Below the pieces are notes generated by a model that saw only the letters and a program-made list of their open reading frames with translations, was not told the DNA's origin and searched no databases. A stretch of 64,000 nucleotides of DNA from Neiella litorisoli (GTDB taxonomy: Bacteria; Pseudomonadota; Gammaproteobacteria; Enterobacterales; Neiellaceae): assembly GCF_014773395.1 (NCBI RefSeq), contig NZ_JACXAF010000005.1, positions 1 to 64,000 of the forward strand, read 5' to 3'. Positions 1 through 64,000 of this stretch are shown one piece after another (positions within the stretch are counted from its first letter, which is position 1; every line of letters starts with the position of its first letter). Position numbers and translations under genes: made by a program.

Positions 1-56
1 GGAAGACAGAATTTACCCTAGATGCGTGAAGCACAAGGCGCGAAAATATCCCAATA

Positions 57-89
57 AGAAAAATGCCAGTCAGCTTAACTGACTGGCAT
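57..89 (-). terminator. Rho-independent terminator of the SIMPL gene
   Basis: An 11-bp perfect inverted repeat (ATGCCAGTCAG / CTGACTGGCAT, 5-nt loop) lies 32 bp past the stop codon of the leftward gene. On the minus strand it is followed by a short T run. Nothing codes in the first 56 bases. Confidence 0.75.
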
Positions 90-121
90 TAGGCTGATTA
101 GCCCCTTTTTCGTTTCTAGGC

Positions 122-829
122 CTAGTCAGCCAAGTAATACACCACGGTTGAGACCACTCGGACTTTTTTGATGTGTGGGCTGCTTTTATCTCTGGCGCTA
201 ATCGAAAACTGACCCTGTCGAGCCGACTTTATTTTGCCGAGTTGACTGTGCGAGTCGGCGGCAAATTTCTCTGCCACTTTGCGAGCATTTTGGGTTGCTT
301 CTTCAACCATTGCCGGCTTGATGTCGTTGAGTTTGGTAAACAGGTAGTCAGTGCGGTAGCTGCTGTCCTCCAAGGTTATTCCTTGCTTCCCAAGCTCTAG
401 CAATTGCGCCATGGTGTTTCTGACGGTGTCGACTTTTGCGCTGTAGACGGTCAATGTTTGTTGCGCACTGAAGCGGAATTCGGGCCGATCGCGGCCGTAG
501 GAATTTGCCCAGCGATCTTGCATGGCCGGCGATGATAAGCTGATAGCGGTCTCGTCAATGCCATTGAGTAGCAGAAACGCTCGGATCTTTTTGGCATTGT
601 TTTGCAGATCTTGATAAACCGATGCTTGGTCATTACCCGCGACATTAAAGCGGATTGGCCAAATCACAATATCAGCATTCACTTCGCGCTCAGATAAACC
701 TTTCACCGTGACGGTGCGATCATAGCTACGGTACTGTTTAACCGCCGAGGGTAGCGCTAAGCCAATGATGATGGCACTGATTATCAATGCGACTGATACC
801 GTGAGTAGATTAACAGAGCGACTTTTCAT
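122..829 (-). CDS. SIMPL (DUF541) domain periplasmic protein
   Basis: A 235-residue protein with one N-terminal hydrophobic segment (about residues 8-27) that should act as an uncleaved anchor or signal sequence, followed by a soluble SIMPL/DUF541 domain. The family-type start VTVKGLSEREVNADIVIWPI is visible at about residues 40-60. Relatives include E. coli YggE, linked to oxidative-stress resistance, but their biochemical role is not settled. It is monocistronic, ends at a strong terminator, and its upstream region is shared with the divergent GH9 gene. The ATG at 829 is preceded by a modest GGAT box. Confidence 0.8.
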   Translation of the reverse strand: MKSRSVNLLTVSVALIISAIIIGLALPSAVKQYRSYDRTVTVKGLSEREVNADIVIWPIRFNVAGNDQASVYQDLQNNAKKIRAFLLLNGIDETAISLSSPAMQDRWANSYGRDRPEFRFSAQQTLTVYSAKVDTVRNTMAQLLELGKQGITLEDSSYRTDYLFTKLNDIKPAMVEEATQNARKVAEKFAADSHSQLGKIKSARQGQFSISARDKSSPHIKKVRVVSTVVYYLAD

Positions 830-941
830 GCTGCAGATCCTAACTATTGATTGCTCTTAATCATAAATCATTGCTCTCACTTTGCGTCGAGTGGTTTAAC
901 CAAATGACTCTGTTTAATTTGCATGAGACTGATCACGAATA

Positions 942-961
942 AAATGATAACGTTTTCATTT
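942..961. promoter_or_regulatory. LacI-family-type operator, distal
   Basis: The 20-mer AAATGATAACGTTTTCATTT is palindromic except for one symmetric mismatch and has the central CG typical of LacI/GalR-family operators. It sits 181 bp before the GH9 start codon, in a non-coding gap of 313 bp. The regulator gene is not in this window. Confidence 0.45.
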
Positions 962-990
962 GTTGCAGGGTTTGCGGTAACATGATTTTC

Positions 991-1002
991 GAAAACGCTT
1001 TC
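991..1002. promoter_or_regulatory. LacI-family-type operator, proximal
   Basis: GAAAACGCTTTC is a near-palindrome with a CG core resembling the distal site. The two centres are about 45 bp apart. Two such sites before a glucanase gene suggest repression relieved by a sugar; this is inferred from sequence only. Confidence 0.4.
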
Positions 1003-1069
1003 ATTTATTCGTTATGCCTTGGTGGGCAGGCAATTCGCAACAAAAAATAACTATAAAAAACATCGCTTA

Positions 1070-1125
1070 TTAGAGCCTGTTCAGTTTTGCTGAAAAAACA
1101 CACAGCAAAAATCAACAGGCTCTAA
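1070..1125. repeat. Long hairpin upstream of the GH9 gene
   Basis: Outer arms TTAGAGCCTGTT and AACAGGCTCTAA are perfect over 12 bp, and inner arms TTTTGCTG and CAGCAAAA are perfect over 8 bp. The whole 56-bp block can fold into one long hairpin. It ends 17 bp before the GH9 ATG, so it would lie in the 5' leader. A relative with the same outer arms lies just after the gene (3006-3058). Confidence 0.7.
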
Positions 1126-1142
1126 GTGACGGAGATATTTTA

Positions 1143-2993
1143 ATGCAGATCACACAAATAGTTGGCGCAGCATTAGCCTGTTCAATTTTGGGCTTAGCTG
1201 GCTGTGGTAGTTCCGGTGGGGGGAGTAACACTGGAGCGGATACTGGCGCCGATAGCGGACCGGCCGAACAGTTATTGAGCCAAATACGATTAAATCAATA
1301 TGGCTACCCAGTTGGCGGCGATAAATTTGCCACTGTGGTCACCGGTGCGGCAGTGCCATTAAGTTGGAATATTACTACCGCCGGTAATGGTGAAGTGGTG
1401 CTTGAAGGGCAAACGCTGGTACTTGGCGCCGATAAGGCGGCGGGCGAAAAATTACATCGGGCCGATTTGTCTGGTCTGACCGAAGCCGGATCCTATGTAC
1501 TGAATGTCGAAGGGGCTGAGAGCCGGCCGTTGCTGGTGGCTAACGAGTTGTATGGCGATCTGTTCGTCGATAGCGCTCGGTTCTACTATTTTCATCGCAT
1601 GGGAGTAGCCATCGAGTCGCCATTCCTGCACAACCCACTGCATGGCCACCAAGCGATTCATCCTACCGATGATGCCCTACCTTGTTTCGACAATTGGTGT
1701 GGCGAAGGGGTGACCTTAGACGTCAAGCACACTTGGTACGATGCCGGAGACTTTGGTGCTTATCCTGTTAACGTGGCCATTTCCACTTGGACTTTGCTCA
1801 ATGCCTATGAGTTTGCTGCGCTGGAGTTTTCCGATCAGCAGTTAACACTGCCTGAAAGTGGTAATGGGATTCCCGATCTGTTGGATGAAGTGCGCTTCGG
1901 CAGCACTTTTATGGGCGGTATGTTGCCACCAGGCAATCAATTAGCCAGCCATAAAATTCACAATCAACAATGGAGTGGTTTTGAGGGCAATATTGATCTT
2001 GAAAACAGCATGGAGCGCTACGCGCAACCACCTTCGACCGCAGCCACATATGCAATTGCCCGAAATGCCGCGCATTTAGCTCGAGTATTTCTCGAGTATG
2101 ATGCCGACTATGCCCAGCAACAGTGGCTACTGGCTAATGATGCTTGGCAGCGCGCCGAAACAAATCCGGTTGTCTATTACACCAGCGCGACGAAAGATTC
2201 TGCTGGTGGTGGTGATTATGATGACACCAATATCCTTGATGATCGCTACGCCGCGGCGGCTGAGCTGTGGATTTCATCTGTTGCTTTTGATCGCGCCAAA
2301 ACGGCTGGATTTGCCGAACAGGTGCGAAGCGCTGAAGACTTCCTCGGGTTTGATGAAAACGGCGCGCAGCAATGGCAGTCGGTTGAGGGCAATGGTTCGT
2401 TGTCACTTTGGTTGCATCGAGACCAAGTTGGCCTCAGCGAAGCTGAGCGACAAACCTTGCAAGCCAACATTCTGGCAACGGCGAAACGAGCACAAATCAA
2501 GCTGGATGCAAGCGGCTATCCAATGGTTTACAACCCGAGTGAATTAACGCCAGAACAGATTTGGCCTTGGGGTTCTAACTCGTTTGTGCTGAATCGTTTG
2601 ATGCTGCTCGGTTATGCCCACCGATTAACCGGCGATGTGGCACACCTGCGCAACATGTATCGGGGGATGGATTATTTGCTCGGCAACAATCCACTCGATT
2701 TGTCATTTGTCACCGGCTATGGCGAACATTATGAGCGTGACTTACACGATCGTGTTGCCTTTCCTTTGCTGCGCGATCAAGGTATTGAATTCCCGCCTGG
2801 CTGGGTTGCCGGCGGTCCTCTGACTGGCTGGCAAGGTTGTGACAACGCGACACCTGAAACTGGCGCCCCAGCAAAACGCTACGGCCCAGCAGGCACAGCA
2901 ACAGAGGCATGGTGTTCTAAAGAGGTAGCGATTAACTGGAACAGTCCGCTGGTCTGGGTCACGGCTTATCTCGCCGCAACCCCGCTGAACTAA
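1143..2993 (+). CDS. GH9 family endoglucanase-type lipoprotein
   Basis: A 616-residue secreted glycoside hydrolase. A signal peptide ends in lipobox LAGC (Cys21), followed by a Gly/Ser-rich linker, so it is probably an outer-membrane lipoprotein. Residues about 45-130 form the Ig-like N-terminal domain found in many GH9 enzymes (IRLNQYGYPVGG...). The catalytic (alpha/alpha)6 barrel follows, with family motifs WYDAGDFGAY (Asp200 and Asp203, candidate base), DYLLGNNPLDLSFVTG and EVAINWNSPLVW (Glu594, candidate acid). GH9 enzymes cleave beta-1,4-glucans such as cellulose or mixed-linkage glucan; some act as exo-glucosidases, and the sequence alone does not decide. It is a single gene between two related hairpins. 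Confidence 0.9.
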   Translation: MQITQIVGAALACSILGLAGCGSSGGGSNTGADTGADSGPAEQLLSQIRLNQYGYPVGGDKFATVVTGAAVPLSWNITTAGNGEVVLEGQTLVLGADKAAGEKLHRADLSGLTEAGSYVLNVEGAESRPLLVANELYGDLFVDSARFYYFHRMGVAIESPFLHNPLHGHQAIHPTDDALPCFDNWCGEGVTLDVKHTWYDAGDFGAYPVNVAISTWTLLNAYEFAALEFSDQQLTLPESGNGIPDLLDEVRFGSTFMGGMLPPGNQLASHKIHNQQWSGFEGNIDLENSMERYAQPPSTAATYAIARNAAHLARVFLEYDADYAQQQWLLANDAWQRAETNPVVYYTSATKDSAGGGDYDDTNILDDRYAAAAELWISSVAFDRAKTAGFAEQVRSAEDFLGFDENGAQQWQSVEGNGSLSLWLHRDQVGLSEAERQTLQANILATAKRAQIKLDASGYPMVYNPSELTPEQIWPWGSNSFVLNRLMLLGYAHRLTGDVAHLRNMYRGMDYLLGNNPLDLSFVTGYGEHYERDLHDRVAFPLLRDQGIEFPPGWVAGGPLTGWQGCDNATPETGAPAKRYGPAGTATEAWCSKEVAINWNSPLVWVTAYLAATPLN

Positions 2994-3005
2994 ATTCGTC
3001 CGAGG

Positions 3006-3058
3006 TTAGAGCCTGTGACGTCGATTGCTACTGTGAGCAAGCGATGTTTACAGGCTCT
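3006..3058 (+). repeat. Long hairpin after the GH9 gene, possible terminator
   Basis: TTAGAGCCTGT at 3006-3016 pairs with ACAGGCTCT at 3050-3058. An inner near-perfect stem (TCGATTGCT / AGCAAGCGA) completes a 53-bp hairpin followed by TTTT. The outer arms match those of the hairpin at 1070-1125. It begins 13 bp after the GH9 stop and may terminate transcription. Confidence 0.65.
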
Positions 3059-3166
3059 TTTAGATCTATGTGGGCTAAGCCGTAATTTCTGATTCGCGTT
3101 TGGGCAGGCATCGGGTTAAGCTTCAGTTGGAATGAAGGCTAGGGCATTAGGATTTGCCGAGGAACA

Positions 3167-4744
3167 ATGTTTAAAAAACTCGCTACCAGCTACGCGCTGC
3201 GCATCAGCATCTACTATCTGATTTTTGGCTTACTTTGGATTTTGTTTTCTGATGCCATCCTCAATGCCTTGGTCACCAATCAAGCGGTCAACGAACAGAT
3301 GCAGACCTACAAGGGCTGGTTCTATGTCTCGCTCACTGCGCTGTTATTTTTCTTTTGGGCGAAACGAGCGCTTGATCGGATTCAATTACTCAGCACCGTT
3401 GATCAGTTAACGGGCCTGAAAAATCGCGAATGGGCGATGGAATATGGTCGCTCGCTGGTTGAAAGCGGAGCCCGATTCTATTTAATTGCCATCAACATTG
3501 ATGACTTCAAGCTGGTTAACGATTCTGAAGGCCATGCCAAGGGCGACGATATGCTGCGCCATATGAGCCAGTTGCTGCGCCATATGAGCCAGTTGCTGCG
3601 CGAATGGGCGCCGGAGCCAGATAAAATTGCCCGCATCGGCGGCGATGAGTTCGTTATTTTTGATCGCCAGTCGGACTATTCCGAATTACGCACATCCCTC
3701 AGTATGCTGTCGGTAAAGCTGCGCCAATCGCGCACCTTTATCAGTAAAACCGTCCCTTTTAGTGCATCCGCTGGGGTTGTTTGTCACCCCGATGACTCCA
3801 GTTCATTTAAGCAATTGTTATCTGATCTTGATGCCACCATGGATCATGCTAAGAAGCAGGGCAATGGCCAAATCTGCTACTACCACTCGTTTATGAATGA
3901 ACGCTTAAAGAACCGCGTGACCATGATTAAATCGCTCTATGAGGCGGTTGAAAAACGAGAGTTTGATGTCCACTACCAACTGCAAATTGATACCAAAACC
4001 AACAAGGTACTTGGTGCTGAAGCGCTGTTGCGATGGAAGCTGATGCAGGTATCTATTCCGCCATCAGAATTCATTCCTTTGGCTGAGGAAGTTGGTTTGA
4101 TCAACCAAATCAATGAGATAGTTCTGACTAAAGCCATCTTGCAGCTTAAGGATGCTGGGCTGCTCGGCACCGCAATTCCAAAAGTGGCAATCAATATTTC
4201 ACCCATGCAATTCAAAACGGCATCGGATGCGCACGCGTTACTTGAAGTGGCAAGCCGATTTGCTGATGATTTGCCCCATGTTCGCTTTGAGATGACCGAA
4301 ACCTCGGTGATGGAAAATGTTGATGATGCGCTGGTGATCCTCAACCAATTGTGTCGCCTTGGGGCGTCCATTTCGATTGATGATTTTGGCACTGGGCATT
4401 CGTCACTGGGCCGTCTGAAAGAGTTGCCCATTGACGAGATTAAGATAGATCGCGCCTTTATTCAGGATATTCCGGGCGATCCGCAGGGCGAGGTGATCGT
4501 CAAAACCATCATTGCGATGGTCCAGACCATGGGCCTTGAGCTAGTTGCCGAAGGTGTTGAAACCAATAATCAGGCTGAGTTCTTGTCCAGTCACGGTTGT
4601 TCGGTGCACCAAGGCTTCTTATACGCTAGACCGGTTCCGATTTCTGAGCTGCTAAGTTCGCCCCCGCTGATCAAACTGCTCAATATCGCGGGAGCAACCG
4701 GTGATAACGTCACTTCAATTTTCGCCAGCAAAGCGAAACGCTAA
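3167..4744 (+). CDS. Membrane GGDEF-EAL cyclic-di-GMP protein
   Basis: A 525-residue protein with two N-terminal membrane segments (about 13-33 and 50-66) bounding a short periplasmic loop, then a GGDEF domain and an EAL domain. The GGDEF motif is intact (158-162), but the inhibitory-site RxxD expected just before it is not present (PEPD instead). The EAL motif is intact (285-287), with conserved INISPMQF, FEMTETS, DDFGTGHSSL and KIDRAFI segments. It could therefore both make and degrade c-di-GMP; which activity dominates cannot be told. An exact 7-residue duplication interrupts the GGDEF domain ahead of the motif. The ATG has a GAGGA box. No operon partner. Confidence 0.92.
   Translation: MFKKLATSYALRISIYYLIFGLLWILFSDAILNALVTNQAVNEQMQTYKGWFYVSLTALLFFFWAKRALDRIQLLSTVDQLTGLKNREWAMEYGRSLVESGARFYLIAINIDDFKLVNDSEGHAKGDDMLRHMSQLLRHMSQLLREWAPEPDKIARIGGDEFVIFDRQSDYSELRTSLSMLSVKLRQSRTFISKTVPFSASAGVVCHPDDSSSFKQLLSDLDATMDHAKKQGNGQICYYHSFMNERLKNRVTMIKSLYEAVEKREFDVHYQLQIDTKTNKVLGAEALLRWKLMQVSIPPSEFIPLAEEVGLINQINEIVLTKAILQLKDAGLLGTAIPKVAINISPMQFKTASDAHALLEVASRFADDLPHVRFEMTETSVMENVDDALVILNQLCRLGASISIDDFGTGHSSLGRLKELPIDEIKIDRAFIQDIPGDPQGEVIVKTIIAMVQTMGLELVAEGVETNNQAEFLSSHGCSVHQGFLYARPVPISELLSSPPLIKLLNIAGATGDNVTSIFASKAKR
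3554..3595 (+). repeat. 21-bp in-frame tandem duplication in the GGDEF domain
   Basis: CTGCGCCATATGAGCCAGTTG occurs twice back to back, adding LRHMSQL once more in the helix that follows the GHAKGDD segment. Removing one copy restores the usual GGDEF spacing. The copies are identical at DNA level, so the duplication looks recent, or is an assembly artefact. Confidence 0.9.
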
Positions 4745-4761
4745 GTGGCCGTATGTTAGAC

Positions 4762-5346
4762 CTAATTACTGGTTGACTTGCGAATCGACAAGGCCAGTGC
4801 TTTGGTGTGGACCACCACAACCTGATCGCCCACTTTCACTTTATCTAAATGCTCGGGATGGCGACGAACGGGGAGCGTCGATACGGTTTGATTCGGGCCG
4901 CGCAGTGTCACCGTTTTATTAACCCGATCAATAGCCACGATATCGGCAATAATCTCGGTGGTATCCACTGCTGAGATATTCGGCTCATCACCTTGTTTGG
5001 CTTGATCCAGTTGTTCAACTCGGTTGATCCGCGGTGAGCCATCATTCACTTGCACATGAACCGCAACAGACTCGGTGTATTCGGTATCGACCAAATCGCC
5101 AACCGCCAATTGCTCAAAGTTAGTCACCGCATCAGATGCGATTAGTGTCACTTGACGCCCCGCTTGCTCCACCGTAACCGTCCGAGAAGGGTAATCGATA
5201 CCGATAATTTTTGATGTGCTGGTCGTGACGGCCGATTGCAATACATCCGGTGCGATCACCTTATCGCCAGGTGCTGGCGTATTTGAGCAGGCCGAGACTA
5301 GCAAAGCGCCGCAGCAGGCCAACATTGGCAAAACAATCTTCTTCAT
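4762..5346 (-). CDS. Two-repeat lipoprotein of unknown function
   Basis: A 194-residue protein with a signal peptide ending in a lipobox (LVSAC), so it should be lipid-anchored. The mature part has two similar halves: IIGIDYPSRTVTVEQAGRQV...VGDLVDTEY and IVAIDRVNKTVTLRGPNQTV...VGDQVVVVH. This pattern of short beta strands ending in VGD is typical of small OB-like or DUF5666-like repeats, which is a resemblance and not a firm assignment. The second of two tandem ATG codons (5346) has the better spacing from GAGG. The gene converges on the GGDEF-EAL gene with only 17 bp between stops. Function unknown. Confidence 0.75.
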   Translation of the reverse strand: MKKIVLPMLACCGALLVSACSNTPAPGDKVIAPDVLQSAVTTSTSKIIGIDYPSRTVTVEQAGRQVTLIASDAVTNFEQLAVGDLVDTEYTESVAVHVQVNDGSPRINRVEQLDQAKQGDEPNISAVDTTEIIADIVAIDRVNKTVTLRGPNQTVSTLPVRRHPEHLDKVKVGDQVVVVHTKALALSIRKSTSN

Positions 5347-5533
5347 CATTACCTCTATTTCCTAGGTTGTTTAGGCTCCGACAGCTGTGCTTCGGTTAAG
5401 TTCGCCAAGATTAACAGGTTCTAGTTATTGATTGATTTTAATACCAATCCATGCAGACAGTTGCTCTGCAAGTATGGAACAGATTTGGCGATTTGCCGGT
5501 AATGTGCCGGTTGAATTGTTGTGTTGGAGCGAA

Positions 5534-6694
5534 TTAATCGCTGAGTGGGGCAATGACCTGGTTAAAAAAGTTCAAACCCAACTCAGTCATTTGCCAGCTC
5601 ACGTCGTCGACACGCATGGTGCCTTGTTGTTGCTGTTTACTGAGAAATGCTTCGATAGTGGCCAGCGGCAGCCCAGTGCGCTGTTCAAATTCCTCTAAAG
5701 GCGCAGGCTGACATAGCCGCGCCCGATTCATAAAGTATTCGAATGGAAGCTCGTCGGTGGCCACCGGCTCTACTCGCAAACGATAGTTGTCTGCCGCCAA
5801 ATAAGGCGCAGGTGCGGTGATCTTCACCGACCGAATCACGCGCTGCAGATCGGGCTGGGTTATTTTGCCATGGGCACCACAACCAATGCCGATGTAATCG
5901 CCAAAGGTCCAATAATTGAGATTATGGCGGCACTCAAATCCGGGCTTGGCATACGCTGAGATTTCATAGCGCTGATAGCCAGCATCACTCAGTAATTGAT
6001 GACCCTGCAGGTTAATTTGTTCGAGAATGTCCTCGCTGGGAAGCTGAGGAGGTTGGCGGTAAAACGGTGTATTTGGCTCTAGTGTCAGTTGATACCAACT
6101 TAAATGCGGCGGCGCCAATTGGATTGTCTGCTGCAAATCATCTAGCCCAGTTGCTAACTGTTGCTCGGGTAAGCCATGCATTAAATCCAGATTAAAGCTG
6201 TTCAGAGGTAATTGTTGCGCCAGTTGCGCAGCCCGTATTGCTTGCTCTGGGTTATGAATTCGGCCCAACAGGTTTAACTGCTGGCTCTGCAAACTTTGCA
6301 CACCAATCGACAAACGGTTAATACCTGCGGCGACAAAACCAGCAAATTTGTCAGCTTCGACCGTGCCAGGGTTGGCTTCCATGGTGACTTCACAGTCGTG
6401 ACTTAAAGCGACAGTGTCTTTAATGCCTTGCATCAAAGTGGCAACAGCGGCTACTGACAACAAACTCGGCGTACCGCCACCGATAAATATCGAGCGGATC
6501 TCTCGCCCCTGTACCCAGTGCAGATCAGCGCGAAGATCATTTAGCAACGCTTGCACATAGTCGAGCTCTGGGATTTGCCCTCGCAGCGCATGGCTATTGA
6601 AATCGCAATAGGGACACTTTTCCACGCACCAAGGCACGTGGATGTAGAGCGATAGGGGCGGTAACAGCAACTGAGCCAAACGTGTATCAGCCAT
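5534..6694 (-). CDS. hemW: HemW-type radical SAM protein, haem chaperone
   Basis: A 386-residue radical-SAM protein. The Fe-S cluster motif CxxxCxxC is at Cys23, Cys27 and Cys30 (PWCVEKCPYC), followed by the F that marks the HemN/HemW group, then GGGTPSLL and a C-terminal HemN domain. HemW was long annotated as oxygen-independent coproporphyrinogen oxidase, but the E. coli and Lactococcus proteins bind haem and serve as haem chaperones; the lone-gene context beside rdgB fits HemW. Its ATG lies 8 bp inside the end of rdgB, so translation is probably coupled. It is the last gene of the leftward operon starting at yggS. Confidence 0.93.
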   Translation of the reverse strand: MADTRLAQLLLPPLSLYIHVPWCVEKCPYCDFNSHALRGQIPELDYVQALLNDLRADLHWVQGREIRSIFIGGGTPSLLSVAAVATLMQGIKDTVALSHDCEVTMEANPGTVEADKFAGFVAAGINRLSIGVQSLQSQQLNLLGRIHNPEQAIRAAQLAQQLPLNSFNLDLMHGLPEQQLATGLDDLQQTIQLAPPHLSWYQLTLEPNTPFYRQPPQLPSEDILEQINLQGHQLLSDAGYQRYEISAYAKPGFECRHNLNYWTFGDYIGIGCGAHGKITQPDLQRVIRSVKITAPAPYLAADNYRLRVEPVATDELPFEYFMNRARLCQPAPLEEFEQRTGLPLATIEAFLSKQQQQGTMRVDDVSWQMTELGLNFFNQVIAPLSD

Positions 6695-7289
6695 GGGCGA
6701 GAAAATCGGGCAATTGCGCCACTAATTGCTTGAGTGCTTGGCCCCGGTGACTGATGGCATTTTTGTCTGCTTTGCTCAGTTGCGCAGCGCTGACGTCAAG
6801 GCCTTCGGCGATAAACACCGGATCATAACCAAAGCCACCATCACCATCGGCGCTCAATGCTATTTTGCCCCGCCAGCTTCCTTGGCAAATCAATGGCGTT
6901 GGGTCGTTAGCGTGACGCATGAAGACCAGTACACAGCGAAAACGAGCAGTGCGTTGTTCGGTGGCCACACCATCAAGTTCAGCGAGCAATTTGACCACGT
7001 TGTCATGATCGCTGGCATGCTCGCCGGCATAGCGTGAGGAATAAACGCCAGGGGCACCATGCAGGGCATCGACTTCTAATCCCGAATCATCGGCAACGGC
7101 TGGTAAGCCGGTTAATGCGGCGGCATGGCGAGCCTTGATGATGGCATTTTCGACAAAGGTGGTGCCCGTCTCGGCGACTTCTGAAACTTGATATTCACTC
7201 TGAGCAACCAAGTCGATCGATAATGGTGCCAACATTGCAGCGAGCTCCGATACTTTGCCCGGATTACCAGTGGCTAATACCCACTTCAT
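6687..7289 (-). CDS. rdgB: Non-canonical purine NTP pyrophosphatase (XTP/dITPase)
   Basis: A 200-residue RdgB/HAM1 family enzyme that hydrolyses dITP, ITP and XTP to monophosphates and so keeps deaminated purines out of DNA and RNA. Visible motifs are the start ATGNPGKVSEL, the central VADDSGLEVDAL, FGYDPVF near the C-terminus, and KNAISHRGQAL close to the end. Length matches E. coli RdgB (197 aa). It overlaps hemW and follows the DUF4426 gene, as in many gammaproteobacteria. Confidence 0.96.
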   Translation of the reverse strand: MKWVLATGNPGKVSELAAMLAPLSIDLVAQSEYQVSEVAETGTTFVENAIIKARHAAALTGLPAVADDSGLEVDALHGAPGVYSSRYAGEHASDHDNVVKLLAELDGVATEQRTARFRCVLVFMRHANDPTPLICQGSWRGKIALSADGDGGFGYDPVFIAEGLDVSAAQLSKADKNAISHRGQALKQLVAQLPDFLAHG

Positions 7290-7356
7290 TGCTATTCCTC
7301 GATGATGTCTTTTTAATGGCCGCGAATCATATCAGATGCCGGCCAAATCGAGTGCA

Positions 7357-7788
7357 TTAGTTGACGTAGAATTTCTTCATAAACTCGACCGGATAGGTGC
7401 CCTCAGGTGTGGTTATTTGCAACTGAAAGCGAAAGGTTTCTTCGTTGCTGTATTTGATCTGGTCAAGGTAGTAGACCGCTTTACCTTCTTTAACTTCGGT
7501 AAAATCCAGCGGCACGTTGTGGCCGATAAGATTCTTAGCTTGGCCAGTAATGGTAACCGCCGTTGGCAAGTTGCCAGTGCGGGTATCGAGCACTGAGATG
7601 TTGATAACACCAATATATTTGCTGCGCTCAAGGCGGTAAGCCTTGGCGACTTCAGCCGTTAAAAACGTGCTTTGGAAGGCCGAAAAGTGAATTTGATAAG
7701 GGCCAGCGTTGTGCACTTCAGCGTGGGCGGCTGGAAACCAACTGAGACAGCTGATTAACAGGATCAGAGCGAAATTGAAGTGTTTCAT
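7357..7788 (-). CDS. DUF4426 family exported protein
   Basis: A 143-residue protein with a clear signal peptide (MKHFNFALILLISCLSWF...AHA) and a DUF4426-type beta-rich domain beginning at VHNAGPYQIHFSAF. A longer upstream reading exists, but the ATG at 7788 follows AGGAG at good spacing and directly begins the signal peptide. The family is found between yggT and rdgB in many marine gammaproteobacteria; its function is unknown. Periplasmic location is inferred from the signal peptide. Confidence 0.85.
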   Translation of the reverse strand: MKHFNFALILLISCLSWFPAAHAEVHNAGPYQIHFSAFQSTFLTAEVAKAYRLERSKYIGVINISVLDTRTGNLPTAVTITGQAKNLIGHNVPLDFTEVKEGKAVYYLDQIKYSNEETFRFQLQITTPEGTYPVEFMKKFYVN

Positions 7789-7872
7789 ACCGCACTCCTG
7801 CAATTGAGGTTCGTTAATTATAGGAAAGGTTGGCGCAGCAAAAGATTTCACTGCGCCATTTCATGAAGATGA

Positions 7873-8415
7873 TCAGAGGATTTGTTGAAACAACAGTACC
7901 TGAAAGAACTGCAGGGCAATCAACAGCACCAGCACCGAAAGATCTAAGCCGCCTAACGAAGGGATGATCCGGCGGATCGGAGCCAGCATTGGCTCGGTAA
8001 GTTGATGCAGAGCCGCTTCAACCGGATTGTAGCCTTGGCTAACCCAGCTCAAAATGGCGCGGATCACCAACACCCAGAACACAATGTTGAAGGCTTCTTT
8101 GATAACCGTTAAACCGCCGATAATAATGATTGCTTGCGGCGATAATTGGCTGCCTGCCATCAACAATAAAATGGTGATTTTCAAACAAGCCACGGCAAAG
8201 GCAAACAGCACCGAGGCGGTATCCAAACTGCCTAGCGATGGGATCACTCGTCGCAACGGGCCAATCACAGGGTGAGTCGCTTTCACGACGAATTGGCTCA
8301 GTGGATTATAAAAATCAGCTTTCACCAACTGCATCCAGATGCGCAGTAAGATCACCATTAGATACAGGTTAAAAATGGTCTCAATCAAAAATCCAAAAGC
8401 GGATTGGGTTGCCAT
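7873..8415 (-). CDS. yggT: YggT family integral membrane protein
   Basis: A 180-residue protein made of two tandem YggT repeats, each with hydrophobic helices and the signature of a conserved P-I-R/GPLRRVIPSLG loop (PVIGPLRRVIPSLG and PMLAPIRRIIPSLG). The internal duplication is the normal state of the bacterial family. The role is unsettled; relatives have been linked to cation homeostasis and to positioning of membrane complexes. The ATG at 8415 has an AAGGA box, so I prefer it to an upstream reading that runs back into proC. Operon member between proC and the DUF4426 gene. Confidence 0.93.
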   Translation of the reverse strand: MATQSAFGFLIETIFNLYLMVILLRIWMQLVKADFYNPLSQFVVKATHPVIGPLRRVIPSLGSLDTASVLFAFAVACLKITILLLMAGSQLSPQAIIIIGGLTVIKEAFNIVFWVLVIRAILSWVSQGYNPVEAALHQLTEPMLAPIRRIIPSLGGLDLSVLVLLIALQFFQVLLFQQIL

Positions 8416-8438
8416 AATCAGGTCCTTTCCAGCTGCAG

Positions 8439-9263
8439 TTAAAAAAGTTGTTCCATTTCTTCGGCCCGCGCGACGCAAGCGCGCATGGCTTGGTCAACCA
8501 AGCCAGCCAAGTCTTGCTCTTTAAAGGTTGCCACGGCTTCGGCTGTGGTGCCACCTTTTGACGTCACTTGAGCGGTCAATTCAGTGAATGACTTTGACAT
8601 TTCCGATGCCGCTAGGTGACTTGAGCCAATTGCTGCTTGTTGGACAAATTGGCGTGCGGTATCGGCATCTAGGCCCATGGCTTCAACGCTCTTTTGCATT
8701 GCTTCCATGAACATGAAGAAATAGGCTGGCGCGCTGCCGCTGGCGGCAATCACCAGATTTAAGCCTGCTTCGCTGCCAACCCATGCGGTTTTGCCCACGG
8801 CTTGCATGAGTGCGGCGGCTGTGTCGCGATCGGCGTCGCTGACCTGCTCATCGGCATACAAGCCTGTCATCCCCTGACCAATCAGGCATGGGGTATTGGG
8901 CATGGTCCGAACCACCCGTTTGGCATTACCGAGCAGTGCTCTTAATCGCGCGACTTTAATACCAGCAGCAACAGAAACAATCAGTTTGTTTGCCAATTCA
9001 GGCTGCTCTGAGAGTAACGGTTCACATACCGTTGCCATTAATTGTGGCTTCACTGCCAGCACGACGGCATCGGCACTGGCGACACATTGAGCATTGTTGG
9101 TGTAGGTGTTCAATCCGGGAAACTCGTCAGCCAGGGCTGCTAGCTTATCGCTGTCGGGATCGCTGACATGAACCTGAGCGGCTGGTTTACCTTGTTTAAT
9201 CAGCCCTTTTAGAATCGCGCTGGCCATGTTGCCGGCACCAATAAATGCAATCTGTTGAGACAT
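8439..9263 (-). CDS. proC: Pyrroline-5-carboxylate reductase
   Basis: A 274-residue enzyme catalysing the last step of proline synthesis, NAD(P)H-dependent reduction of pyrroline-5-carboxylate. The Rossmann start IAFIGAGNMASAILKGL, the RTMPNTPCLIGQG motif and the C-terminal TSKGGTTAEAV signature are all present. The ATG at 9263 has an AGGA box, so the six-residue longer reading is less likely. It lies between yggS and yggT, the common gammaproteobacterial order. Confidence 0.97.
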   Translation of the reverse strand: MSQQIAFIGAGNMASAILKGLIKQGKPAAQVHVSDPDSDKLAALADEFPGLNTYTNNAQCVASADAVVLAVKPQLMATVCEPLLSEQPELANKLIVSVAAGIKVARLRALLGNAKRVVRTMPNTPCLIGQGMTGLYADEQVSDADRDTAAALMQAVGKTAWVGSEAGLNLVIAASGSAPAYFFMFMEAMQKSVEAMGLDADTARQFVQQAAIGSSHLAASEMSKSFTELTAQVTSKGGTTAEAVATFKEQDLAGLVDQAMRACVARAEEMEQLF

Positions 9264-9280
9264 GCTTGTTCCTGTTTCCA

Positions 9281-9985
9281 TTACTGTTCTGGCGCCGCTT
9301 TTGGTTGGCGTGCGCCGAAAATGGCTGTGCCAATTCGAACCATGGTGCTGCCATGGTGAATCGCCGGCTGCAAATCCTGAGTCATTCCCATCGATAGGGT
9401 ATCGACCGATGGGTAGTTGCGTTGCAGCAATTCGAGCTGTTCTGCCATTAGGGTAAATTGTTGTGCTAATCGAGCTTGATCGGCGGTGTTTTCGACGATT
9501 GCCATCAGGCCTCTTAATTGCAGCTGCGGCAGCTCATCGATAAGCGCCGCTAATGGACCTATCTCGGCCACGCTGACGCCTGACTTTTGTGGCTCGGCGC
9601 TGGCATTAACCTGAATACAGACATTCAGTGGTTTCAGGTTTGCTGGCCGCTGATCATTCAAACGACGGGCGATCTTGTCGCGCTCGACAGTATGGATCCA
9701 ATCCATGTGCTCGGCCAACGGCCGCGTCTTATTCGATTGAATGGGGCCGATAAAGTGCCATTGCAACCCCAAGTGGCTTAATTTTTGGGCTTTTTCAACT
9801 GCTTCTTGGGCGTAGTTTTCGCCAAAATCGATCTGCCCTAAAGCCGCTACTGCTTCAATGTCACTGACAGGTTTGGTTTTTGACACTGCCAGCAATTTGA
9901 CGCTGCCTGCAGCGCGGTTGGCTTTTTGCGTGGCAACTTGAACTTGGTCGTAGGCAGCGGCGTAACGCTCTGCTAGGGTTGGCAT
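9281..9985 (-). CDS. yggS: YggS/PLPBP pyridoxal phosphate homeostasis protein
   Basis: A 234-residue member of the YggS/PROSC family, a PLP-binding single-domain alanine-racemase-fold protein that buffers vitamin B6 rather than acting as an enzyme. The PLP lysine lies in LLAVSKTKP, and FGENYAQEAVEK, WHFIGPIQSNK and LSMGMTQDL are family blocks. The ATG at 9985 is chosen; a TTG six codons upstream is possible. It is the first gene of the leftward yggS-proC-yggT-DUF4426-rdgB-hemW unit and starts 34 bp from the divergent pilT ATG. Confidence 0.95.
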   Translation of the reverse strand: MPTLAERYAAAYDQVQVATQKANRAAGSVKLLAVSKTKPVSDIEAVAALGQIDFGENYAQEAVEKAQKLSHLGLQWHFIGPIQSNKTRPLAEHMDWIHTVERDKIARRLNDQRPANLKPLNVCIQVNASAEPQKSGVSVAEIGPLAALIDELPQLQLRGLMAIVENTADQARLAQQFTLMAEQLELLQRNYPSVDTLSMGMTQDLQPAIHHGSTMVRIGTAIFGARQPKAAPEQ

Positions 9986-10019
9986 AATTTTGTCACGGCT
10001 CAATCTGGAGTTTCAGGCC

Positions 10020-11054
10020 ATGGATATTACCGAACTTTTGGAATTCAGTGTTAAACATAAAGCCTCAGATTTACATTTAAGTGCTGATATGCCGCCGCTT
10101 ATTCGGGTGGACGGCGAAGTTCGCAAGCTCAATATTGCCCCGTTAGAACACAAACAGGTTCACGCGCTGATTTACGACATCATGAATGACAAACAGCGTC
10201 GTGACTATGAAGAGCAGTTAGAGAGTGATTTTTCTTTCGAAGTGCCTGGTTTGGCGCGCTTTCGTGTCAATGCCTTTGTTCAGAACCGTGGTGCTGCCGC
10301 CGTATTCCGGACCATTCCATCCAAAGTTCTGACGTTAGAAGAGTTGGGCGCGCCCGATATTTTCCGCCAACTGAGCGAAAAACCAAGAGGGCTGGTATTA
10401 GTCACCGGCCCAACCGGTTCGGGTAAGTCGACGACGTTAGCGGCAATGATTGATTACATTAACTCCAATCGTTTCGACCATATTCTTACCATTGAAGACC
10501 CGATCGAATTTGTTCACGACAATAAAAAGTCGCTGGTCAATCAGCGCGAAGTCCATCGCGATACCCATAGCTTTAACAACGCGCTGCGCTCAGCATTGCG
10601 GGAAGATCCAGATGTCATCTTGGTTGGTGAGATGCGGGATCTGGAAACCATTCGCTTGGCAATGACTGCTGCTGAAACGGGTCACTTAGTGTTCGGCACC
10701 TTGCACACCACTTCGGCGCCAAAAACCATTGACCGGATCATCGATGTGTTCCCTGCAGAAGAAAAATCCATGGTTCGATCGATGCTATCGGAATCGTTGC
10801 AAGCGGTCATCTCGCAAACGCTGCTCAAACGCAATGGCGGCGGTCGGGTGGCGGCCCATGAAATCATGGTGGCGACGCCAGCAATTCGAAACTTGATTCG
10901 CGAAGATAAAATCGCCCAGATGTACTCGGTGATTCAAACGGGGATGGCTCTAGGCATGCAAACCTTGGATCAGTCACTGCAAGATCTGGTTAACCGCGGC
11001 ATGGTGTCTCGTGAAGAAGCCATGAAAAAAGCTGGCGGCAAACAAGCCCTGTAA
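10020..11054 (+). CDS. pilT: Type IV pilus retraction ATPase PilT
   Basis: A 344-residue hexameric ATPase that powers pilus retraction at the inner membrane for twitching and DNA uptake. Walker A GPTGSGKST is at about 130-138, followed by the Asp box, Walker B (DPDVILVGEMRD), the His box and the PilT-specific C-terminal motif AIRNLIRE. The ATG at 10020 has GGAG upstream and matches the family N-terminus MDITELLEFSVKHKASDLHL. It begins a rightward unit with pilU. Confidence 0.98.
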   Translation: MDITELLEFSVKHKASDLHLSADMPPLIRVDGEVRKLNIAPLEHKQVHALIYDIMNDKQRRDYEEQLESDFSFEVPGLARFRVNAFVQNRGAAAVFRTIPSKVLTLEELGAPDIFRQLSEKPRGLVLVTGPTGSGKSTTLAAMIDYINSNRFDHILTIEDPIEFVHDNKKSLVNQREVHRDTHSFNNALRSALREDPDVILVGEMRDLETIRLAMTAAETGHLVFGTLHTTSAPKTIDRIIDVFPAEEKSMVRSMLSESLQAVISQTLLKRNGGGRVAAHEIMVATPAIRNLIREDKIAQMYSVIQTGMALGMQTLDQSLQDLVNRGMVSREEAMKKAGGKQAL

Positions 11055-11074
11055 CGGCCAAAGGAACGTATAAG

Positions 11075-12193
11075 ATGGAATTACTGACTCCTTATCTAGC
11101 AAAGATGGTGGCGCAAAAAGGTTCCGACCTGTTTATTACGGTTGGCGTGCCGGTCAGCATTAAGGTCCATGGCCGAGTCGAACCGCTTGATGACAACAAA
11201 CTCGACGCAGACGCTGCTCGCCGCATTGTTGAAGACACCATGAACCAATCCCAGCTTGCTGAGTTTAACGACACCAGCGAGTGTAACTTTGCCATTGCGG
11301 TCAATGATGTTGGCCGTTTTCGGGTTAATGCCTTTTGTCAGCGAGAGCACGTGGGCATGGTGATCCGCCGGATTGAAACCACCATTCCGGATGCCGATGA
11401 CTTAATGCTACCGCCAATCCTGAAAGATATTATTTTGTCCAAGCGCGGTTTGTTCTTGTTTGTTGGCGGTACCGGCACCGGTAAATCGACCTCGATGGCC
11501 GCCTTGTTGGGCTATCGCAACATCAAGACCTCGGGTCATATTCTGACCATTGAAGATCCCATTGAATTTGTCCATGAGCACCGTGGCTGCATTGTCACCC
11601 AGCGCGAGGTCGGCATTGACACGCCAAGCTTTGATTCTGCGCTGAAAAACAGTCTGCGTCAGGCGCCGGATGTGATCATGCTCGGTGAGATCCGAACCTC
11701 AGAAACGATGGAATATGCCCTGAGCTTTTCGGAAACGGGCCACTTGTGTATTGCCACCTTGCACGCCAACAACGCCAACCAAGCACTGGATCGGATGTTG
11801 CACTTAGTACCAAAGGAAATGCAGGACCAGCTGCTGTTTGATTTGGCGCTCAATTTGCGGGCGATTGTGGCGCAGCAATTGGTGCCGACCAAAGATGGTC
11901 AAGGCCGACGCGCGGCGATTGAGATCCTGATTAACACCCCTCATGTGTCGGATCTGATCCGCCGCGGCGAGGTTCATCGCATTAAGGAATCGATGGCTAA
12001 ATCAAGAGAGCAGGGCATGCAGACCTTCGATCAGGCCTTATTTGATTTGTACAAGAAGGGCGACATTAATTATGCCGATGCCCTTCATGCCGCTGACTCT
12101 CCGAATGATTTGCGTTTGATGATCAAACTGGATGACGGAGATTCGGCATCGAAAGGCATGCTCGATGGGGTCTCGATTGACATGGATGACTAA
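11075..12193 (+). CDS. pilU: PilT-dependent accessory retraction ATPase PilU
   Basis: A 372-residue paralogue of PilT that helps retraction under load in Vibrio, Pseudomonas and Acinetobacter. Walker A is GGTGTGKST (about 131-139) and Walker B DVIMLGEIR. The AIRNLIRE motif of PilT is replaced by HVSDLIRR, and there is an extra acidic C-terminal tail, both typical of PilU. It follows pilT after 20 bp and is followed after 3 bp by a small membrane protein gene. Confidence 0.96.
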   Translation: MELLTPYLAKMVAQKGSDLFITVGVPVSIKVHGRVEPLDDNKLDADAARRIVEDTMNQSQLAEFNDTSECNFAIAVNDVGRFRVNAFCQREHVGMVIRRIETTIPDADDLMLPPILKDIILSKRGLFLFVGGTGTGKSTSMAALLGYRNIKTSGHILTIEDPIEFVHEHRGCIVTQREVGIDTPSFDSALKNSLRQAPDVIMLGEIRTSETMEYALSFSETGHLCIATLHANNANQALDRMLHLVPKEMQDQLLFDLALNLRAIVAQQLVPTKDGQGRRAAIEILINTPHVSDLIRRGEVHRIKESMAKSREQGMQTFDQALFDLYKKGDINYADALHAADSPNDLRLMIKLDDGDSASKGMLDGVSIDMDD

Positions 12194-12196
12194 CCA

Positions 12197-12499
12197 ATGG
12201 GGTGGACTCCAGAGCTGATTATTCTGGCGCTCAATGGGGTATTGCTGACCATTTCCTATGGTTGGCTCTACCCTAGGTATGTCAAAGACAACATGCGTAA
12301 ATTGATGATCAACGATGTCGCGGCCTTTGTTGTTGCCTTGATCGTTGCCGCTGGTTTGTTTATTGGCAAAGACATCCACTTCAATGCCTTATTGTTTGAG
12401 GCCAATTGGTTTTGGTTCACCTTGTTAAGTTACACCGCTCTTGAAATCCCCTTTTCAATTCGTTACTGCAATAAATATAACTTGTGGAAAAAGCTGTAG
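12197..12499 (+). CDS. Small three-helix membrane protein, unknown
   Basis: A 100-residue protein with three hydrophobic segments (about 6-25, 40-58 and 70-88) and a basic C-terminus. The ATG begins 3 bp after the pilU stop, so it should be co-translated with pilT-pilU. I do not recognise a named family. The link with type IV pili or with the PilZ protein downstream is inferred from position alone. Confidence 0.75.
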   Translation: MGWTPELIILALNGVLLTISYGWLYPRYVKDNMRKLMINDVAAFVVALIVAAGLFIGKDIHFNALLFEANWFWFTLLSYTALEIPFSIRYCNKYNLWKKL

Positions 12500-12577
12500 T
12501 TACAGCTATTGAACTGGCGATGTTTAGGCTTGTCAGCTATAGCTAAGACATTGAATTGATCATTGAAAGGCTTTTTC

Positions 12578-13285
12578 GTGTCTATTTTTGATGAGCGCTA
12601 TATTGGTGAGCCGGAACAGATCCAAGGATTAGTCAGCCACCTGAGAACTGGCAACCTCATCGATTTTCAGTTGAATTCCGCTGTTCCGCTGAGAATGAAG
12701 TTCAAGCTGGTTGGTTTCGATATCGGCAACTTCTTTATTTTTAGTGTGCCATCATCGAGCTACAAAGCTCATGCAGAAGAACTAAACGCTGGCCACGGTT
12801 GTGTCGTCCGAGCCGTGATAGGCGGTGATTTAGGCCATTGCATTGCCTTTCAAAGTAAAGTGATGATGCTGCAAAAAACGCCTCGCCCTTTGTTATTTGT
12901 AAGTTGGCCGCAGCAAGTGGAGAACTTCCGTTTACGCAAAGAGTTACGCGTCGGTACTCGCATTCCGGCCACTTTTATGGACAAGGAAAACGGCCAAAGC
13001 GCCAAAGGGCAATATCATTTACTTGAAGGCACGGTAATGGATTTATCCGTGGGTGGTTGCTTGTTTCAGTTGCCTTGGACTATTCAGGCGGGCGCAGTGC
13101 CAATTAGCCATGGTTTGTTGAAAATGACCTTTCCATCTCGCCCTGATGATCCGTTATTTGTGCCAGCTCAAGTGCGCCGGGCGACTCGAAAAAGCCAAGA
13201 GCACATGCATTTAGGGTTGCAGTTTGAGCCGGTCGAAGAACTCATCGAATTATTCCACCACATCAACTTAGAAAGTCGGCTGTAG
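12578..13285 (+). CDS. YcgR-like PilZ domain c-di-GMP receptor
   Basis: A 235-residue protein with an N-terminal YcgR-N-type beta-rich domain (about 1-105) and a C-terminal PilZ domain. The c-di-GMP-binding RxxxR (LRKELRVGTR) and DxSxxG (DLSVGGC) motifs are both complete, so it should bind the nucleotide. The GTG at 12578 has GAAAGG seven bases upstream and is preferred to a TTG five codons earlier. YcgR proteins brake flagella; here, placed just behind pilT-pilU, a role at the pilus motor is equally possible, which is inference. It converges on ruvX with no gap. Confidence 0.85.
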   Translation: MSIFDERYIGEPEQIQGLVSHLRTGNLIDFQLNSAVPLRMKFKLVGFDIGNFFIFSVPSSSYKAHAEELNAGHGCVVRAVIGGDLGHCIAFQSKVMMLQKTPRPLLFVSWPQQVENFRLRKELRVGTRIPATFMDKENGQSAKGQYHLLEGTVMDLSVGGCLFQLPWTIQAGAVPISHGLLKMTFPSRPDDPLFVPAQVRRATRKSQEHMHLGLQFEPVEELIELFHHINLESRL

Positions 13286-13717
13286 CTAGTTCCACAGGTT
13301 TTCAAAATAGCTTTCGACAATGAGCACGGCTGATACGCTGTCGACTTTGTCTTTACTCAGCGCTTTGAAACCGCCAAGTTCGAATAGCCGAGCGCGGGCA
13401 TCGACCGTGGTCAGCCGTTCATCTTGCAATTCGACTTGGTAGCCAAAGCGGCCGTGTAGGCGGTTGGCGAATTTACGAGCGCGCTGAGTCAGCTCTTGCT
13501 CGCTGCCATCCATGTTTAACGGCAGGCCAACCACCAATAAGTCCGGCTGCCACTGTGTTAGTAGCGATTCTACCTGTTGCCAGTTCGGCACTCCGTCATT
13601 GGCCTTGAGCGCCGCATCAGGAGATGCAGTCCCCGTGATCTCCTGACCAACAGCCACGCCGATGCTTTTGGTGCCATAGTCAAAACCGAGAATGGTTCGC
13701 TCGCCAACTGCTTTCAC
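13286..13717 (-). CDS. ruvX: Pre-16S rRNA nuclease / RuvX-type (YqgF)
   Basis: A 143-residue RNase H-fold protein that trims the 5' end of 16S rRNA. The catalytic Asp is in [14 protein letters not shown], and [18 protein letters not shown] and the final [12 protein letters not shown] blocks are conserved. The GTG start at 13717 overlaps the yqgE stop by one base (TAGTG), which indicates translational coupling. Confidence 0.95.
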
Positions 13718-14283
13718 TAAGCGTGACCTGCCTGCGGGCTGATGCTGGCAATATCAATACCGAGCTTGTGGCCAGATGCTTGCCAGCGCATGGACGCATC
13801 GACATCGAAAATAATGCTTTGGTCGGCAGGGATCACGAGCCAAGAATTGTCAGCAATTTCTTGCTCTAACTGGCCAGCATCCCAGCCTGCGTATCCTAAG
13901 GTCACCAGAAACTTACTGGGCTCTAAGTCGGTTCCAAGGATCTGCAAAATGTCTTTCGAGGTGGTGACCATCAGATCGTCATCTAAGCTGAGGCTCGATG
14001 ACCAGCCAGGTTGCGCCGTGTGCAAGACAAAGCCGCGCTCTTGGGCAACTGGCCCTCCGGCGAAAATCGGTTGTTCAAGATTGTCCGAAGACAAGTCATC
14101 ACGATGCAGATCTTGCACCTTAGACAACAGCTCAGACAGGCTTAAATTTTTGATTGGATGATTGATGATCAGTCCCATGGCACCTTGATCATTGTGCTCA
14201 CAGATATAAGTGACCGAGCGCTGGAAGTAAGGATCTTCCAGCGAGGGCATGGCAACTAACAGCTTACCTTGGAGACTTTCCAT
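13717..14283 (-). CDS. yqgE: YqgE/AlgH family protein
   Basis: A 188-residue member of UPF0301 (YqgE, AlgH), a conserved protein without an agreed biochemical role. The family start [19 protein letters not shown] and the block [11 protein letters not shown] are clear. I choose the ATG at 14283 because it fits the family N-terminus; upstream in-frame codons lack a ribosome site. It lies between gshB and ruvX as in E. coli. Confidence 0.94.
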
Positions 14284-14365
14284 ACGACTCGACTCTGGTT
14301 CTCTCATATGTTCATTATGGCAGTAATACCAATCGATGTAGACATTTGCTCGCCGCAATACGTTC

Positions 14366-15325
14366 TTAACCGGCTTGCTGAGCCAGTTTGTCGGCAATTG
14401 CGTCCATCAGACGGTCGGCAATACGAACGTCAAAAGCGGCCTCAATTTCGCGAATACAGGTCGGGCTGGTGACATTAACCTCGGTCAGGCGATCACCAAT
14501 CACATCTAAACCGACAAACAGTAACCCGCGTTTTTTCAGCTCAGGTCCAACGGCGTTGGCAATCGCCCAGTCGGCGTCGGACAATGGCCGCGCTTCGCCG
14601 CGACCGCCTGCCGCTAAATTACCGCGAGTTTCACCGCCTGCTGGGATCCGTGCGAGGCAGTAAGGCACCGCTTCGCCATCGATCATTAGGATGCGTTTGT
14701 CGCCATCTTTGATTGCAGGCAAATAGTTTTGAATCATGGCATAGCGTTGGCCGTGCTCGGTTAGTGTTTCAATGATCACGCCAACATTGGGGTCATCTTG
14801 TCGAACCCGAAAAATCGACGCGCCACCCATGCCATCAAGCGGCTTGAGAATGACATCGCCATGTTCTGCTAAAAACGCTCGAATTTGTTTCGCCTGACGG
14901 GTCACTAATGTGTCTGGGGTATGCTCGGCGAACCACGCGGTGAACAATTTTTCGTTGCAATCGCGTAGGCTGGCAGGCTTGTTGACGACCAGCACTCCTT
15001 GTTCCTCGGCGCGCTCCAACATGTAAGTGGCATAAATAAATTCGGTATCGAACGGCGGATCCTTGCGCATTAGAATGGTATCAAGTTCGGTCAGTGGCGC
15101 TTCAACCGGCTCACCTAGGGTAAACCAATCATCCGCGTCTTCTTGAACGAACAGTTTGCGCATGGTGGCAAATGCGTTGCCTTGGCGGAGGTAGAGGTCA
15201 TTCATTTCCATGTACCAGAGTTGCCAGCCGCGAGCTTGGGCTGCCAGCAACATGGCAAAGCTGGAGTCTTTTTTAATGTTGATGCCCGCAATCGGGTCCA
15301 TCACGATGCCCAGTTGTACCGTCAT
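14366..15325 (-). CDS. gshB: Glutathione synthetase
   Basis: A 319-residue ATP-grasp enzyme joining gamma-glutamylcysteine and glycine. The conserved segments GIVMDPIAGINIKKDSSFAM, MRKDPPFDTEFIYATY, KPLDGMGGASIFR and EVNVTSPTCIREIE are all seen. The ATG follows AAGGAT. It is second in the rsmE-gshB-yqgE-ruvX unit. Confidence 0.98.
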   Translation of the reverse strand: MTVQLGIVMDPIAGINIKKDSSFAMLLAAQARGWQLWYMEMNDLYLRQGNAFATMRKLFVQEDADDWFTLGEPVEAPLTELDTILMRKDPPFDTEFIYATYMLERAEEQGVLVVNKPASLRDCNEKLFTAWFAEHTPDTLVTRQAKQIRAFLAEHGDVILKPLDGMGGASIFRVRQDDPNVGVIIETLTEHGQRYAMIQNYLPAIKDGDKRILMIDGEAVPYCLARIPAGGETRGNLAAGGRGEARPLSDADWAIANAVGPELKKRGLLFVGLDVIGDRLTEVNVTSPTCIREIEAAFDVRIADRLMDAIADKLAQQAG

Positions 15326-15334
15326 TTTTTATCC

Positions 15335-16066
15335 TTATCCTAAATCGCCAAAGCGTGTTTGCAGCGCAGTTAGCGCCGTGAGTGCAGCGGTTTCGGTGCG
15401 TAACACTCGGGGGCCAAGCAAAATGCTCTGATAACCGTGTTCGCCAGCGGCCGCAATTTCTTGTTCACTGAGTCCACCTTCTGGACCAATCAGCAGACGC
15501 ACGCCAGCCGCAGGCACAGAATCAATACCATTGATGCCGTGTTGGGCACTTGGGTGCAGATTGAGCTTAAGCTGTTCGGTTTGCTCAACTAACCATTCAG
15601 CCAAACTGACCGGCGAATTGATTTGGGGCACTAGGTTGCGGCCACATTGTTCGCAAGCACTAATCGCCACTTGCTGCCAATGTTGAACTTTCTTTTGCCA
15701 ACGTTCTGCTTGTAACTTAACACCACAGCGCTCGGTAATTAATGGCGTAATGGCATCGACACCCAATTCGACAGCTTTTTGAATCGTGAAATCCATTTTG
15801 TCGCCGCGGCTGACACCTTGTCCGATGTGCACTTTTAAGGGGGACTCGACGGAATGTTCTAGCGCCTCGCCAACATCTGCCACAACGTTGCGCTTTTCAA
15901 CCGCAGCGAGAATCGCAGGGTAGGCGAGTCCTGATCCATCAAACAGCTCAATGGTGTCGCCGACTCTCATTCGAAGCACTCTGGCGACATGGCCTGCAGC
16001 ACTATCAGATAACTGCACCTGAGACTGAGAGTGCAAAGGTTCTGGGTGAAAAATACGAGTGGTCAC
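15335..16066 (-). CDS. rsmE: 16S rRNA m3U1498 methyltransferase
   Basis: A 243-residue SPOUT-class SAM-dependent methyltransferase that modifies U1498 of 16S rRNA. The knot-forming C-terminal region has LLIGPEGGLSEQEI and LGPRVLRTETA, both family signatures; the N-terminus is a PUA-like domain with HVARVLRMRVGD. A GTG start at 16066 is used. It heads the leftward unit and stops 9 bp before gshB. Confidence 0.96.
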   Translation of the reverse strand: MTTRIFHPEPLHSQSQVQLSDSAAGHVARVLRMRVGDTIELFDGSGLAYPAILAAVEKRNVVADVGEALEHSVESPLKVHIGQGVSRGDKMDFTIQKAVELGVDAITPLITERCGVKLQAERWQKKVQHWQQVAISACEQCGRNLVPQINSPVSLAEWLVEQTEQLKLNLHPSAQHGINGIDSVPAAGVRLLIGPEGGLSEQEIAAAGEHGYQSILLGPRVLRTETAALTALTALQTRFGDLG

Positions 16067-16349
16067 AAATCAGTTTCTTTGCTCGTTGATCTTAAACAAA
16101 GAAATGGGGGCAGGCGGTAAAATTTCAAGTTGTTGCAGATTTTTCCGGATTGCAGGTTAAGGGCAAAAAACTCAAATAATTCCGTACATCTGCTTTCTGC
16201 TGCTCGCTCGGTAGTGATCTTTGAGCTTGCCGCGGCCAACAGACTAACTTCTATTTAGCAAGCTGATATGTCAATGGTTTTTTTATGCAATGACAGAGAC
16301 TGTGAGCAGCTTAATTTTAAGCTTGATGTAACATGACAGTTACAAAATT

Positions 16350-16359
16350 TTACCGGTAA
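16350..16359. promoter_or_regulatory. TTACCGGTAA palindrome before the lyase-like gene
   Basis: A perfect 10-bp palindrome, 50 bp before the ATG at 16409, inside a larger GTTAC...GTAAC symmetry. The shape suits a LacI- or GntR-type operator. The rest of the 342-bp gap (16067-16408) shows no gene and no clear terminator. Confidence 0.35.
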
Positions 16360-16408
16360 CATCGGAGTGGTACTTAACATACGACTGCAAAAAATAAAGA
16401 GCTGAATT

Positions 16409-17281
16409 ATGAGAAAACTGTTTCTAAGCGCGGTGCTTATTGCGCCACTTTGCGCTACTGCCCAAGTTGATTGGTACGCTGATCCTAATAAGCCCCTGAC
16501 AGACTCCTTTCGCCGTCTAGATCAAAACGCAGGTAGCTCAACAACCTGTGCTGATCAGACTGCAACATCGTCAAACCCAACTGTATCTCCTTATGGCAAG
16601 ATGTGGAAAATCGACAAACCTGTTGGTGCCCGAAGAGGAGAATATGCAAGAACAGAAGGCTTCATTCATCCAGAGGGCAGGGGGCGATTTTACGGGTGGC
16701 GCTTTCGAATTAATTCCAATCCTGATGCTGTGGATAAAGTGACCGTGTTTCAATGGAAAACGGCGATCGATAGTAATGGCACAAGTGGTACACAGAACTA
16801 CCCCATTAACATGGAATACGAGCATGGCACGCTGAAGTTGGAAGCTTTTGGCCCTTGTACAGACAGCAACGTGGCGAGCACCCCTCCCCTGTGCAGTAAT
16901 TACCCATCTCAAAGGAAAGTCACACTAAAATCAGTGCCTTTGCCGGAGTTTGGTTGGGGCGAGCTTGTCTTAAAAATTTTTAAAGATGACGACCCGAATG
17001 AAGGCTATGTAGAGTTCTACTACAACGGCGTTCAGCAAACATTATCCAACGGCAGCCCAACCGGTGATTTCAGAGTAACGTTTAAAAATGGCGACTACAA
17101 AAGAGCGTACTTGAGAACAAGTGATGGCGATGTTGGGCCACAAGATTCTAAAACCGAAAATATGTACCCCAAATGGGGAGTTTATAACCTCAATTCTTGT
17201 GGTTATGACGTCAACGTCTTTTTTGACGAAATGCGCGTCGGCAGATCATTTAATGATGTTGATCCATCTAATTATGATTAA
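16409..17281 (+). CDS. Secreted polysaccharide lyase-like beta-jelly-roll protein
   Basis: A 290-residue protein with an 18-residue signal peptide ending ATA, and a single beta-sandwich domain of the heparin-lyase-I/Polysacc_lyase (PF14099-like) type. Supporting segments are the opening DSFRRLDQ, YGWRFRIN, VTVFQWKT, YPINMEYEHG, the middle GWGELVLKIFKDDDPNEGYVEF, and the end YPKWGVYN...FFDEMRVG. Such proteins eliminate across uronic-acid linkages in glycans, but the substrate cannot be read here. It uses more AGA/CGA-type arginine codons than its neighbours, consistent with transfer. A possible operator lies 50 bp upstream. Confidence 0.65.
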   Translation: MRKLFLSAVLIAPLCATAQVDWYADPNKPLTDSFRRLDQNAGSSTTCADQTATSSNPTVSPYGKMWKIDKPVGARRGEYARTEGFIHPEGRGRFYGWRFRINSNPDAVDKVTVFQWKTAIDSNGTSGTQNYPINMEYEHGTLKLEAFGPCTDSNVASTPPLCSNYPSQRKVTLKSVPLPEFGWGELVLKIFKDDDPNEGYVEFYYNGVQQTLSNGSPTGDFRVTFKNGDYKRAYLRTSDGDVGPQDSKTENMYPKWGVYNLNSCGYDVNVFFDEMRVGRSFNDVDPSNYD

Positions 17282-17380
17282 GCCCTCCAAAGAGACTAGT
17301 GTTAACTAGCCCTCTATCATTCTGAGCCAAGGATGGCTTTATAAAAGCTCCAACTTTCCCTGCTACGACAGCATCTATCA

Positions 17381-18232
17381 TCAGAAAATTAACGCGTTTT
17401 CTCCTAACAGATCCCACTCCGGCTGTGCAGTAAATCTCGCAAACTGTTCCTCTGACAGAATGTCTCTGGCCTGCTCCATAATTCTATTCACAAGAAGTTC
17501 TTGTCGAGCCACCAACGAAGCTTCAGTACTTAAAAAATCATCGAGGTCTTGTCCTCTAATTAACGCTTCATCAGCGATCGTCTGGTCAATGCTCCCGTAA
17601 ATATCTGCTAAACCATTGGATTTGGCGCTGACTAAAAGCAAGGTCAACTCGTCTCGCTGATAAGCTTCCAGGCCAGTCGTACCTCTCTGATCTAACCGAT
17701 TGATAAAGGTATCGAGAAATGAATATGATTCATCGCCGAATTTTTGAAATCCCTTTAGAAGCTCATAGTTTTCATCGCCCAGCAGCGCATGTAATTCTGG
17801 ATTGAAAGGTTGGTCTGCAGCAGGCTCACTGCTAACAATCTCGTTGACTATTTCAATTGCTAATAATTGTTTTACTTTCGACAAGGCATTTTCAGTTAAC
17901 TCTTGCGATAACTTTTGCAAAAGGGCTCGATATTTTTGGTTAAATTGTTCGCTGACCCGCTCATCTAACCGTGCAGCTGTTACTTGGTTACAAGTAGGAG
18001 AAATCGATATTTCCAGTTCACTGGGAGCGTTGCTAACGTTTCCGATTTCGCTCTGACTTAGTGCTTGGTGATTATCGTTTTTATTGAGGGGATTATAGCT
18101 ATCGGAGTGACATGACAACGGCGTATGCTGATTGTTAGTCGTTGATTTGTAGCGCTCTATCTCGAAGTGCTGAACGATAATTACTGCAATTAACACAATC
18201 GAGCTGACAACGAATAATGAGTTTTTTACCAC
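17381..18232 (-). CDS. Membrane-anchored hypothetical protein
   Basis: A roughly 283-residue protein with one N-terminal membrane segment (about residues 4-22) and a helical, acidic exported part. I recognise no family. The start is uncertain: a GTG at 18232 preceded by GGGGG is preferred; a GTG at 18268 would give 295 residues. A glutamine- and leucine-rich helical region (about 95-150) could form a coiled coil. It sits convergent to the lyase-like gene inside the accessory segment between rsmE and metK. The gap 18233-18633 holds only the terminator of the next gene. Confidence 0.6.
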   Translation of the reverse strand: MVKNSLFVVSSIVLIAVIIVQHFEIERYKSTTNNQHTPLSCHSDSYNPLNKNDNHQALSQSEIGNVSNAPSELEISISPTCNQVTAARLDERVSEQFNQKYRALLQKLSQELTENALSKVKQLLAIEIVNEIVSSEPAADQPFNPELHALLGDENYELLKGFQKFGDESYSFLDTFINRLDQRGTTGLEAYQRDELTLLLVSAKSNGLADIYGSIDQTIADEALIRGQDLDDFLSTEASLVARQELLVNRIMEQARDILSEEQFARFTAQPEWDLLGENALIF

Positions 18233-18474
18233 AAGCTTGCCCCCATGATTGAAACAATCACCTTTCACTAAAAACTTCTCTCTCGATTAGCCAAGTCAAT
18301 TCAGCTGCCGAAAAAGAGCGCTTATGATAACAGCCCAAGGAAAGTTAAGTGACAATAAGAAAACGAAATACGTGCTAGTTTTAGTCTGGAATTAGAGTGA
18401 TTCTTGGCGCTTTTCAAGCTCTTGAGCTGCTCTTGAACGTCATTCTGCGCCCTTCTTTTGCATAAAATTGGGCA

Positions 18475-18504
18475 TAAAAAAAAGCCCGGGCAAGAAGCGC
18501 GGGC
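18475..18504 (-). terminator. Terminator after the PEP-CTERM gene
   Basis: On the minus strand a GC-rich hairpin (GCCCG...CGGGC, 18484-18504) is followed by nine T residues (18475-18483). It lies about 130 bp past the stop of the leftward gene ending at 18634. Confidence 0.7.
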
Positions 18505-18633
18505 CAATTCGATTGTTGGATGTAAAACGTACGGTTTAAAAATAGTCCATATTGGCCTGACAGGCCAGTTTGAGATTGTTACTAATTGCTGCAAAGCTCT
18601 GTTGAGTTTGTTGCTACAACTATTTTTGACTAA

Positions 18634-19566
18634 TTAGAACCTGCGTTTTTGTACTTTCATCAGGGTTAAAAGTAGTGCGCCAAACAAAATGAGAGCAGGC
18701 GTTTGTGGCTCTGGCACTTCGACAGACGATGATGGCACTTCAATGATCGGGTCAACGCCTTGATAAATGTAATTATGAATTTCATTTAAGCTTTGGTTTG
18801 AGTAATTACGGGCAATCACAGCGCCGTCCATATCAAAGCCACCGTTAAAAATATCGGCCTTGGTCGCTAGTACCGAGCCGATAAATTTGTTGTTGAAGTT
18901 GATTTCCGTGGTGTCGATGAAATTCCACAAGATTTTGTAATATATGCTGTTATTGATAGCACGAAAGTTCAATGCGCTGTGAATATTAGCCGAGCTGCCC
19001 GAAACGTTGATAACCGCCTTTTCAGCCAGACCCAAATCGAATTGCATGCCGTTGGATTGCTGAAATAAGCTGGCATTGATATCGAATACCGCTACCTGCT
19101 CACTACCTGAATAGCTGAACGTGCGGCCATTCATATCACCGGTAATAGAGCCATTGGCCGTCAAATTGTCATAGCTTACCGAAGCGGCTTCCAGCTGCGC
19201 TGTTAATTGTGATACCGCCAAGTTTTTGTCTTGGTATACGGTGCCGTTATTGGTGGCGATGTTCGCAGGGTTGGTTAAATCACCACCGTAGACGACGTCA
19301 CCATTGAGCACTTTGACACCGTTACCAAAAATGTCATCGACCACGCTCAATGCCGCGGAACCAGCTAAGTTGGCATCATAGCCAAAGTCAGAGGCGCTGG
19401 TGATGTTCAAGTTACCACCAATGAAGGTCGAACCTTGAACATGAACTGAGCCGGTAAAATCGTTTAAAACAACAAAGTTATAGTCGGTAATGGGCAAGGC
19501 CCATGAGGTGTTACACAGAAACAAGGAAACAATCGCTACTGCGCGGCGAACGGCATGTTTGAACAT
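18634..19566 (-). CDS. Choice-of-anchor A, PEP-CTERM surface protein
   Basis: A 310-residue exported protein. A signal peptide (about 1-23) precedes a choice-of-anchor A domain (YNFVVLNDFTGSVHVQGSTFIGG..., with repeated beta segments), and the protein ends in a PEP-CTERM sorting tail: VPEPQTPALILFGALLLTL then basic KVQKRRF. Exosortase would cleave the tail and attach or release the protein at the surface, so an exosortase should be encoded elsewhere in the genome. The family is tied to extracellular matrix or biofilm polysaccharide. It ends at a strong terminator. Confidence 0.85.
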   Translation of the reverse strand: MFKHAVRRAVAIVSLFLCNTSWALPITDYNFVVLNDFTGSVHVQGSTFIGGNLNITSASDFGYDANLAGSAALSVVDDIFGNGVKVLNGDVVYGGDLTNPANIATNNGTVYQDKNLAVSQLTAQLEAASVSYDNLTANGSITGDMNGRTFSYSGSEQVAVFDINASLFQQSNGMQFDLGLAEKAVINVSGSSANIHSALNFRAINNSIYYKILWNFIDTTEINFNNKFIGSVLATKADIFNGGFDMDGAVIARNYSNQSLNEIHNYIYQGVDPIIEVPSSSVEVPEPQTPALILFGALLLTLMKVQKRRF

Positions 19567-19790
19567 CTTTTGCTACCTAACTACTGATCCCCGAATTTTA
19601 ATAAGCGGGTGAATATGTTTGTCTGTTGGCGGCTGTTCAATTCACTCAGTCCGCATTTGAGTGGCTACCCAGGCAAAAAACAAACCAATGTTTTAACTGT
19701 TTGAAATAATTACTTTTAGTGTTTCTTTGGTGGGTTAGAATAAATACTCTGTAAATAATGCTGACAGACAACCCAAGCATGCCTTAGAAC

Positions 19791-19826
19791 GAAAAAAAAC
19801 CGCCTAGTTTTAGCTAAGCGGTTTTT
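19791..19826 (-). terminator. Terminator of metK
   Basis: AAACCGCCTAG and CTAAGCGGTTT pair around a TTTAG-type loop, 23 bp past the metK stop. On the minus strand the hairpin runs into a T8 tract. Confidence 0.85.
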
Positions 19827-19848
19827 ATGGAGAGGAATTCAAGACTGA

Positions 19849-21000
19849 TTACAACCCAGCGCTAGCTCGCAGAGCCTCAACTTTATCGGTGGCTTCCCAT
19901 GGGAACTGTTCGCGGCCGAAGTGACCGTAAGCTGCCGTTTGTTGATAAATAGGCTGCGCAAGATTGAGCATCTCAGTCAGGCCATAAGGGCGCAAATCAA
20001 AGTGCTGACGCACCCAAGCAACCAAAGTGGCTTCATCAAACTGGCTGGTGCCAAAGGTTTCGATGCTGATCGAAGTCGGTTCGGCAACGCCAATGGCATA
20101 TGACACTTGCAGCTCACAACGTTTGGCCAAACCGGCAGCCACTAGGTTCTTGGCAACATAACGGGCGGCGTAGGCAGCACTGCGATCCACTTTCGATGGG
20201 TCTTTACCAGAGAAAGCGCCACCACCATGGCGAGCCATGCCGCCATAGGTATCAACGATAATCTTACGGCCGGTTAAGCCACAATCGCCCATTGGGCCGC
20301 CAATGACAAAACGCCCTGTTGGGTTAATGAAGTATTTGGTTTGCTCAGTCAGCCATTGTGCTGGCAATACCGGTTTGATGATTTCTTCCTGAACAGCTTC
20401 AATCAAATCGCTTTGAGAAATGGTATCGCAGTGCTGGGTTGATAAAACAACCGCATCAATACCAACCGGCTGGCCGTTTTCATAAGCAAACGTCACTTGG
20501 CTTTTGGCATCAGGCCGCAACCAAGGTAGGGTGCCGTCTTTGCGCACTTCAGCTTGGCGCTTCACTAGTTTGTGAGCGTAAGTGATTGGCGCCGGCATCA
20601 GTTCTTCAGTCTCATCCGAGGCATAACCGAACATCAGGCCCTGATCACCAGCGCCTTGCTCTTTTGGATCGGCACGATCAACACCCTGGGCAATATCAGG
20701 CGACTGCTTACCAATGGCATTGAGCACGGCACAAGAGTCGGCATCAAACCCCATATCGGAGTGAACATAGCCAATTTCACGCACGGTACTGCGGGCTAAT
20801 TCTTCGATATCGACCCAAGCTTCGGTGGTGATTTCACCACCAACCATCACCATGCCGGTTTTTACGTAAGTTTCGCAGGCCACGCGAGCACTTGGGTCTT
20901 GCTTCAAAATTGCATCAAGAACTGCATCCGAAATCTGGTCTGCAATTTTATCTGGGTGGCCTTCAGAAACCGATTCAGAGGTAAACAAATGTTTTGCCAT
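19849..21000 (-). CDS. metK: S-adenosylmethionine synthetase
   Basis: A 383-residue enzyme that makes S-adenosylmethionine from methionine and ATP. The signatures [32 protein letters not shown] and [16 protein letters not shown] are present, and length matches E. coli MetK (384 aa). The ATG has AAAGG upstream. MetJ boxes lie 37 bp upstream of the start codon, so repression by MetJ-SAM is likely. Confidence 0.98.
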
Positions 21001-21036
21001 GTTGCCTTTCTCGAAATTAAAGATGTTTATACGGAT

Positions 21037-21060
21037 TTACGTCTAGACGTCTATTCTAGT
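21037..21060. promoter_or_regulatory. MetJ operator of metK
   Basis: Three consecutive 8-mers, TTACGTCT, AGACGTCT and ATTCTAGT, match the met box AGACGTCT with 6, 8 and 5 identities. Tandem met boxes are how MetJ dimers bind cooperatively. Placement just before metK is as expected for the methionine regulon. Confidence 0.75.
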
Positions 21061-21318
21061 TTAATTGTTCGTTTTAATGCTAGCCCGAATCACAATTCGT
21101 GCTCAGACGCTAATCATTGAGTGAAGTCCCCGAATCACGGGGGATACGGCTCGATGCGTACGTCAATGTTGCCAATCAGGATTGTTATTTAATTACTTTG
21201 AATGGAAAATTAATTAAAATAAAAAGGGCGGTGCGGTTGATTTTTCGTTGTAAAACCACAAATTGACCGGAACACAGAAAAAATTTTGGCCAAAAAGTGT
21301 GACTTGTGTTCACTCTGA

Positions 21319-21333
21319 TGTAAATCAATTACG
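21319..21333. promoter_or_regulatory. Candidate HexR-type operator before pgk
   Basis: TGTAAATCAATTACG is near-palindromic and matches 12 of 15 positions of the HexR consensus TGTAATTAAATTACA. HexR controls central carbon genes in Shewanella and other gammaproteobacteria. The site is 218 bp before the pgk ATG in a 550-bp gap. A small TGAGGC-AAAAG-GCCTCA hairpin at 21495-21511 is the only other notable structure near pgk. Confidence 0.4.
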
Positions 21334-21550
21334 ATTTCTTCCGGTTGTAACATAATGCGCCTGCTTTGACGCCAAGGCCTTATGGCTCTAAGGATAACTA
21401 GCCCTGCGCTGTGAGCCGCCCGTTCGGTGTTGATGAACGAAGTACAGCACAGTGAATAACAACGCACTATACTGCGTTGAGTTCGAATTCGAGCTGAGGC
21501 AAAAGGCCTCAACTCACCCAAATACACAAAGCAATTCTAGAGGAATGATC

Positions 21551-22714
21551 ATGTCCGTATTGAAAATGAAAGATCTGGATTTAGCTGGCAAGCGCCTGTT
21601 TATCCGTGCAGATCTGAACGTGCCAGTAAAGGATGGCAAAGTCACTTCTGATGCTCGTATTCTGGCATCAATTCCTACCATTGAGCACGCGCTGAAAGCC
21701 GGTGCCAAGGTAATGGTGACCTCTCACTTAGGTCGTCCGACTGAAGGTGAGTATGCGGACGAGTTCTCTTTACAACCAGTTGTTGATTACCTTAACGAAG
21801 CGCTTGATGTGCCGGTTCGCCTGGTTAAAGACTACTTAGACGGCGTTGAGCTGGCTGAAAACGAAGTTGTTGTACTGGAAAACGTTCGTTTCAACAAAGG
21901 CGAAAAGAAAAACGACGAAGCGCTGTCGAAACAATACGCTGCTTTGTGTGACATTTTCGTCATGGACGCATTTGGTACCGCGCACCGTGCCCAAGCATCA
22001 ACTCACGGCGTTGGCATGAACGCGCCAGTTGCTTGTGCTGGTCCGTTGTTGGCTGCTGAACTTGAAGCACTTGGCGCGGCGATGGATAACCCTGCGCGTC
22101 CAATGATTGCAATCGTTGGAGGCTCTAAAGTATCAACCAAACTGACTGTCCTTGAGTCGTTGTCAAAAGTTGCTGACCAGTTAGTGGTTGGCGGTGGTAT
22201 CGCCAACACTTTCGTTGCAGCAACTGGCAACAACGTTGGTAAGTCACTGTGCGAATCAGACTTGATTCCAACCGCGCAAAAACTGATGAAAGAGTGTGCC
22301 ATTCCCGTTGCGACTGACGTTGCTGTTGGTAAAAACTTCTCAGAAGATGAAAAAGCCGTTGTTAAATCTGCAGCCGATGTAGAAGACGACGATATGATCT
22401 TCGACTTGGGCCCAGACTCAGCAGAAGAATTAGCAAAAATCATCAAAGAAGCGAAAACCATTCTGTGGAATGGCCCTGTTGGCGTATTCGAATTTGATGA
22501 ATTCGCTAAGGGTACTGAAATCGTTGCGAAAGCAATTGCTGAGTCAGAAGGTTTCTCAGTTGCTGGTGGCGGTGACACCCTAGCTGCTATCGACAAGTTC
22601 GGTATCAAAGATCAGGTGTCTTACATTTCAACTGGTGGCGGCGCGTTCCTTGAATTCGTGGAAGGCAAAAAGCTACCAGCAGTTGCTATGCTCGAAGAGC
22701 GTACCAACGGCTAA
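21551..22714 (+). CDS. pgk: Phosphoglycerate kinase
   Basis: A 387-residue glycolytic kinase transferring phosphate between 1,3-bisphosphoglycerate and ADP. It has [39 protein letters not shown] and the nucleotide loop [11 protein letters not shown]. The ATG at 21551 is preceded by AGAGGA; an apparent 33-residue upstream extension has no homology logic and is rejected. Codon use is strongly biased, as for a highly expressed gene. It is followed by a terminator-like hairpin and then fbaA. Confidence 0.98.
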
Positions 22715-22730
22715 GCCAGCCAAAATATAT

Positions 22731-22760
22731 AACGGGAGCCTTAGGCTCCCGTTACTATTT
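22731..22760 (+). terminator. Terminator after pgk
   Basis: AACGGGAGCC-TTA-GGCTCCCGTT is a perfect 10-bp stem with a 3-nt loop, 16 bp after the pgk stop, followed by a T-rich stretch. Confidence 0.7.
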
Positions 22761-22858
22761 ATTCGACACTTTATTCGAAACTGAATTCGTATGAATTTTG
22801 TCGTAAATAATCTAGACTTATTCAACTCAATTTGTATCAACCCACAGGACAAATAATC

Positions 22859-23938
22859 ATGTCTCAGAATATTCTTGATGTTGTTAAACCAGGCGTAGTA
22901 ACTGGTGACGACGTAGCCAAAGTTTTTACCATCGCTAAAGAGAAAGGCTTTGCTCTGCCTGCTGTTAACTGCGTCGGTACTGATTCTGTTAACGCAGTGC
23001 TTGAAGCTGCAGCGAAAGTAAAGGCTCCTGCTGTTATCCAATTCTCTAACGGTGGCGCGGTGTTCTTTGCTGGTAAAGGTTTGAAACTGGAAGGCCAAGA
23101 AGCCGCTATTCTGGGTGCCATTGCTGGTGCAAAACACGTTCACACCATGGCGGAAGCTTACGGTGTACCAGTGATCTTGCACACTGACCACGCTGCGAAA
23201 AAATTACTGCCTTGGATTGACGGCCTGTTGGAAGCGAGCGAGAAGCACTTCGCAGAAACTGGCAAGCCGCTGTTCAGCTCTCACATGATTGACCTGTCAG
23301 AAGAGTCGCTGGAAGAAAACATCGAAACTTGTGCCAAGTACCTTGAGCGCATGAGCAAAATCGGCATGACTCTGGAGATCGAATTGGGTTGTACTGGTGG
23401 TGAAGAAGACGGTGTTGATAACACTGATATGGATCAGTCACTGCTTTACACTCAGCCTTCTGAAGTGAACTACGCTTACGAAAAACTGAATGCAATCAGC
23501 CCGAATTTCACCATTGCTGCTTCTTTCGGTAACGTTCACGGCGTCTACAAGCCAGGTAACGTGAAGCTGACTCCAACCATTTTGCGTGATTCTCAAGCTT
23601 ACGTTTCTGAGAAGCACAACCTGCCTCACAACACGCTGAACTTCGTGTTCCACGGTGGTTCTGGTTCTTCACAAGAAGAAATCCAAGAGTCAATCAGCTA
23701 CGGTGTGATCAAAATGAACATCGATACTGATACTCAGTGGGCAACTTGGGATGGTATCCGTGTTTATGAAGCCGACAAGCACGACTACCTGCAAGGCCAA
23801 ATCGGTAACCCAGAAGGTGAAGATGCGCCTAACAAGAAATACTACGACCCACGCGTTTGGTTGCGCAAAGGTCAAGAGTCAATGGTTGTTCGCTTAGAGC
23901 AAGCATTCGCTGATCTGAACGCAGTAAACGTACTGTAA
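22859..23938 (+). CDS. fbaA: Class II fructose-bisphosphate aldolase
   Basis: A 359-residue zinc-dependent aldolase of glycolysis and gluconeogenesis, length equal to E. coli FbaA. Metal- and substrate-binding segments are visible: ILHTDHAAKKLLPW, LEIELGCTGGEEDGVDN, GNVHGVYKPGNVKL and VFHGGSGSS. The ATG at 22859 follows AGGA; the ten-codon longer reading is rejected. Codon use is as biased as in pgk. Confidence 0.98.
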   Translation: MSQNILDVVKPGVVTGDDVAKVFTIAKEKGFALPAVNCVGTDSVNAVLEAAAKVKAPAVIQFSNGGAVFFAGKGLKLEGQEAAILGAIAGAKHVHTMAEAYGVPVILHTDHAAKKLLPWIDGLLEASEKHFAETGKPLFSSHMIDLSEESLEENIETCAKYLERMSKIGMTLEIELGCTGGEEDGVDNTDMDQSLLYTQPSEVNYAYEKLNAISPNFTIAASFGNVHGVYKPGNVKLTPTILRDSQAYVSEKHNLPHNTLNFVFHGGSGSSQEEIQESISYGVIKMNIDTDTQWATWDGIRVYEADKHDYLQGQIGNPEGEDAPNKKYYDPRVWLRKGQESMVVRLEQAFADLNAVNVL

Positions 23939-23963
23939 TTTCTCGTCAATCTTTGACAGAATG

Positions 23964-23990
23964 AAAAGCCCGCATTAAGCGGGCTTTTTT
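23964..23990 (+). terminator. Terminator after fbaA
   Basis: AAAAGCCCGC-ATTAA-GCGGGCTTTTTT, a classical hairpin with T6, 25 bp after the fbaA stop. Confidence 0.93.
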
Positions 23991-24115
23991 GTGGCTGACA
24001 GACAAATTCTTATTGAGGCTATTTGCCTTGAGTCTTGGGAAGGATGTTATATAGAATTTGCAGGTTAATTGTTAACTTAACGTCAGAAAATTATTCTAAT
24101 ATCCAGAGATTGATC

Positions 24116-24865
24116 ATGTTCGCATTGCGCCAATGCCGACTCGTTGCGCTAACGACGGCTTTGCTTAGTTTCGGTGTATACGGCCTTAGTATTTCAGATG
24201 AAGATCTGAAAAAGCAGGGGTGGTCTGCACAAGTTGAAGGTGGTCTTAGCTATTCGACCGGTAATACTGATCAATCGTCCATGCGCTTTCGCGGTGAGTT
24301 TGACTATTTCTGGGCCGACTGGCGCCACTTCTTAAAAGCTGAAGCCAACTCGACTAAACGCAACGGTAAAAATAGTGCTGAACGTTACCGTGGCTCTTAC
24401 AAAGCTGACCGTGACTGGACCGATGTCGACTACACCTTTGGTCTGGTGACCTATGAAAACGACCGCTTCAATGGCTTGGAAGACCTCTTTACTTTGGTCG
24501 GTGGCTGGGGTCATCGATTCTTTCCGGCTGACTCGATGGAGTTATACACCGAAGCTGGGCCGGGTTACCGTTGGAATAACTCACCTGATTCAAAAGACAG
24601 TGAGGCAATTCTGCGCGGCGCGACGCAGTTTGACTGGACCATCAGTGACAACAGCTCTTTTCGACAAACCGTCACCTTTGAAAGCGGTGAAAGCAACATG
24701 ATTAGTCGTGCTGAAACCTCACTAACGACCAGTATTGTTGGCCAACTGGCATTGAAGGTGAGTATATCGATGACTCATCAGACCAAGCCAGAAGTTGATA
24801 ATAATGGCGTCTCGAAAGAAAAGCTCGACACCATCTCTGGTGTCACCTTGCTCTACAAGTATTGA
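24116..24865 (+). CDS. DUF481 outer-membrane beta-barrel protein
   Basis: A 249-residue protein with a signal peptide (about 1-23) and a DUF481 domain, the family of E. coli YdiY. The typical first strands GGLSYSTGNTDQSSMRFRGEF and alternating aromatic residues to the final VTLLYKY, ending in an aromatic residue, fit an outer-membrane barrel. Function unknown; some relatives are salt-induced. The ATG at 24116 is chosen because it starts the signal peptide. It is monocistronic and convergent with the LysR gene. Confidence 0.85.
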   Translation: MFALRQCRLVALTTALLSFGVYGLSISDEDLKKQGWSAQVEGGLSYSTGNTDQSSMRFRGEFDYFWADWRHFLKAEANSTKRNGKNSAERYRGSYKADRDWTDVDYTFGLVTYENDRFNGLEDLFTLVGGWGHRFFPADSMELYTEAGPGYRWNNSPDSKDSEAILRGATQFDWTISDNSSFRQTVTFESGESNMISRAETSLTTSIVGQLALKVSISMTHQTKPEVDNNGVSKEKLDTISGVTLLYKY

Positions 24866-24903
24866 TAAATAATTTTTTTTGATAATGGGCTTTTGATAAA
24901 AAA

Positions 24904-25746
24904 TTATTCATTAATGTAGGGGAAGAAATGCAGACTATCTCTGATCACATCAGCCTTATGGCTTTTGTTCAGATAGATGGCATAAATCTCGCGCTGGTAG
25001 GTCGGCGTTCCCGGTACTAAATGTAGGTTTCCTTTACGTATTTCATGAAAACTCATCTGCCTTGGTAAGTAAGCCGCGCCGCCTGCTTCGACGATGAAAC
25101 TCATCGCAATTCGCGGTTGATTCATATGATGCTTGGCCGTAATTAATTCACCTAAGTCATTATTAAACTTAAAGTTAATCGACTCGCCATAATCCACCAT
25201 GACAAAGTTTTCAATTTCTTCAACAGAGCGAACCGGCTGGCTACTGACTAATTGTAATGGCACCACCGCTACTTTCTGCGTGGCTAAGTCCTCAAGGTAG
25301 GTGGGTTCAAACACAAAGCCAATATCAACCAGTCTGGTAAGTACTTGTTTTCTCAACTCAACTGGTGAATGGATATGGGTTTGCAAATGAGCATCTTCAA
25401 AATTTCGATGAACCTTTTGCAACCAGTCATGCAGCACCATGTCCCAAATTGAACTCACTCCGCCAATAAAGAGCTGCAACGAATCAGCATCTGCCGTGCC
25501 CACATCTTGCTTGGCTTTCTGCCAAGTGGTCAGTATGTCATTGGCATACTTAACTAACTTATAGCCTTCTGGAGTCAGCTTTAGGCGCTTATTTGAGCGA
25601 TCAAAAAGCAGTACACCCAACTCTTGCTCAAGTAATTTAATCCGAGAGCTGACTGCTGCTTGGGTAACAAACAGATTCTCGGCCGAAATCCGAATGTGAA
25701 GAGTTCGGCTGACATCAAGAAAGGTAACGAGTAAGTCAGTACGCAT
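24904..25746 (-). CDS. HdfR-like LysR family regulator
   Basis: A 280-residue LysR-type regulator. The N-terminal winged helix is plain (ENLFVTQAAVSSRIKLLEQELGVLLFDRS), followed by a substrate-binding domain. The start LLVTFLDVSRTLH and the segment SIWDMVLHDWLQKV resemble E. coli HdfR, a regulator affecting flagella and the gltBD operon, but orthology is unproven. It is divergent from rimK with 126 bp between starts, so it may control rimK or itself. Confidence 0.85.
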   Translation of the reverse strand: MRTDLLVTFLDVSRTLHIRISAENLFVTQAAVSSRIKLLEQELGVLLFDRSNKRLKLTPEGYKLVKYANDILTTWQKAKQDVGTADADSLQLFIGGVSSIWDMVLHDWLQKVHRNFEDAHLQTHIHSPVELRKQVLTRLVDIGFVFEPTYLEDLATQKVAVVPLQLVSSQPVRSVEEIENFVMVDYGESINFKFNNDLGELITAKHHMNQPRIAMSFIVEAGGAAYLPRQMSFHEIRKGNLHLVPGTPTYQREIYAIYLNKSHKADVIRDSLHFFPYINE

Positions 25747-25872
25747 AGTTTTGATAAAAATAATTTTATAAACATCCTAATTTATTTAGTTTTTTGTTTC
25801 ATTGTTTTTCTTCTATCTTTCACGCCAACAGATTAGCCAGCTCAATTGCTGGCGTTAGCAGAGGGCCTGACA

Positions 25873-26778
25873 ATGAAAATCGCAATCTTATCCAGAAACG
25901 AAAACTTATATTCCACTCGCCGTTTGAAAGAGGCCGGTGAGCTCCGTGGTCATGAAGTCGATATCATTGATACCTTGCATTGCTACATGGACATCACCAG
26001 TAGCAAGCCGACGGTGCGTTACAACGGCCAAACGTTACCCAAATATGACGCGGTTATTCCTCGGATTGGCTCATCGATTACCTTTTACGGAACAGCGGTG
26101 GTGCGCCAGTTTGAAATGATGGGCACGTTTTGTGTCAACGAATCCGTTGCCATTAGTCGCTCGCGCGATAAATTGCGTTCGCTACAGTTGCTGTCGCGCA
26201 AAGGTATTGGTCTGCCACGAACTGGGTTCGCTAGTAAACCAGACAAAATTCAGGATGTGATTAAGAATGTTGGTGGCGCGCCGCTGGTCATCAAGTTACT
26301 TGAGGGCACTCAGGGCATCGGCGTGGTTTTAGCTGAAACCGCGAAAGCGGCCGAAAGCGTGATGGAAGCCTTTATGGGCCTCAAGGCCAACATTCTGGTG
26401 CAGGAATTCATTAAGGAAGCGGGCGGTGCCGACATTCGTTGCTTTGTCGTTGGCGGCCGTGTGGTGGCAGCAATGAAGCGCCAAGCGGCGGAGGGCGAGT
26501 TTCGCTCCAATCTGCATCGTGGTGGTAATGCGCAATTGGTTCGGTTGACCAAAGAAGAGCGAGCGACCGCGGTTAATGCCGCCAAAGCCATGGGCTTAAA
26601 CCTGTGTGGTGTCGATATTCTGCAATCAAATCGTGGGCCGGTTGTGATGGAAGTGAATTCCTCGCCAGGCTTGGAAGGAATTGAGGTTGCCACTAACAAA
26701 GATGTCGCTGGGCTTATCTACGAGTTCATTGAGAAAAACGCCAAGCCGAATGCCAATCGGACCAAAGGTCAAGGCTAA
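25873..26778 (+). CDS. rimK: RimK alpha-L-glutamate ligase
   Basis: A 301-residue ATP-grasp ligase that in E. coli adds glutamates to the C-terminus of ribosomal protein S6 and makes poly-alpha-glutamate. The whole length is collinear with RimK, including [37 protein letters not shown] and [14 protein letters not shown]. The ATG at 25873 has GAGGG upstream. It stands alone, divergent from the LysR gene. Confidence 0.95.
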
Positions 26779-26898
26779 CGCCACTAAGGGCGAGTTCGAC
26801 CGAGTATAGCAATGCCAGTCGTTGCTGACTTTGCTCAGGCAGATCATAGGGCGGTTTAACACCGCCTGATCTGCCGTAGATCGAAATAGGAGGTTGCG

Positions 26899-28269
26899 AT
26901 GAATACCAATGAACAACAAACAGAGCAGCACGTTGACCTAATTGCGCTGGTACTTAAAGCCTTTGCTCATCATGAGGCTCAGCCCGGCTCAGAGCTGCAA
27001 CTGGCGTTTATCAGCGAGCACACCGATGCAGATATTGCTCACCTTATCGAATCGGTTTCTGATCAGTATAGGGTCGCTATCTGGCAGCAAATTAGTGCGG
27101 ATCGAGCTTGGTCTGTACTCCATCTGCTTAACTATGAAACTGCGCGACACTTAGTCAAAAAGCTTACGGCGGAGCAACTCAACGGGCTGCAGAAAAAGGC
27201 TGTTGAGCGTGACATCGTTACCTTTGCCGAAATTTTTCCTGATGATTTCGTCGAAGATTTTCTCGATCAGCAGGAAGCTTCTGCCAGCGAGTTACTACAA
27301 AACGCGCTGAGTTATCCAGATGAAAGTGTCGGCCGCTACCTTAATTTGTCGATCCTACGGGCGCGACCATCGGCGACGGTGCAACGGACCATCGAGCGGA
27401 TTAATAAGCTCAAGCCGAAAAATGTGGTGGGTATTTATGTCGTTGATTCAGATGGCGTGTTTCGGGGCGGTTGTAACCTTGGCCAAATTTTAGCGGCACC
27501 GCCGGAAACTCGCTTGCAGGATATTCTGGTCGCGATGGAGTTGATTAGCGATAGCGAAGACATGACCGAGGCGGCGCAGCGGCTCAATCCTGTTGATGGC
27601 TTTGCCTGGGTGCCGGTCCAGAAAAACAACAAGATTATTGGTGCGGTTGCCGTGTCATTGTTGATGGGGCGCCTTAAAGAACGCTCGCTGGAAGTATTCA
27701 CCACTGAAGCGACCAATGATGAGGAAGATCTATTTACCCCGATCCCTGTTGCGGCGCGGATGCGGGCTATTTGGTTGGTGACGAACCTGATGACCGCCTT
27801 TCTGGCCTCCGCGGTGATTGGCCTATTCGAAGCGACCGTCGAGCAGGTGGTCGCACTGGCTATTTTGATGCCAGTGGTAGCCAGCATGGGCGGCATTGCC
27901 GGTAGCCAAACTTTAGCTGTGGCACTGCGCGGTATCGCCATGAATCACTTAAAAAGCAGTAACTTGAAACTACTGTTACATAAGGAAATTAAAATTGCAG
28001 CAGTCAATGGCGTGGCGCTCGGAGTACTGGTGGCGGCGATTGTTGGCTATTGGTTCAATTCGGCCATTCTTGGCTCGATTCTATTTGTAGCCATTGTTCT
28101 AAACAGCCTCGCGGCTGGTGCATCAGGAACCATTATCCCGTTTGTTCTCAAGAAATTACGAATAGATCCTGCGGTTGCTGGCTCGGTCATTTTGACCACA
28201 GTAACAGATGTCGTTGGCTTCTTTGTGTTTCTCGGATTGGGAACCGTGTTGATAAGTGCGCTGATCTAA
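26899..28269 (+). CDS. mgtE: MgtE family divalent cation transporter
   Basis: A 456-residue protein with an N-terminal MgtE_N helical domain (about 20-130), a CBS-pair region (about 135-260) and a C-terminal five-helix membrane domain (about 290-455). The ion-path signatures are mostly kept: ILMPVVASMGG, AGSQTLAVALRG and LTTVTDVVGFFVFLGL with its acidic Asp. In the usual GGNxGxQ motif the Asn is Ile (GGIAGSQ). MgtE imports Mg2+ and is gated by Mg2+ at its cytosolic domain; a change of selectivity is possible. An ideal AGGAGG site precedes the ATG. It likely forms an operon with the CNNM gene 52 bp downstream. Confidence 0.9.
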   Translation: MNTNEQQTEQHVDLIALVLKAFAHHEAQPGSELQLAFISEHTDADIAHLIESVSDQYRVAIWQQISADRAWSVLHLLNYETARHLVKKLTAEQLNGLQKKAVERDIVTFAEIFPDDFVEDFLDQQEASASELLQNALSYPDESVGRYLNLSILRARPSATVQRTIERINKLKPKNVVGIYVVDSDGVFRGGCNLGQILAAPPETRLQDILVAMELISDSEDMTEAAQRLNPVDGFAWVPVQKNNKIIGAVAVSLLMGRLKERSLEVFTTEATNDEEDLFTPIPVAARMRAIWLVTNLMTAFLASAVIGLFEATVEQVVALAILMPVVASMGGIAGSQTLAVALRGIAMNHLKSSNLKLLLHKEIKIAAVNGVALGVLVAAIVGYWFNSAILGSILFVAIVLNSLAAGASGTIIPFVLKKLRIDPAVAGSVILTTVTDVVGFFVFLGLGTVLISALI

Positions 28270-28321
28270 ATGAGTGCCGCTAACGGCACATTAATGTCAT
28301 TAATTTAAAGAGAGTAAAACG

Positions 28322-29389
28322 ATGTCAACGGAACTATTTATGTGGATAGGGATTGCTTTTTGTATTACCCAATCTGCGGTTTTTTCTGGTTTGAATTTGG
28401 CATATTTCAGCCTCAGCCGTCTGCAGCTGGAAGTAGAAGCAAAGCGCAATAACAAGCATGCCGTGAAGATTTTGGCCATGCGCGAAGATTCTAATTTCCT
28501 GCTGGCGACGATTTTGTGGGGCAATGTGTCGATTAATGTATTGTTGACCTTATTGTCCGATTCGGTGCTGGCCGGTATCTATGCGTTTTTGTTTTCGACT
28601 ATTGCGATTACTTTCCTCGGTGAGATTTTCCCGCAGGCTTATTTTTCTCGTAATGCGTTGAAAGTGGCATCTTTTCTAACGCCCATTATTCGCATGTATC
28701 AAGTGCTGCTGTTCCCAGTTGCGAAATTTACCTCGTTAATCCTTGATGGTTGGCTGGGTAGAGAAGGGATCACCTACTTTCGTGAGAAAGAGTTGAAAGC
28801 CATGATCCTTGCCCATGTTGAAGCAGAGGAAGCCGAAGTGGTTCATGTCGAAGGGGTGGGAGCACTTAACTTTTTGTCGGTTGATGAAGTGCCGGTGACT
28901 CAGGAAGGTGAACCGCTTGATCCGGCCAGTTTGCTGGCGCGCCCTTGCAAGCTTGATCTACCGATTTTTCCAGAGGCTAATGATCCTGAATATCAGGGGC
29001 TGATCAAACAAATACATCAGTCTGGCCATAAATGGGTGGTGATCACCGATCAGAATGAACCGCGCTTAGTACTTGATGCCGATGGCTTTATTCGCTCTGC
29101 CTTATTGGATGATGTGGCGACTGATATTTATAAATATTGCCATCGGCCGGTGGTCATCGAGGATCCCACCGTGACGCTTGGTGCGGCCATGCAGGAGTTG
29201 AAGCATGCTCAAGAAGTTGCGGTGAATAGCGATGAAGTGTTAGACCGTGACGTGATCTTAGTGTGGTCAGAAGAGCACAAGCGAGTGATCACCGGTGCCG
29301 ACATCTTGGGCCGCTTAATGAAAGGGATTGGCAGCGTCCGCCCAGCAATGTCTGCTAAAGCGGAAGCTCCTGCGGTGTCTTCGTCGTAA
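28322..29389 (+). CDS. CNNM/DUF21 family membrane protein, putative Mg2+ exporter
   Basis: A 355-residue protein with a DUF21/CNNM transmembrane domain (about 1-150; VFSGLNLAYFSLSRLQLEVEAKRNNKHA and FLGEIFPQAYFSR are family features) and a divergent cytosolic part (about 170-330) at the place of the CBS pair. No CorC/HlyC domain follows. CNNM proteins export Mg2+ coupled to Na+, or regulate other transporters. Adjacent to mgtE and in the same direction, so the pair could set magnesium flux in both directions. Substrate not shown. Confidence 0.85.
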   Translation: MSTELFMWIGIAFCITQSAVFSGLNLAYFSLSRLQLEVEAKRNNKHAVKILAMREDSNFLLATILWGNVSINVLLTLLSDSVLAGIYAFLFSTIAITFLGEIFPQAYFSRNALKVASFLTPIIRMYQVLLFPVAKFTSLILDGWLGREGITYFREKELKAMILAHVEAEEAEVVHVEGVGALNFLSVDEVPVTQEGEPLDPASLLARPCKLDLPIFPEANDPEYQGLIKQIHQSGHKWVVITDQNEPRLVLDADGFIRSALLDDVATDIYKYCHRPVVIEDPTVTLGAAMQELKHAQEVAVNSDEVLDRDVILVWSEEHKRVITGADILGRLMKGIGSVRPAMSAKAEAPAVSSS

Positions 29390-29408
29390 TTTACTCGAGT
29401 TCGATAAC

Positions 29409-30266
29409 CTACTGACGGACCAGCTTGATCTGGCCGTCGAGGTGAACATCCCGTTGTGGGAAGGCGATAACAATGTCGTGTTGCTGAAATGCTTCTTCAA
29501 TCTCAAAACGAATATTGCTGGCAACGGCTCGGATCCCGCCTTCCACTCTTGAATTGATCCAGAAGTAAGATTCGAACACCAACGCGTTATCACCAAAGTC
29601 TTGAAAGAACACTTCAGGTTTCGGCGAATCAATCACTTGCGGTTGGCGGGCGGTGACCTCGGTCATTAGCTTCGCCACGAGGCGCACGTCGCTACCATAG
29701 GCAACCCCTACCGCCACAGTGCCGCGGACCAGTTTGTCACGTAAGGTCCAGTTGATGACGGTGTTCTCAAGCAGCTTGCTGTTTGGCACGAGCATATGAA
29801 CGCCGTCAACCCGACGAATGCGAGTGGAGCGGGTGTTAATTTGCTCAACCGTACCTTTGGCGCCTTCCACTTCAAGAAAGTCACCGAGTCGAATCGGTTT
29901 TTCGCCAATTAAAATCCAACCGCTAATAAAGTTGTTAATGATGTTTTGGGCACCGAAACCAAAACCAATGGCAATGGCACCGGATAAAAATGCAAAGGCA
30001 GTAATCGGCACGTTAAGCATCGACAAAGTGGTTAGGAAGATCACTGCTATCGACAGCACAATCAGAATCCGTTCAATCAATTGCACGATGTTCGGATCTT
30101 TGTCTTTGGCCAGCATACGCGCTGACACCGCTTTGATAACGATGCGCGACACCCACAAGCTGATCAAAACCCAAGTCGGGACCGTGATAATGGCCCAAAC
30201 AGTAATTGGCTGATCGTTAAAGGTGAATAGGGTTGTTTCTAATATTGAAATGAACTGATCGAACAT
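29409..30266 (-). CDS. MscS family mechanosensitive channel
   Basis: A 285-residue small-conductance channel. Three hydrophobic segments occupy about 15-115, the pore helix TM3 contains AFLSGAIAIGFGFGAQNIINNFISG with the Gly/Ala packing pattern of MscS, and the cytosolic beta domain follows (DFLEVEGAKGTVEQINTRSTRIRRVDG). It should open on hypo-osmotic shock. AAAGG precedes the ATG. It converges on the CNNM gene with 19 bp between stops. Confidence 0.93.
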   Translation of the reverse strand: MFDQFISILETTLFTFNDQPITVWAIITVPTWVLISLWVSRIVIKAVSARMLAKDKDPNIVQLIERILIVLSIAVIFLTTLSMLNVPITAFAFLSGAIAIGFGFGAQNIINNFISGWILIGEKPIRLGDFLEVEGAKGTVEQINTRSTRIRRVDGVHMLVPNSKLLENTVINWTLRDKLVRGTVAVGVAYGSDVRLVAKLMTEVTARQPQVIDSPKPEVFFQDFGDNALVFESYFWINSRVEGGIRAVASNIRFEIEEAFQQHDIVIAFPQRDVHLDGQIKLVRQ

Positions 30267-30296
30267 ATGCCAACCTTTCGCAAGGAATCAATTGCT

Positions 30297-30322
30297 GTCT
30301 GCCTTGCCAAGACAAGGCAGAC
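30297..30322. repeat. 10-bp perfect inverted repeat in a short gap
   Basis: GTCTGCCTTG and CAAGGCAGAC enclose CCAAGA between the alpha/beta hydrolase and the mscS start. There is no T tract on either side, so it is a weak terminator candidate for the hydrolase gene. Confidence 0.5.
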
Positions 30323-30387
30323 TCATCGCTACTGAATAATCGATTTTAGTCGAGGTGTCTATAACAATTATTGCCGTATGCAGCCGC

Positions 30388-31284
30388 TCAGATTTCTTGC
30401 TGCTTCAACCAAGCACTAAACAGTGGAATGTGGTCGTTAAATGCATCTGGGTGGACCAATAGACTGGTGTGATCATAGTCTCTGAGGTTGCCGTTGGCTT
30501 TGCTCAGTAAGGTGTATTTGGCGCCCGTGTTTTTGCTGTCGCGCAAGAAAGCTTGAACATCGTTGGGATTACCCAATACCGAATCACCCTGACCGGCAAA
30601 GAACCAAGTTGGCGGCCAGTTGATGTTTTGTGCCGCGGTGTGAAAACAAAAGCCATCGCTGTCTTGCCATTGGCTTGAGTTCACCCAGCGAACATTATCT
30701 GCCAATGACACGGACGACTCATTATCCATCCCCAGCTTGAATTTTTTGGCCGGCAGGTAGCCGTAGCGTCTGGTTAACCAAGGACACACTCGATTCCAAA
30801 TTAAGTTAACCATGAACTTCTTTTTTAAGTGGCGCGAGTAAATGGTCTTCTTGCTGGCAAAGCCCGCTAGGGTTTTCACTTCCGCTAATCGCTTTGGATA
30901 TTTGGCTAAATGGCTCGCCATTAAAATGGTGCCCCACGAATGGCCTAGCCAGTGCACTTGCTGCTGGTGTTGTTGCATGATCCATTCATGAGCGAGTGGG
31001 ATTTGCCGATTAATCACTTCAGATTGACCAAACTTCTCGCCACCCTTGAGACGAGGTTTGCTGTTGCCGTTGCCAAACACATCCATGACATAAACCGGAT
31101 GCCCTTGCCGCGCCAAATGGCAGGCTAACCCTTTACCTGATTCGGTATAAAACACCCGACCATTGCTCATTGATCCATGCAGCATAAGCACCGGCAGGTG
31201 GCTTGGCGCCGTTTCTGGTTTAATTACACGAAGGTGTAATTCGCCATAACTGTAGGGCAAAAACTGTGAAGATTGAGTGATCAC
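30388..31284 (-). CDS. Alpha/beta hydrolase
   Basis: A 298-residue alpha/beta-fold hydrolase. The oxyanion-hole region is LMLHGSMSNGRVF, the nucleophile elbow WLGHSWGT has the catalytic Ser, the acid is likely in FFAGQGDSVLG, and the His in DYDHTSLL near the C-terminus. There is no signal peptide, so it should be cytosolic. Substrate unknown; such proteins include esterases, lipases and thioesterases. A GTG start at 31284 has GGAGG eight bases upstream. Confidence 0.88.
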   Translation of the reverse strand: MITQSSQFLPYSYGELHLRVIKPETAPSHLPVLMLHGSMSNGRVFYTESGKGLACHLARQGHPVYVMDVFGNGNSKPRLKGGEKFGQSEVINRQIPLAHEWIMQQHQQQVHWLGHSWGTILMASHLAKYPKRLAEVKTLAGFASKKTIYSRHLKKKFMVNLIWNRVCPWLTRRYGYLPAKKFKLGMDNESSVSLADNVRWVNSSQWQDSDGFCFHTAAQNINWPPTWFFAGQGDSVLGNPNDVQAFLRDSKNTGAKYTLLSKANGNLRDYDHTSLLVHPDAFNDHIPLFSAWLKQQEI

Positions 31285-31402
31285 AAAACCGCCTCCAACG
31301 ATCCTTGGTCGCTGTTGTTGTACGTCATTTTATCTGGTTAGACCAGTCGCAGAGCGATTAAAATGTCGCTCCTGTGATCTAGGTTGCTCGTCTTCAACCC
31401 AT

Positions 31403-31429
31403 AAAAAAAGCCAGCATTTTCATGCTGGC
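31403..31429 (-). terminator. Terminator of serA
   Basis: GCCAGCAT-TTTC-ATGCTGGC forms a perfect 8-bp stem, followed on the minus strand by T7, 25 bp past the serA stop. Confidence 0.9.
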
Positions 31430-31453
31430 TTTGGCATTTATCGGCGATGTTGC

Positions 31454-32683
31454 TTAATGCAAAATCCGAGTCTTAATGGTGCCATCAATGGTTTTCAGAT
31501 GTTCCAGCGCGGTTTGCGCATCTTCGGTGTGAACATCAATCACCACGTAACCCAAGGCATCATCAGTTTGCAAGAACTGGGCAGCGATGTTGACGCCCTT
31601 TTCGGCAAAGGTCAGGTTGATTTGAGTCAGGATGCCTGGTTTGTTTTCGTGAATGTGTAACAAGCGGCTGCAGTCAGTGTGCTCTGGCAGCGATACTTCA
31701 GGGAAGTTAACCGCCGACAGGGTTGAGCCGTTATCTGAGTATTTGGCCAGTTTACCGGCTACTTCAATACCGATGTTTTCTTGCGCTTCTTGTGTCGAGC
31801 CACCCACGTGCGGGGTTAGAATCACATTGTCGATGCCACGCAGTGGCGAGACAAATTCTTCGTTGTTGGACTTGGGCTCAAGCGGGAATACGTCGACCGC
31901 AGCGCCAGCTAACTTACCGCTGTTCAGCGCTTCGACCAGAGCGTCAATCACCACCACGGTACCACGCGCCGCGTTAATGAAGATGGCGCCTTGCTTCATG
32001 GCGTCAAACTGGGCTTTGCCGATCATGTCTTTAGTTTGCGCCGTTTCAGGTACATGCAACGACACCACATCGGCTTGCGCTAGCAAGTCATTGAGGTTGC
32101 TCACTTGGCTGGCATTACCCAGTGGCAGCTTGGTTTCCACATCGTAAAACTTGACGCGCATACCAATGGTTTCAGCCAAAATGCCGAGCTGAGTACCAAT
32201 GTGGCCATAGCCAACAATACCTAAGGTTTTGCCACGCGCTTCATAGCTGCCGACGGCGCTTTTCAACCATTCACCGCGATGGGCTTTGGCACTGCGCTCA
32301 GGTACGCCACGTAGCAACATGATGGCTTGACCAAGCACCAACTCGGCAACACTGCGGGTGTTTGAGAATGGCGCGTTGAATACCACGATGCCGCGTTTTT
32401 TCGCCGCTTGAAGATCCACTTGGTTGGTGCCGATACAGAAGCAACCTATGGCAATGAGCTTTTTCGCGTGGGACAACACATCTTCAGTCAGGTTGGTACG
32501 CGAACGAATACCAATAAAGTGGGCATCTTTGATCTTTTCGATCAGTTCGTCTTCAGGCAGGGACGTGGCCAGTGATTCGATGTTGGTGTAGCCAGCATCG
32601 CGAAATGTCTGCTCTGAACTAGGGTGCAACCCTTCTAACAGCAGAATGCGAATTTTGTCTTTATCGAGCGAAAACTTTTGCAT
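31454..32683 (-). CDS. serA: D-3-phosphoglycerate dehydrogenase
   Basis: A 409-residue enzyme for the first step of serine synthesis. It has the NAD-binding motif LGIVGYGHIGTQLG, the catalytic region ending in NVILTPHVGGSTQEAQENIG, and a C-terminal ACT domain (about 335-409; HIHENKPGILTQIN), the serine-feedback site. Length equals the E. coli short SerA type. It is followed by a good terminator and preceded by rpiA in the same direction. Confidence 0.98.
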   Translation of the reverse strand: MQKFSLDKDKIRILLLEGLHPSSEQTFRDAGYTNIESLATSLPEDELIEKIKDAHFIGIRSRTNLTEDVLSHAKKLIAIGCFCIGTNQVDLQAAKKRGIVVFNAPFSNTRSVAELVLGQAIMLLRGVPERSAKAHRGEWLKSAVGSYEARGKTLGIVGYGHIGTQLGILAETIGMRVKFYDVETKLPLGNASQVSNLNDLLAQADVVSLHVPETAQTKDMIGKAQFDAMKQGAIFINAARGTVVVIDALVEALNSGKLAGAAVDVFPLEPKSNNEEFVSPLRGIDNVILTPHVGGSTQEAQENIGIEVAGKLAKYSDNGSTLSAVNFPEVSLPEHTDCSRLLHIHENKPGILTQINLTFAEKGVNIAAQFLQTDDALGYVVIDVHTEDAQTALEHLKTIDGTIKTRILH

Positions 32684-32723
32684 CAGTGGGTTCTCTTTGA
32701 GCTTGCGAGTGGGGATAGTTTTA

Positions 32724-33383
32724 TTATGGTTTCATCGTAACCACGCCTTGTTCGGTACCGAGTAGGCAGATATCTGCGCCTCGGTGAGCAAACAAGCCGT
32801 TGGTGACAACACCTGTAATCATATTGATGTCGTGCTCTAACTGCTTAGGATCGACAATTTTCATGTTATGTACATCAAGGATGACGTTGCCATTATCGGT
32901 GATCACGCCCTCGCGCCACACCGGATCGCCGCCAAGCTTAACCAGCTCGCGGGCAACATAACTGCGCGCCATTGGGATCACTTCAACGGGCAGCGGGAAG
33001 TTGCCCAGCACATCCACCTTTTTGCTGCCATCAGCAACACAAACGAATGTTTTGGCCACTGCTGAAATGATTTTTTCGCGGGTCAATGCGGCTCCGCCGC
33101 CTTTGATCATGTGCATGTGTTTGGTGATTTCATCGGCGCCATCAACGTAGACTTCAATGCTGTCGACCGAGTTCAGTTCAAACACTGGAATACCATAGCC
33201 TTTAAGCTTTTCGGTAGAGGCTTCAGAGCTTGACACCGCGCCTTCGATTTTGTGTTTGATGGTGGCCAAGGCGTCAATGAAATGGGCCGCAGTAGAGCCG
33301 GTGCCAACACCGACGATGGTATCTTCTGGAACGTATTCCAGCGCAGCCCAGCCGACTGCTTTTTTCAATTCATCCTGTGTCAT
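32724..33383 (-). CDS. rpiA: Ribose-5-phosphate isomerase A
   Basis: A 219-residue pentose-phosphate enzyme interconverting ribose-5-P and ribulose-5-P, length as in E. coli. [20 protein letters not shown] and [13 protein letters not shown] are family motifs. The reading frame is open 111 codons further upstream, but the ATG at 33383 has AAGGTGA and begins exactly at the family N-terminus, so the extension is not real. Confidence 0.98.
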
Positions 33384-33556
33384 GGAAGTCACCTTAGCGC
33401 TAGTCCTTGAAGTTTCCTTGAGGAGTTCCCCTAGGAAGAGAGCGCGAATTATACTCAAAGATAGGGCCATCTGAGAATAGCCGTTTAGACGTCTTTTTCT
33501 ACTCGCGCTATCTTTTTGCTCTATAAGCAACAACGCTTTGGCTATAAGGGCACGAC

Positions 33557-34174
33557 CTAGCTGCAAGCGGAAGGCTGTGGTCGAACATAACTTTGAGCCG
33601 GAGTCAGCACCGCATTCAATGGTACATCCCAACTGGCAATCGGTAGTTCGGGAACTTGCTGACATTGGTGGGCTACACCCAGCAGCGTTGTCGCGGGGTG
33701 CCGTTGTTGATGCCATTGAGACAGAGTGCGATCGTAAAAGCCGCCGCCCATGCCGAGTCGATTGGCATCGCTATCAAAGCCGACTAAAGGCAGTAAAATG
33801 GCGTCTAATTGGCCCAAAGGCACCACTTGAGTGGCATTAAGTTCGGGCTCAAAAATACCAAAACGGTTGCGCTTCATTGGTGTTGTTGGCTGGTATTTCA
33901 GAAACAACAAATGGCCTTTGCTAAATGGATGCAGTACCGGCAAGCAAAGTTGTTTGTCATGATGCCAACACCAGTGACAGAAACGGGTGAGATCGATTTC
34001 GCCGTCATTCGCCAGATAAACAGCAATCGTTTTGGCTTTTGCCAACAGCGGTTCCTGCTGCAATCGCGAATCAAGATTAATGCTGGCTTGTTGTTGTTCA
34101 GAAGAGGTTAATGCTTGGCGCTTCTGGCGCAGCAGCTTGCGCAGAGTTGCGCGTTCAGCCATTAAGTTATTCAT
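33557..34174 (-). CDS. fau: 5-formyltetrahydrofolate cyclo-ligase
   Basis: A 205-residue enzyme (YgfA) converting 5-formyl-THF to methenyl-THF. The start [20 protein letters not shown], the phosphate-binding [20 protein letters not shown] and GGGFYDRTL are typical. It lies directly after the 6S RNA gene, and in enterobacteria the two are co-transcribed. The start is not certain: ATG at 34174 or 34162. Confidence 0.95.
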
Positions 34175-34194
34175 GCCAATACTGCATTGGAAAG

Positions 34195-34380
34195 TGGAGT
34201 ACCCCAGAGTGCCGCTGCATTGGCGTCTGCCCTTGAACCATTCGGTTCAAGGCGGAACAACAAGCGTTTGCCGTAGGCTTCTCAGTTTATCTGAGCTTGC
34301 TCAATAGCACCCGATGCTATTCCTGAAAAGGTGATTATCGGCTCAGGGACTTAGCCCGCTGGCAAACACCCCAGGGAAAC
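34195..34380 (-). ncRNA. ssrS: 6S RNA
   Basis: Read on the minus strand, the gap between zapA and fau contains the conserved features of 6S RNA: the terminal stem (CCCTGGGGTGT pairs with GGCACTCTGGGG), the GCGGGC...TCCCTGAGCCGAT stretch of the 5' side, the GAGAAGCCT segment, and the CCTTGAACC...GGTTCAAGG hairpin. Position between zapA and fau is that of E. coli ssrS. A -10-like TAAGAT lies at 34401-34406, so the true 5' end may be up to 13 nt further upstream. The RNA mimics an open promoter and holds sigma-70 polymerase in stationary phase. Ends are approximate. Confidence 0.92.
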
Positions 34381-34440
34381 GTGTCGCAACTCGCGTCTGT
34401 ATCTTAACGAAGATAAGCAGAATACTCGCTGCAGACACCT

Positions 34441-34773
34441 CTAATTGTTCGGATCTTGAGGGGCCTTGTCAACACGCTTGTTGCCTTCATTAAGCGCGCG
34501 TTCAACAGTGGCTTGCAGCATGCGCATCCGGCTATCCATGGATTTGGCGTATTGCTCCGACCGGCGTTGCTCAATAAGTAACTCATGGCAAAGGTTTAAC
34601 GCCGCCATGAGCGCCACTTGTTCGGTACTTTGTGAAGCCTTGTTACCTTGTAGCTGAGCCACTTTTTGCTCCAATAAATCAGCAGCCAGCTTTAAATCAT
34701 CGAGCTCATCTGATGGGCAGCGCAAGGTGTAGGTCTTGCCTAGTAGTTTGACTTCAATTTCCTGATCCGACAT
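34441..34773 (-). CDS. zapA: Cell division protein ZapA
   Basis: A 110-residue FtsZ-associated protein. The N-terminal IEVKLLGKTYTLRCP and the later coiled-coil-forming C-terminal half (about 60-100) match ZapA, which crosslinks FtsZ filaments. It is upstream of ssrS and divergent from ygfB, as in E. coli. Confidence 0.95.
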   Translation of the reverse strand: MSDQEIEVKLLGKTYTLRCPSDELDDLKLAADLLEQKVAQLQGNKASQSTEQVALMAALNLCHELLIEQRRSEQYAKSMDSRMRMLQATVERALNEGNKRVDKAPQDPNN

Positions 34774-34917
34774 CGGCTAATGCTCCCTCTAGCCTTATTT
34801 ATGCGAATGATGATGACCATACTGAACCATCGACATCAAGGCAAAGGTTCGATCAAAGTTGGAGCGCTTCGAGTGCAGTGTTAGCATGAAGCGTTTTCTC
34901 TTTACGGATCTCTGATT

Positions 34918-35484
34918 ATGTACCAGACGCCCAGTTTGTACGAGGCTTTATCCGAAGCCATCGAAGCGAAATCTATGCTCACCGATGCCGCTGAAATACA
35001 CGGTATTTTGGTTGGTCAACTGAGCGGAGGTCTTACCCAAGACGGCCCCGAGTGGCTCAATAACTTGTGCGACTTAACCAATAACGGCGAATCCCTGCCA
35101 GAGCAAGTGCAGCAGCTGGTGGATGATTTGCGTAAAGTCACCAGTAAAACGCTACTCGACGAAGAGCTTGGCTTTCGTTTATTGCTACCCGAGGATGACG
35201 CGCCATTCGTGCAACAGGCTGAAGCGACCAGTCAGTGGGTGCAAGGATTTCTCGCCGGTTTTGCCACGGCCAGCCCGAATATGGAAGGGGCCAGCGATGA
35301 GCTGAACGAATGCCTCCGTGATCTTGGTGAAATTGCCTTACTAGAAGTACCCGAAGAAGCCGATGACGAAAACGATATTGCTCTGACCGAATTGCAGGAA
35401 TACATCCGCATTGCGGCAATGATGGCCTTTGCCGAATTTGGCTTGCCACCGAAGCAAACCGAGCAACAACCAGCGCTTCATTAA
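34918..35484 (+). CDS. ygfB: UPF0149 family protein YgfB
   Basis: A 188-residue all-helical UPF0149 protein. The family block WVQGFLAGF and the C-terminal EYIRIAAMMAFAEF are visible. In Pseudomonas aeruginosa YgfB is linked to control of a beta-lactam-resistance amidase; a general function is not agreed. It precedes pepP by 11 bp and probably starts the pepP-ubiH-ubiI operon. Confidence 0.93.
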   Translation: MYQTPSLYEALSEAIEAKSMLTDAAEIHGILVGQLSGGLTQDGPEWLNNLCDLTNNGESLPEQVQQLVDDLRKVTSKTLLDEELGFRLLLPEDDAPFVQQAEATSQWVQGFLAGFATASPNMEGASDELNECLRDLGEIALLEVPEEADDENDIALTELQEYIRIAAMMAFAEFGLPPKQTEQQPALH

Positions 35485-35495
35485 AGAGAGTGTTT

Positions 35496-36824
35496 ATGTC
35501 AGCAGTTCAAATCCCTCTGAGCCGTTATGTTGAGCGGCGCAAAGCACTGATGGCGCAATTGCCAGCCAACAGCATTGTGTTAATTCCTGCCGCCAAAGAA
35601 CTGACCCGCTCGGCCGATACCGAGTTCATGTTCCGACAGGACAGCTATTTCTATTACCTGACCGGCTTTAACGAGCCCGACGGTTTACTGGTGCTCAAGC
35701 CCGATGGCGAGCAACCAGTCACGCTATTTTGCCGCGCTAAAGATAAGTTGGCTGAAATTTGGCAAGGCCGTCGTTTAGGTGCTGATGCTGCGGTCGATAC
35801 CTTGCAACTTGATGCGGCATTTGAATTGTCAGAGTTAGATGAACAGTTGCAAGATCTGGTCAACGGTTGCTCGCAATTATGGTACCCAGATGGGCTCTAC
35901 CCAGATTGGGATGATTACGTTCAGAATCTGATTAACACCCTGCGCCATGGACCTAAGCGCGGTTGGTTAGCGCCGTCACTCAGACGCGATGTGCGGGGCT
36001 TGCTCGACGAAATGCGCTTGATCAAAGACGAAGATGAACTGGCAATCATGCGCCGGGCTGGCGAGATCTCTGCCAACGCCCATTGCCGAGCGATGGAAAA
36101 ATCCTATCCGGGTATTTACGAATACCAGCTCGAGGCAGAAATTCACCACGAATTTGCCCGCAATGGTGCTCGCTTTCCAGCTTATAACAGCATCGTTGGC
36201 GGCGGTGCCAATGCCTGTATTTTGCATTACACCGAGAATCAGGATGCCATTGCTGATGGCGACTTAGTGTTGATCGATGCGGGCTGTGAATTGGCTGGTT
36301 ATGCCGCTGATATCACTCGGACGTTTCCGGTCAATGGCCGCTTTAGTGATGAGCAAAAAGCCTTGTATCAAATTGTCCTCGATGCCCAATATGCTGCGCT
36401 GGCAACCATTAAGCCCGGTAGCAACTTCTATCAAGCCAACCAAGCGGCCGTGGCAGTGGTCACTGAGGGACTACTCAAGCTCGGTATTCTGCAAGGCGAG
36501 TTAGAACAACTGCTCGAAGAGGGCGCCCATAAACCGTTTCTCATGCACGGCATTGGTCATTGGTTGGGGCTTGATGTTCATGATGTTGGCGATTATCAGC
36601 GCACCGATGGCAAGCAGCTTCGAGCCTTTGTCAAAGGCATGGTGCTCACCATTGAACCAGGCATCTACATTGATGACAGCCATGATATTGATTTGAAGTG
36701 GCATAACATTGGTATTCGCATTGAAGACAATGTCGTGATCACCCGCGACGGTTATGAACTGCTGACCGGCGGTGTCCCGAAAGAATTGGCTGACATTGAA
36801 CAGCTCATGGCAACAACCAAATAA
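35496..36824 (+). CDS. pepP: Xaa-Pro aminopeptidase
   Basis: A 442-residue metallopeptidase removing N-terminal residues before proline. It has the creatinase-type N-domain and the pita-bread catalytic domain with dinuclear-metal ligands in LVLIDAGCELAGYAADITRTF (two Asp), HGIGHWLGLDVHDVG (His), TIEPGIYI (Glu) and IRIEDNVVIT (Glu). The ATG at 35496 with AAAGAGAG upstream is preferred to a GTG two codons earlier. Confidence 0.97.
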   Translation: MSAVQIPLSRYVERRKALMAQLPANSIVLIPAAKELTRSADTEFMFRQDSYFYYLTGFNEPDGLLVLKPDGEQPVTLFCRAKDKLAEIWQGRRLGADAAVDTLQLDAAFELSELDEQLQDLVNGCSQLWYPDGLYPDWDDYVQNLINTLRHGPKRGWLAPSLRRDVRGLLDEMRLIKDEDELAIMRRAGEISANAHCRAMEKSYPGIYEYQLEAEIHHEFARNGARFPAYNSIVGGGANACILHYTENQDAIADGDLVLIDAGCELAGYAADITRTFPVNGRFSDEQKALYQIVLDAQYAALATIKPGSNFYQANQAAVAVVTEGLLKLGILQGELEQLLEEGAHKPFLMHGIGHWLGLDVHDVGDYQRTDGKQLRAFVKGMVLTIEPGIYIDDSHDIDLKWHNIGIRIEDNVVITRDGYELLTGGVPKELADIEQLMATTK

Positions 36825-36848
36825 ACAAGAAAGTAAACAGCGAAATTG

Positions 36849-38162
36849 ATGACCACGGATATGTCGAAAACCGCTCACCAAGCTGCCAGCAGTGAAACCA
36901 CCGAATACGATTTGGTGATTGCTGGGGCTGGCTTGGCAGGCTTGTCGTTGGCTTACGCCTTGCGTCAGGTATTGCCATGGCGCATCGCGCTGGTGGAGTC
37001 GCAGCCGGAAAAACCGTCATCGCAAACGGCCGATACTTCCGAGCACTACGATGAGCGAGTATTGGCATTGTCGGCCATGACAGTGCGGATCTTAAAAGCT
37101 CTGGATATTTGGCCAGCGCTTGCGGAACAAGGTTATCCCATCCGCAAGATCCATGTTTCCGATGAAGGCAACTATGGCAAGGTCCGACTCGATGCAGACC
37201 AGCAAGGCGTGGCTGCCGAGGCAAGTCTTGATCAAGCTCGTTTGGGACCAGCTTCTTTTGGACAAGTGATGGCAGCGCGTATTCTCGGTCAAGTACTGGC
37301 TGACAAGGCCGCGGAGCTGGATGTTGATTGGTATCGGCCCGATGAAATTGTCGCCACTCAAGTGCATTCCGCATATCGCCAATTGACCCTTAAATCGGGC
37401 GCTACGCTCAATACCAAGCTACTGGTGGTCGCTGATGGCAGCGATTCCACGACCTCCAAGCTTCTTGGCGTGCAAGCCGAGGTACACGACTATCACCATG
37501 TTGCGGTAATCGCCAATATTACTACCGATGTAGAACATCAAGGTTTGGCGGTTGAGCGCTTTACCAGCAACGGCCCGCTGGCGTTGTTACCTATGACTGA
37601 TAATCGCAGGTCACTGGTTTGGACCCTGCCGCCAGAGCGAGCCGAACAGGTGATGGCGTTGAGCGATGATGAGTTCAGCGCTGAACTGCAACAAGCCATG
37701 GGGTATCGCAATGGCTTAATTGAACAGGTTGGCAGCCGTCAAAGTTACCCATTAAAACGTCGATTGGTCACCCAAGCCGCCTTGCCCCGCGCTGTGGTCG
37801 TTGGCAATGCTGCCCATGCCTTGCATCCGATTGCTGGCCAAGGTTTTAATTTGGCGCTGCGCGATGTCATGGAACTAGCGATGCAGCTCAACCAACAGGG
37901 GGCGGATGCTGACATCGGCGCGCCGTCGTCAGTGCAGGCTTATCAGCAGCAGCGCGACGGCGATCAGCATGGCGTCGCCAATGCTACCCATGCTTTAGCG
38001 CTACTATTTTCCAATAGCAATAAACCGCTCAAGTGGGCGAGAAACCTGGGGTTAGTCGCTATGTCGCACTTGCCCGCCGCCCAGCAGTTGTTGGTTGACC
38101 AGGCCATGGGTGTAAGTGCCTTGTCGCGAGTTGTTGAAGACTGGTCAAAAGCAAAAGGTTAA
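36849..38162 (+). CDS. ubiH: Ubiquinone hydroxylase UbiH
   Basis: A 437-residue FAD monooxygenase of the UbiH/COQ6 family, which in E. coli hydroxylates the ring at C1 in ubiquinone synthesis. It has the FAD-binding GAGLAGLSLAYAL, the DGSDSTTSKLLG segment and GNAAHALHPIAGQGFNLALRD. The N-terminus is about 15 residues longer than usual, so an ATG at 36861 is also possible. It starts 24 bp after pepP and ends 2 bp before ubiI. Confidence 0.93.
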   Translation: MTTDMSKTAHQAASSETTEYDLVIAGAGLAGLSLAYALRQVLPWRIALVESQPEKPSSQTADTSEHYDERVLALSAMTVRILKALDIWPALAEQGYPIRKIHVSDEGNYGKVRLDADQQGVAAEASLDQARLGPASFGQVMAARILGQVLADKAAELDVDWYRPDEIVATQVHSAYRQLTLKSGATLNTKLLVVADGSDSTTSKLLGVQAEVHDYHHVAVIANITTDVEHQGLAVERFTSNGPLALLPMTDNRRSLVWTLPPERAEQVMALSDDEFSAELQQAMGYRNGLIEQVGSRQSYPLKRRLVTQAALPRAVVVGNAAHALHPIAGQGFNLALRDVMELAMQLNQQGADADIGAPSSVQAYQQQRDGDQHGVANATHALALLFSNSNKPLKWARNLGLVAMSHLPAAQQLLVDQAMGVSALSRVVEDWSKAKG

Positions 38163-38164
38163 TC

Positions 38165-39349
38165 ATGCAAAGTGTTGATATTGTAGTCATTGGCGGTGGT
38201 ATGGTGGGTTTGAGTGCAGCGTTGGGCTGCGCCTCATTGGGCTATCAGGTTGCCGTTGTTGACCGCGCAACCGAACCGCAAACTGCTTCCGAGCAAATCG
38301 CCAATCGGGTTTCAGCAATCAATGCCGCCAGTCAGCAGTGGCTGGAAAAACTCGGTTGTTGGCCGGGCATTGTGGCTCAGCGAGCGACGCCTTATCGCAC
38401 TATGTCGGTATGGCAGGCGGATCAATTTGGTCAGCTCGACATGACCGCCAATGACCTGGGTCAGCAGGTGCTGGGTCATATTATTGAGAATCAGGTGATC
38501 ACGTCGGCCTTGTTTCAACAAGCGCAACAACAAGACAATCTACAACTGTTCTATGGCGCAGCTTGCAGCAAACTTCACCTGAATGAGCGCGAGGCTTGGC
38601 TAGCGCTGGAAGATGGCACCATGCTTGGGGCACAACTGATTATCTGTGCCGATGGCGCTAACTCGTGGGGCCGTAAGCAAGCGAACTTGCCGCTGACCTT
38701 CAGAGACTACGGCCACCACGCCATTGTGGCCACTGTCAAAACCGATTTACCCCATGATCACTGCGCTCGTCAGGTGTTTACGCAAGATGGCCCGTTGGCG
38801 TTTTTACCACTCCATGAACCAAATCTTTGCTCCATCGTTTGGTCGCTACCACCCGAGCGTGCCGATGAATTAATGGCGCTTCCGGCAGAAGCCTTTAATC
38901 GTAAACTAACCGCAGCTTTTGATTCACAACTTGGTTTGTGTGCTGTGGCGGATGATCGTGCTTCGATTCCGCTCACCATGCGTTATGCGCGACAGTGGCT
39001 GAAGCATCGTTTGGTATTGATGGGCGATGCCGCCCACACCATTCATCCGTTAGCCGGTCAGGGCGTTAATCTGGGGGTTGCTGACGTGATAGATTTTGTC
39101 GCTGCGCTGGAACAAGCCAAAGCAGACCATGGCGATGAACTTGATTTGGGCGAGCCACAGTTTTGGCGCGGTTACGAGCGTAAGCGTAAAACCGCTGCGG
39201 TTGAAATGATCACGGCGATGGAAGCCATTAAACAAACTTTTTCGGACTTACCGATGCCGGTCAAAGGCATGATTGGCGTTGGTATGAATCTGCTCAATAA
39301 AGCCAGCCCCATTAAAAATGCCTTGGTTAAACGCGCCATGGGGCTTTGA
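38165..39349 (+). CDS. ubiI: 2-octaprenylphenol hydroxylase UbiI
   Basis: A 394-residue paralogue of UbiH (VisC/UbiI), catalysing C5 hydroxylation in aerobic ubiquinone synthesis. GGGMVGLSAALGCASLG, ADGANSWGRKQA and GDAAHTIHPLAGQGVNLGVAD are the FAD motifs. It is nearly fused to ubiH by a 2-bp gap. The assignment of UbiH and UbiI relies on gene order, which is that of E. coli. Confidence 0.92.
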   Translation: MQSVDIVVIGGGMVGLSAALGCASLGYQVAVVDRATEPQTASEQIANRVSAINAASQQWLEKLGCWPGIVAQRATPYRTMSVWQADQFGQLDMTANDLGQQVLGHIIENQVITSALFQQAQQQDNLQLFYGAACSKLHLNEREAWLALEDGTMLGAQLIICADGANSWGRKQANLPLTFRDYGHHAIVATVKTDLPHDHCARQVFTQDGPLAFLPLHEPNLCSIVWSLPPERADELMALPAEAFNRKLTAAFDSQLGLCAVADDRASIPLTMRYARQWLKHRLVLMGDAAHTIHPLAGQGVNLGVADVIDFVAALEQAKADHGDELDLGEPQFWRGYERKRKTAAVEMITAMEAIKQTFSDLPMPVKGMIGVGMNLLNKASPIKNALVKRAMGL

Positions 39350-39397
39350 TTAGGGCTGTGATTGGCGCTTTGCCATTTTAGCGCTTAGAGGTTTTAT

Positions 39398-40246
39398 CTA
39401 TCGTTGCAGCCGCAGCTTAATAAACTGCGCCAGTTTTTCTGCCGCTTGCGGGTGCGAGGTTTTTTGGCTGAATAAGCAAATCTTGATCTTTCCCAGCGCC
39501 GGCAGGCTAGGGTGATGAATCAATTCCAGCTCTAGTGGCACACTGGTTTTAGCTAACGCGGTGACCCCAAGGCCCTGCTGTATGGCGGCGGTCAGGCCAT
39601 ATAAATCAGCATTGGTGTAGGCGATGCGCCAGTTGACTTGTTGCTCTTGCAAGCGCTTCAAGGCGCGACTGCGATAGACACAACCATCGGGCGCCAATAC
39701 CAGCGGCAGCGGCGCATGGGGCAACGAATGCCTCGCTGAGCCAACCCAGACTAAATCATCTTCCAGCACTAACTCGCCGTCAGTGGCCTGCTCAGGATTA
39801 ATCAACGCCAAGATTAAATCGAATTGCTCGCTCTTCGGTTCGTTGAGCAGCTCCTTACTGAGTGATGAAGTGATCTCCAACGCCACATCAGGGTAAAGCT
39901 GATTAAACTCACCGATAATCCCCGGCAGTAAGGTGGTGGCAAATTCGCTTGGAATTCCTAACCTTAATCGGCCCCGCAGTGGCGTTTCCCGAAAATGATT
40001 GAGCAGTTCGTCATTAATGCTCAGCATGTCGCGCGCTTTTTTATAGAGAAATAGCCCGTCTTGATTGGGCACGTGGCGCTGGCCTTCCTTAGTAAAGAGT
40101 GGCTTGCCGAGCTGATCTTCAAGCTTTTTGATTTGCAAACTGACCGCGGGCTGCGAGCGCCCCAGCTTATTGCCAGCTTTGGCATAGCCGCCGAGTTCAA
40201 TGACGGTGACCAAGGTGCGAAGGTTATCTAACGACAGTGGGCGCAT
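39398..40246 (-). CDS. LysR family transcriptional regulator
   Basis: A 282-residue regulator with a typical helix-turn-helix (GNKLGRSQPAVSLQIKKLEDQLGKPLF) and effector domain. It is inserted between ubiI and gcvT, divergent from gcvT with 135 bp between the starts. It is shorter than GcvA and I do not see enough to call it so. Control of gcvT or of itself is a position-based guess. Confidence 0.85.
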   Translation of the reverse strand: MRPLSLDNLRTLVTVIELGGYAKAGNKLGRSQPAVSLQIKKLEDQLGKPLFTKEGQRHVPNQDGLFLYKKARDMLSINDELLNHFRETPLRGRLRLGIPSEFATTLLPGIIGEFNQLYPDVALEITSSLSKELLNEPKSEQFDLILALINPEQATDGELVLEDDLVWVGSARHSLPHAPLPLVLAPDGCVYRSRALKRLQEQQVNWRIAYTNADLYGLTAAIQQGLGVTALAKTSVPLELELIHHPSLPALGKIKICLFSQKTSHPQAAEKLAQFIKLRLQR

Positions 40247-40381
40247 AAGCTATAAATAATAATTTCTAATGCAGTAGGTGAGATAGATTAACAATTTTTA
40301 TGTAAGTATAAAAACTTCCAATTTGCTTGCCACACTAGCCGTTCATATAATTTTTGACCAAATTTACAGACGAGTAACATC

Positions 40382-41473
40382 ATGCCGCAACAAACTGCTC
40401 TGTATCAGCAACACATCGATGGCAATGCCAAAATGGTCGACTTCTTCGGCTGGGAAATGCCTATTCGCTACGAGTCGCAAATCGATGAACACCATCAAGT
40501 GCGCAATGACGCCGGCATGTTTGATGTCTCGCACATGACCATCGTCGATGTCAAAGGCCCACAAGCCAAAGCCTACCTGCAAACCCTATTGGCCAATGAT
40601 GTCGCCAAATTAAAGGTCGCTGGTAAAGCACTGTATTCCGGTATGCTCAATGAGCAAGGCGGCGTGATTGATGACTTGATCGTCTACTTCTTTGCCGACG
40701 ATGACTATCGGGTAGTGGTGAACTCGGCGACTCGCGAAAAAGATCTCAACTGGATGGAGCAAATCGCTGAACCATTTGACGTTGAGCTAATCGAACAAGC
40801 TGATCTGGCGATGATCGCGGTGCAAGGCCCAAATGCCATTGCCAAAGCACAATTGGTATTGAGCCCCGAGCAACAACAAGCGGTCGCTGGCATGAAGCCA
40901 TTTTTCGGCGTTCACGCCGGTGAGCTGTTTATCGCCACCACGGGTTACACCGGTGAAGCCGGTTACGAGATTATGGTACCCAGCGCTAAAGCTGGCGAAC
41001 TATGGCAAGCACTGCTCAAGGCTGAAGTGAAACCAGCGGGTTTAGGTGCTCGCGATACCCTTCGCCTAGAGGCGGGGATGAATCTATACGGTCAGGATAT
41101 GGACGAAACCATCTCGCCATTGGCAGCCAATATGGGCTGGACCATTGGCTGGGATGACACTGAACGCGCTTTTGTTGGCCGAGCCGCCCTAGAGCAGCAA
41201 CGCATCGAAGGCACCGACAAGTTAGTTGGCTTGGTCATGACCGAAAAAGGCGTCCTTCGCGCCGGTCAAAACGTACGTTTAGCCGAAGGTGAGGAACCTT
41301 GCGGTGTGATCACCAGCGGCACCTTTTCGCCAACTTTAGGGCATGCCATTGCATTGGCTCGGGTACCTGCAGATGCCGGTGACACCGTGCAAGTGGAAAT
41401 GCGCAAAAAGTGGGTTACAGTAAAACGGGTTAAGCCAGTTTTTGTCCGCAACGGCAAAGCCGTTATCGACTAA
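40382..41473 (+). CDS. gcvT: Glycine cleavage system aminomethyltransferase (T protein)
   Basis: A 363-residue enzyme releasing ammonia from the aminomethyl-lipoyl group and forming methylene-THF. The start [39 protein letters not shown] and [15 protein letters not shown] are conserved. It heads gcvT-gcvH-gcvP. No glycine riboswitch is recognisable in the 135-bp leader. Confidence 0.98.
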
Positions 41474-41527
41474 TCACAGATTAATTATTGCTGTCATAGC
41501 ATCAATTGCTAAGTAAGGAAAACAACC

Positions 41528-41917
41528 ATGAGTAGCATTCCAGCTGAGCTGAAATATACGTCCTCCCACGAGTGGGTTCGCAAGGAAGAAGACGGTAGCT
41601 ATACCGTTGGTATTACCGAACACGCCCAAGAACTGCTCGGAGATATGGTATTTGTTGAATTGCCGGAAGTCGGTGAAGAAGTGAATGCCAGCGACGATGT
41701 TGCAGTAGCTGAATCAGTAAAAGCAGCGTCTGACGTGTACTCACCACTGACCGGTGAAATCGTTGCTATCAACGAAGATCTAGAAGACTCACCTGAGTTG
41801 GTGAACTCAGATGCATTTGGTGACGGCTGGTTGTTCCGCATTATGCCATCTGATGTCGCCGAGCTTGACGATCTGCTCGACGCCGAAGGCTATCAGGAAG
41901 TGATTGACGAAGAATAA
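41528..41917 (+). CDS. gcvH: Glycine cleavage system H protein
   Basis: A 129-residue lipoyl carrier of the glycine cleavage complex. The lipoylation lysine lies in the block [28 protein letters not shown] precedes the ATG. A terminator-like hairpin separates it from gcvP. Confidence 0.98.
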
Positions 41918-41944
41918 TCGCCACACTCTTTGAAAGTCATTTAG

Positions 41945-41970
41945 CCCCAACCGTTTGGTTGGGGTTTTTG
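41945..41970 (+). terminator. Hairpin between gcvH and gcvP
   Basis: CCCCAACC-GTTT-GGTTGGGG followed by T5 is a good intrinsic terminator 27 bp after gcvH, so gcvP may be partly controlled separately from gcvTH. A small GGGGCAAAGCCCC hairpin follows before gcvP. Confidence 0.8.
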
Positions 41971-42068
41971 CATTTTTTTGTTGAATCGTGAGTATGCATT
42001 TAGTGCTAGCTGGCGATTCAAGTGCTGTTGACGGGGCAAAGCCCCAGGTTCTTTAAACGGGTAGTTAC

Positions 42069-44948
42069 ATGACCAACGCTTCACTTTCTGCACTAGAGCA
42101 GAAACAAGATTTTATTCGCCGCCATATTGGCCCCGGTGCAGATGAGCAGCAAGCCATGCTGCAACAGTTGGGTGCTGAATCTGTTGATGAATTAATTCAT
42201 CAAACGGTGCCTAATGACATTCGATTGCCTGCGTCGCTGCAAATCGGCGAGCCAAAAACCGAAGTTGAAGCGCTGAACTACCTCAAAACCATGGCGAGCC
42301 AGAACCAAATTTTCCGCTCGCACATCGGTATGGGTTACACCAATACTCACACGCCAAATGTCATTCTTCGCAACGTGCTGGAAAACCCAGGTTGGTACAC
42401 GGCTTACACGCCTTATCAACCGGAAATTGCCCAAGGCCGTTTGGAAATGCTGCTGAACTTTCAGCAAATGACCATGGATCTGACTGGCCTTGATTTGGCC
42501 TCGGCATCCTTGCTCGACGAATCAACGGCTGCAGCCGAAGCCATGGCGTTGGCCAAGCGCGTTTCGAAAAACAAAAAATGTAATACCTTCTTTATTGCCG
42601 ACGATGTTCACCCACAAACCATCGACGTGGTGAAAACCCGTGCCGAAGCCTTTGGTTTCGATATTGAGGTTGGTCCTTGGCAACAAGCTGGCGAGCACAA
42701 TGTGTTTGGTGCCTTGCTGCAATATCCAGGTACGACCGGTGCGGTCAATGATCTGACCGACGTTATCGCTGCGGTGCAAGCGCAAAAAGGCATTGTTGCA
42801 GTTGCCGCTGATATTCTGGCGCTGATGCTGCTGAAATCACCGGGCGAATTGGGCGCCGATGTGGTGCTTGGCTCTGCTCAGCGTTTCGGCGTGCCAATGG
42901 GCTATGGTGGCCCTCACGCGGCCTTCTTTGCCACGCGTGATGCTTACAAGCGCTCTCTGCCGGGCCGCATCATCGGGGTATCCAAAGATGCTTCTGGCAA
43001 CGTGGCATTGCGCATGGCAATGCAAACCCGCGAACAACACATCCGCCGTGAAAAAGCCAATTCAAACATTTGTACCGCGCAGGTGTTGCTGGCCAATATG
43101 GCGGCGTTTTACGCCATTTATCACGGCCCAGAAGGGCTCAAAACCATTGCCAATCGCGTCCACCGATTAACGTCGATTTTGGCCCTAGGCTTAACCCAAG
43201 GTGGTCTAAAGCTGGCCAATAGCACTTGGTTTGATACCTTGCTGGTGGCGGTTGACGATCAAGATGCAGTCATCGAAGCAGCAACAGCGAAAAAGATTAA
43301 CCTCCGCCTTGATATTGCAGGTCATGTTGGAATCACCTTGGATGAAACCACGACTGCCGCAGATGTGGCCGAATTGTTCGACATCTTGCTGGGCGACGAT
43401 CATGACAAATCGGTTCAGGTGCTCGATAGCCAAGTGATTGATGGCGCGCCTGCCATCCCAGCAGCATTGCAGCGTCAGGATGATGTACTGACTTTGCCGG
43501 TGTTTAACCGCTATCACTCAGAAACCGAGATGCTGCGCTACATCAAGCGTCTGGAAAACAAAGACTTGGCATTGAACCACTCGATGATCTCGCTGGGCTC
43601 ATGCACCATGAAGCTCAACGCCACCGCCGAGATGATCCCGGTGACTTGGCCGGAATTTGGTCAGCTCCACCCATTCTGTCCGCGCGAACAAGCTAAAGGC
43701 TACGATGCCATGATGGCCGAGCTGAGCGACTGGTTGATTAACATCACCGGCTACGACGCTTTGCTGATGCAGCCTAATTCAGGTGCGCAAGGCGAGTACG
43801 CTGGCTTGCTGGCGATCCGCAAGTATCACGAAAGCCGCGGCGATGGTCACCGCAACATCTGCTTGATCCCGCAATCCGCGCACGGTACCAACCCAGCATC
43901 AGCGCAAATGGCCAGCATGAAAGTGGTCGTGGTTGCCTGCGATGGCGACGGTAACATCGATTTGGTCGATCTGCGTGAAAAAGCCGAATCCATGGCCGAG
44001 CAGTTAAGCTGTTTGATGGTGACCTACCCATCGACTCACGGCGTTTACGAAGAAACCATTCGTGAAGTGTGCGATATTGTTCATGCCAATGGTGGTCAGG
44101 TTTACCTCGACGGAGCCAACATGAATGCGCAAGTTGGGTTAACCTCGCCGGGCTTTATTGGCGCTGACGTGTCGCACCTAAACTTGCACAAAACCTTCTG
44201 TATTCCACACGGCGGCGGCGGCCCAGGCATGGGACCAATTGGTGTTAAGCAGCACTTAGCGCCGTTTGTCGCTGGTCACGCGGTCATCAAAATGGATGGT
44301 GAGCACAAAGACAATGGCGCGGTTTCTGCTGCACCTTACGGTTCTGCCAGCATCTTGCCTATCAGCTGGGCTTACATCGCCATGATGGGCAGCACTGGCC
44401 TCAAACAAGCCACTGAAATTGCCATTTTGAATGCCAACTATTTAGCAAACCGTTTGAAAGACCACTTCCCAGTGCTTTACACCGGTCGCAATGGTCGTGT
44501 CGCCCACGAATGTATTTTGGATATTCGCCCGCTAAAAGAAGCCTCTGGCATCACCGAAATGGATATCGCCAAGCGTTTGATGGACTATGGCTTCCATGCG
44601 CCTACCATGAGCTTCCCAGTAGCAGGCACTCTGATGGTTGAACCAACGGAATCAGAAGCCAAGCCTGAGTTGGATCGCTTTGCTGATGCCATGATCGCTA
44701 TTCGCAATGAGATCCACAAAGTGGAAGCTGGCGACTGGTCACTGGAAGACAACCCACTGGTTCACGCCCCGCACACCCAGCAAAACGTGATGGGCGAATG
44801 GACTCACAGTTACAGCCGAGAGACTGCGGTATTCCCACTACCAGAAGTTGCCAACAACAAGTTCTGGCCTACGGTAAACCGCATTGATGACGTCCATGGT
44901 GACCGCAATTTAGTTTGCTCATGTGCGCCGATTTCTGATTATATGTGA
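42069..44948 (+). CDS. gcvP: Glycine dehydrogenase (decarboxylating), P protein
   Basis: A 959-residue homodimeric PLP enzyme that decarboxylates glycine and passes the aminomethyl group to GcvH. The full two-repeat architecture is present, and the PLP lysine is in [20 protein letters not shown]. The N-terminal [17 protein letters not shown] and C-terminal [10 protein letters not shown] are conserved. Length matches E. coli (957). Confidence 0.98.
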
Positions 44949-45006
44949 TTAAAAATCAGTTGGTTATAATTGTTTTCGGGCTTTGTTAGTCTAGCCCATG
45001 AAAGAT

Positions 45007-45043
45007 AAAAAGCGAGTGCTGCGAAAGTGGCACTCGCTTTTTT
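45007..45043. terminator. Bidirectional terminator after gcvP
   Basis: AGCGAGTGC and GCACTCGCT pair, with A5 before and T6 after, 58 bp past gcvP. The rest of the 307-bp gap to the next gene contains the hairpin at 45055-45082 and no gene. Confidence 0.88.
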
Positions 45044-45054
45044 GATCTAGCCAA

Positions 45055-45082
45055 ACCTAAGCTCGTCATGGCGAGCTTAGGT
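45055..45082. repeat. 11-bp perfect inverted repeat
   Basis: ACCTAAGCTCG-TCATGG-CGAGCTTAGGT, 12 bp after the gcvP terminator. There is no T tract. It could be a mobile-element remnant end or a second terminator for leftward transcription. Confidence 0.6.
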
Positions 45083-45255
45083 CTGATTGGGGCTCATTAA
45101 TTAAGTTGGTTAACGATTTAATGAAGACGCTTTGAGCGCGATACATCCTACATGTATCTGTTTCCACTAATGTAGCTGGCTTGCCTCAGCGTTTGCTTAC
45201 TACACATTTGCAGCAATTCGCTACAATCTTGCTGAAAAGTAGCGTGAGGTGATTT

Positions 45256-45480
45256 ATGGCAACAGCGATCATACGGCTAGATGATGGTTTGGTTGGAAAA
45301 GCAAAAGTGATTGGACAGGCTCAATCCCGTTCGGCTGCAAAGCAGATCGAGCATTGGGCGAAAATTGGTCGCATGATGGAAGACAATCCTAATCTTTCAT
45401 ATCAGTTTGTTCAGGATGCTTTGATTGCGAAAGCAGAGAAAGAAGTGGGTGAGTTAGAGGCCTACAGTTTTGGAGAGTAA
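45256..45480 (+). CDS. ParD-like antitoxin
   Basis: A 74-residue protein of the ParD_like antitoxin type (PF11903-like): IIRLDDGLVGKAKVIGQAQSRSAAKQIEHWAKIGRM is a ribbon-helix-helix DNA-binding segment, and the C-terminal half should bind the toxin. It is preceded by GAGGTG. The toxin frame starts inside its last codons, as in standard modules, but that toxin is truncated (45470-45616). The antitoxin itself appears intact and could be an orphan regulator. Confidence 0.8.
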   Translation: MATAIIRLDDGLVGKAKVIGQAQSRSAAKQIEHWAKIGRMMEDNPNLSYQFVQDALIAKAEKEVGELEAYSFGE

Positions 45481-45616
45481 AATCCAACAAGTCCTACAAA
45501 CGCCGACGTTTAAAAAAGCGGTCAAGAAGCTGAAACCTAATCAAAAGGCTGATTTAGGTAAGGCTGTTAAGGAGTTGATTAATGAACCCGAACCCAGTGA
45601 TTGGTGCCTGCGATAG
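45470..45616 (+). pseudogene. Truncated RelE/ParE toxin remnant
   Basis: A TTG-initiated frame overlapping the antitoxin reads LESKIQQVLQTPTFKKAV... for 48 residues and then stops. The segment TPTFKKAVKKLKPNQKADLGK matches the N-terminal half of the RelE/ParE toxins that pair with ParD-like antitoxins; these are normally about 85-110 residues. Everything after the EPEP...DW segment, including the catalytic strands, is lost, with a stop soon after the break. It should be inactive. Confidence 0.75.
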
Positions 45617-45715
45617 CGGGCACTTTCTGGCTTTGCACGCCAGATGGCATCTAAGACGTTTAGCCCTTCGAGGCTGACACTGAATTTTTAACGCTTTCTG
45701 GTTAACCATACAAGA

Positions 45716-45775
45716 TGTCCTTAATAGTGTCCTTAGTGGTTGTTGGTTGTCCTTAGTTGAAAACTATGTCCCTAA
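45716..45775 (+). repeat. Cluster of four TGTCCTTA-type repeats
   Basis: TGTCCTTAA, TGTCCTTAG, TGTCCTTAG and TGTCCCTAA occur at 45716, 45728, 45748 and 45767, about 12-20 bp apart. The stretch lies between the toxin remnant and the Fic remnant. The preceding 45617-45715 has no recognisable coding sequence. Confidence 0.6.
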
Positions 45776-46096
45776 TCAAACACGATACATCTCAGAAGAT
45801 ATGGCGTTGAAACTAAGGGGGGAGCTAGGCGTTTCAACCAAGACCTAGCTGCTGATGGTAAGTTCGATGAAGAAACAGTCATGAGCTTAAACCACAAAGA
45901 AGCTATTTTGTTTTTGATTGAGAATGCCGAAGACCTTTCTGTAACCCCTTTTGTGATAAGAAACTTGCAACAGCTCCTGTCGCAAGATTTACTCGCAAAT
46001 AGCGCTGCATGCGGTCAGCTCAGACAAATTGAAGTCAGCATTTCCAAGAACTTTCACATGCCGTTGAATGCGCCTTCCAATAACCAAAACAACTAA
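45776..46096 (+). pseudogene. Fic family protein internal fragment
   Basis: An open frame without a good start reads RYGVET...FDEETVMSLNHKEAILFLIENAEDL...IRNLQQLLSQDLLANSAACGQLRQIEVSI and ends PLNAPSNNQNN. The block LNHKEAI...NLxxLLSxxLLxxxxACGxLR is typical of the region before the active site of Fic AMP-transferases. The catalytic HxFx(D/E)GN motif is absent, so this is a truncated remnant. An ATG at 45881 could still start a 71-residue peptide. Confidence 0.65.
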
Positions 46097-46863
46097 TCAC
46101 CGACCGAGAAACCATATTTCCTAAGTATGTTCTGGTAATCACCCGTTCGCTTGAGGTGCATGGTTTGTTGATCGACAAGCTCAATAATATCAGGCATGTC
46201 AGCGATGTTCGGTGAACAAGCTAAATAGACGGGTTTTGCGGTGCCGACTTCCCGGATGAGCGAGATTTGCTGTTCAAGCCCTAGCTTTGCCAGTTTGTTT
46301 TTCATCACTGGCGGGCTCTCAATGATGATATTGATGCGCTGATGAAGCAGTTTGTGGATATTGGATTCCAACGGCGTGCTGCCGTGGACCGCGACGAATG
46401 TTGATGGGTGCGTTGCAATCATCTGGTTAAGCGCATCGTCACTGTAGGCGTAGCCTTTAATCACACCCACCTGATACTGCAACAGTTGGTCTAATTGATT
46501 GATTGTGGTGGTGCGATTAGACAGGCCATAAAGGCCTGTGCCGACCGACCCCCAATGGTGATTTGGCAATAAGAATCCCGGTACATCTTCGGGGTAAGCG
46601 CCAACAACACAGTCGAACTCGCCAGCCTCAACCGCAGAAACTGCCCGCTTCCAGGGGAGTAAATCGTAATCCACCGCGTAGCCATTGGGCTCGAAAACGG
46701 CTTTTGCCAACTCGATCATGACGCCTGGGTGTTGCGCATTAGGCTGCCCATTCAGCGGATACCATTCGTCAGCGCGGATGGTGATGGTTCTCGCTACGCT
46801 CGACGAGGCCACACAGGCAGTCAATAACATTGTCCATAACAGCCGAGTTGGCCAGCAATACAT
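46093..46863 (-). CDS. Periplasmic amino-acid-type solute-binding protein
   Basis: A 256-residue protein with a signal peptide (about 1-23) and a SBP_bac_3 domain: TITIRADEWYPLNGQPNAQHPGVMIELAKAVF, LPWKRAVSAVEAGEFDCVVGAYPED. No transporter genes are adjacent, so it may be an orphan sensor or a partner of an unlinked ABC system. The ATG at 46863 has GAGG. Its end overlaps the Fic remnant by four bases. Confidence 0.85.
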   Translation of the reverse strand: MYCWPTRLLWTMLLTACVASSSVARTITIRADEWYPLNGQPNAQHPGVMIELAKAVFEPNGYAVDYDLLPWKRAVSAVEAGEFDCVVGAYPEDVPGFLLPNHHWGSVGTGLYGLSNRTTTINQLDQLLQYQVGVIKGYAYSDDALNQMIATHPSTFVAVHGSTPLESNIHKLLHQRINIIIESPPVMKNKLAKLGLEQQISLIREVGTAKPVYLACSPNIADMPDIIELVDQQTMHLKRTGDYQNILRKYGFSVGD

Positions 46864-47199
46864 CAAAACAACCTCGGTAATGATTGAGCGGGTTATGTGC
46901 GATCAAGCGCATCGGGCAAAACGCCATAGTTCATCAGTGCGGCATAGTCACCTTGCTCCCTAGTTTAGACCACTCCAATCGCCCGCTTTAACGCGCTGTG
47001 TTGAAGTTGTTATTTTTGACTAGTTCTGATTGATGTCTTGTTGGTGAGGATGTGTCGACGATAACCTTTTTCGCTACTCGTTTAGTTAGTAAATCCCCTG
47101 TTTAATTTGCGGGTTTAAGAGGGTTGCAGGTTTGATTTTGAGGCCAGTGGTATTGATGGGGATCTCATTAAATAAATCAAATTAAGTAAAATGTAGTCA

Positions 47200-47280
47200 T
47201 AATGTTGCATGGTGGAGTCATGTGAAACAATAATGGGTCATACCAATTTTTGGCTCATTCTCTTGGCACATTGCAACATT
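47200..47280. repeat. Distant inverted repeat in the leader of the cupin gene
   Basis: AATGTTGCA (47200-47208) and TGCAACATT (47272-47280) are exact inverse copies 63 bp apart. They could bracket a leader structure or be two half-sites. The gap 46864-47385 (522 bp) otherwise holds no gene that I can support, only AT-rich promoter-like sequence. Confidence 0.4.
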
Positions 47281-47385
47281 TGGCTGTTGAGCTGGGCCCA
47301 TTTTTGAAATCGCGCTGATGGCGTCACAAGGTCGCACCCTTGGTTGGCGATTGCAGCTCTGACACTAATTAATGTAGGAAACATG

Positions 47386-48243
47386 ATGAACAAACGTACC
47401 TATCTAGCGGCTATTCTCTCAGCTTCGATGGTGGTTGGTGTTGCCCATGGGCATGGCAATTTGGCGGCGAAAGGCTATTCCTCGGGTTCTGCCGCAGCCG
47501 GCCAACAACAGGCTTTTGCTAGCAGTTCGGCTTACTTTATTGCTGATAATGTCGAATGGGAAGATGTTGGCTCAGGCATTAAACGTAAGATTTTGCCTTA
47601 TAGCGATGGTCTGATGGGCGTTGTGGTGAGCTTTGAAAAAGGCGCTGTTGGCGAGGTACATACTCATGATGTTCACGATCAATTGGCGACGATCATCAAA
47701 GGATCATTTGAAGTTGATGTGGGTGGCGTCAAGCACGTGGTCAAGCAAGGCGATTCGTTCTTAGCCGGGAAAGGCGTGCCGCACGGTGTCGTGGCATTAG
47801 AAGAAGATAGCCAAATCTTTGATACCTTTAATCCGCATCGGGCTAGCTTTGTTGGCTCAGGCGTAGAGCAAAAAGCGACTGGAAAGGCGGCCAAGCCTGT
47901 TAGCGCATTCTTTTTCGATAGCAAAAACGAGTGGGAATCGGTTGGCGATGGCATCACCCGCAAAATTCTGCCTTACACTGAAGGCATTATGGGGGTTCAA
48001 GTCAAGTTTGATAAAGGTGCCGTCGGCGCCGTTCATACCCATGACATTCATGATCAACTGGCAATCTGCTTGAAGGGGTCATTTGAAATTGACCTCAACG
48101 GTGTGAAAACCATCATCAAACAAGGCGATGCTTTCCTCGCACTGAAAGGCTCGCCACATGGTGTTGTTGCGCTGGAGCAAGACAGTATGTTGCTCGACAC
48201 CTTCAACCCATATCGAGCGGACTTTGTTGGCAAAAAGCAATAA
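47386..48243 (+). CDS. Secreted tandem KdgF-type cupin protein
   Basis: A 285-residue protein with a signal peptide (MNKRTYLAAILSASMVVGVAHG) and two cupin domains of about 110 residues that are clearly duplicates (both read RKILPY...GVV/GVQ...F-KGAVG-VHTHD-HDQLA...PHGVVALE). Each half resembles KdgF, the enzyme that linearises 4,5-unsaturated uronates from pectin or alginate. Metal ligands look complete in both: His92, His94, Gln99, His133 and His217, His219, Gln224, His258. Usual KdgF is a single, cytosolic domain of about 110 residues. The ATG at 47386 has AGGA six bases upstream. It converges on the GH78 gene. Activity is inferred. Confidence 0.82.
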   Translation: MNKRTYLAAILSASMVVGVAHGHGNLAAKGYSSGSAAAGQQQAFASSSAYFIADNVEWEDVGSGIKRKILPYSDGLMGVVVSFEKGAVGEVHTHDVHDQLATIIKGSFEVDVGGVKHVVKQGDSFLAGKGVPHGVVALEEDSQIFDTFNPHRASFVGSGVEQKATGKAAKPVSAFFFDSKNEWESVGDGITRKILPYTEGIMGVQVKFDKGAVGAVHTHDIHDQLAICLKGSFEIDLNGVKTIIKQGDAFLALKGSPHGVVALEQDSMLLDTFNPYRADFVGKKQ

Positions 48244-48269
48244 TGCTTGGTTTATCCTGCTGATCTGAC

Positions 48270-48302
48270 AAAAAGGGAAACTATGTTTAGTTTCCCTTTT
48301 TT
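48270..48302. terminator. Bidirectional terminator, cupin and GH78 genes
   Basis: AAAAGGGAAACTA-TGTT-TAGTTTCCCTTTT is a 13-bp perfect stem whose A and T ends serve both strands. It lies between convergent genes ending at 48243 and 48317. Confidence 0.9.
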
Positions 48303-48316
48303 CGTTGCGCTACTTA

Positions 48317-51160
48317 TCACTTCACTTGAATCCGGTATTGGCCCGGCCCAACTTGAATCGAGGTCGTTGCGGCGGTGGTGTTGAGCAGCGACATATCATC
48401 ACGTTTGAGCGCATCGGCTAATGAGAGTCCATTGACTTCAATCTGCTCGCCGAGTGAAATTTGCTTGCGCTGCGCTGAGTCGGCTAGCTGAGCCAACATC
48501 AGTTTGGGGATCTCAACCACGGCACTGGTATTGGGCGGAATGACAATTTCCATGATTAAACCGGTGTCGTTGCGCTGCCATTTGGAACCAATCAGGCCGT
48601 GTTTCGATTGATAAGAGCCCTCAGCAAAGTCGAGGTGTTCGGTGATTTGCGGAGCAATGCGGATCGACTGATAGCCTGCGGTTAACGGGCTAATGCCGAC
48701 CATGCGGTCATACAACCATTGGCCAATGGCGCCATAGGCGTAGTGATTCAGCGAACCGGCTTTTTTGGCATAACCGTTATCGTGGGTGTAACCATCCCAG
48801 CGCTCCCACATGGTGGTGGCACCTTGCGATACCGAGTACAACCAAGACGGGTAGCTTTGCTTAAAGACCAGTTCATAAGCCAGGTCGACTCGGTCGACTT
48901 TATCTAGCACAGGCGCGATAAGCGGTGTCCCTAAAAAGCCGGTGCGCAGGTGACCGCCAGCAGCATCGAACTGGGCTAACAAATGAGGAACTGCTTTGGT
49001 GGTGGTAGCCTCGTCCAGCAAATCAAAGCCGATAGCCAGCAAGTAGGCTGTTTGGGTTTGCTCCCCCACTTTGAGGCGGCCTTGCGGGCTGAAAAAGTGC
49101 TGCTGAAATGTTTGTTTCGCTTCGAGAAAGAGTTGTTGGTATTTTTGCCAATCTTGCTCTTTACCGAGCACCTTGGCGCTGCGCGCCAGTAAATCAAGAG
49201 AGCGGGCATAAAAGGCCGTTGAGATCAGGTTGTGATCGGTTTCGCCACGACGACTATCTTTGCGCTTGGAGTATGGTTGCAGCCAATCACCGACGGTCCA
49301 CATTTGGCTAATGCCGTCTTTCAGCTGACTTTGGTGATACACAATCCAGCGGCGCATCATGTCGTAGTTTTCCGCCAGAATTTGTCGGTCGCCGGTGCGC
49401 CAATAAACATCCCACGGAATGGTCACTGCCGCATCAGACCAACCAGCTTGGACGATTTCACCCACTTCATTGGGGACCACCACTGGGACGCCATGATTGT
49501 CGAATTGTTCTTCCCGAAGTGATTGCAACCAGGCCGCCCAGAACGCATGACTGTCGGCGATGTAGAGTGAAGTATTGGCAAAGGCGAGGGCATCGCCAGT
49601 CCAGCCCAAGCGCTCGGAGCGTTGTGGGCAGTCGGTTGGGATATCTAAAAAGTTACCTTTAAGGCCCCATTCAATGTTGGACTGCAATTGGTTTAATTGC
49701 TGGTTTGATGTGTTGAATGTGCCGGTTAGCTCAAAGTCGGTGTATTGCACCATGCCGGTAACCCAAGACGTATCCGGCGTTTGGCTGGCATCGAAACCAC
49801 TGAGTTCAACATAACGAAAACCATGGAAGGTAAAGGTAGGCTGCCATTCAATGATGCCATCTTGTTTGGCGGTGTAGAAATCAAGCTGCTTGGCGCTACC
49901 TAAGTTCTTGGTATAAAGCGAGCCATCAGGATTAATCCCCTCAGCAAAGCGCAAATTTAATGTCTCGCCTTTGCGCATGGGTACTTTAATAAGCGGCACG
50001 CCAACCATGTTCTGGCCCAGATCAAACACGGTTTTACCGGCAACCTGATGGACCGAAATCGCCGGCAGCTGCTGTTTGTTTTTGGAGGTGAAGTGGCGTT
50101 TGGGTTGCAGCAATATATCGGCATCCAGTGGCGAGGTTTTCACTGGTAACCAATCAGTGGCTTGGTAGCCGGCTTGATGCCAAGCGCCGCTGCTGTCAGT
50201 TAACTCGTAGTTGGCGTCATAGCGCTCGCCATCGTACAAACCCGAGGTGCGAATAGGACCATTTTGGCTGGCTTGCCATTGTTCGTCGCTCAGCACGATT
50301 TGCTGGCTACCATCGGTATATTCAATTTCCAGCTGAGCCAGCACTTTGGGCGTCAGTTCGAGCTTTTTATGCCAATGGCGTTTAGGGCCAAAGCGACCGG
50401 CATACCAGCCTTCGGCCAGACTAATGCCGATCGCATTTTGTCCCGTTTCGAGGGTATCGGTGACATCGTATGTCAGGGTTTCAATTCGTTTTTTGTATGG
50501 CGTGTAACCCGGTGTCAGAACGTCATCACCGACTCGTTTGCCATTAATGTAAGCCTCAAACACGCCCTTGGCGGTGATATACAAACGGGCTTGTGCAATC
50601 TCTTTCGCGCTTGAAAATTCCGTCCGTAAATACTGGGGAATATGAATCGGTGTTTTATAGCGATTGAGTTCAATTGGCTGTTGGCTGTCAATTTCAATCC
50701 ACTTGGCCTGCCAGTCCTGATTGCTGAGCAAGCCCAATTCAAATTGGCCAATTTCACTCCAATCGGAGGCCTTGCCTTGCTGATCCCAGTAGCGAACCTG
50801 CCAATAAACCTGCTGTCGCGAGTTGAGCGGCTGTCCTTGATAAGTGACAAAGGTAGTTTGGGAGCTACTCACGATGTTGCTGTCCCACAAATCAGCCTGT
50901 AAGGGCAGTAGTGACGGTTTGCTCGCGACGACGATTTGATACTTGCTTTGGGCTTTGACGGTGGTTGATGTCGGTAGTTGCCAAGAGAAGTTTGGCGCCG
51001 CATCGTAGAACCCGATTGGATTAACGAACCCTTGGTTGATGGTCAGTGCTTGTGGCGCTGGCGTGGCGCCAGTGGCCGATTCCCCAGCGGAGAATAGACT
51101 GCATGACTGGATCAGCAGCATAGTAGCAAGCAAGGTGAGTCGTTTGAGGTAATTTTGCAT
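48317..51160 (-). CDS. GH78 alpha-L-rhamnosidase, lipoprotein
   Basis: A 947-residue enzyme removing terminal alpha-L-rhamnose. The signal sequence ends LLIQSC, so a lipoprotein is likely. Order: two N-terminal beta domains (about 40-310, including ITAKGVFEAYINGKRVGDDVLTPGYTPY), then the (alpha/alpha)6 barrel with DCPQRSERLGWTGDA (acid region), GWSDAAVTIPWDVYWRTGD and TTMWERWDG, and a final beta domain. All are GH78 hallmarks. It follows the lyase gene at 101 bp in the same direction, so the pair is probably an operon. Confidence 0.93.
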   Translation of the reverse strand: MQNYLKRLTLLATMLLIQSCSLFSAGESATGATPAPQALTINQGFVNPIGFYDAAPNFSWQLPTSTTVKAQSKYQIVVASKPSLLPLQADLWDSNIVSSSQTTFVTYQGQPLNSRQQVYWQVRYWDQQGKASDWSEIGQFELGLLSNQDWQAKWIEIDSQQPIELNRYKTPIHIPQYLRTEFSSAKEIAQARLYITAKGVFEAYINGKRVGDDVLTPGYTPYKKRIETLTYDVTDTLETGQNAIGISLAEGWYAGRFGPKRHWHKKLELTPKVLAQLEIEYTDGSQQIVLSDEQWQASQNGPIRTSGLYDGERYDANYELTDSSGAWHQAGYQATDWLPVKTSPLDADILLQPKRHFTSKNKQQLPAISVHQVAGKTVFDLGQNMVGVPLIKVPMRKGETLNLRFAEGINPDGSLYTKNLGSAKQLDFYTAKQDGIIEWQPTFTFHGFRYVELSGFDASQTPDTSWVTGMVQYTDFELTGTFNTSNQQLNQLQSNIEWGLKGNFLDIPTDCPQRSERLGWTGDALAFANTSLYIADSHAFWAAWLQSLREEQFDNHGVPVVVPNEVGEIVQAGWSDAAVTIPWDVYWRTGDRQILAENYDMMRRWIVYHQSQLKDGISQMWTVGDWLQPYSKRKDSRRGETDHNLISTAFYARSLDLLARSAKVLGKEQDWQKYQQLFLEAKQTFQQHFFSPQGRLKVGEQTQTAYLLAIGFDLLDEATTTKAVPHLLAQFDAAGGHLRTGFLGTPLIAPVLDKVDRVDLAYELVFKQSYPSWLYSVSQGATTMWERWDGYTHDNGYAKKAGSLNHYAYGAIGQWLYDRMVGISPLTAGYQSIRIAPQITEHLDFAEGSYQSKHGLIGSKWQRNDTGLIMEIVIPPNTSAVVEIPKLMLAQLADSAQRKQISLGEQIEVNGLSLADALKRDDMSLLNTTAATTSIQVGPGQYRIQVK

Positions 51161-51261
51161 GAGGGGCCTTGTTCAATCTTACTCTGACAGCTTTGGCGTT
51201 ACGGGAAAATCAACGAAGTTGTTGCCGGGCTTTTGGGGAACACCGGCAACATCTTGCTTAG

Positions 51262-52191
51262 TTACATTGGCGGCTTACCTTGAGGAGCAACCGTTTGGTA
51301 GGTTGCCTTGGGGTGATCGCTCATTTTGATGGCATCAAGGTACAAGTAGTGGTCATTTTTCATGACGTCGAGATTGCCATTAAAGTACATGCCCCAAGAC
51401 GGGTAGATGCCTTTATCGTCGTTGTAGCCAAACTGAATGTTGTGCTGATCTAACACTTTGTTGCCGTCTATCCATAATTCCAGAAAGCCGGTTTTCGCTT
51501 CGGTATAGTCCACTTTGACGTGTAGAACAAAATCAACCCAGCGGTCGAGGTAGTCGCTCTTGGCACCCGGAATAACGAAATGTTCGGTGCCTTTGCCTTT
51601 GCGGGTGGTGCTAAGTTGGTCCGGATCCCACTTCCAGTTGCCGCGCATACCCTCAGGAGTGAGCGTCAAGCTAAACGGCGGGTTGCGCGATTTTTCTTTC
51701 AGCCGTTTGTCGGCACTGCCGTGGATTTGGAAGAACAGCCAGTTGTTTAACTCGTCTGCCGTGCCATCGCTTGGAAAGTAGAAGCTGAAACCAAACCAAG
51801 CTTCTGCGCCCATGACTTTTTTGGTTTTATAGCCGTGGAACATGGCTTTGCGATCAACGTTATCCAGCTTGTTTTTATCGCCATTGAATGCTGCTGGGTT
51901 GTCATGTTTCCATACCAGTTTCGCTGCATACTGACCATCGCGAACGACTTTATCTTCCAGCGCAAAAGCGTGGTTGCCTTGCAGTTGGTTGAACATGAAC
52001 TGTTTCTCAAGGCTTTCAATTAAGCCTGGGGTAAAGCCTCTCGGGCTTTGCGCGTTCCAGCCGCCACCTTCAAATGATTCATCAACTTTTAGGGTGGGTT
52101 CAGCCGCTGCTAAGCCACTGACGAGGGCCAGCGCAAGCGCTGCAACCATGGTTTTACTGCTACTCGAACAACCCTTTGTGAAAATTCCCAC
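51262..52191 (-). CDS. Secreted polysaccharide lyase (heparin-lyase-I-like fold)
   Basis: A 309-residue protein with a signal peptide and one beta-jelly-roll domain. EAWFGFSFYFPSDG, NNWLFFQIHG, FSLTLTPEGMRGNWKWD, WVDFVLHVKVDY and YPSWGMYFNG match the pattern of the Polysacc_lyase (PF14099-type) family, which includes PL13-like and PL20-like enzymes. A GTG at 52191, six bases after AGGAG, gives a good signal peptide and is preferred to a longer reading. Substrate unknown, but GH78, KdgF-type and GH2 neighbours point to a rhamnose- and uronate-containing glycan. It is divergent from the GH2 gene. Confidence 0.8.
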   Translation of the reverse strand: MGIFTKGCSSSSKTMVAALALALVSGLAAAEPTLKVDESFEGGGWNAQSPRGFTPGLIESLEKQFMFNQLQGNHAFALEDKVVRDGQYAAKLVWKHDNPAAFNGDKNKLDNVDRKAMFHGYKTKKVMGAEAWFGFSFYFPSDGTADELNNWLFFQIHGSADKRLKEKSRNPPFSLTLTPEGMRGNWKWDPDQLSTTRKGKGTEHFVIPGAKSDYLDRWVDFVLHVKVDYTEAKTGFLELWIDGNKVLDQHNIQFGYNDDKGIYPSWGMYFNGNLDVMKNDHYLYLDAIKMSDHPKATYQTVAPQGKPPM

Positions 52192-52285
52192 GTCTACTCC
52201 TGAGGTCGTGATTTTAATCTTGTTAGTAAGAAAAGGTGGCAAGCTGCGGAATTGATACCCCTACCGGCATTTTTTTGCGGGGGAC

Positions 52286-52307
52286 GGCAAATCACAATCG
52301 ATTTGCC
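52286..52307. promoter_or_regulatory. Inverted repeat in the lyase/GH2 divergent promoter
   Basis: GGCAAATC and GATTTGCC are perfect 8-bp arms separated by 6 bp, in the middle of the 304-bp divergent gap. It may be an operator shared by both genes. Confidence 0.45.
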
Positions 52308-52357
52308 CTGCTGAGAAACGATACGCGGCTCGGTTTTGATTGGTGAAAATAAAGTCA

Positions 52358-52371
52358 TTATTGTGCAATAA
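52358..52371. promoter_or_regulatory. TTATTGTGCAATAA palindrome
   Basis: Six-base arms TTATTG/CAATAA around TG, 125 bp before the GH2 start. A second candidate operator in the same divergent region. Confidence 0.4.
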
Positions 52372-52495
52372 GTCGAAATAATGGTCATTTAATGTCATTT
52401 ACAATCTTTTTTTGCCTTGTATATTAATAATAAAAGCCGTAGGCCTCCTCGCTTTGGGGCCAGATTTAACGCACCGCAACAAAAAGACACACAAA

Positions 52496-55400
52496 ATGAA
52501 GTCAGCGCAAACAACTCGATTGTTCTATCCATTAGCCGCTTTGCTAATGGTATTCATGGCCTGTTTATGGGTTACCACCGAAGCCCAAGCATCACCCGCC
52601 AGTGATGTGAGGCAACAAATCAATTTCAATCACGACTGGAAGTTTAAGTTGGGCGATGATGCCGCCTATCAAACTAAACAGCACAACGACAGCGGCTGGA
52701 CGGTACTGGATGTACCCCATGACTACATTTATGAAGAAGGTGTCAGTGAAAACGGCGCCCAAAAGCAGTTTGGCGGCTATCACGGCGGCGGTTTAGCTTG
52801 GTATCGCAAGCATTTTGCTTTTGATAACAAGTGGCAAGGCAAACAAGTTTTCTTGGTGTTTGACGGCGTCTACATGAACAGTGAGGTGTGGTTAAACGGC
52901 CAATATTTAGGAAAGCGGCCCTATGGTTATATTGGCTTTCAATACGACATCACCAAGCACTTAAATAGTGACAACAACGTCATTAGCTTGCGTGTCGATA
53001 ACGCCTTGCAACCGTCAGCTCGCTGGTATCACCCGGGTGGTATTTATGCGCCGGTGAAACTGGTTGTGGTCGACCCTGTCCATATCAAACAAAATTCGCT
53101 ATTTATTCATACCCCAGTAGTTGGCGCCAAAACTCAAGTGCAAACCTCGTTTGAGCTGAGCCAAGCGGTCAAGCAAGCTGAGCAATATGATGTGCGCTAC
53201 AAGGTGACCGATCAGCAAGGTGCCGAGGTTGCCGCAGGCCGTTCAACGCTAGCCCAGCTTAACCAAGATGGTAAATACGGATTCAACGTTGAGCTGCTCA
53301 ATCCCACTCGCTGGAATCCGCATGACGCCTACTTGTACAACTTGAGCGTTGAACTGCTTCACAAAGGCAAGGTTATCGACGCCGATAACAGTAACTTTGG
53401 TGTTCGAGAAATTGCCTGGAAAACCGACACTGGTTTTTGGATTAATGGCAACAATGTCAAGATCCAAGGGGTCGCAGAGCATTACGAGGGCGGCCCTGTG
53501 GGCGGCGCTTGGACCAAGCCACTATTGCGCTGGAAATTGCAATTGCTCAAAGACATGGGCGTCAATGCCATCCGTGTTGGTCATAACCCTTATCCACCGA
53601 TGTTTTACGATCTGTGTGATGAGTTAGGTTTGATGGTGATGGATGAAGTGTTTGATGGCTGGACCCAAAAAGCACGTCATGATTACGGTGCTTATCACTT
53701 TGATGAATGGTGGAAAACCGATTTAGAAGAATGGGTTACTCGAAACCGCAATCACCCATCCATTATTATTTACAGTGTGGGTAATGAAACCCATGGCGAC
53801 ATTGCGCCTGAGTTGGTGAAAGCCGTGAAGGAGTTTGATCCAACCCGCTTGGTCACTTCAGGTTCAACCAACAAAGAAGGCATGGATGTCATTGGCATCA
53901 ATGGCGGTTCTGAAAATGTCAGCTTCTTTGAGCGCCGTTTCGACCGACCATTTATCTCTACTGAGGCGCCGCATACTTGGCAGACTCGTGGTTACTACCG
54001 CACGCAAACTTGGTGGCGTGATGGTCCGCGCAAGGACACCTTTGAACTGCCTAGCCTGACCGACAACGAAATCTTCTTCTATGAGTGGCAAGATCCAAAA
54101 GATTGGCTGAATCAAAAGCAACACCTCAACTCATCTTATGACAATGCCACAGTGCGTATTAGTGCCCGCAAAAACTGGGAAATGGCCCGTGACTTGCCGC
54201 ATCACTCCGGCCACTTCCGCTGGACTGGTTTTGACTACCATGGTGAAGCGGGCTTGGCCCACGGTGGCTGGCCATTTATTGCCTTTATGGGCGGCGCACT
54301 AGACTTAGCAGGCTTTAAGAAGGACTTGTTCCACTTCTACCGTAGTCAATGGTTGACGGAGCCTTCGTTACACATTTTGCCAAGCTGGACTCACCCAACC
54401 ATGGCAAAAGGTACCGAAATTCCAGTGTGGGTTTACTCCAACTTGGATGAAGTTGAACTGTTCCTCAATGGCAAATCTCTGGGTCGTGATAAACCTGGCC
54501 TGAAAGCCGAAGAAATGCAGTGCGAATGGTTAGTGCCATGGCAACCGGGCACCCTCACTGCGATTGGCTACAAGAACGGTGAAAAGGTTCTGGAGCAAAC
54601 GCTAAATACCGCCGGTGCGCCGGTAGCGCTGAAGCATCAGGTCGAAACCTTTGAAGCGGAAGCGGGCTTTGATCGCGCTAAGGTAATCACCTCTGAAGCG
54701 GTTGATCAGAGTAACGAGTTCTACCCATATGCGAGTCATAACGTCTATTACCACTTCACCGATGGCGTTAAAGTCAAAGCCCTAGAAAACGGTTCGCCAG
54801 TCGAACACGCCAATCGTGTTCATGCAGGCTACCGCCCGTTGTTCATGGGCAAAACTCGCGCCTTTGTCGAGGTGAAATACCCGCAAGCGGCAGAGTATGC
54901 CTTTGTCGGAGCGATTGTTGGCGACGAAGCGCTACGGCTCTCCGATCAGGCTAGCATTGATGTGCAAGTAGTGCCGTTGACCGACCGTGCGCTGTATCAA
55001 AAACAAAAAGTCGATGTGTTCTACGCCATCAATGATGCTTACAGCACCAAGATGCAACGCTACAGCAAGCCATTTACGGTGAAAAATGGCGATACCGTTT
55101 ATGCCCGAGTTGTGGTTGAAGGCAAGGTGGTATTGACCATGCAGCAGAACTTTGGTGATGGCGCAGGCCTGTTCTGGGGCGATGAAAACTCCGCCAATAT
55201 GTGGATTGGTCGCGGCATTTCGATTCAAGGTGAAGCGGCTGAATTTACTGGTGGCGAAGCGGTTACCAATGCCCATGGTGTTCATGGTGGCGGTTATTCA
55301 ACCTTCAATAACCAAGAAGGAAAGCTGTACTGGTACCACGAAAACGATGGCGATGAAGGCGTCTATACTGCCGAGATCCGTTATACCCACAATGATCCAA

Positions 55401-55594
55401 AATCGAAACGACCACTGGCGATTTACATCAACAACGAGTTGGCCAATACCGTGGAGTTTGAGTCGACCGGTAGCTGGGATAGCAAGTGGGGCGCGACTAA
55501 GGTTAAGTTCACTTTAGTGAAAGGTGCCAACAACATCGAATTCCGAACCATGGGAGAAAGCGGTCCGAATATCGACCAGTTCACGCTGGATTAG
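52496..55594 (+). CDS. Secreted GH2 family glycosidase with C-terminal extension
   Basis: A 1032-residue enzyme with a signal peptide (about 1-32, ending AQA). Order: sugar-binding domain (WKFKLGDDAAYQTKQHNDSGWTVLDVPHD), Ig-like domain, catalytic barrel, then a DUF4982-like domain (VWVYSNLDEVELFLNGKSLG) and a C-terminal beta domain resembling CBM35 or CBM6 (about 890-1032, FEAEA-type and VYTAEIRY). Candidate acid/base is Glu431 in VGNETHG, candidate nucleophile Glu490 in FISTEAPHTW. GH2 covers beta-galactosidases, beta-glucuronidases and mannosidases, and the activity here is open. It is divergent from the lyase gene. Confidence 0.9.
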   Translation: MKSAQTTRLFYPLAALLMVFMACLWVTTEAQASPASDVRQQINFNHDWKFKLGDDAAYQTKQHNDSGWTVLDVPHDYIYEEGVSENGAQKQFGGYHGGGLAWYRKHFAFDNKWQGKQVFLVFDGVYMNSEVWLNGQYLGKRPYGYIGFQYDITKHLNSDNNVISLRVDNALQPSARWYHPGGIYAPVKLVVVDPVHIKQNSLFIHTPVVGAKTQVQTSFELSQAVKQAEQYDVRYKVTDQQGAEVAAGRSTLAQLNQDGKYGFNVELLNPTRWNPHDAYLYNLSVELLHKGKVIDADNSNFGVREIAWKTDTGFWINGNNVKIQGVAEHYEGGPVGGAWTKPLLRWKLQLLKDMGVNAIRVGHNPYPPMFYDLCDELGLMVMDEVFDGWTQKARHDYGAYHFDEWWKTDLEEWVTRNRNHPSIIIYSVGNETHGDIAPELVKAVKEFDPTRLVTSGSTNKEGMDVIGINGGSENVSFFERRFDRPFISTEAPHTWQTRGYYRTQTWWRDGPRKDTFELPSLTDNEIFFYEWQDPKDWLNQKQHLNSSYDNATVRISARKNWEMARDLPHHSGHFRWTGFDYHGEAGLAHGGWPFIAFMGGALDLAGFKKDLFHFYRSQWLTEPSLHILPSWTHPTMAKGTEIPVWVYSNLDEVELFLNGKSLGRDKPGLKAEEMQCEWLVPWQPGTLTAIGYKNGEKVLEQTLNTAGAPVALKHQVETFEAEAGFDRAKVITSEAVDQSNEFYPYASHNVYYHFTDGVKVKALENGSPVEHANRVHAGYRPLFMGKTRAFVEVKYPQAAEYAFVGAIVGDEALRLSDQASIDVQVVPLTDRALYQKQKVDVFYAINDAYSTKMQRYSKPFTVKNGDTVYARVVVEGKVVLTMQQNFGDGAGLFWGDENSANMWIGRGISIQGEAAEFTGGEAVTNAHGVHGGGYSTFNNQEGKLYWYHENDGDEGVYTAEIRYTHNDPKSKRPLAIYINNELANTVEFESTGSWDSKWGATKVKFTLVKGANNIEFRTMGESGPNIDQFTLD

Positions 55595-55622
55595 TGTGGA
55601 ACCTCTGCGCATCATAAGCAAT

Positions 55623-55650
55623 TCAACCACCGCATTTATGCGGTGGTTGA
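55623..55650 (+). terminator. Hairpin after the GH2 gene
   Basis: TCAACCACCGCAT and ATGCGGTGGTTGA form a perfect 13-bp stem with a 2-nt spacer, 28 bp after the stop codon. The following T content is modest (TGATTTT), so it is a moderate terminator. Confidence 0.65.
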
Positions 55651-55810
55651 TGATTTTCCCTGAATAGCTAAACGGACTCTCCTGTTTGTCTCATTATTCA
55701 GAACAGTTCATACCAACAACGAATATATTTCGATCAGATTTTGTCAACTATCATTAACTCATCTTCATAACCAATCAAATTTTTAAATCGAAACGAAGAG
55801 GGCTCTATCC

Positions 55811-56374
55811 ATGACAGTTTTTGACAATATGAAATCTAAACTTGGCGTACTCATTCTTGTTGCTGGCGCTTTTTGCTCGGGCTCAGCACTGGCCAGCGAT
55901 CAGCAAAACGTGGTGACGCAAGTGACCGATAAAATGCAGCTGCAGTGGCAGGATTGGCATGAGTACGTTGATATTCGAGAAAACTATGATGAAACTCCGC
56001 CGTCGTTTCGCCAGCGAGTATTTAAGAGCCTAGGCGATAACATCGCAGAGAATGCGGAAAAGCTGCCGCAAGGTTATATCTTACAGCTGTTAGTTGTCGA
56101 CTTAGATTTAGCGGGTGATGCCAGCGCCAAGACTCAGGCTGGCGTGTTAGGTGTTCGTGTCTTTGACCAAGGCTTTGCGCCGGCAATTAGTTTCAAGTTC
56201 GCGGTATTAGATGCTGACGGCAAAGTGGTATTGGATGGCTCGGAGCAGTTAAGAAACCGCAATTTCCTCAACGGCCGCGGTTCAATGCGCTTTGACCATG
56301 ACCGACTCGCTTACGACAAAGAGCTGATTAACACTTGGTTCAGCAAGCAGGTGTTGCCTGCTGTCAGTCAATAG
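55811..56374 (+). CDS. DUF3016 domain exported protein
   Basis: A 187-residue protein with a signal peptide (about 1-29, ending ALA) and a DUF3016 domain. The segments VQW..DWHEYVDIRENYDETPPSFRQRVFKSL and LQLLVVDLDLAGD match it. The family is common in Alteromonadales and its function is unknown. It is a single gene, convergent with the photolyase gene. Confidence 0.8.
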   Translation: MTVFDNMKSKLGVLILVAGAFCSGSALASDQQNVVTQVTDKMQLQWQDWHEYVDIRENYDETPPSFRQRVFKSLGDNIAENAEKLPQGYILQLLVVDLDLAGDASAKTQAGVLGVRVFDQGFAPAISFKFAVLDADGKVVLDGSEQLRNRNFLNGRGSMRFDHDRLAYDKELINTWFSKQVLPAVSQ

Positions 56375-56396
56375 TCGGACCTTTATTTCGGTACCG

Positions 56397-57857
56397 TCAT
56401 TTAGGAACAACGTGTCGGCTGATAATACGCTCAGCCTCCTGTTTGACATCAACCCGGTTGCGCCAAGACCACAGGCGTTGCCGGGCTACCTTGCCGGTTT
56501 GCTGCAGATCGACCACAGGTAACGGATAATCTCTCCCCAATTCAATACCGTACAGCTGTTGTTCCATGGCCGATAATGTCCATGGCTCAAACAACAGAGG
56601 CACCGGCACCTCGCGCAATTCAGGTAACCATTGATAAATAAAATCACCGCGCGGATCTTTCTCGCTCGCCTGTCGAGTGGGGTTGTAAATTCGAATGGTG
56701 TGAATACCTGTGACGCCCGCTTGCATTTGAAATTGCGGATAGTGAATGCCTGGCTCGAAGTCGAGAAACAGTCTCGCCAAGTGAGTCACGCCGAGTCGCC
56801 AATCAATATTCAGGTGGTGACACAAGAAGCTCACTAACATGGCACGCATGCGAAAATTGACATAACCGGTAGCGTGCAAGCAGCGCATGCTAGCATCCAC
56901 CAATGGATAGCCAGTTTGGCCTTGTTGCCAAGCATCTAGCAAAGATTGGGTGGCGTCGTCTTGCAAAGAGCGATAGGGGTAGGTGAGATACGCGCGATTA
57001 AAGTGGCGATGCTCAATCGCCGATTCTGATTCGAATTTTTGAATAAAGTGGCAGTGCCAGTGCAAGCGCGATGTCAGCGCCGATAACGCTTTGCGCCAGC
57101 CTTTTCGATTCCAGTCGGCCAATACCCGCTGATAGACTTGTCGTATTGAGATATTTCCCCAAGCAAGGTAGGGCGAGAGCCTAGAGCATGTTTGTTGTGC
57201 CATCGCTGGGGCCGATATTCCGAGGTGATATTTTTGTCCTCGACTAGCAAGAAAGTCTGCCATGGTGGCCCAAGCTTGCTGTTCCCCGCCGAGTTGTTGT
57301 TGCTCATCGGCGACAATCCAATTGGCTGGTGGACTCATCAATGACAGCACCGTGGTATTTATTAGTTGCAGGTCAACCGGCGTGGGCAGCGTTGGCGCTT
57401 TCATTTGTTGGTACCAGTTTTTTTGCCATTGTTTGCGGTTACAGGCTCCTCGGATCACTGCGCCATTAGCTGGTTCAAGCCAAGTTACGCCATGGTGTTT
57501 GCACCAAGTTTTAACCGCTTTGTCCCGCTGATAAGTGACATCTAAGCCGACTTCTTGATGGCTGATAATTTGTTTGATGTTGTAGTGTTGGCTGAGCTGG
57601 TGAAAGATGTCGGTGACTTCGCCCAAGGCGCAATGAATGCGTGACTCGAGTTTGCGCAACTGGCGGTTTAAGTCCATTAGAGACTGCCAGACAAAACGCC
57701 AATGGCGGCTGCTGTAATGGGGATCATCGAGTAGTTCCGGTTCGAAAATATAAACCAGCAGGGTGGGTAATTGGTGCTGTTGTGCGGTGTGTAGCACCGG
57801 ATTATCAGCCAGCCTCAAATCCCGCTTGAACCAAACGATCTGGATGTCTTGCTTCAC
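56397..57857 (-). CDS. Photolyase/cryptochrome family protein
   Basis: A 486-residue flavoprotein with the N-terminal alpha/beta antenna domain ([16 protein letters not shown]) and the helical FAD domain ([49 protein letters not shown]). Photolyases repair UV pyrimidine dimers with blue light. Several features suggest a subclass of the cryptochrome-like proteins rather than E. coli-type PhrB, so activity is not certain. A GTG start is used. Confidence 0.85.
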
Positions 57858-57999
57858 CTTGATTCACTCTATGGTTGTGACTTAACCACTCATTACGAAA
57901 ACGGCGCGAGATTGGACTAGGCGCGAACGAATGCATTGCCACTCGCGGCAACTTTCTCTAGCCTGTGCAGGTGCCAATTGGCAACGCAAAGGAGCGCCA

Positions 58000-58857
58000 A
58001 TGCGTTTGTTATTTTTGACTCTGGTTGCACTGATCGCCTTTGCTGCGAATTCGGTGTTGTGCCGCTTGGCGCTTGGCTCCGGCATTATCGATGCGAGTAG
58101 TTTTACCGCTATCCGGCTGTTCTCTGGTGCCGTCGTGTTGGCCTTGTTGCTCAGTTGGCGAGCAAGTCGCAGAGAGTGCTCCTCTGAACGTTTTCACCCT
58201 GCGGGAAGCTGGCGAGCAGCGATCTATCTATTTGTTTATGCGGCTGCATTTTCTTATGGCTATTTAACGTTAGATACCGGCAGCGGTGCACTCATCTTAT
58301 TCGGTGCCGTGCAAGTCACCATGATTTTAGTGACGCTGGTCGATGGCAATAAGCTTACCGCAGCAGAATGGATTGGCGTGATTTGCGCGTTTACTGGATT
58401 TGTCTATCTGTTATGGCCGAATCTGGAGCTGCCATCATTGACCGGCTTCTTGCTCATGGCGGCAGCCGGCATTGCTTGGGGCCTGTACACCCTTACCGGC
58501 CGGCAATCTGAGAAACCGCTGAGCGATACCGCTTGGAATTTCATCCGTTCGCTGCCGTTGGTGATGTTGCTGGCGATTGCCGCTTTGCCGGCGGCGGCAT
58601 GGTCTAATGCAGGGATCTGGTTAGCGGTTGCATCGGGAGCTTTGGCATCTGGCTTGGGATACGCCATCTGGTATCAAGCATTGAGTCAGTTAACGGCGAC
58701 TCAAGCTGCAGTCTTGCAATTACTGGTGCCGGTGCTGGCAGCTCTCGGCGGGGTGTTATTTGTCGATGAGCAGATTTCGCTGCGATTGCTGATCGCCTCA
58801 GCAGTAGTGCTTGGCGGTATCTTGTTGGTGGTTCTCAGTAAGCAGCAGGCTCATTAG
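58000..58857 (+). CDS. EamA/DMT family transporter
   Basis: A 285-residue membrane protein with ten predicted hydrophobic helices in two EamA repeats (LLFLTLVALIAFAANSVLCR and LLMAAAGIAWGLYTL start the two halves). Such proteins export or import small metabolites. AAAGGAG lies six bases before the ATG at 58000. The next gene is 119 bp away on the same strand. Confidence 0.88.
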   Translation: MRLLFLTLVALIAFAANSVLCRLALGSGIIDASSFTAIRLFSGAVVLALLLSWRASRRECSSERFHPAGSWRAAIYLFVYAAAFSYGYLTLDTGSGALILFGAVQVTMILVTLVDGNKLTAAEWIGVICAFTGFVYLLWPNLELPSLTGFLLMAAAGIAWGLYTLTGRQSEKPLSDTAWNFIRSLPLVMLLAIAALPAAAWSNAGIWLAVASGALASGLGYAIWYQALSQLTATQAAVLQLLVPVLAALGGVLFVDEQISLRLLIASAVVLGGILLVVLSKQQAH

Positions 58858-58976
58858 TGATGGCAACAGGAGCCCTTGATTCGCTATACCGAATGGTGTT
58901 TTTGTTACTCGCTGTTTTTCCGAGTCCATAGGGCCGATAAGCTAAGGCAATTTGGCGTGGTCGTAAGGAAAGGGAA

Positions 58977-60209
58977 ATGGTTTGGCAATCACTATTGCTG
59001 GTGAGCATGTTGCTATGGTCGGGCTCGGTGCAATCGGCTCCGTTGGAGCAGCAAGCATCGGCCCACGTTGATCAGCTGTTAGCATTTCATACTGCTCACC
59101 CAGTTAACTGGCAACAACATCCGCAAGCGGTTGCTTACTTCTCCGAGTTGGATAATCAAGGTAAACCCATTTCCGATAAAGTCTATACCGTGGCATTAAG
59201 CCGGTTGATTTACGGCCTTGCCTATCAATCAGCAGATAATCCGGCCAATCTCGCTAAAGCCAAAGCGGCGGCGTCGTTCCAATTGCAACACATGCTTGGC
59301 GAGGATCGTCACGGCCAGTATTTTTTGTCATGGGTGAGTGAATCAGGGCAAGACAACAGTACGCGGCTAGATATCTGGCAGCAATCCTATGGTTTGTGTG
59401 GCTTAGTTGAGTTGTATCGGCAAACTGGCGATCAACAATTACTGCAAACCATTCATCGCTTACACGAAGCACTCGTCAGCCGTTTTCAAGATCAGCAATA
59501 CGGTGGTTTTTGGGGCGCTTATGAGCTGATTGACGGACCTGAGAAAGGCTCTAAATCACTGCAATCCTTGATGTATCCGGTGACCGCCTATTTAGCCAAT
59601 TTGTGGCTGGCCGATGCAGCCAATCGAGCATCTTACCAAGCGATTTTGCAACAGCACATTGAGCTGCTGGCTCAGATCGGCTGGAATCAGCAACAGCAGT
59701 GGGTCAATGTGGAGTTTGACGATCAGTGGCAGCCGTGTGAAAGCACCGAGGAGGCTGTTTGCAGTGCAGTCAGTCCCGGACACAATTTTCAGCTCGCGGC
59801 ATTGTTGCTCCGAGCATCTGATTGGCCATTCATCGGCGCCTCACAACAGCTGCAATTGCGAAGCCGAGGCGATCGGATTATTACGGCAACGCTAGCCAAG
59901 CCTATCTACGGCCAAAATGGCATTGCTGGTGGTTTTGCTCGGTCTTTCGAGCCACTGAGTAATGAGGTTGTGGATTCAAGGAAGGCCTGGTGGCAGCACT
60001 GCGAAGCAATTATCGCGTTGAGCTTACTGCCAGCACAACGGGCGAATCGAGATCTGTTGTTGGCGTTCTTTTTGGCCCACTTTCAGGACCAACAATTCGG
60101 TGGTGAATACTTTTTTGTTGACGCGGATAATCAGCCAGTGACAAAGGAGCTAAAAGGCAGCATTGGCAAGTCGGCTTATCATTCGGTGGAAATGGTACGT
60201 TTTTTATGA
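58977..60209 (+). CDS. Secreted AGE-fold protein with altered active site
   Basis: A 410-residue protein with a signal peptide (about 1-20) and an (alpha/alpha)6 barrel of the N-acylglucosamine 2-epimerase/cellobiose epimerase type: SQGDQQ-type helices, WQQSYGLCGLVELYR, PGHNFQLAALLLR, AWWQHCEAI and a terminal KSAYHSVEMV. In known AGE enzymes a GHxxE motif and a His in an LHxLEAY motif take part in catalysis. Here His269 and the last His402 remain, but the Glu is Gln272 and the LHxLEAY His is Tyr200. It is normally a cytosolic family, so export is unusual. An epimerase, isomerase, lyase or glycan-binding role is open. Confidence 0.7.
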   Translation: MVWQSLLLVSMLLWSGSVQSAPLEQQASAHVDQLLAFHTAHPVNWQQHPQAVAYFSELDNQGKPISDKVYTVALSRLIYGLAYQSADNPANLAKAKAAASFQLQHMLGEDRHGQYFLSWVSESGQDNSTRLDIWQQSYGLCGLVELYRQTGDQQLLQTIHRLHEALVSRFQDQQYGGFWGAYELIDGPEKGSKSLQSLMYPVTAYLANLWLADAANRASYQAILQQHIELLAQIGWNQQQQWVNVEFDDQWQPCESTEEAVCSAVSPGHNFQLAALLLRASDWPFIGASQQLQLRSRGDRIITATLAKPIYGQNGIAGGFARSFEPLSNEVVDSRKAWWQHCEAIIALSLLPAQRANRDLLLAFFLAHFQDQQFGGEYFFVDADNQPVTKELKGSIGKSAYHSVEMVRFL

Positions 60210-60258
60210 AGTGATGGTGGCACCGAAACGAAATCCGGCACCACCAACGGGGGAGAGA

Positions 60259-62706
60259 TTACTTAGGTACGACTTGCAATAACAGGACGCCCTCAGATTC
60301 CAGTTCAAACGAAGTCTGCACTGGGTTGCTGGTCATTAGATCGGTCATCGACGCAATGTCGCCATCAATCAGAGACAAGTCCAACTTCGCCGTGTCATGG
60401 CCAAGGTTGAAGATGTTGACCAAGTAGCTGCCATCGGCTTGCTTCACCGAGCGCCAGTGTGTGGTTTTGAACGGCTTGCCATTGTCTTCGGCAATGGTCA
60501 CCGCAGGCATGCTGTCAGCAATTTCTGCCATTGCCACATCTTTGATTGCGGCGATATCAGAACCTTCTGGCATCACAATCAACTTACCTTTGCTAGCTGC
60601 CAGTTTGTCGGTGCGCGGCTGACCGTACTCATTCATCGACAAGCTGTATTCTGAATCGACAATCACCGTGCCGCCTTGATTCAAGAAGCTTTGCAGGGCA
60701 GCAAATTCGCTATCTTTAACATAGGGGTTGTTGTAAACCACCACAGTGTCCCATTTGCTGTTGTCTTGTTTCTCAATGATGTTCTGAGTGACAAAGCCCA
60801 TTGGAAAGCCTTCAAAGAAGAACTGCTCGTAAAACTCAAAACCTTTGGTCATGTAATCTTTGGTGTTGATTGCCGTTGTCTCTGAGTAGAACAAACGCAG
60901 TGGTCGTTGTTGTTCACGCAGGGCAATAATTTCTTCTGAGAAGCTGTTGAGGTCATACATCACCTGAGTCACTTCATTAGTGACGTGTGGCTGCATGTTG
61001 TTAGAGCCAGCATACGCCCCGCCTAAGCCTGGATCGAAGAAGTCGAGTTCACCTTCTAAACGATCTTCTGGTGAGCCATCTGGATCGCGAGCCCAGAACC
61101 AGCCCATGTTGGCATCCATACCTTGTAGCGTTGCTAACCAGTAAACGTTACGGATATAGCTGGTGCGAGTATCGAGATCGCGCCATTGGCCTGATGATAG
61201 AAAGTGAGATTCCGAGTTGATGTTGATTTTCTCTGGTGCGACCGACTCCATGAAATCATGGAACATGCCAACGCCATCCCACTTATAAGCGTACTTTTTC
61301 AGCCACTCATTGGACTTACCTGGGCGGATGTTCGCGCTGCCGAAGGCTTTAGCATCGTGACCAACCATGGTGGTTAGCTCGGCCAATGCCTCAACATCAA
61401 TACCGCCGGAGCGAGAGTTATACATAAACATCCGCGGCATGACTTTGATGTGGGTATCGGCATCTGGGTTCACTGCGTGCAGCTCGTTTTGCATGAAGGT
61501 GAACCAATCAGTACCACGGTCCATGTTGTAGCGCATCCAGTCATACCAAATTGGCTTGCCCTGCAACGCGGTGTTCATTGGGATCTCAACTTCAACCTTA
61601 TCGAAGCTGGCGAACGAGGTACCCCAGTTGGCATTCAAGGTAGCCAGATCGCCTTGGTATTTGTTGTCCAACCAAGTTTGGAATTTAGCCAAGGTGTATG
61701 AGGAAATTTCATTCATTTCCTTAAAGTTATAGGTCCAGTGGCCTTTTTCTGAATACCAGTGCGGTTCGTTGGCCAGAACAAAACCAAGTTCGGTCACTTT
61801 TTTGCCTTTGGTCAGTTCGCCGGTGTGACGAATGATGCGGCTCCACAGGTCGCGAGCCGTTGGGTTATCGACGTCGAAGCCAGTAAACAAGGAGCGGCCT
61901 TTGCGCACTTCTGGCTCTAGCGCCTCAACCCACTCTGGAATACCCATGATCCAATACACCAAGAAACCAATGTTGGTGTCCGGAATATCAGTTAAGTTTT
62001 TGAGTAAATCTTCATCCCAAGTGCCGTCTTCTTTGATCAGGAAGGAGTTGATAGCGCGGTCATGATCCACTTCGTACAAGTGCTCACCGCCATGGTAGAG
62101 GGCACCCAAGTGGTCGTTGTAAATATCTTTATTGGTCAGCGGTTGGCCAACTGTTTTAGAGAAGTAGTCATACGGGAAAATTGGCTTACCGTTGCTGATA
62201 AACATGTTGTCAGCGGCTTTGGTGTTTTGCCAATCAACCTTATTAACTGGGCGACGTTTGATCTCACCGGCCAATTCTTTGCCTAGTTCAACAATACCTT
62301 TATCAAGGATCTCGATGACTTTGGTGCGCTCAAAATCGGGTAATTCGGCAGCTAAACGCTCTTTGTCATCGGCATAATAGCGCTCATAGCCAAAGGCCAT
62401 TTCAATAGCTTTGGGGTTGGCTTCATCCCAATTGGCAAACTTCAGAAACTGCTCGGAAAACCACATGATGGTTTCTTCACGGGCAACATCAATACCTTTT
62501 GAGCGTGCGTCATCCATCATTCCTGCGAGCTTATCCATCTTGGCACGAGCTTCCTGCTCGAGCGGACTGACCGCGACTGCGGCAATTGGCGCTGCCGCTT
62601 GTTCGTTCACGGCAACGGTTTTGGTCGCGGGGCTATCTTGTTCTGAGCAGGCAGTTGCCAGCAAAACTAAAGGAGTGAGTGCTGCTCCTAAAAGGTGGCG
62701 TTTCAT
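60259..62706 (-). CDS. GH42-like clan GH-A glycosidase, lipoprotein
   Basis: An 815-residue secreted protein with a lipoprotein-like signal (LLATAC). The central TIM barrel shows GH42-like blocks: VLANEPHW with candidate acid/base Glu314, FQTWLDNKYQGDLATLNANWGTSFASFDKV, and NINSESHFL with candidate nucleophile Glu499. The C-terminal part contains a beta-galactosidase trimerisation-like (GATase-fold) region at about 600-710 (WDTVVVYNNPYV, FLNQGGTVIVDSEYS). The N-terminal 150 residues are unlike canonical GH42. Likely exo-acting on galactose-containing algal glycans; the family number is uncertain. AGAGAAG precedes the ATG. Confidence 0.75.
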   Translation of the reverse strand: MKRHLLGAALTPLVLLATACSEQDSPATKTVAVNEQAAAPIAAVAVSPLEQEARAKMDKLAGMMDDARSKGIDVAREETIMWFSEQFLKFANWDEANPKAIEMAFGYERYYADDKERLAAELPDFERTKVIEILDKGIVELGKELAGEIKRRPVNKVDWQNTKAADNMFISNGKPIFPYDYFSKTVGQPLTNKDIYNDHLGALYHGGEHLYEVDHDRAINSFLIKEDGTWDEDLLKNLTDIPDTNIGFLVYWIMGIPEWVEALEPEVRKGRSLFTGFDVDNPTARDLWSRIIRHTGELTKGKKVTELGFVLANEPHWYSEKGHWTYNFKEMNEISSYTLAKFQTWLDNKYQGDLATLNANWGTSFASFDKVEVEIPMNTALQGKPIWYDWMRYNMDRGTDWFTFMQNELHAVNPDADTHIKVMPRMFMYNSRSGGIDVEALAELTTMVGHDAKAFGSANIRPGKSNEWLKKYAYKWDGVGMFHDFMESVAPEKININSESHFLSSGQWRDLDTRTSYIRNVYWLATLQGMDANMGWFWARDPDGSPEDRLEGELDFFDPGLGGAYAGSNNMQPHVTNEVTQVMYDLNSFSEEIIALREQQRPLRLFYSETTAINTKDYMTKGFEFYEQFFFEGFPMGFVTQNIIEKQDNSKWDTVVVYNNPYVKDSEFAALQSFLNQGGTVIVDSEYSLSMNEYGQPRTDKLAASKGKLIVMPEGSDIAAIKDVAMAEIADSMPAVTIAEDNGKPFKTTHWRSVKQADGSYLVNIFNLGHDTAKLDLSLIDGDIASMTDLMTSNPVQTSFELESEGVLLLQVVPK

Positions 62707-62876
62707 TGTCTTCTCTCATTGTGAAGGCAGATCTGTATGACAACAGAGTGAGCCTAGTTTACCGAATGTGGGTGTCTGAGTTGTTATCAAACGTTTAGCA
62801 GGATATTACAACAAAGAATGTGTGCAAACATCATATGTATAAAAATTTGTGAGCTATAGTCCGTTATCTGAACGCA

Positions 62877-62890
62877 GTGACCAAGATCAC
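62877..62890. promoter_or_regulatory. Candidate CRP site
   Basis: GTGACCAAGATCAC keeps both half-sites TGA...TCA of the CRP consensus. It lies 170 bp upstream of the GH42-like start codon and past the heat-shock gene terminator. The remaining 62707-63015 gap shows no gene. Confidence 0.4.
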
Positions 62891-62924
62891 GATTTTCTGG
62901 GGGGGTAAACCGGCGGAATAAAGC

Positions 62925-62949
62925 AAAAAGGGCGAGCTAACCGCTCGCC
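62925..62949 (-). terminator. Terminator of the small heat-shock gene
   Basis: GGCGAG-CTAACCG-CTCGCC forms a GC-rich hairpin, followed on the minus strand by CTTTTTGC, 66 bp after the stop at 63016. Confidence 0.8.
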
Positions 62950-63015
62950 AAATCAGAAAAGGGAGAATTCAAGGAATGGTTGCGCCCAGCGGGGGGAAGA
63001 AGGGCGCAATTGGCA

Positions 63016-63465
63016 TTAATTGGCGCTGGTGTTTTCCAACAGGGCGCTGTTGCCAATGGCAATTTTCCTTGGTTTGAGTGCTTCGGGGATCTCCCGCTGC
63101 AGCTCGATATTCAGCATGCCGTGTTCAAGGTTGGCACCAATGACTTTGACATGATCACCGAGTTGGAATTTGCGCTGGAAGTTGCGTTCAGCAATGCCGC
63201 GGTAGAGGAATTTGGCTTCTTCCGCTTTCTCTGCTTTCTTACCGGTCACGATTAAGTGATTGTTGGCAAATTCAATATCCAATTCTTCTTCGACAAACCC
63301 TGCAACTGCCATCGAGATGCGGTAGTTGTCCTCGCTGAGTAATTCAATGTTGTAAGGAGGAAAAGAGGTTTGTTTACCGTTTTTAGCTGCCGCATCCATC
63401 AGCGATGCAAGGTGGTCAAAACCAATGAAAGAACGGTATAGCGGTGAAAAATCAATGTTAGTCAT
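63016..63465 (-). CDS. Small heat-shock protein, IbpA-like
   Basis: A 149-residue Hsp20/alpha-crystallin chaperone that holds unfolding proteins. The N-terminus DFSPLYRSFIGFDHL, the IELLSEDNYRISMAVAGF start of the alpha-crystallin domain, and the block FLYRGIAERNFQRKFQLGDHVKV are those of IbpA/IbpB. Its leader carries a ROSE-like hairpin and a sigma-32-like promoter, so double heat control is likely. Confidence 0.95.
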   Translation of the reverse strand: MTNIDFSPLYRSFIGFDHLASLMDAAAKNGKQTSFPPYNIELLSEDNYRISMAVAGFVEEELDIEFANNHLIVTGKKAEKAEEAKFLYRGIAERNFQRKFQLGDHVKVIGANLEHGMLNIELQREIPEALKPRKIAIGNSALLENTSAN

Positions 63466-63467
63466 GG

Positions 63468-63489
63468 TTGCTTATCCTCAATCAAGCAA
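63468..63489 (-). promoter_or_regulatory. ROSE-like RNA thermometer hairpin
   Basis: On the minus strand TTGCTT and AAGCAA flank a loop containing the Shine-Dalgarno GAGGA, immediately before the ATG. The UUGCU element and a masked ribosome site are hallmarks of ROSE thermometers found before ibpA-type genes. Folding with temperature has not been computed. Confidence 0.6.
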
Positions 63490-63582
63490 TAAAAGGGTGC
63501 TGGCATTACGCCCAGCGATATCAGTTGTGCCGCAAGCGTTTGGCGGCGGTGCGGACCCTCTTAGAGGCCTCCGCTAAAATAG

Positions 63583-63610
63583 ATATCGGGCAGCAAATCG
63601 GGAATTCAAG
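63583..63610 (-). promoter_or_regulatory. Sigma-32-type heat-shock promoter
   Basis: On the minus strand CTTGAA (63605-63610) and CCCGATAT (63583-63590) are separated by 14 bp, close to the sigma-32 consensus CTTGAA-N13-15-CCCCATNT. The expected transcript would have a leader of about 110 nt carrying the ROSE-like hairpin. Confidence 0.7.
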
Positions 63611-63633
63611 GCCATCCTTAAATTTTTTTTGGG

Positions 63634-64000
63634 CTAACCCCGAGTAGCGATTGCTTGTTTGGCTTTGACTGACAGCGGTAAGCACAGGTTACTGATTTGG
63701 GTTGGCGAACCGGACAGCGAGATGCCCTGCTCAAGGACGATGAAACCGGCAGGCAAAAATACCTTGTTAACCAGATCAGGGTTGGTTGACGACAACAGCC
63801 AATCAAATTGCTCAGCTCGGTAGTAATTGCTGGCATAGTGCAGCAAGGCGCTGCCGAGTTTTTGGGGTTTAGGGCCAATGGCGTATTGTTGGCCTCGATA
63901 GGGTTTTCGGACACATAGGGCGTTGAGACTAACCGAGCGACATCCGTTCAGTAGCGATTGCTGACGTTGGAATAACGAAGCATGGGGAAAAGCGATTGCG
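63634..64000 (-). CDS. Partial protein, possibly acetyltransferase-like
   Basis: A frame open from the window edge gives at least 121 residues of a C-terminal part and ends TAG at 63634. It contains LCVRKPYRGQQYA, which resembles a GNAT acyl-CoA loop, then YYRAEQFDWLLSSTNPDLVNKVFLPAGF, a pattern common to the last GNAT strands. The start and most of the domain lie outside, so the family is uncertain. Confidence 0.45.
   Translation of the reverse strand, partial: AIAFPHASLFQRQQSLLNGCRSVSLNALCVRKPYRGQQYAIGPKPQKLGSALLHYASNYYRAEQFDWLLSSTNPDLVNKVFLPAGFIVLEQGISLSGSPTQISNLCLPLSVKAKQAIATRG

Follow-up and report, generated by a model that had tools for sequence, protein, structure and literature searches.

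The gene at positions 47386..48243 (+) of the window, the 64,000-nucleotide stretch of DNA analyzed here, encodes a 285-residue protein in which two KdgF-type cupin domains lie in tandem behind a signal-peptide-like N-terminus. Our preferred reading, to which we assign a probability of about 0.5, is that this bicupin is an exported, covalently fused KdgF that would open 4,5-unsaturated monouronates before their uptake. The fold and the active-site residues are known ones; relative to the literature searched, the architecture is new and the cellular address probably so.

The reading frame and its N-terminus

The open reading frame runs from an ATG at 47386 to a TAA at 48243 with no stop or frameshift between them. 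A second ATG is found at 47383, immediately 5' of the first, and the two are preceded by a Shine–Dalgarno-like AGGA. The first 22 residues, MNKRTYLAAILSASMVVGVAHG (47386..47451, +), have a charged start and a hydrophobic core and run into HG at an A-H-G site; by eye, this segment resembles a Sec-type signal peptide, and inspection revealed neither a lipobox nor a twin-arginine motif within it. A Ser/Ala/Gly/Gln-rich stretch separates the N-terminus from the first cupin domain.

The best 12-residue stretch within the first 35 residues of the cupin has a hydropathy of 2.18. Among 45 single-domain relatives the maximum is 1.58 when each is started at the Met nearest to its domain, a choice that removes the upstream sequence of these control rows. 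When upstream Mets are allowed, five of the 45 genome-derived relatives carry a Met that precedes the match by 18 residues or more, whereas the remaining 40 have no in-frame Met at such a distance when only ATG is considered. Two of these five (L011 and L012) reach 1.98 and 2.02 from upstream Mets, in what is probably non-coding sequence. The hydropathy control is therefore not clean. An earlier note on this DNA had proposed a signal peptide, and this agrees with the signal-like N-terminus seen by eye and with the hydropathy of 2.18, for which the control is weak; as judged from its N-terminus, export of the cupin is likely.

Two diverged domains with conserved active-site residues

Alignment and the blocks of the AlphaFold2 model described below place the first KdgF domain at residues ~46–157 (47521..47856, +) and the second at residues ~172–285 (47899..48240, +). 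The linker between them (residues 158–171; 47857..47898, +) is outside both cupin alignments and within a stretch of low pLDDT (residues 152–180). The two halves are identical at 75 of 110 positions (68%), a figure that corrects the near-duplicates of the earlier note; the fusion of two KdgF-type domains that it claimed stands. Identity between the halves is 71, 82 and 39% at codon positions 1, 2 and 3, respectively, which indicates an old duplication under protein-level constraint; because third-position identity is only 39%, the synonymous positions appear largely randomized while the protein has been kept. The same value makes an assembly artefact or a recent duplication unlikely. Half 1 is the more diverged of the two, with a branch of 0.42 versus 0.20 for half 2.

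The metal ligands of KdgF have been described as three His and one Gln, accompanied by a catalytic Asp/Phe/Arg set in which the Asp serves as acid/base (PMC11381880). In the alignment, the His/His/Gln/His ligands correspond to H92/H94/Q99/H133 in half 1 and H217/H219/Q224/H258 in half 2, confirming the earlier claim that all four are kept in both halves, and they are also present in 45 of 45 single-domain relatives. The catalytic set, which the earlier note did not mention, is D146/F148/R152 in half 1 and D271/F273/R277 in half 2, with both halves matching Asp100, Phe102 and Arg106 of YeKdgF. These alignments support the view that both active sites are intact at the level of sequence.

Four columns that are at least 93% identical in the 45 single-domain relatives differ in one or both halves. 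Two of these form a Tyr-Val pair (Tyr54-Val55) located just past the Gln ligand, which is present in all 45 single-domain KdgFs of this first panel and lost in both halves of the bicupin, with T102-I103 in half 1 and I227-C228 in half 2 taking its place. The other two changes are confined to half 1, where a conserved Leu has become I144 and a conserved Asp has become S154. The Tyr-Val pair recurs in eight of ten further relatives; of the other two, one has replaced the Tyr with Phe and one the Val with Ile. The pair is thus close to invariant in the family without being fully so; it is a conservation pattern drawn from the present analysis rather than a published defining feature of KdgF. Strand alternation would point the Tyr outward and the Val inward, and an outward Tyr may therefore concern a dimer contact rather than the pocket.

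Relationship to characterized KdgF enzymes

Pfam assigns two stretches of the protein to Cupin_2 (E 1.4e-23). The best relatives by sequence in the PDB are 5fpx, 5fpz and 5fq0 (E 5e-34 to 2e-28), followed by 7zyb; of these, 5FPX is YeKdgF from Yersinia enterocolitica, 5FQ0 is HaKdgF from Halomonas and 7ZYB is BeKdgF (PMC11381880). The earlier note had held that the proposed role would fail if the closest characterized relatives were non-uronate cupins, and the nearest one is instead a KdgF (E 5e-34). Other bicupin families were considered and set aside because the scores fall far short of the family cut-offs, with 48.6 of 254.2 bits for the TIGR03404 oxalate decarboxylases and 30.4 of 140 for NF049940. 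Five single-domain relatives, which come from Shewanella, Vibrio and enterics associated with plants or insects, share 50–56% identity with each half.

In a midpoint-rooted tree of 47 rows, for which the program warns of long branches, the two cupin halves are sisters (support 99/99) and fall inside a 34-row clade together with YeKdgF and HaKdgF (support 99/97). Their position beside Yersinia-like enterics within this clade is weaker (85/70), and the stem branch that the two halves share is long, at 0.76 changes per column. These comparisons support a KdgF ancestry for the bicupin. The second KdgF of the same genome, a 106-residue protein encoded on another contig (C23), groups in the tree's other clade.

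Predicted structure of the bicupin

AlphaFold2 returned a pLDDT of 36 when run without an alignment, and a mean pLDDT of 68.5 with a pTM of 0.68 when given an eight-row alignment. The other rows of this alignment all fall on half 1, and half 2 was therefore modeled almost without aligned relatives. By blocks, pLDDT is 74–94 over residues 51–150 of half 1, and 79–93 over residues 181–270 and 62 over residues 271–280 of half 2; values below 50 are found at residues 1–48, 152–180 and 277–285. The model thus contains two confident cupins except at the C-terminal end of each half, and the catalytic residues R152 and R277 are in poorly modeled stretches because they lie within the last two of these low-scoring ranges.

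When the whole model was compared with known structures using VIA-align, the top six matches had Z scores of 22.7–22.1 over 213–221 residues at 2.8–3.2 Å. The whole-model fold matches are bicupins, among them BacB, DR1152, EF2996 and YlbA, and the two halves are predicted to pack as an ordinary bicupin, which makes an intramolecular pseudo-dimer plausible. BacB and YlbA share this predicted arrangement with the window protein (Z about 22), yet are only 14–17% identical to it. Bicupins of the BacB/YlbA type carry out a chemistry different from that of KdgF. No KdgF chain is among the top 50 matches listed for either fold search, but the searches favor two-domain chains and this absence is therefore no evidence against a KdgF. 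Replacement of a homodimer by a fusion is reasonable given that BeKdgF is 93.5% dimer in solution (PMC11381880).

Distribution of the tandem form

Genome searches with the window protein covered overlapping sets, each count taking in the protein's own genome. Matches were found in 41 of the 197 relatives examined (E≤1e-10), 33 of 394 genomes of the order (E≤1e-25), one of 369 genomes of the class (E≤1e-25) and 41 of 398 genomes of the phylum (E≤1e-15). No second tandem KdgF appears among the matches listed for these 197, 394, 369 and 398 genomes, with the proviso that distant KdgFs in tandem could have been missed at the E≤1e-25 limit used for the order and the class; the sequences actually read were those of the 45 relatives and ten more. 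Among the matches listed, the genome of the window is the only one with a match along both domains. In two genomes (G026 and G916) the query range of the match spans both domains, but the match is 312 bases long and corresponds to a single domain. The two other genomes of the genus have no cupin match at E≤1e-10.

Eight regions with long open frames were considered as candidate fused or exported KdgFs and, on reading, proved to hold single KdgF domains; re-reading of the frames shortened them from 860 to 115 residues in G107, from 271 to 152 in G1072, from 268 to 132 in G860 and from 177 to 145 in G193. Among plasmids, 336 of 72,556 records match, all at less than 60% identity. Twenty of the 336 were inspected, each match being 315–420 bases long, and the tandem form is absent from these 20. 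Three of 50,697 phage records match, each over approximately one domain, and the viral collection contains no relatives of the neighboring lyase or of the KdgF alignment.

Neighboring genes and their ulvan-linked homologues

Upstream of the cupin gene and divergent to it is a gene for a family-3 solute-binding-like protein (46093..46866, −; PF00497, E 6.1e-08). Downstream and convergent is a GH78 alpha-L-rhamnosidase gene (48317..51160, −; Pfam Bac_rhamnosid6H, 4e-106) whose product has, by eye, a lipoprotein-like N-terminus. This is followed on the same strand by a PF14099 lyase gene (51262..52242, −), identified by Pfam and by its plasmid homologues, with a signal-like stretch near the N-terminus of the product (by eye), and then by a divergent GH2 glycosidase gene (52412..55594, +), identified by Pfam and by a 71%-identical homologue on the plasmid pAlt76. 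The lyase and the rhamnosidase that the earlier note placed beside the cupin are thus both present. No operon ties the cupin to its neighbors because its gene stands alone between divergent and convergent genes. No TonB-dependent-receptor-like frame was seen by eye among those at 46–56 kb. After the GH2 gene, at 55623–55650, is a hairpin with a perfect 12-bp stem, found on both strands.

An inverted pair, AATGTTGCA, is located upstream of the cupin gene (47201..47280), its arms spanning 47201–47214 and 47267–47280, and may be an operator. Its 9-mer has only two exact copies in the window, with 1.56 expected by chance, and is absent from the two stretches of contig C34 that were searched. No KdgR-like site was found at the cupin, and the window as a whole contains 14 matches to the KdgR motif versus 14.79 expected by chance.

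The lyase has homologues in two records of the plasmid collection, both Alteromonadaceae plasmids, from Catenovulum adriaticum (80%) and Alteromonas sp. 76-1 (76%). The plasmid of the latter, pAlt76, has been linked to growth on ulvan (PMC6431674). On pAlt76, as in the window, the lyase and the GH2 glycosidase are adjacent, and this common pair constitutes homology to a known ulvan locus; the plasmid annotation also includes GH78, GH88 and BNR_4 proteins and sulfatases. The plasmid differs from the window in two respects: a BNR_4 domain is joined to its lyase domain, and no KdgF-type cupin is found at 14–77 kb. The window GH78 is 70% identical to a Catenovulum adriaticum plasmid protein and 44.6–46.2% identical to proteins on pAlt76. 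Within the genome collections the lyase is rare: apart from the window's own genome, none of the 197 relatives has a match (E≤1e-10), and among the 394 genomes of the order there is one other (G271, 71%). There a homologue of the GH78 accompanies it, as do sulfatase-like and glycosidase-like genes recognized by eye.

We consider the window cluster to be best read as ulvan-linked. BNR_4, the domain of PL24/25-type ulvan lyases, has no match on the window's contig. The cupin itself has no match in the 14–77 kb region of pAlt76, in the 40.8 kb stretch of the Catenovulum plasmid or in the 33.5 kb stretch of G271 that surrounds the lyase, and so does not belong to a conserved core of the sets examined.

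Uronate genes elsewhere in the genome

The genome has ten BNR_4 matches, distributed over contigs C1, C2, C15 and C34 and in some cases representing pieces of one frame, and four Glyco_hydro_88 matches. On C34, two Glyco_hydro_88 proteins and a BNR_4 protein have lipobox-like N-termini by eye, and the same locus contains a further BNR_4 protein, a sulfatase, a short-chain dehydrogenase, a KdgT permease (PF03812, 1.7e-111) and, by eye, a TonB-dependent-receptor-like gene. This C34 locus is of the ulvan type and combines GH88/105 enzymes that look like lipoproteins with a KdgT permease; enzymes for the extracytoplasmic production or release of unsaturated uronates thus seem to be present in this genome.

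The C23 locus encodes alginate-lyase-type and Heparinase-II/III-type enzymes, the single KdgF of 106 residues and a PF14099 lyase, along with two KduD-like genes and an IclR-type regulator recognized by eye. Neither the KdgF nor the Heparinase-II/III-type (oligoalginate-lyase-like) enzyme has a signal visible by eye, and both have a cytoplasmic look. The ordinary cytoplasmic KdgF step therefore appears to have a gene of its own, and the exported KdgF is not the sole copy. A KdgR-like site, with one mismatch to the motif, is found upstream of a kduD-like gene (10585 of L040); the number of matches in L040 (C23) is five versus 4.39 expected.

Two further proteins relate to these families. At 16409–17281 (+), the window encodes a second PF14099 protein, 36% identical to that of C23. 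Contig C43 contains an 859-residue open reading frame (L071, 6845–9424, −) that is an apparent fusion, with NCBIfam matches to a BT3233-family part (210–462) and a BglB-like part (523–810) and a Glyco_hydro_88 match within the latter.

A model for the bicupin and its alternatives

In the reading we prefer, a kdgF of the YeKdgF-containing clade would have been duplicated in tandem, acquired a Sec signal peptide and diverged. The product would be secreted to the periplasm or beyond, where its two cupin domains may pack as a pseudo-dimer that substitutes for the KdgF homodimer, each half holding a divalent metal through His/His/Gln/His and using the Asp as general acid/base together with the Phe and Arg. 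Exported lyases, perhaps the PF14099 enzymes, would free 4,5-unsaturated monouronates, and the bicupin would open these while the cells grow on polysaccharides of algae; the most likely source is ulvan or glucuronan, with alginate as a possible one. The linear 5-keto-4-deoxyuronate would then be imported by the KdgT of the ulvan-type locus or by another carrier and join the cytoplasmic KduD route. More tentative, and held with distinctly less confidence, is the specific idea of an extracytoplasmic branch in which KdgF acts outside the cytoplasm as a covalent dimer and KdgT imports the linear keto-acid and not the unsaturated sugars. In older Erwinia work, KdgT reportedly carries 5-keto-4-deoxyuronate; the passages of PMC7814964 consulted contain no confirmation of this transport.

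The ulvan context weakens this simple story. GH105 enzymes are said to release the linear product (DKI) directly and without KdgF (PMC7953866), so a GH105 route has no need of one, and free unsaturated monouronate also opens spontaneously (PMC11381880). No exported exolyase that would supply the free monomer was identified in the genome, and its oligouronate-lyase-like enzyme looks cytoplasmic by eye and has the ordinary single KdgF close by. The length of the stem branch, the lack of a cupin on the plasmid and G271 stretches and in the two other genomes of the genus (E≤1e-10), the lack of a KdgR-like site or an operon at the cupin, and a signal peptide recognized by eye with a weak hydropathy control also count against an exported KdgF. 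Because of the GH105 route, the spontaneous opening, the missing exolyase and the loss of Tyr-Val, we stop at even odds for the exported KdgF and regard as doubtful, but worth serious attention, the alternative of an exported KdgF-fold enzyme that has kept the metal and the Asp/Phe/Arg while its pocket or surface shifted toward another sugar acid in place of the classical free monouronate, e.g. an oligosaccharide with an unsaturated non-reducing end or what GH88/105 enzymes release. A changed substrate would fit the loss in both halves of a pair present in all 45 single-domain relatives, the stem branch of 0.76 and the ulvan-type neighbors, whose described routes need no KdgF. However, all seven KdgF catalysis-linked residues are unchanged in both halves, and the Tyr should, by strand alternation, point out of the barrel, so that its replacement may have affected a dimer contact and not the pocket.

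Retention of these residues also bears on the unlikely case of a KdgF descendant that has become an exported, non-catalytic bicupin that would bind or store sugar acids or metals in the periplasm. One of the whole-length fold matches is indeed MncA, the title of whose entry links the bound metal to the place of folding, and half 1 evolves faster than half 2 and has S154 where a further Asp is conserved, but binding has no need of the catalytic Asp/Phe/Arg, and these are kept in both halves. We think it quite improbable that the gene is a decaying or neutral extra copy with an acquired signal-like N-terminus and no present function: the tandem form is confined to one genome among the matches listed and the two other genomes of the genus lack a match, as a decaying copy might predict, whereas the frame contains neither a stop nor a frameshift, its codon positions are under constraint and all seven functional residues are present in both halves.

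Comparison with known KdgF systems

YeKdgF and HaKdgF resemble the window halves in having a cupin domain with His/His/Gln/His and Asp/Phe/Arg, but their chains are single domains of 110–114 residues, whereas the window protein is a tandem with a signal-like N-terminus and lacks Tyr-Val. BeKdgF from Bacteroides eggerthii (7ZYB/7ZYC) carries the same residues as the bicupin, with the same proposed mechanism, and is again a single domain; it is mainly a dimer in solution and works with a PL17 enzyme bearing a signal peptide, and no signal peptide is tabulated for BeKdgF itself (PMC11381880). In the schemes of two papers, on Vibrio sp. C42 and Roseihalotalea, KdgF acts in the cytoplasm. The portion of the literature that was searched contains no description of a KdgF that is exported or in tandem.

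If our preferred reading of an exported, fused KdgF is true, at least one bacterium linearizes uronates before uptake, and a step in the digestion of algal sugar acids by a seaweed-degrading bacterium may occur outside the cytoplasm. This would bear on the cargo of transporters and on the intermediates that leak to neighbors. The bicupin would also provide a natural tethered KdgF in which the importance of each half and of particular residues could be compared.

Other features of the window

The interval that separates gcvP from a photolyase-like gene (46000–56400 in the window) has a different cargo in G002, a related genome, where by eye it comprises an AraC-like regulator, an iron-type alcohol dehydrogenase, a glycyl radical enzyme with its activase and a peptidase. 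This interval therefore looks like a variable site of gene gain. At 58977–60209 (+), the window encodes an AGE-type protein (GlcNAc 2-epimerase family) with a signal-like N-terminus by eye, which scores far under the cut-offs of named epimerases; near the photolyase-like gene of G002, a stretch of 175 residues is 71% identical to it. The gene at 60259–62706 (−) encodes an 815-residue, lipoprotein-like enzyme (by eye) that is matched by neither Pfam nor NCBIfam at E≤0.001 but strongly resembles the GH167 glycoside hydrolase structure 9whd (7.8e-146) and 6ptm (6e-149).
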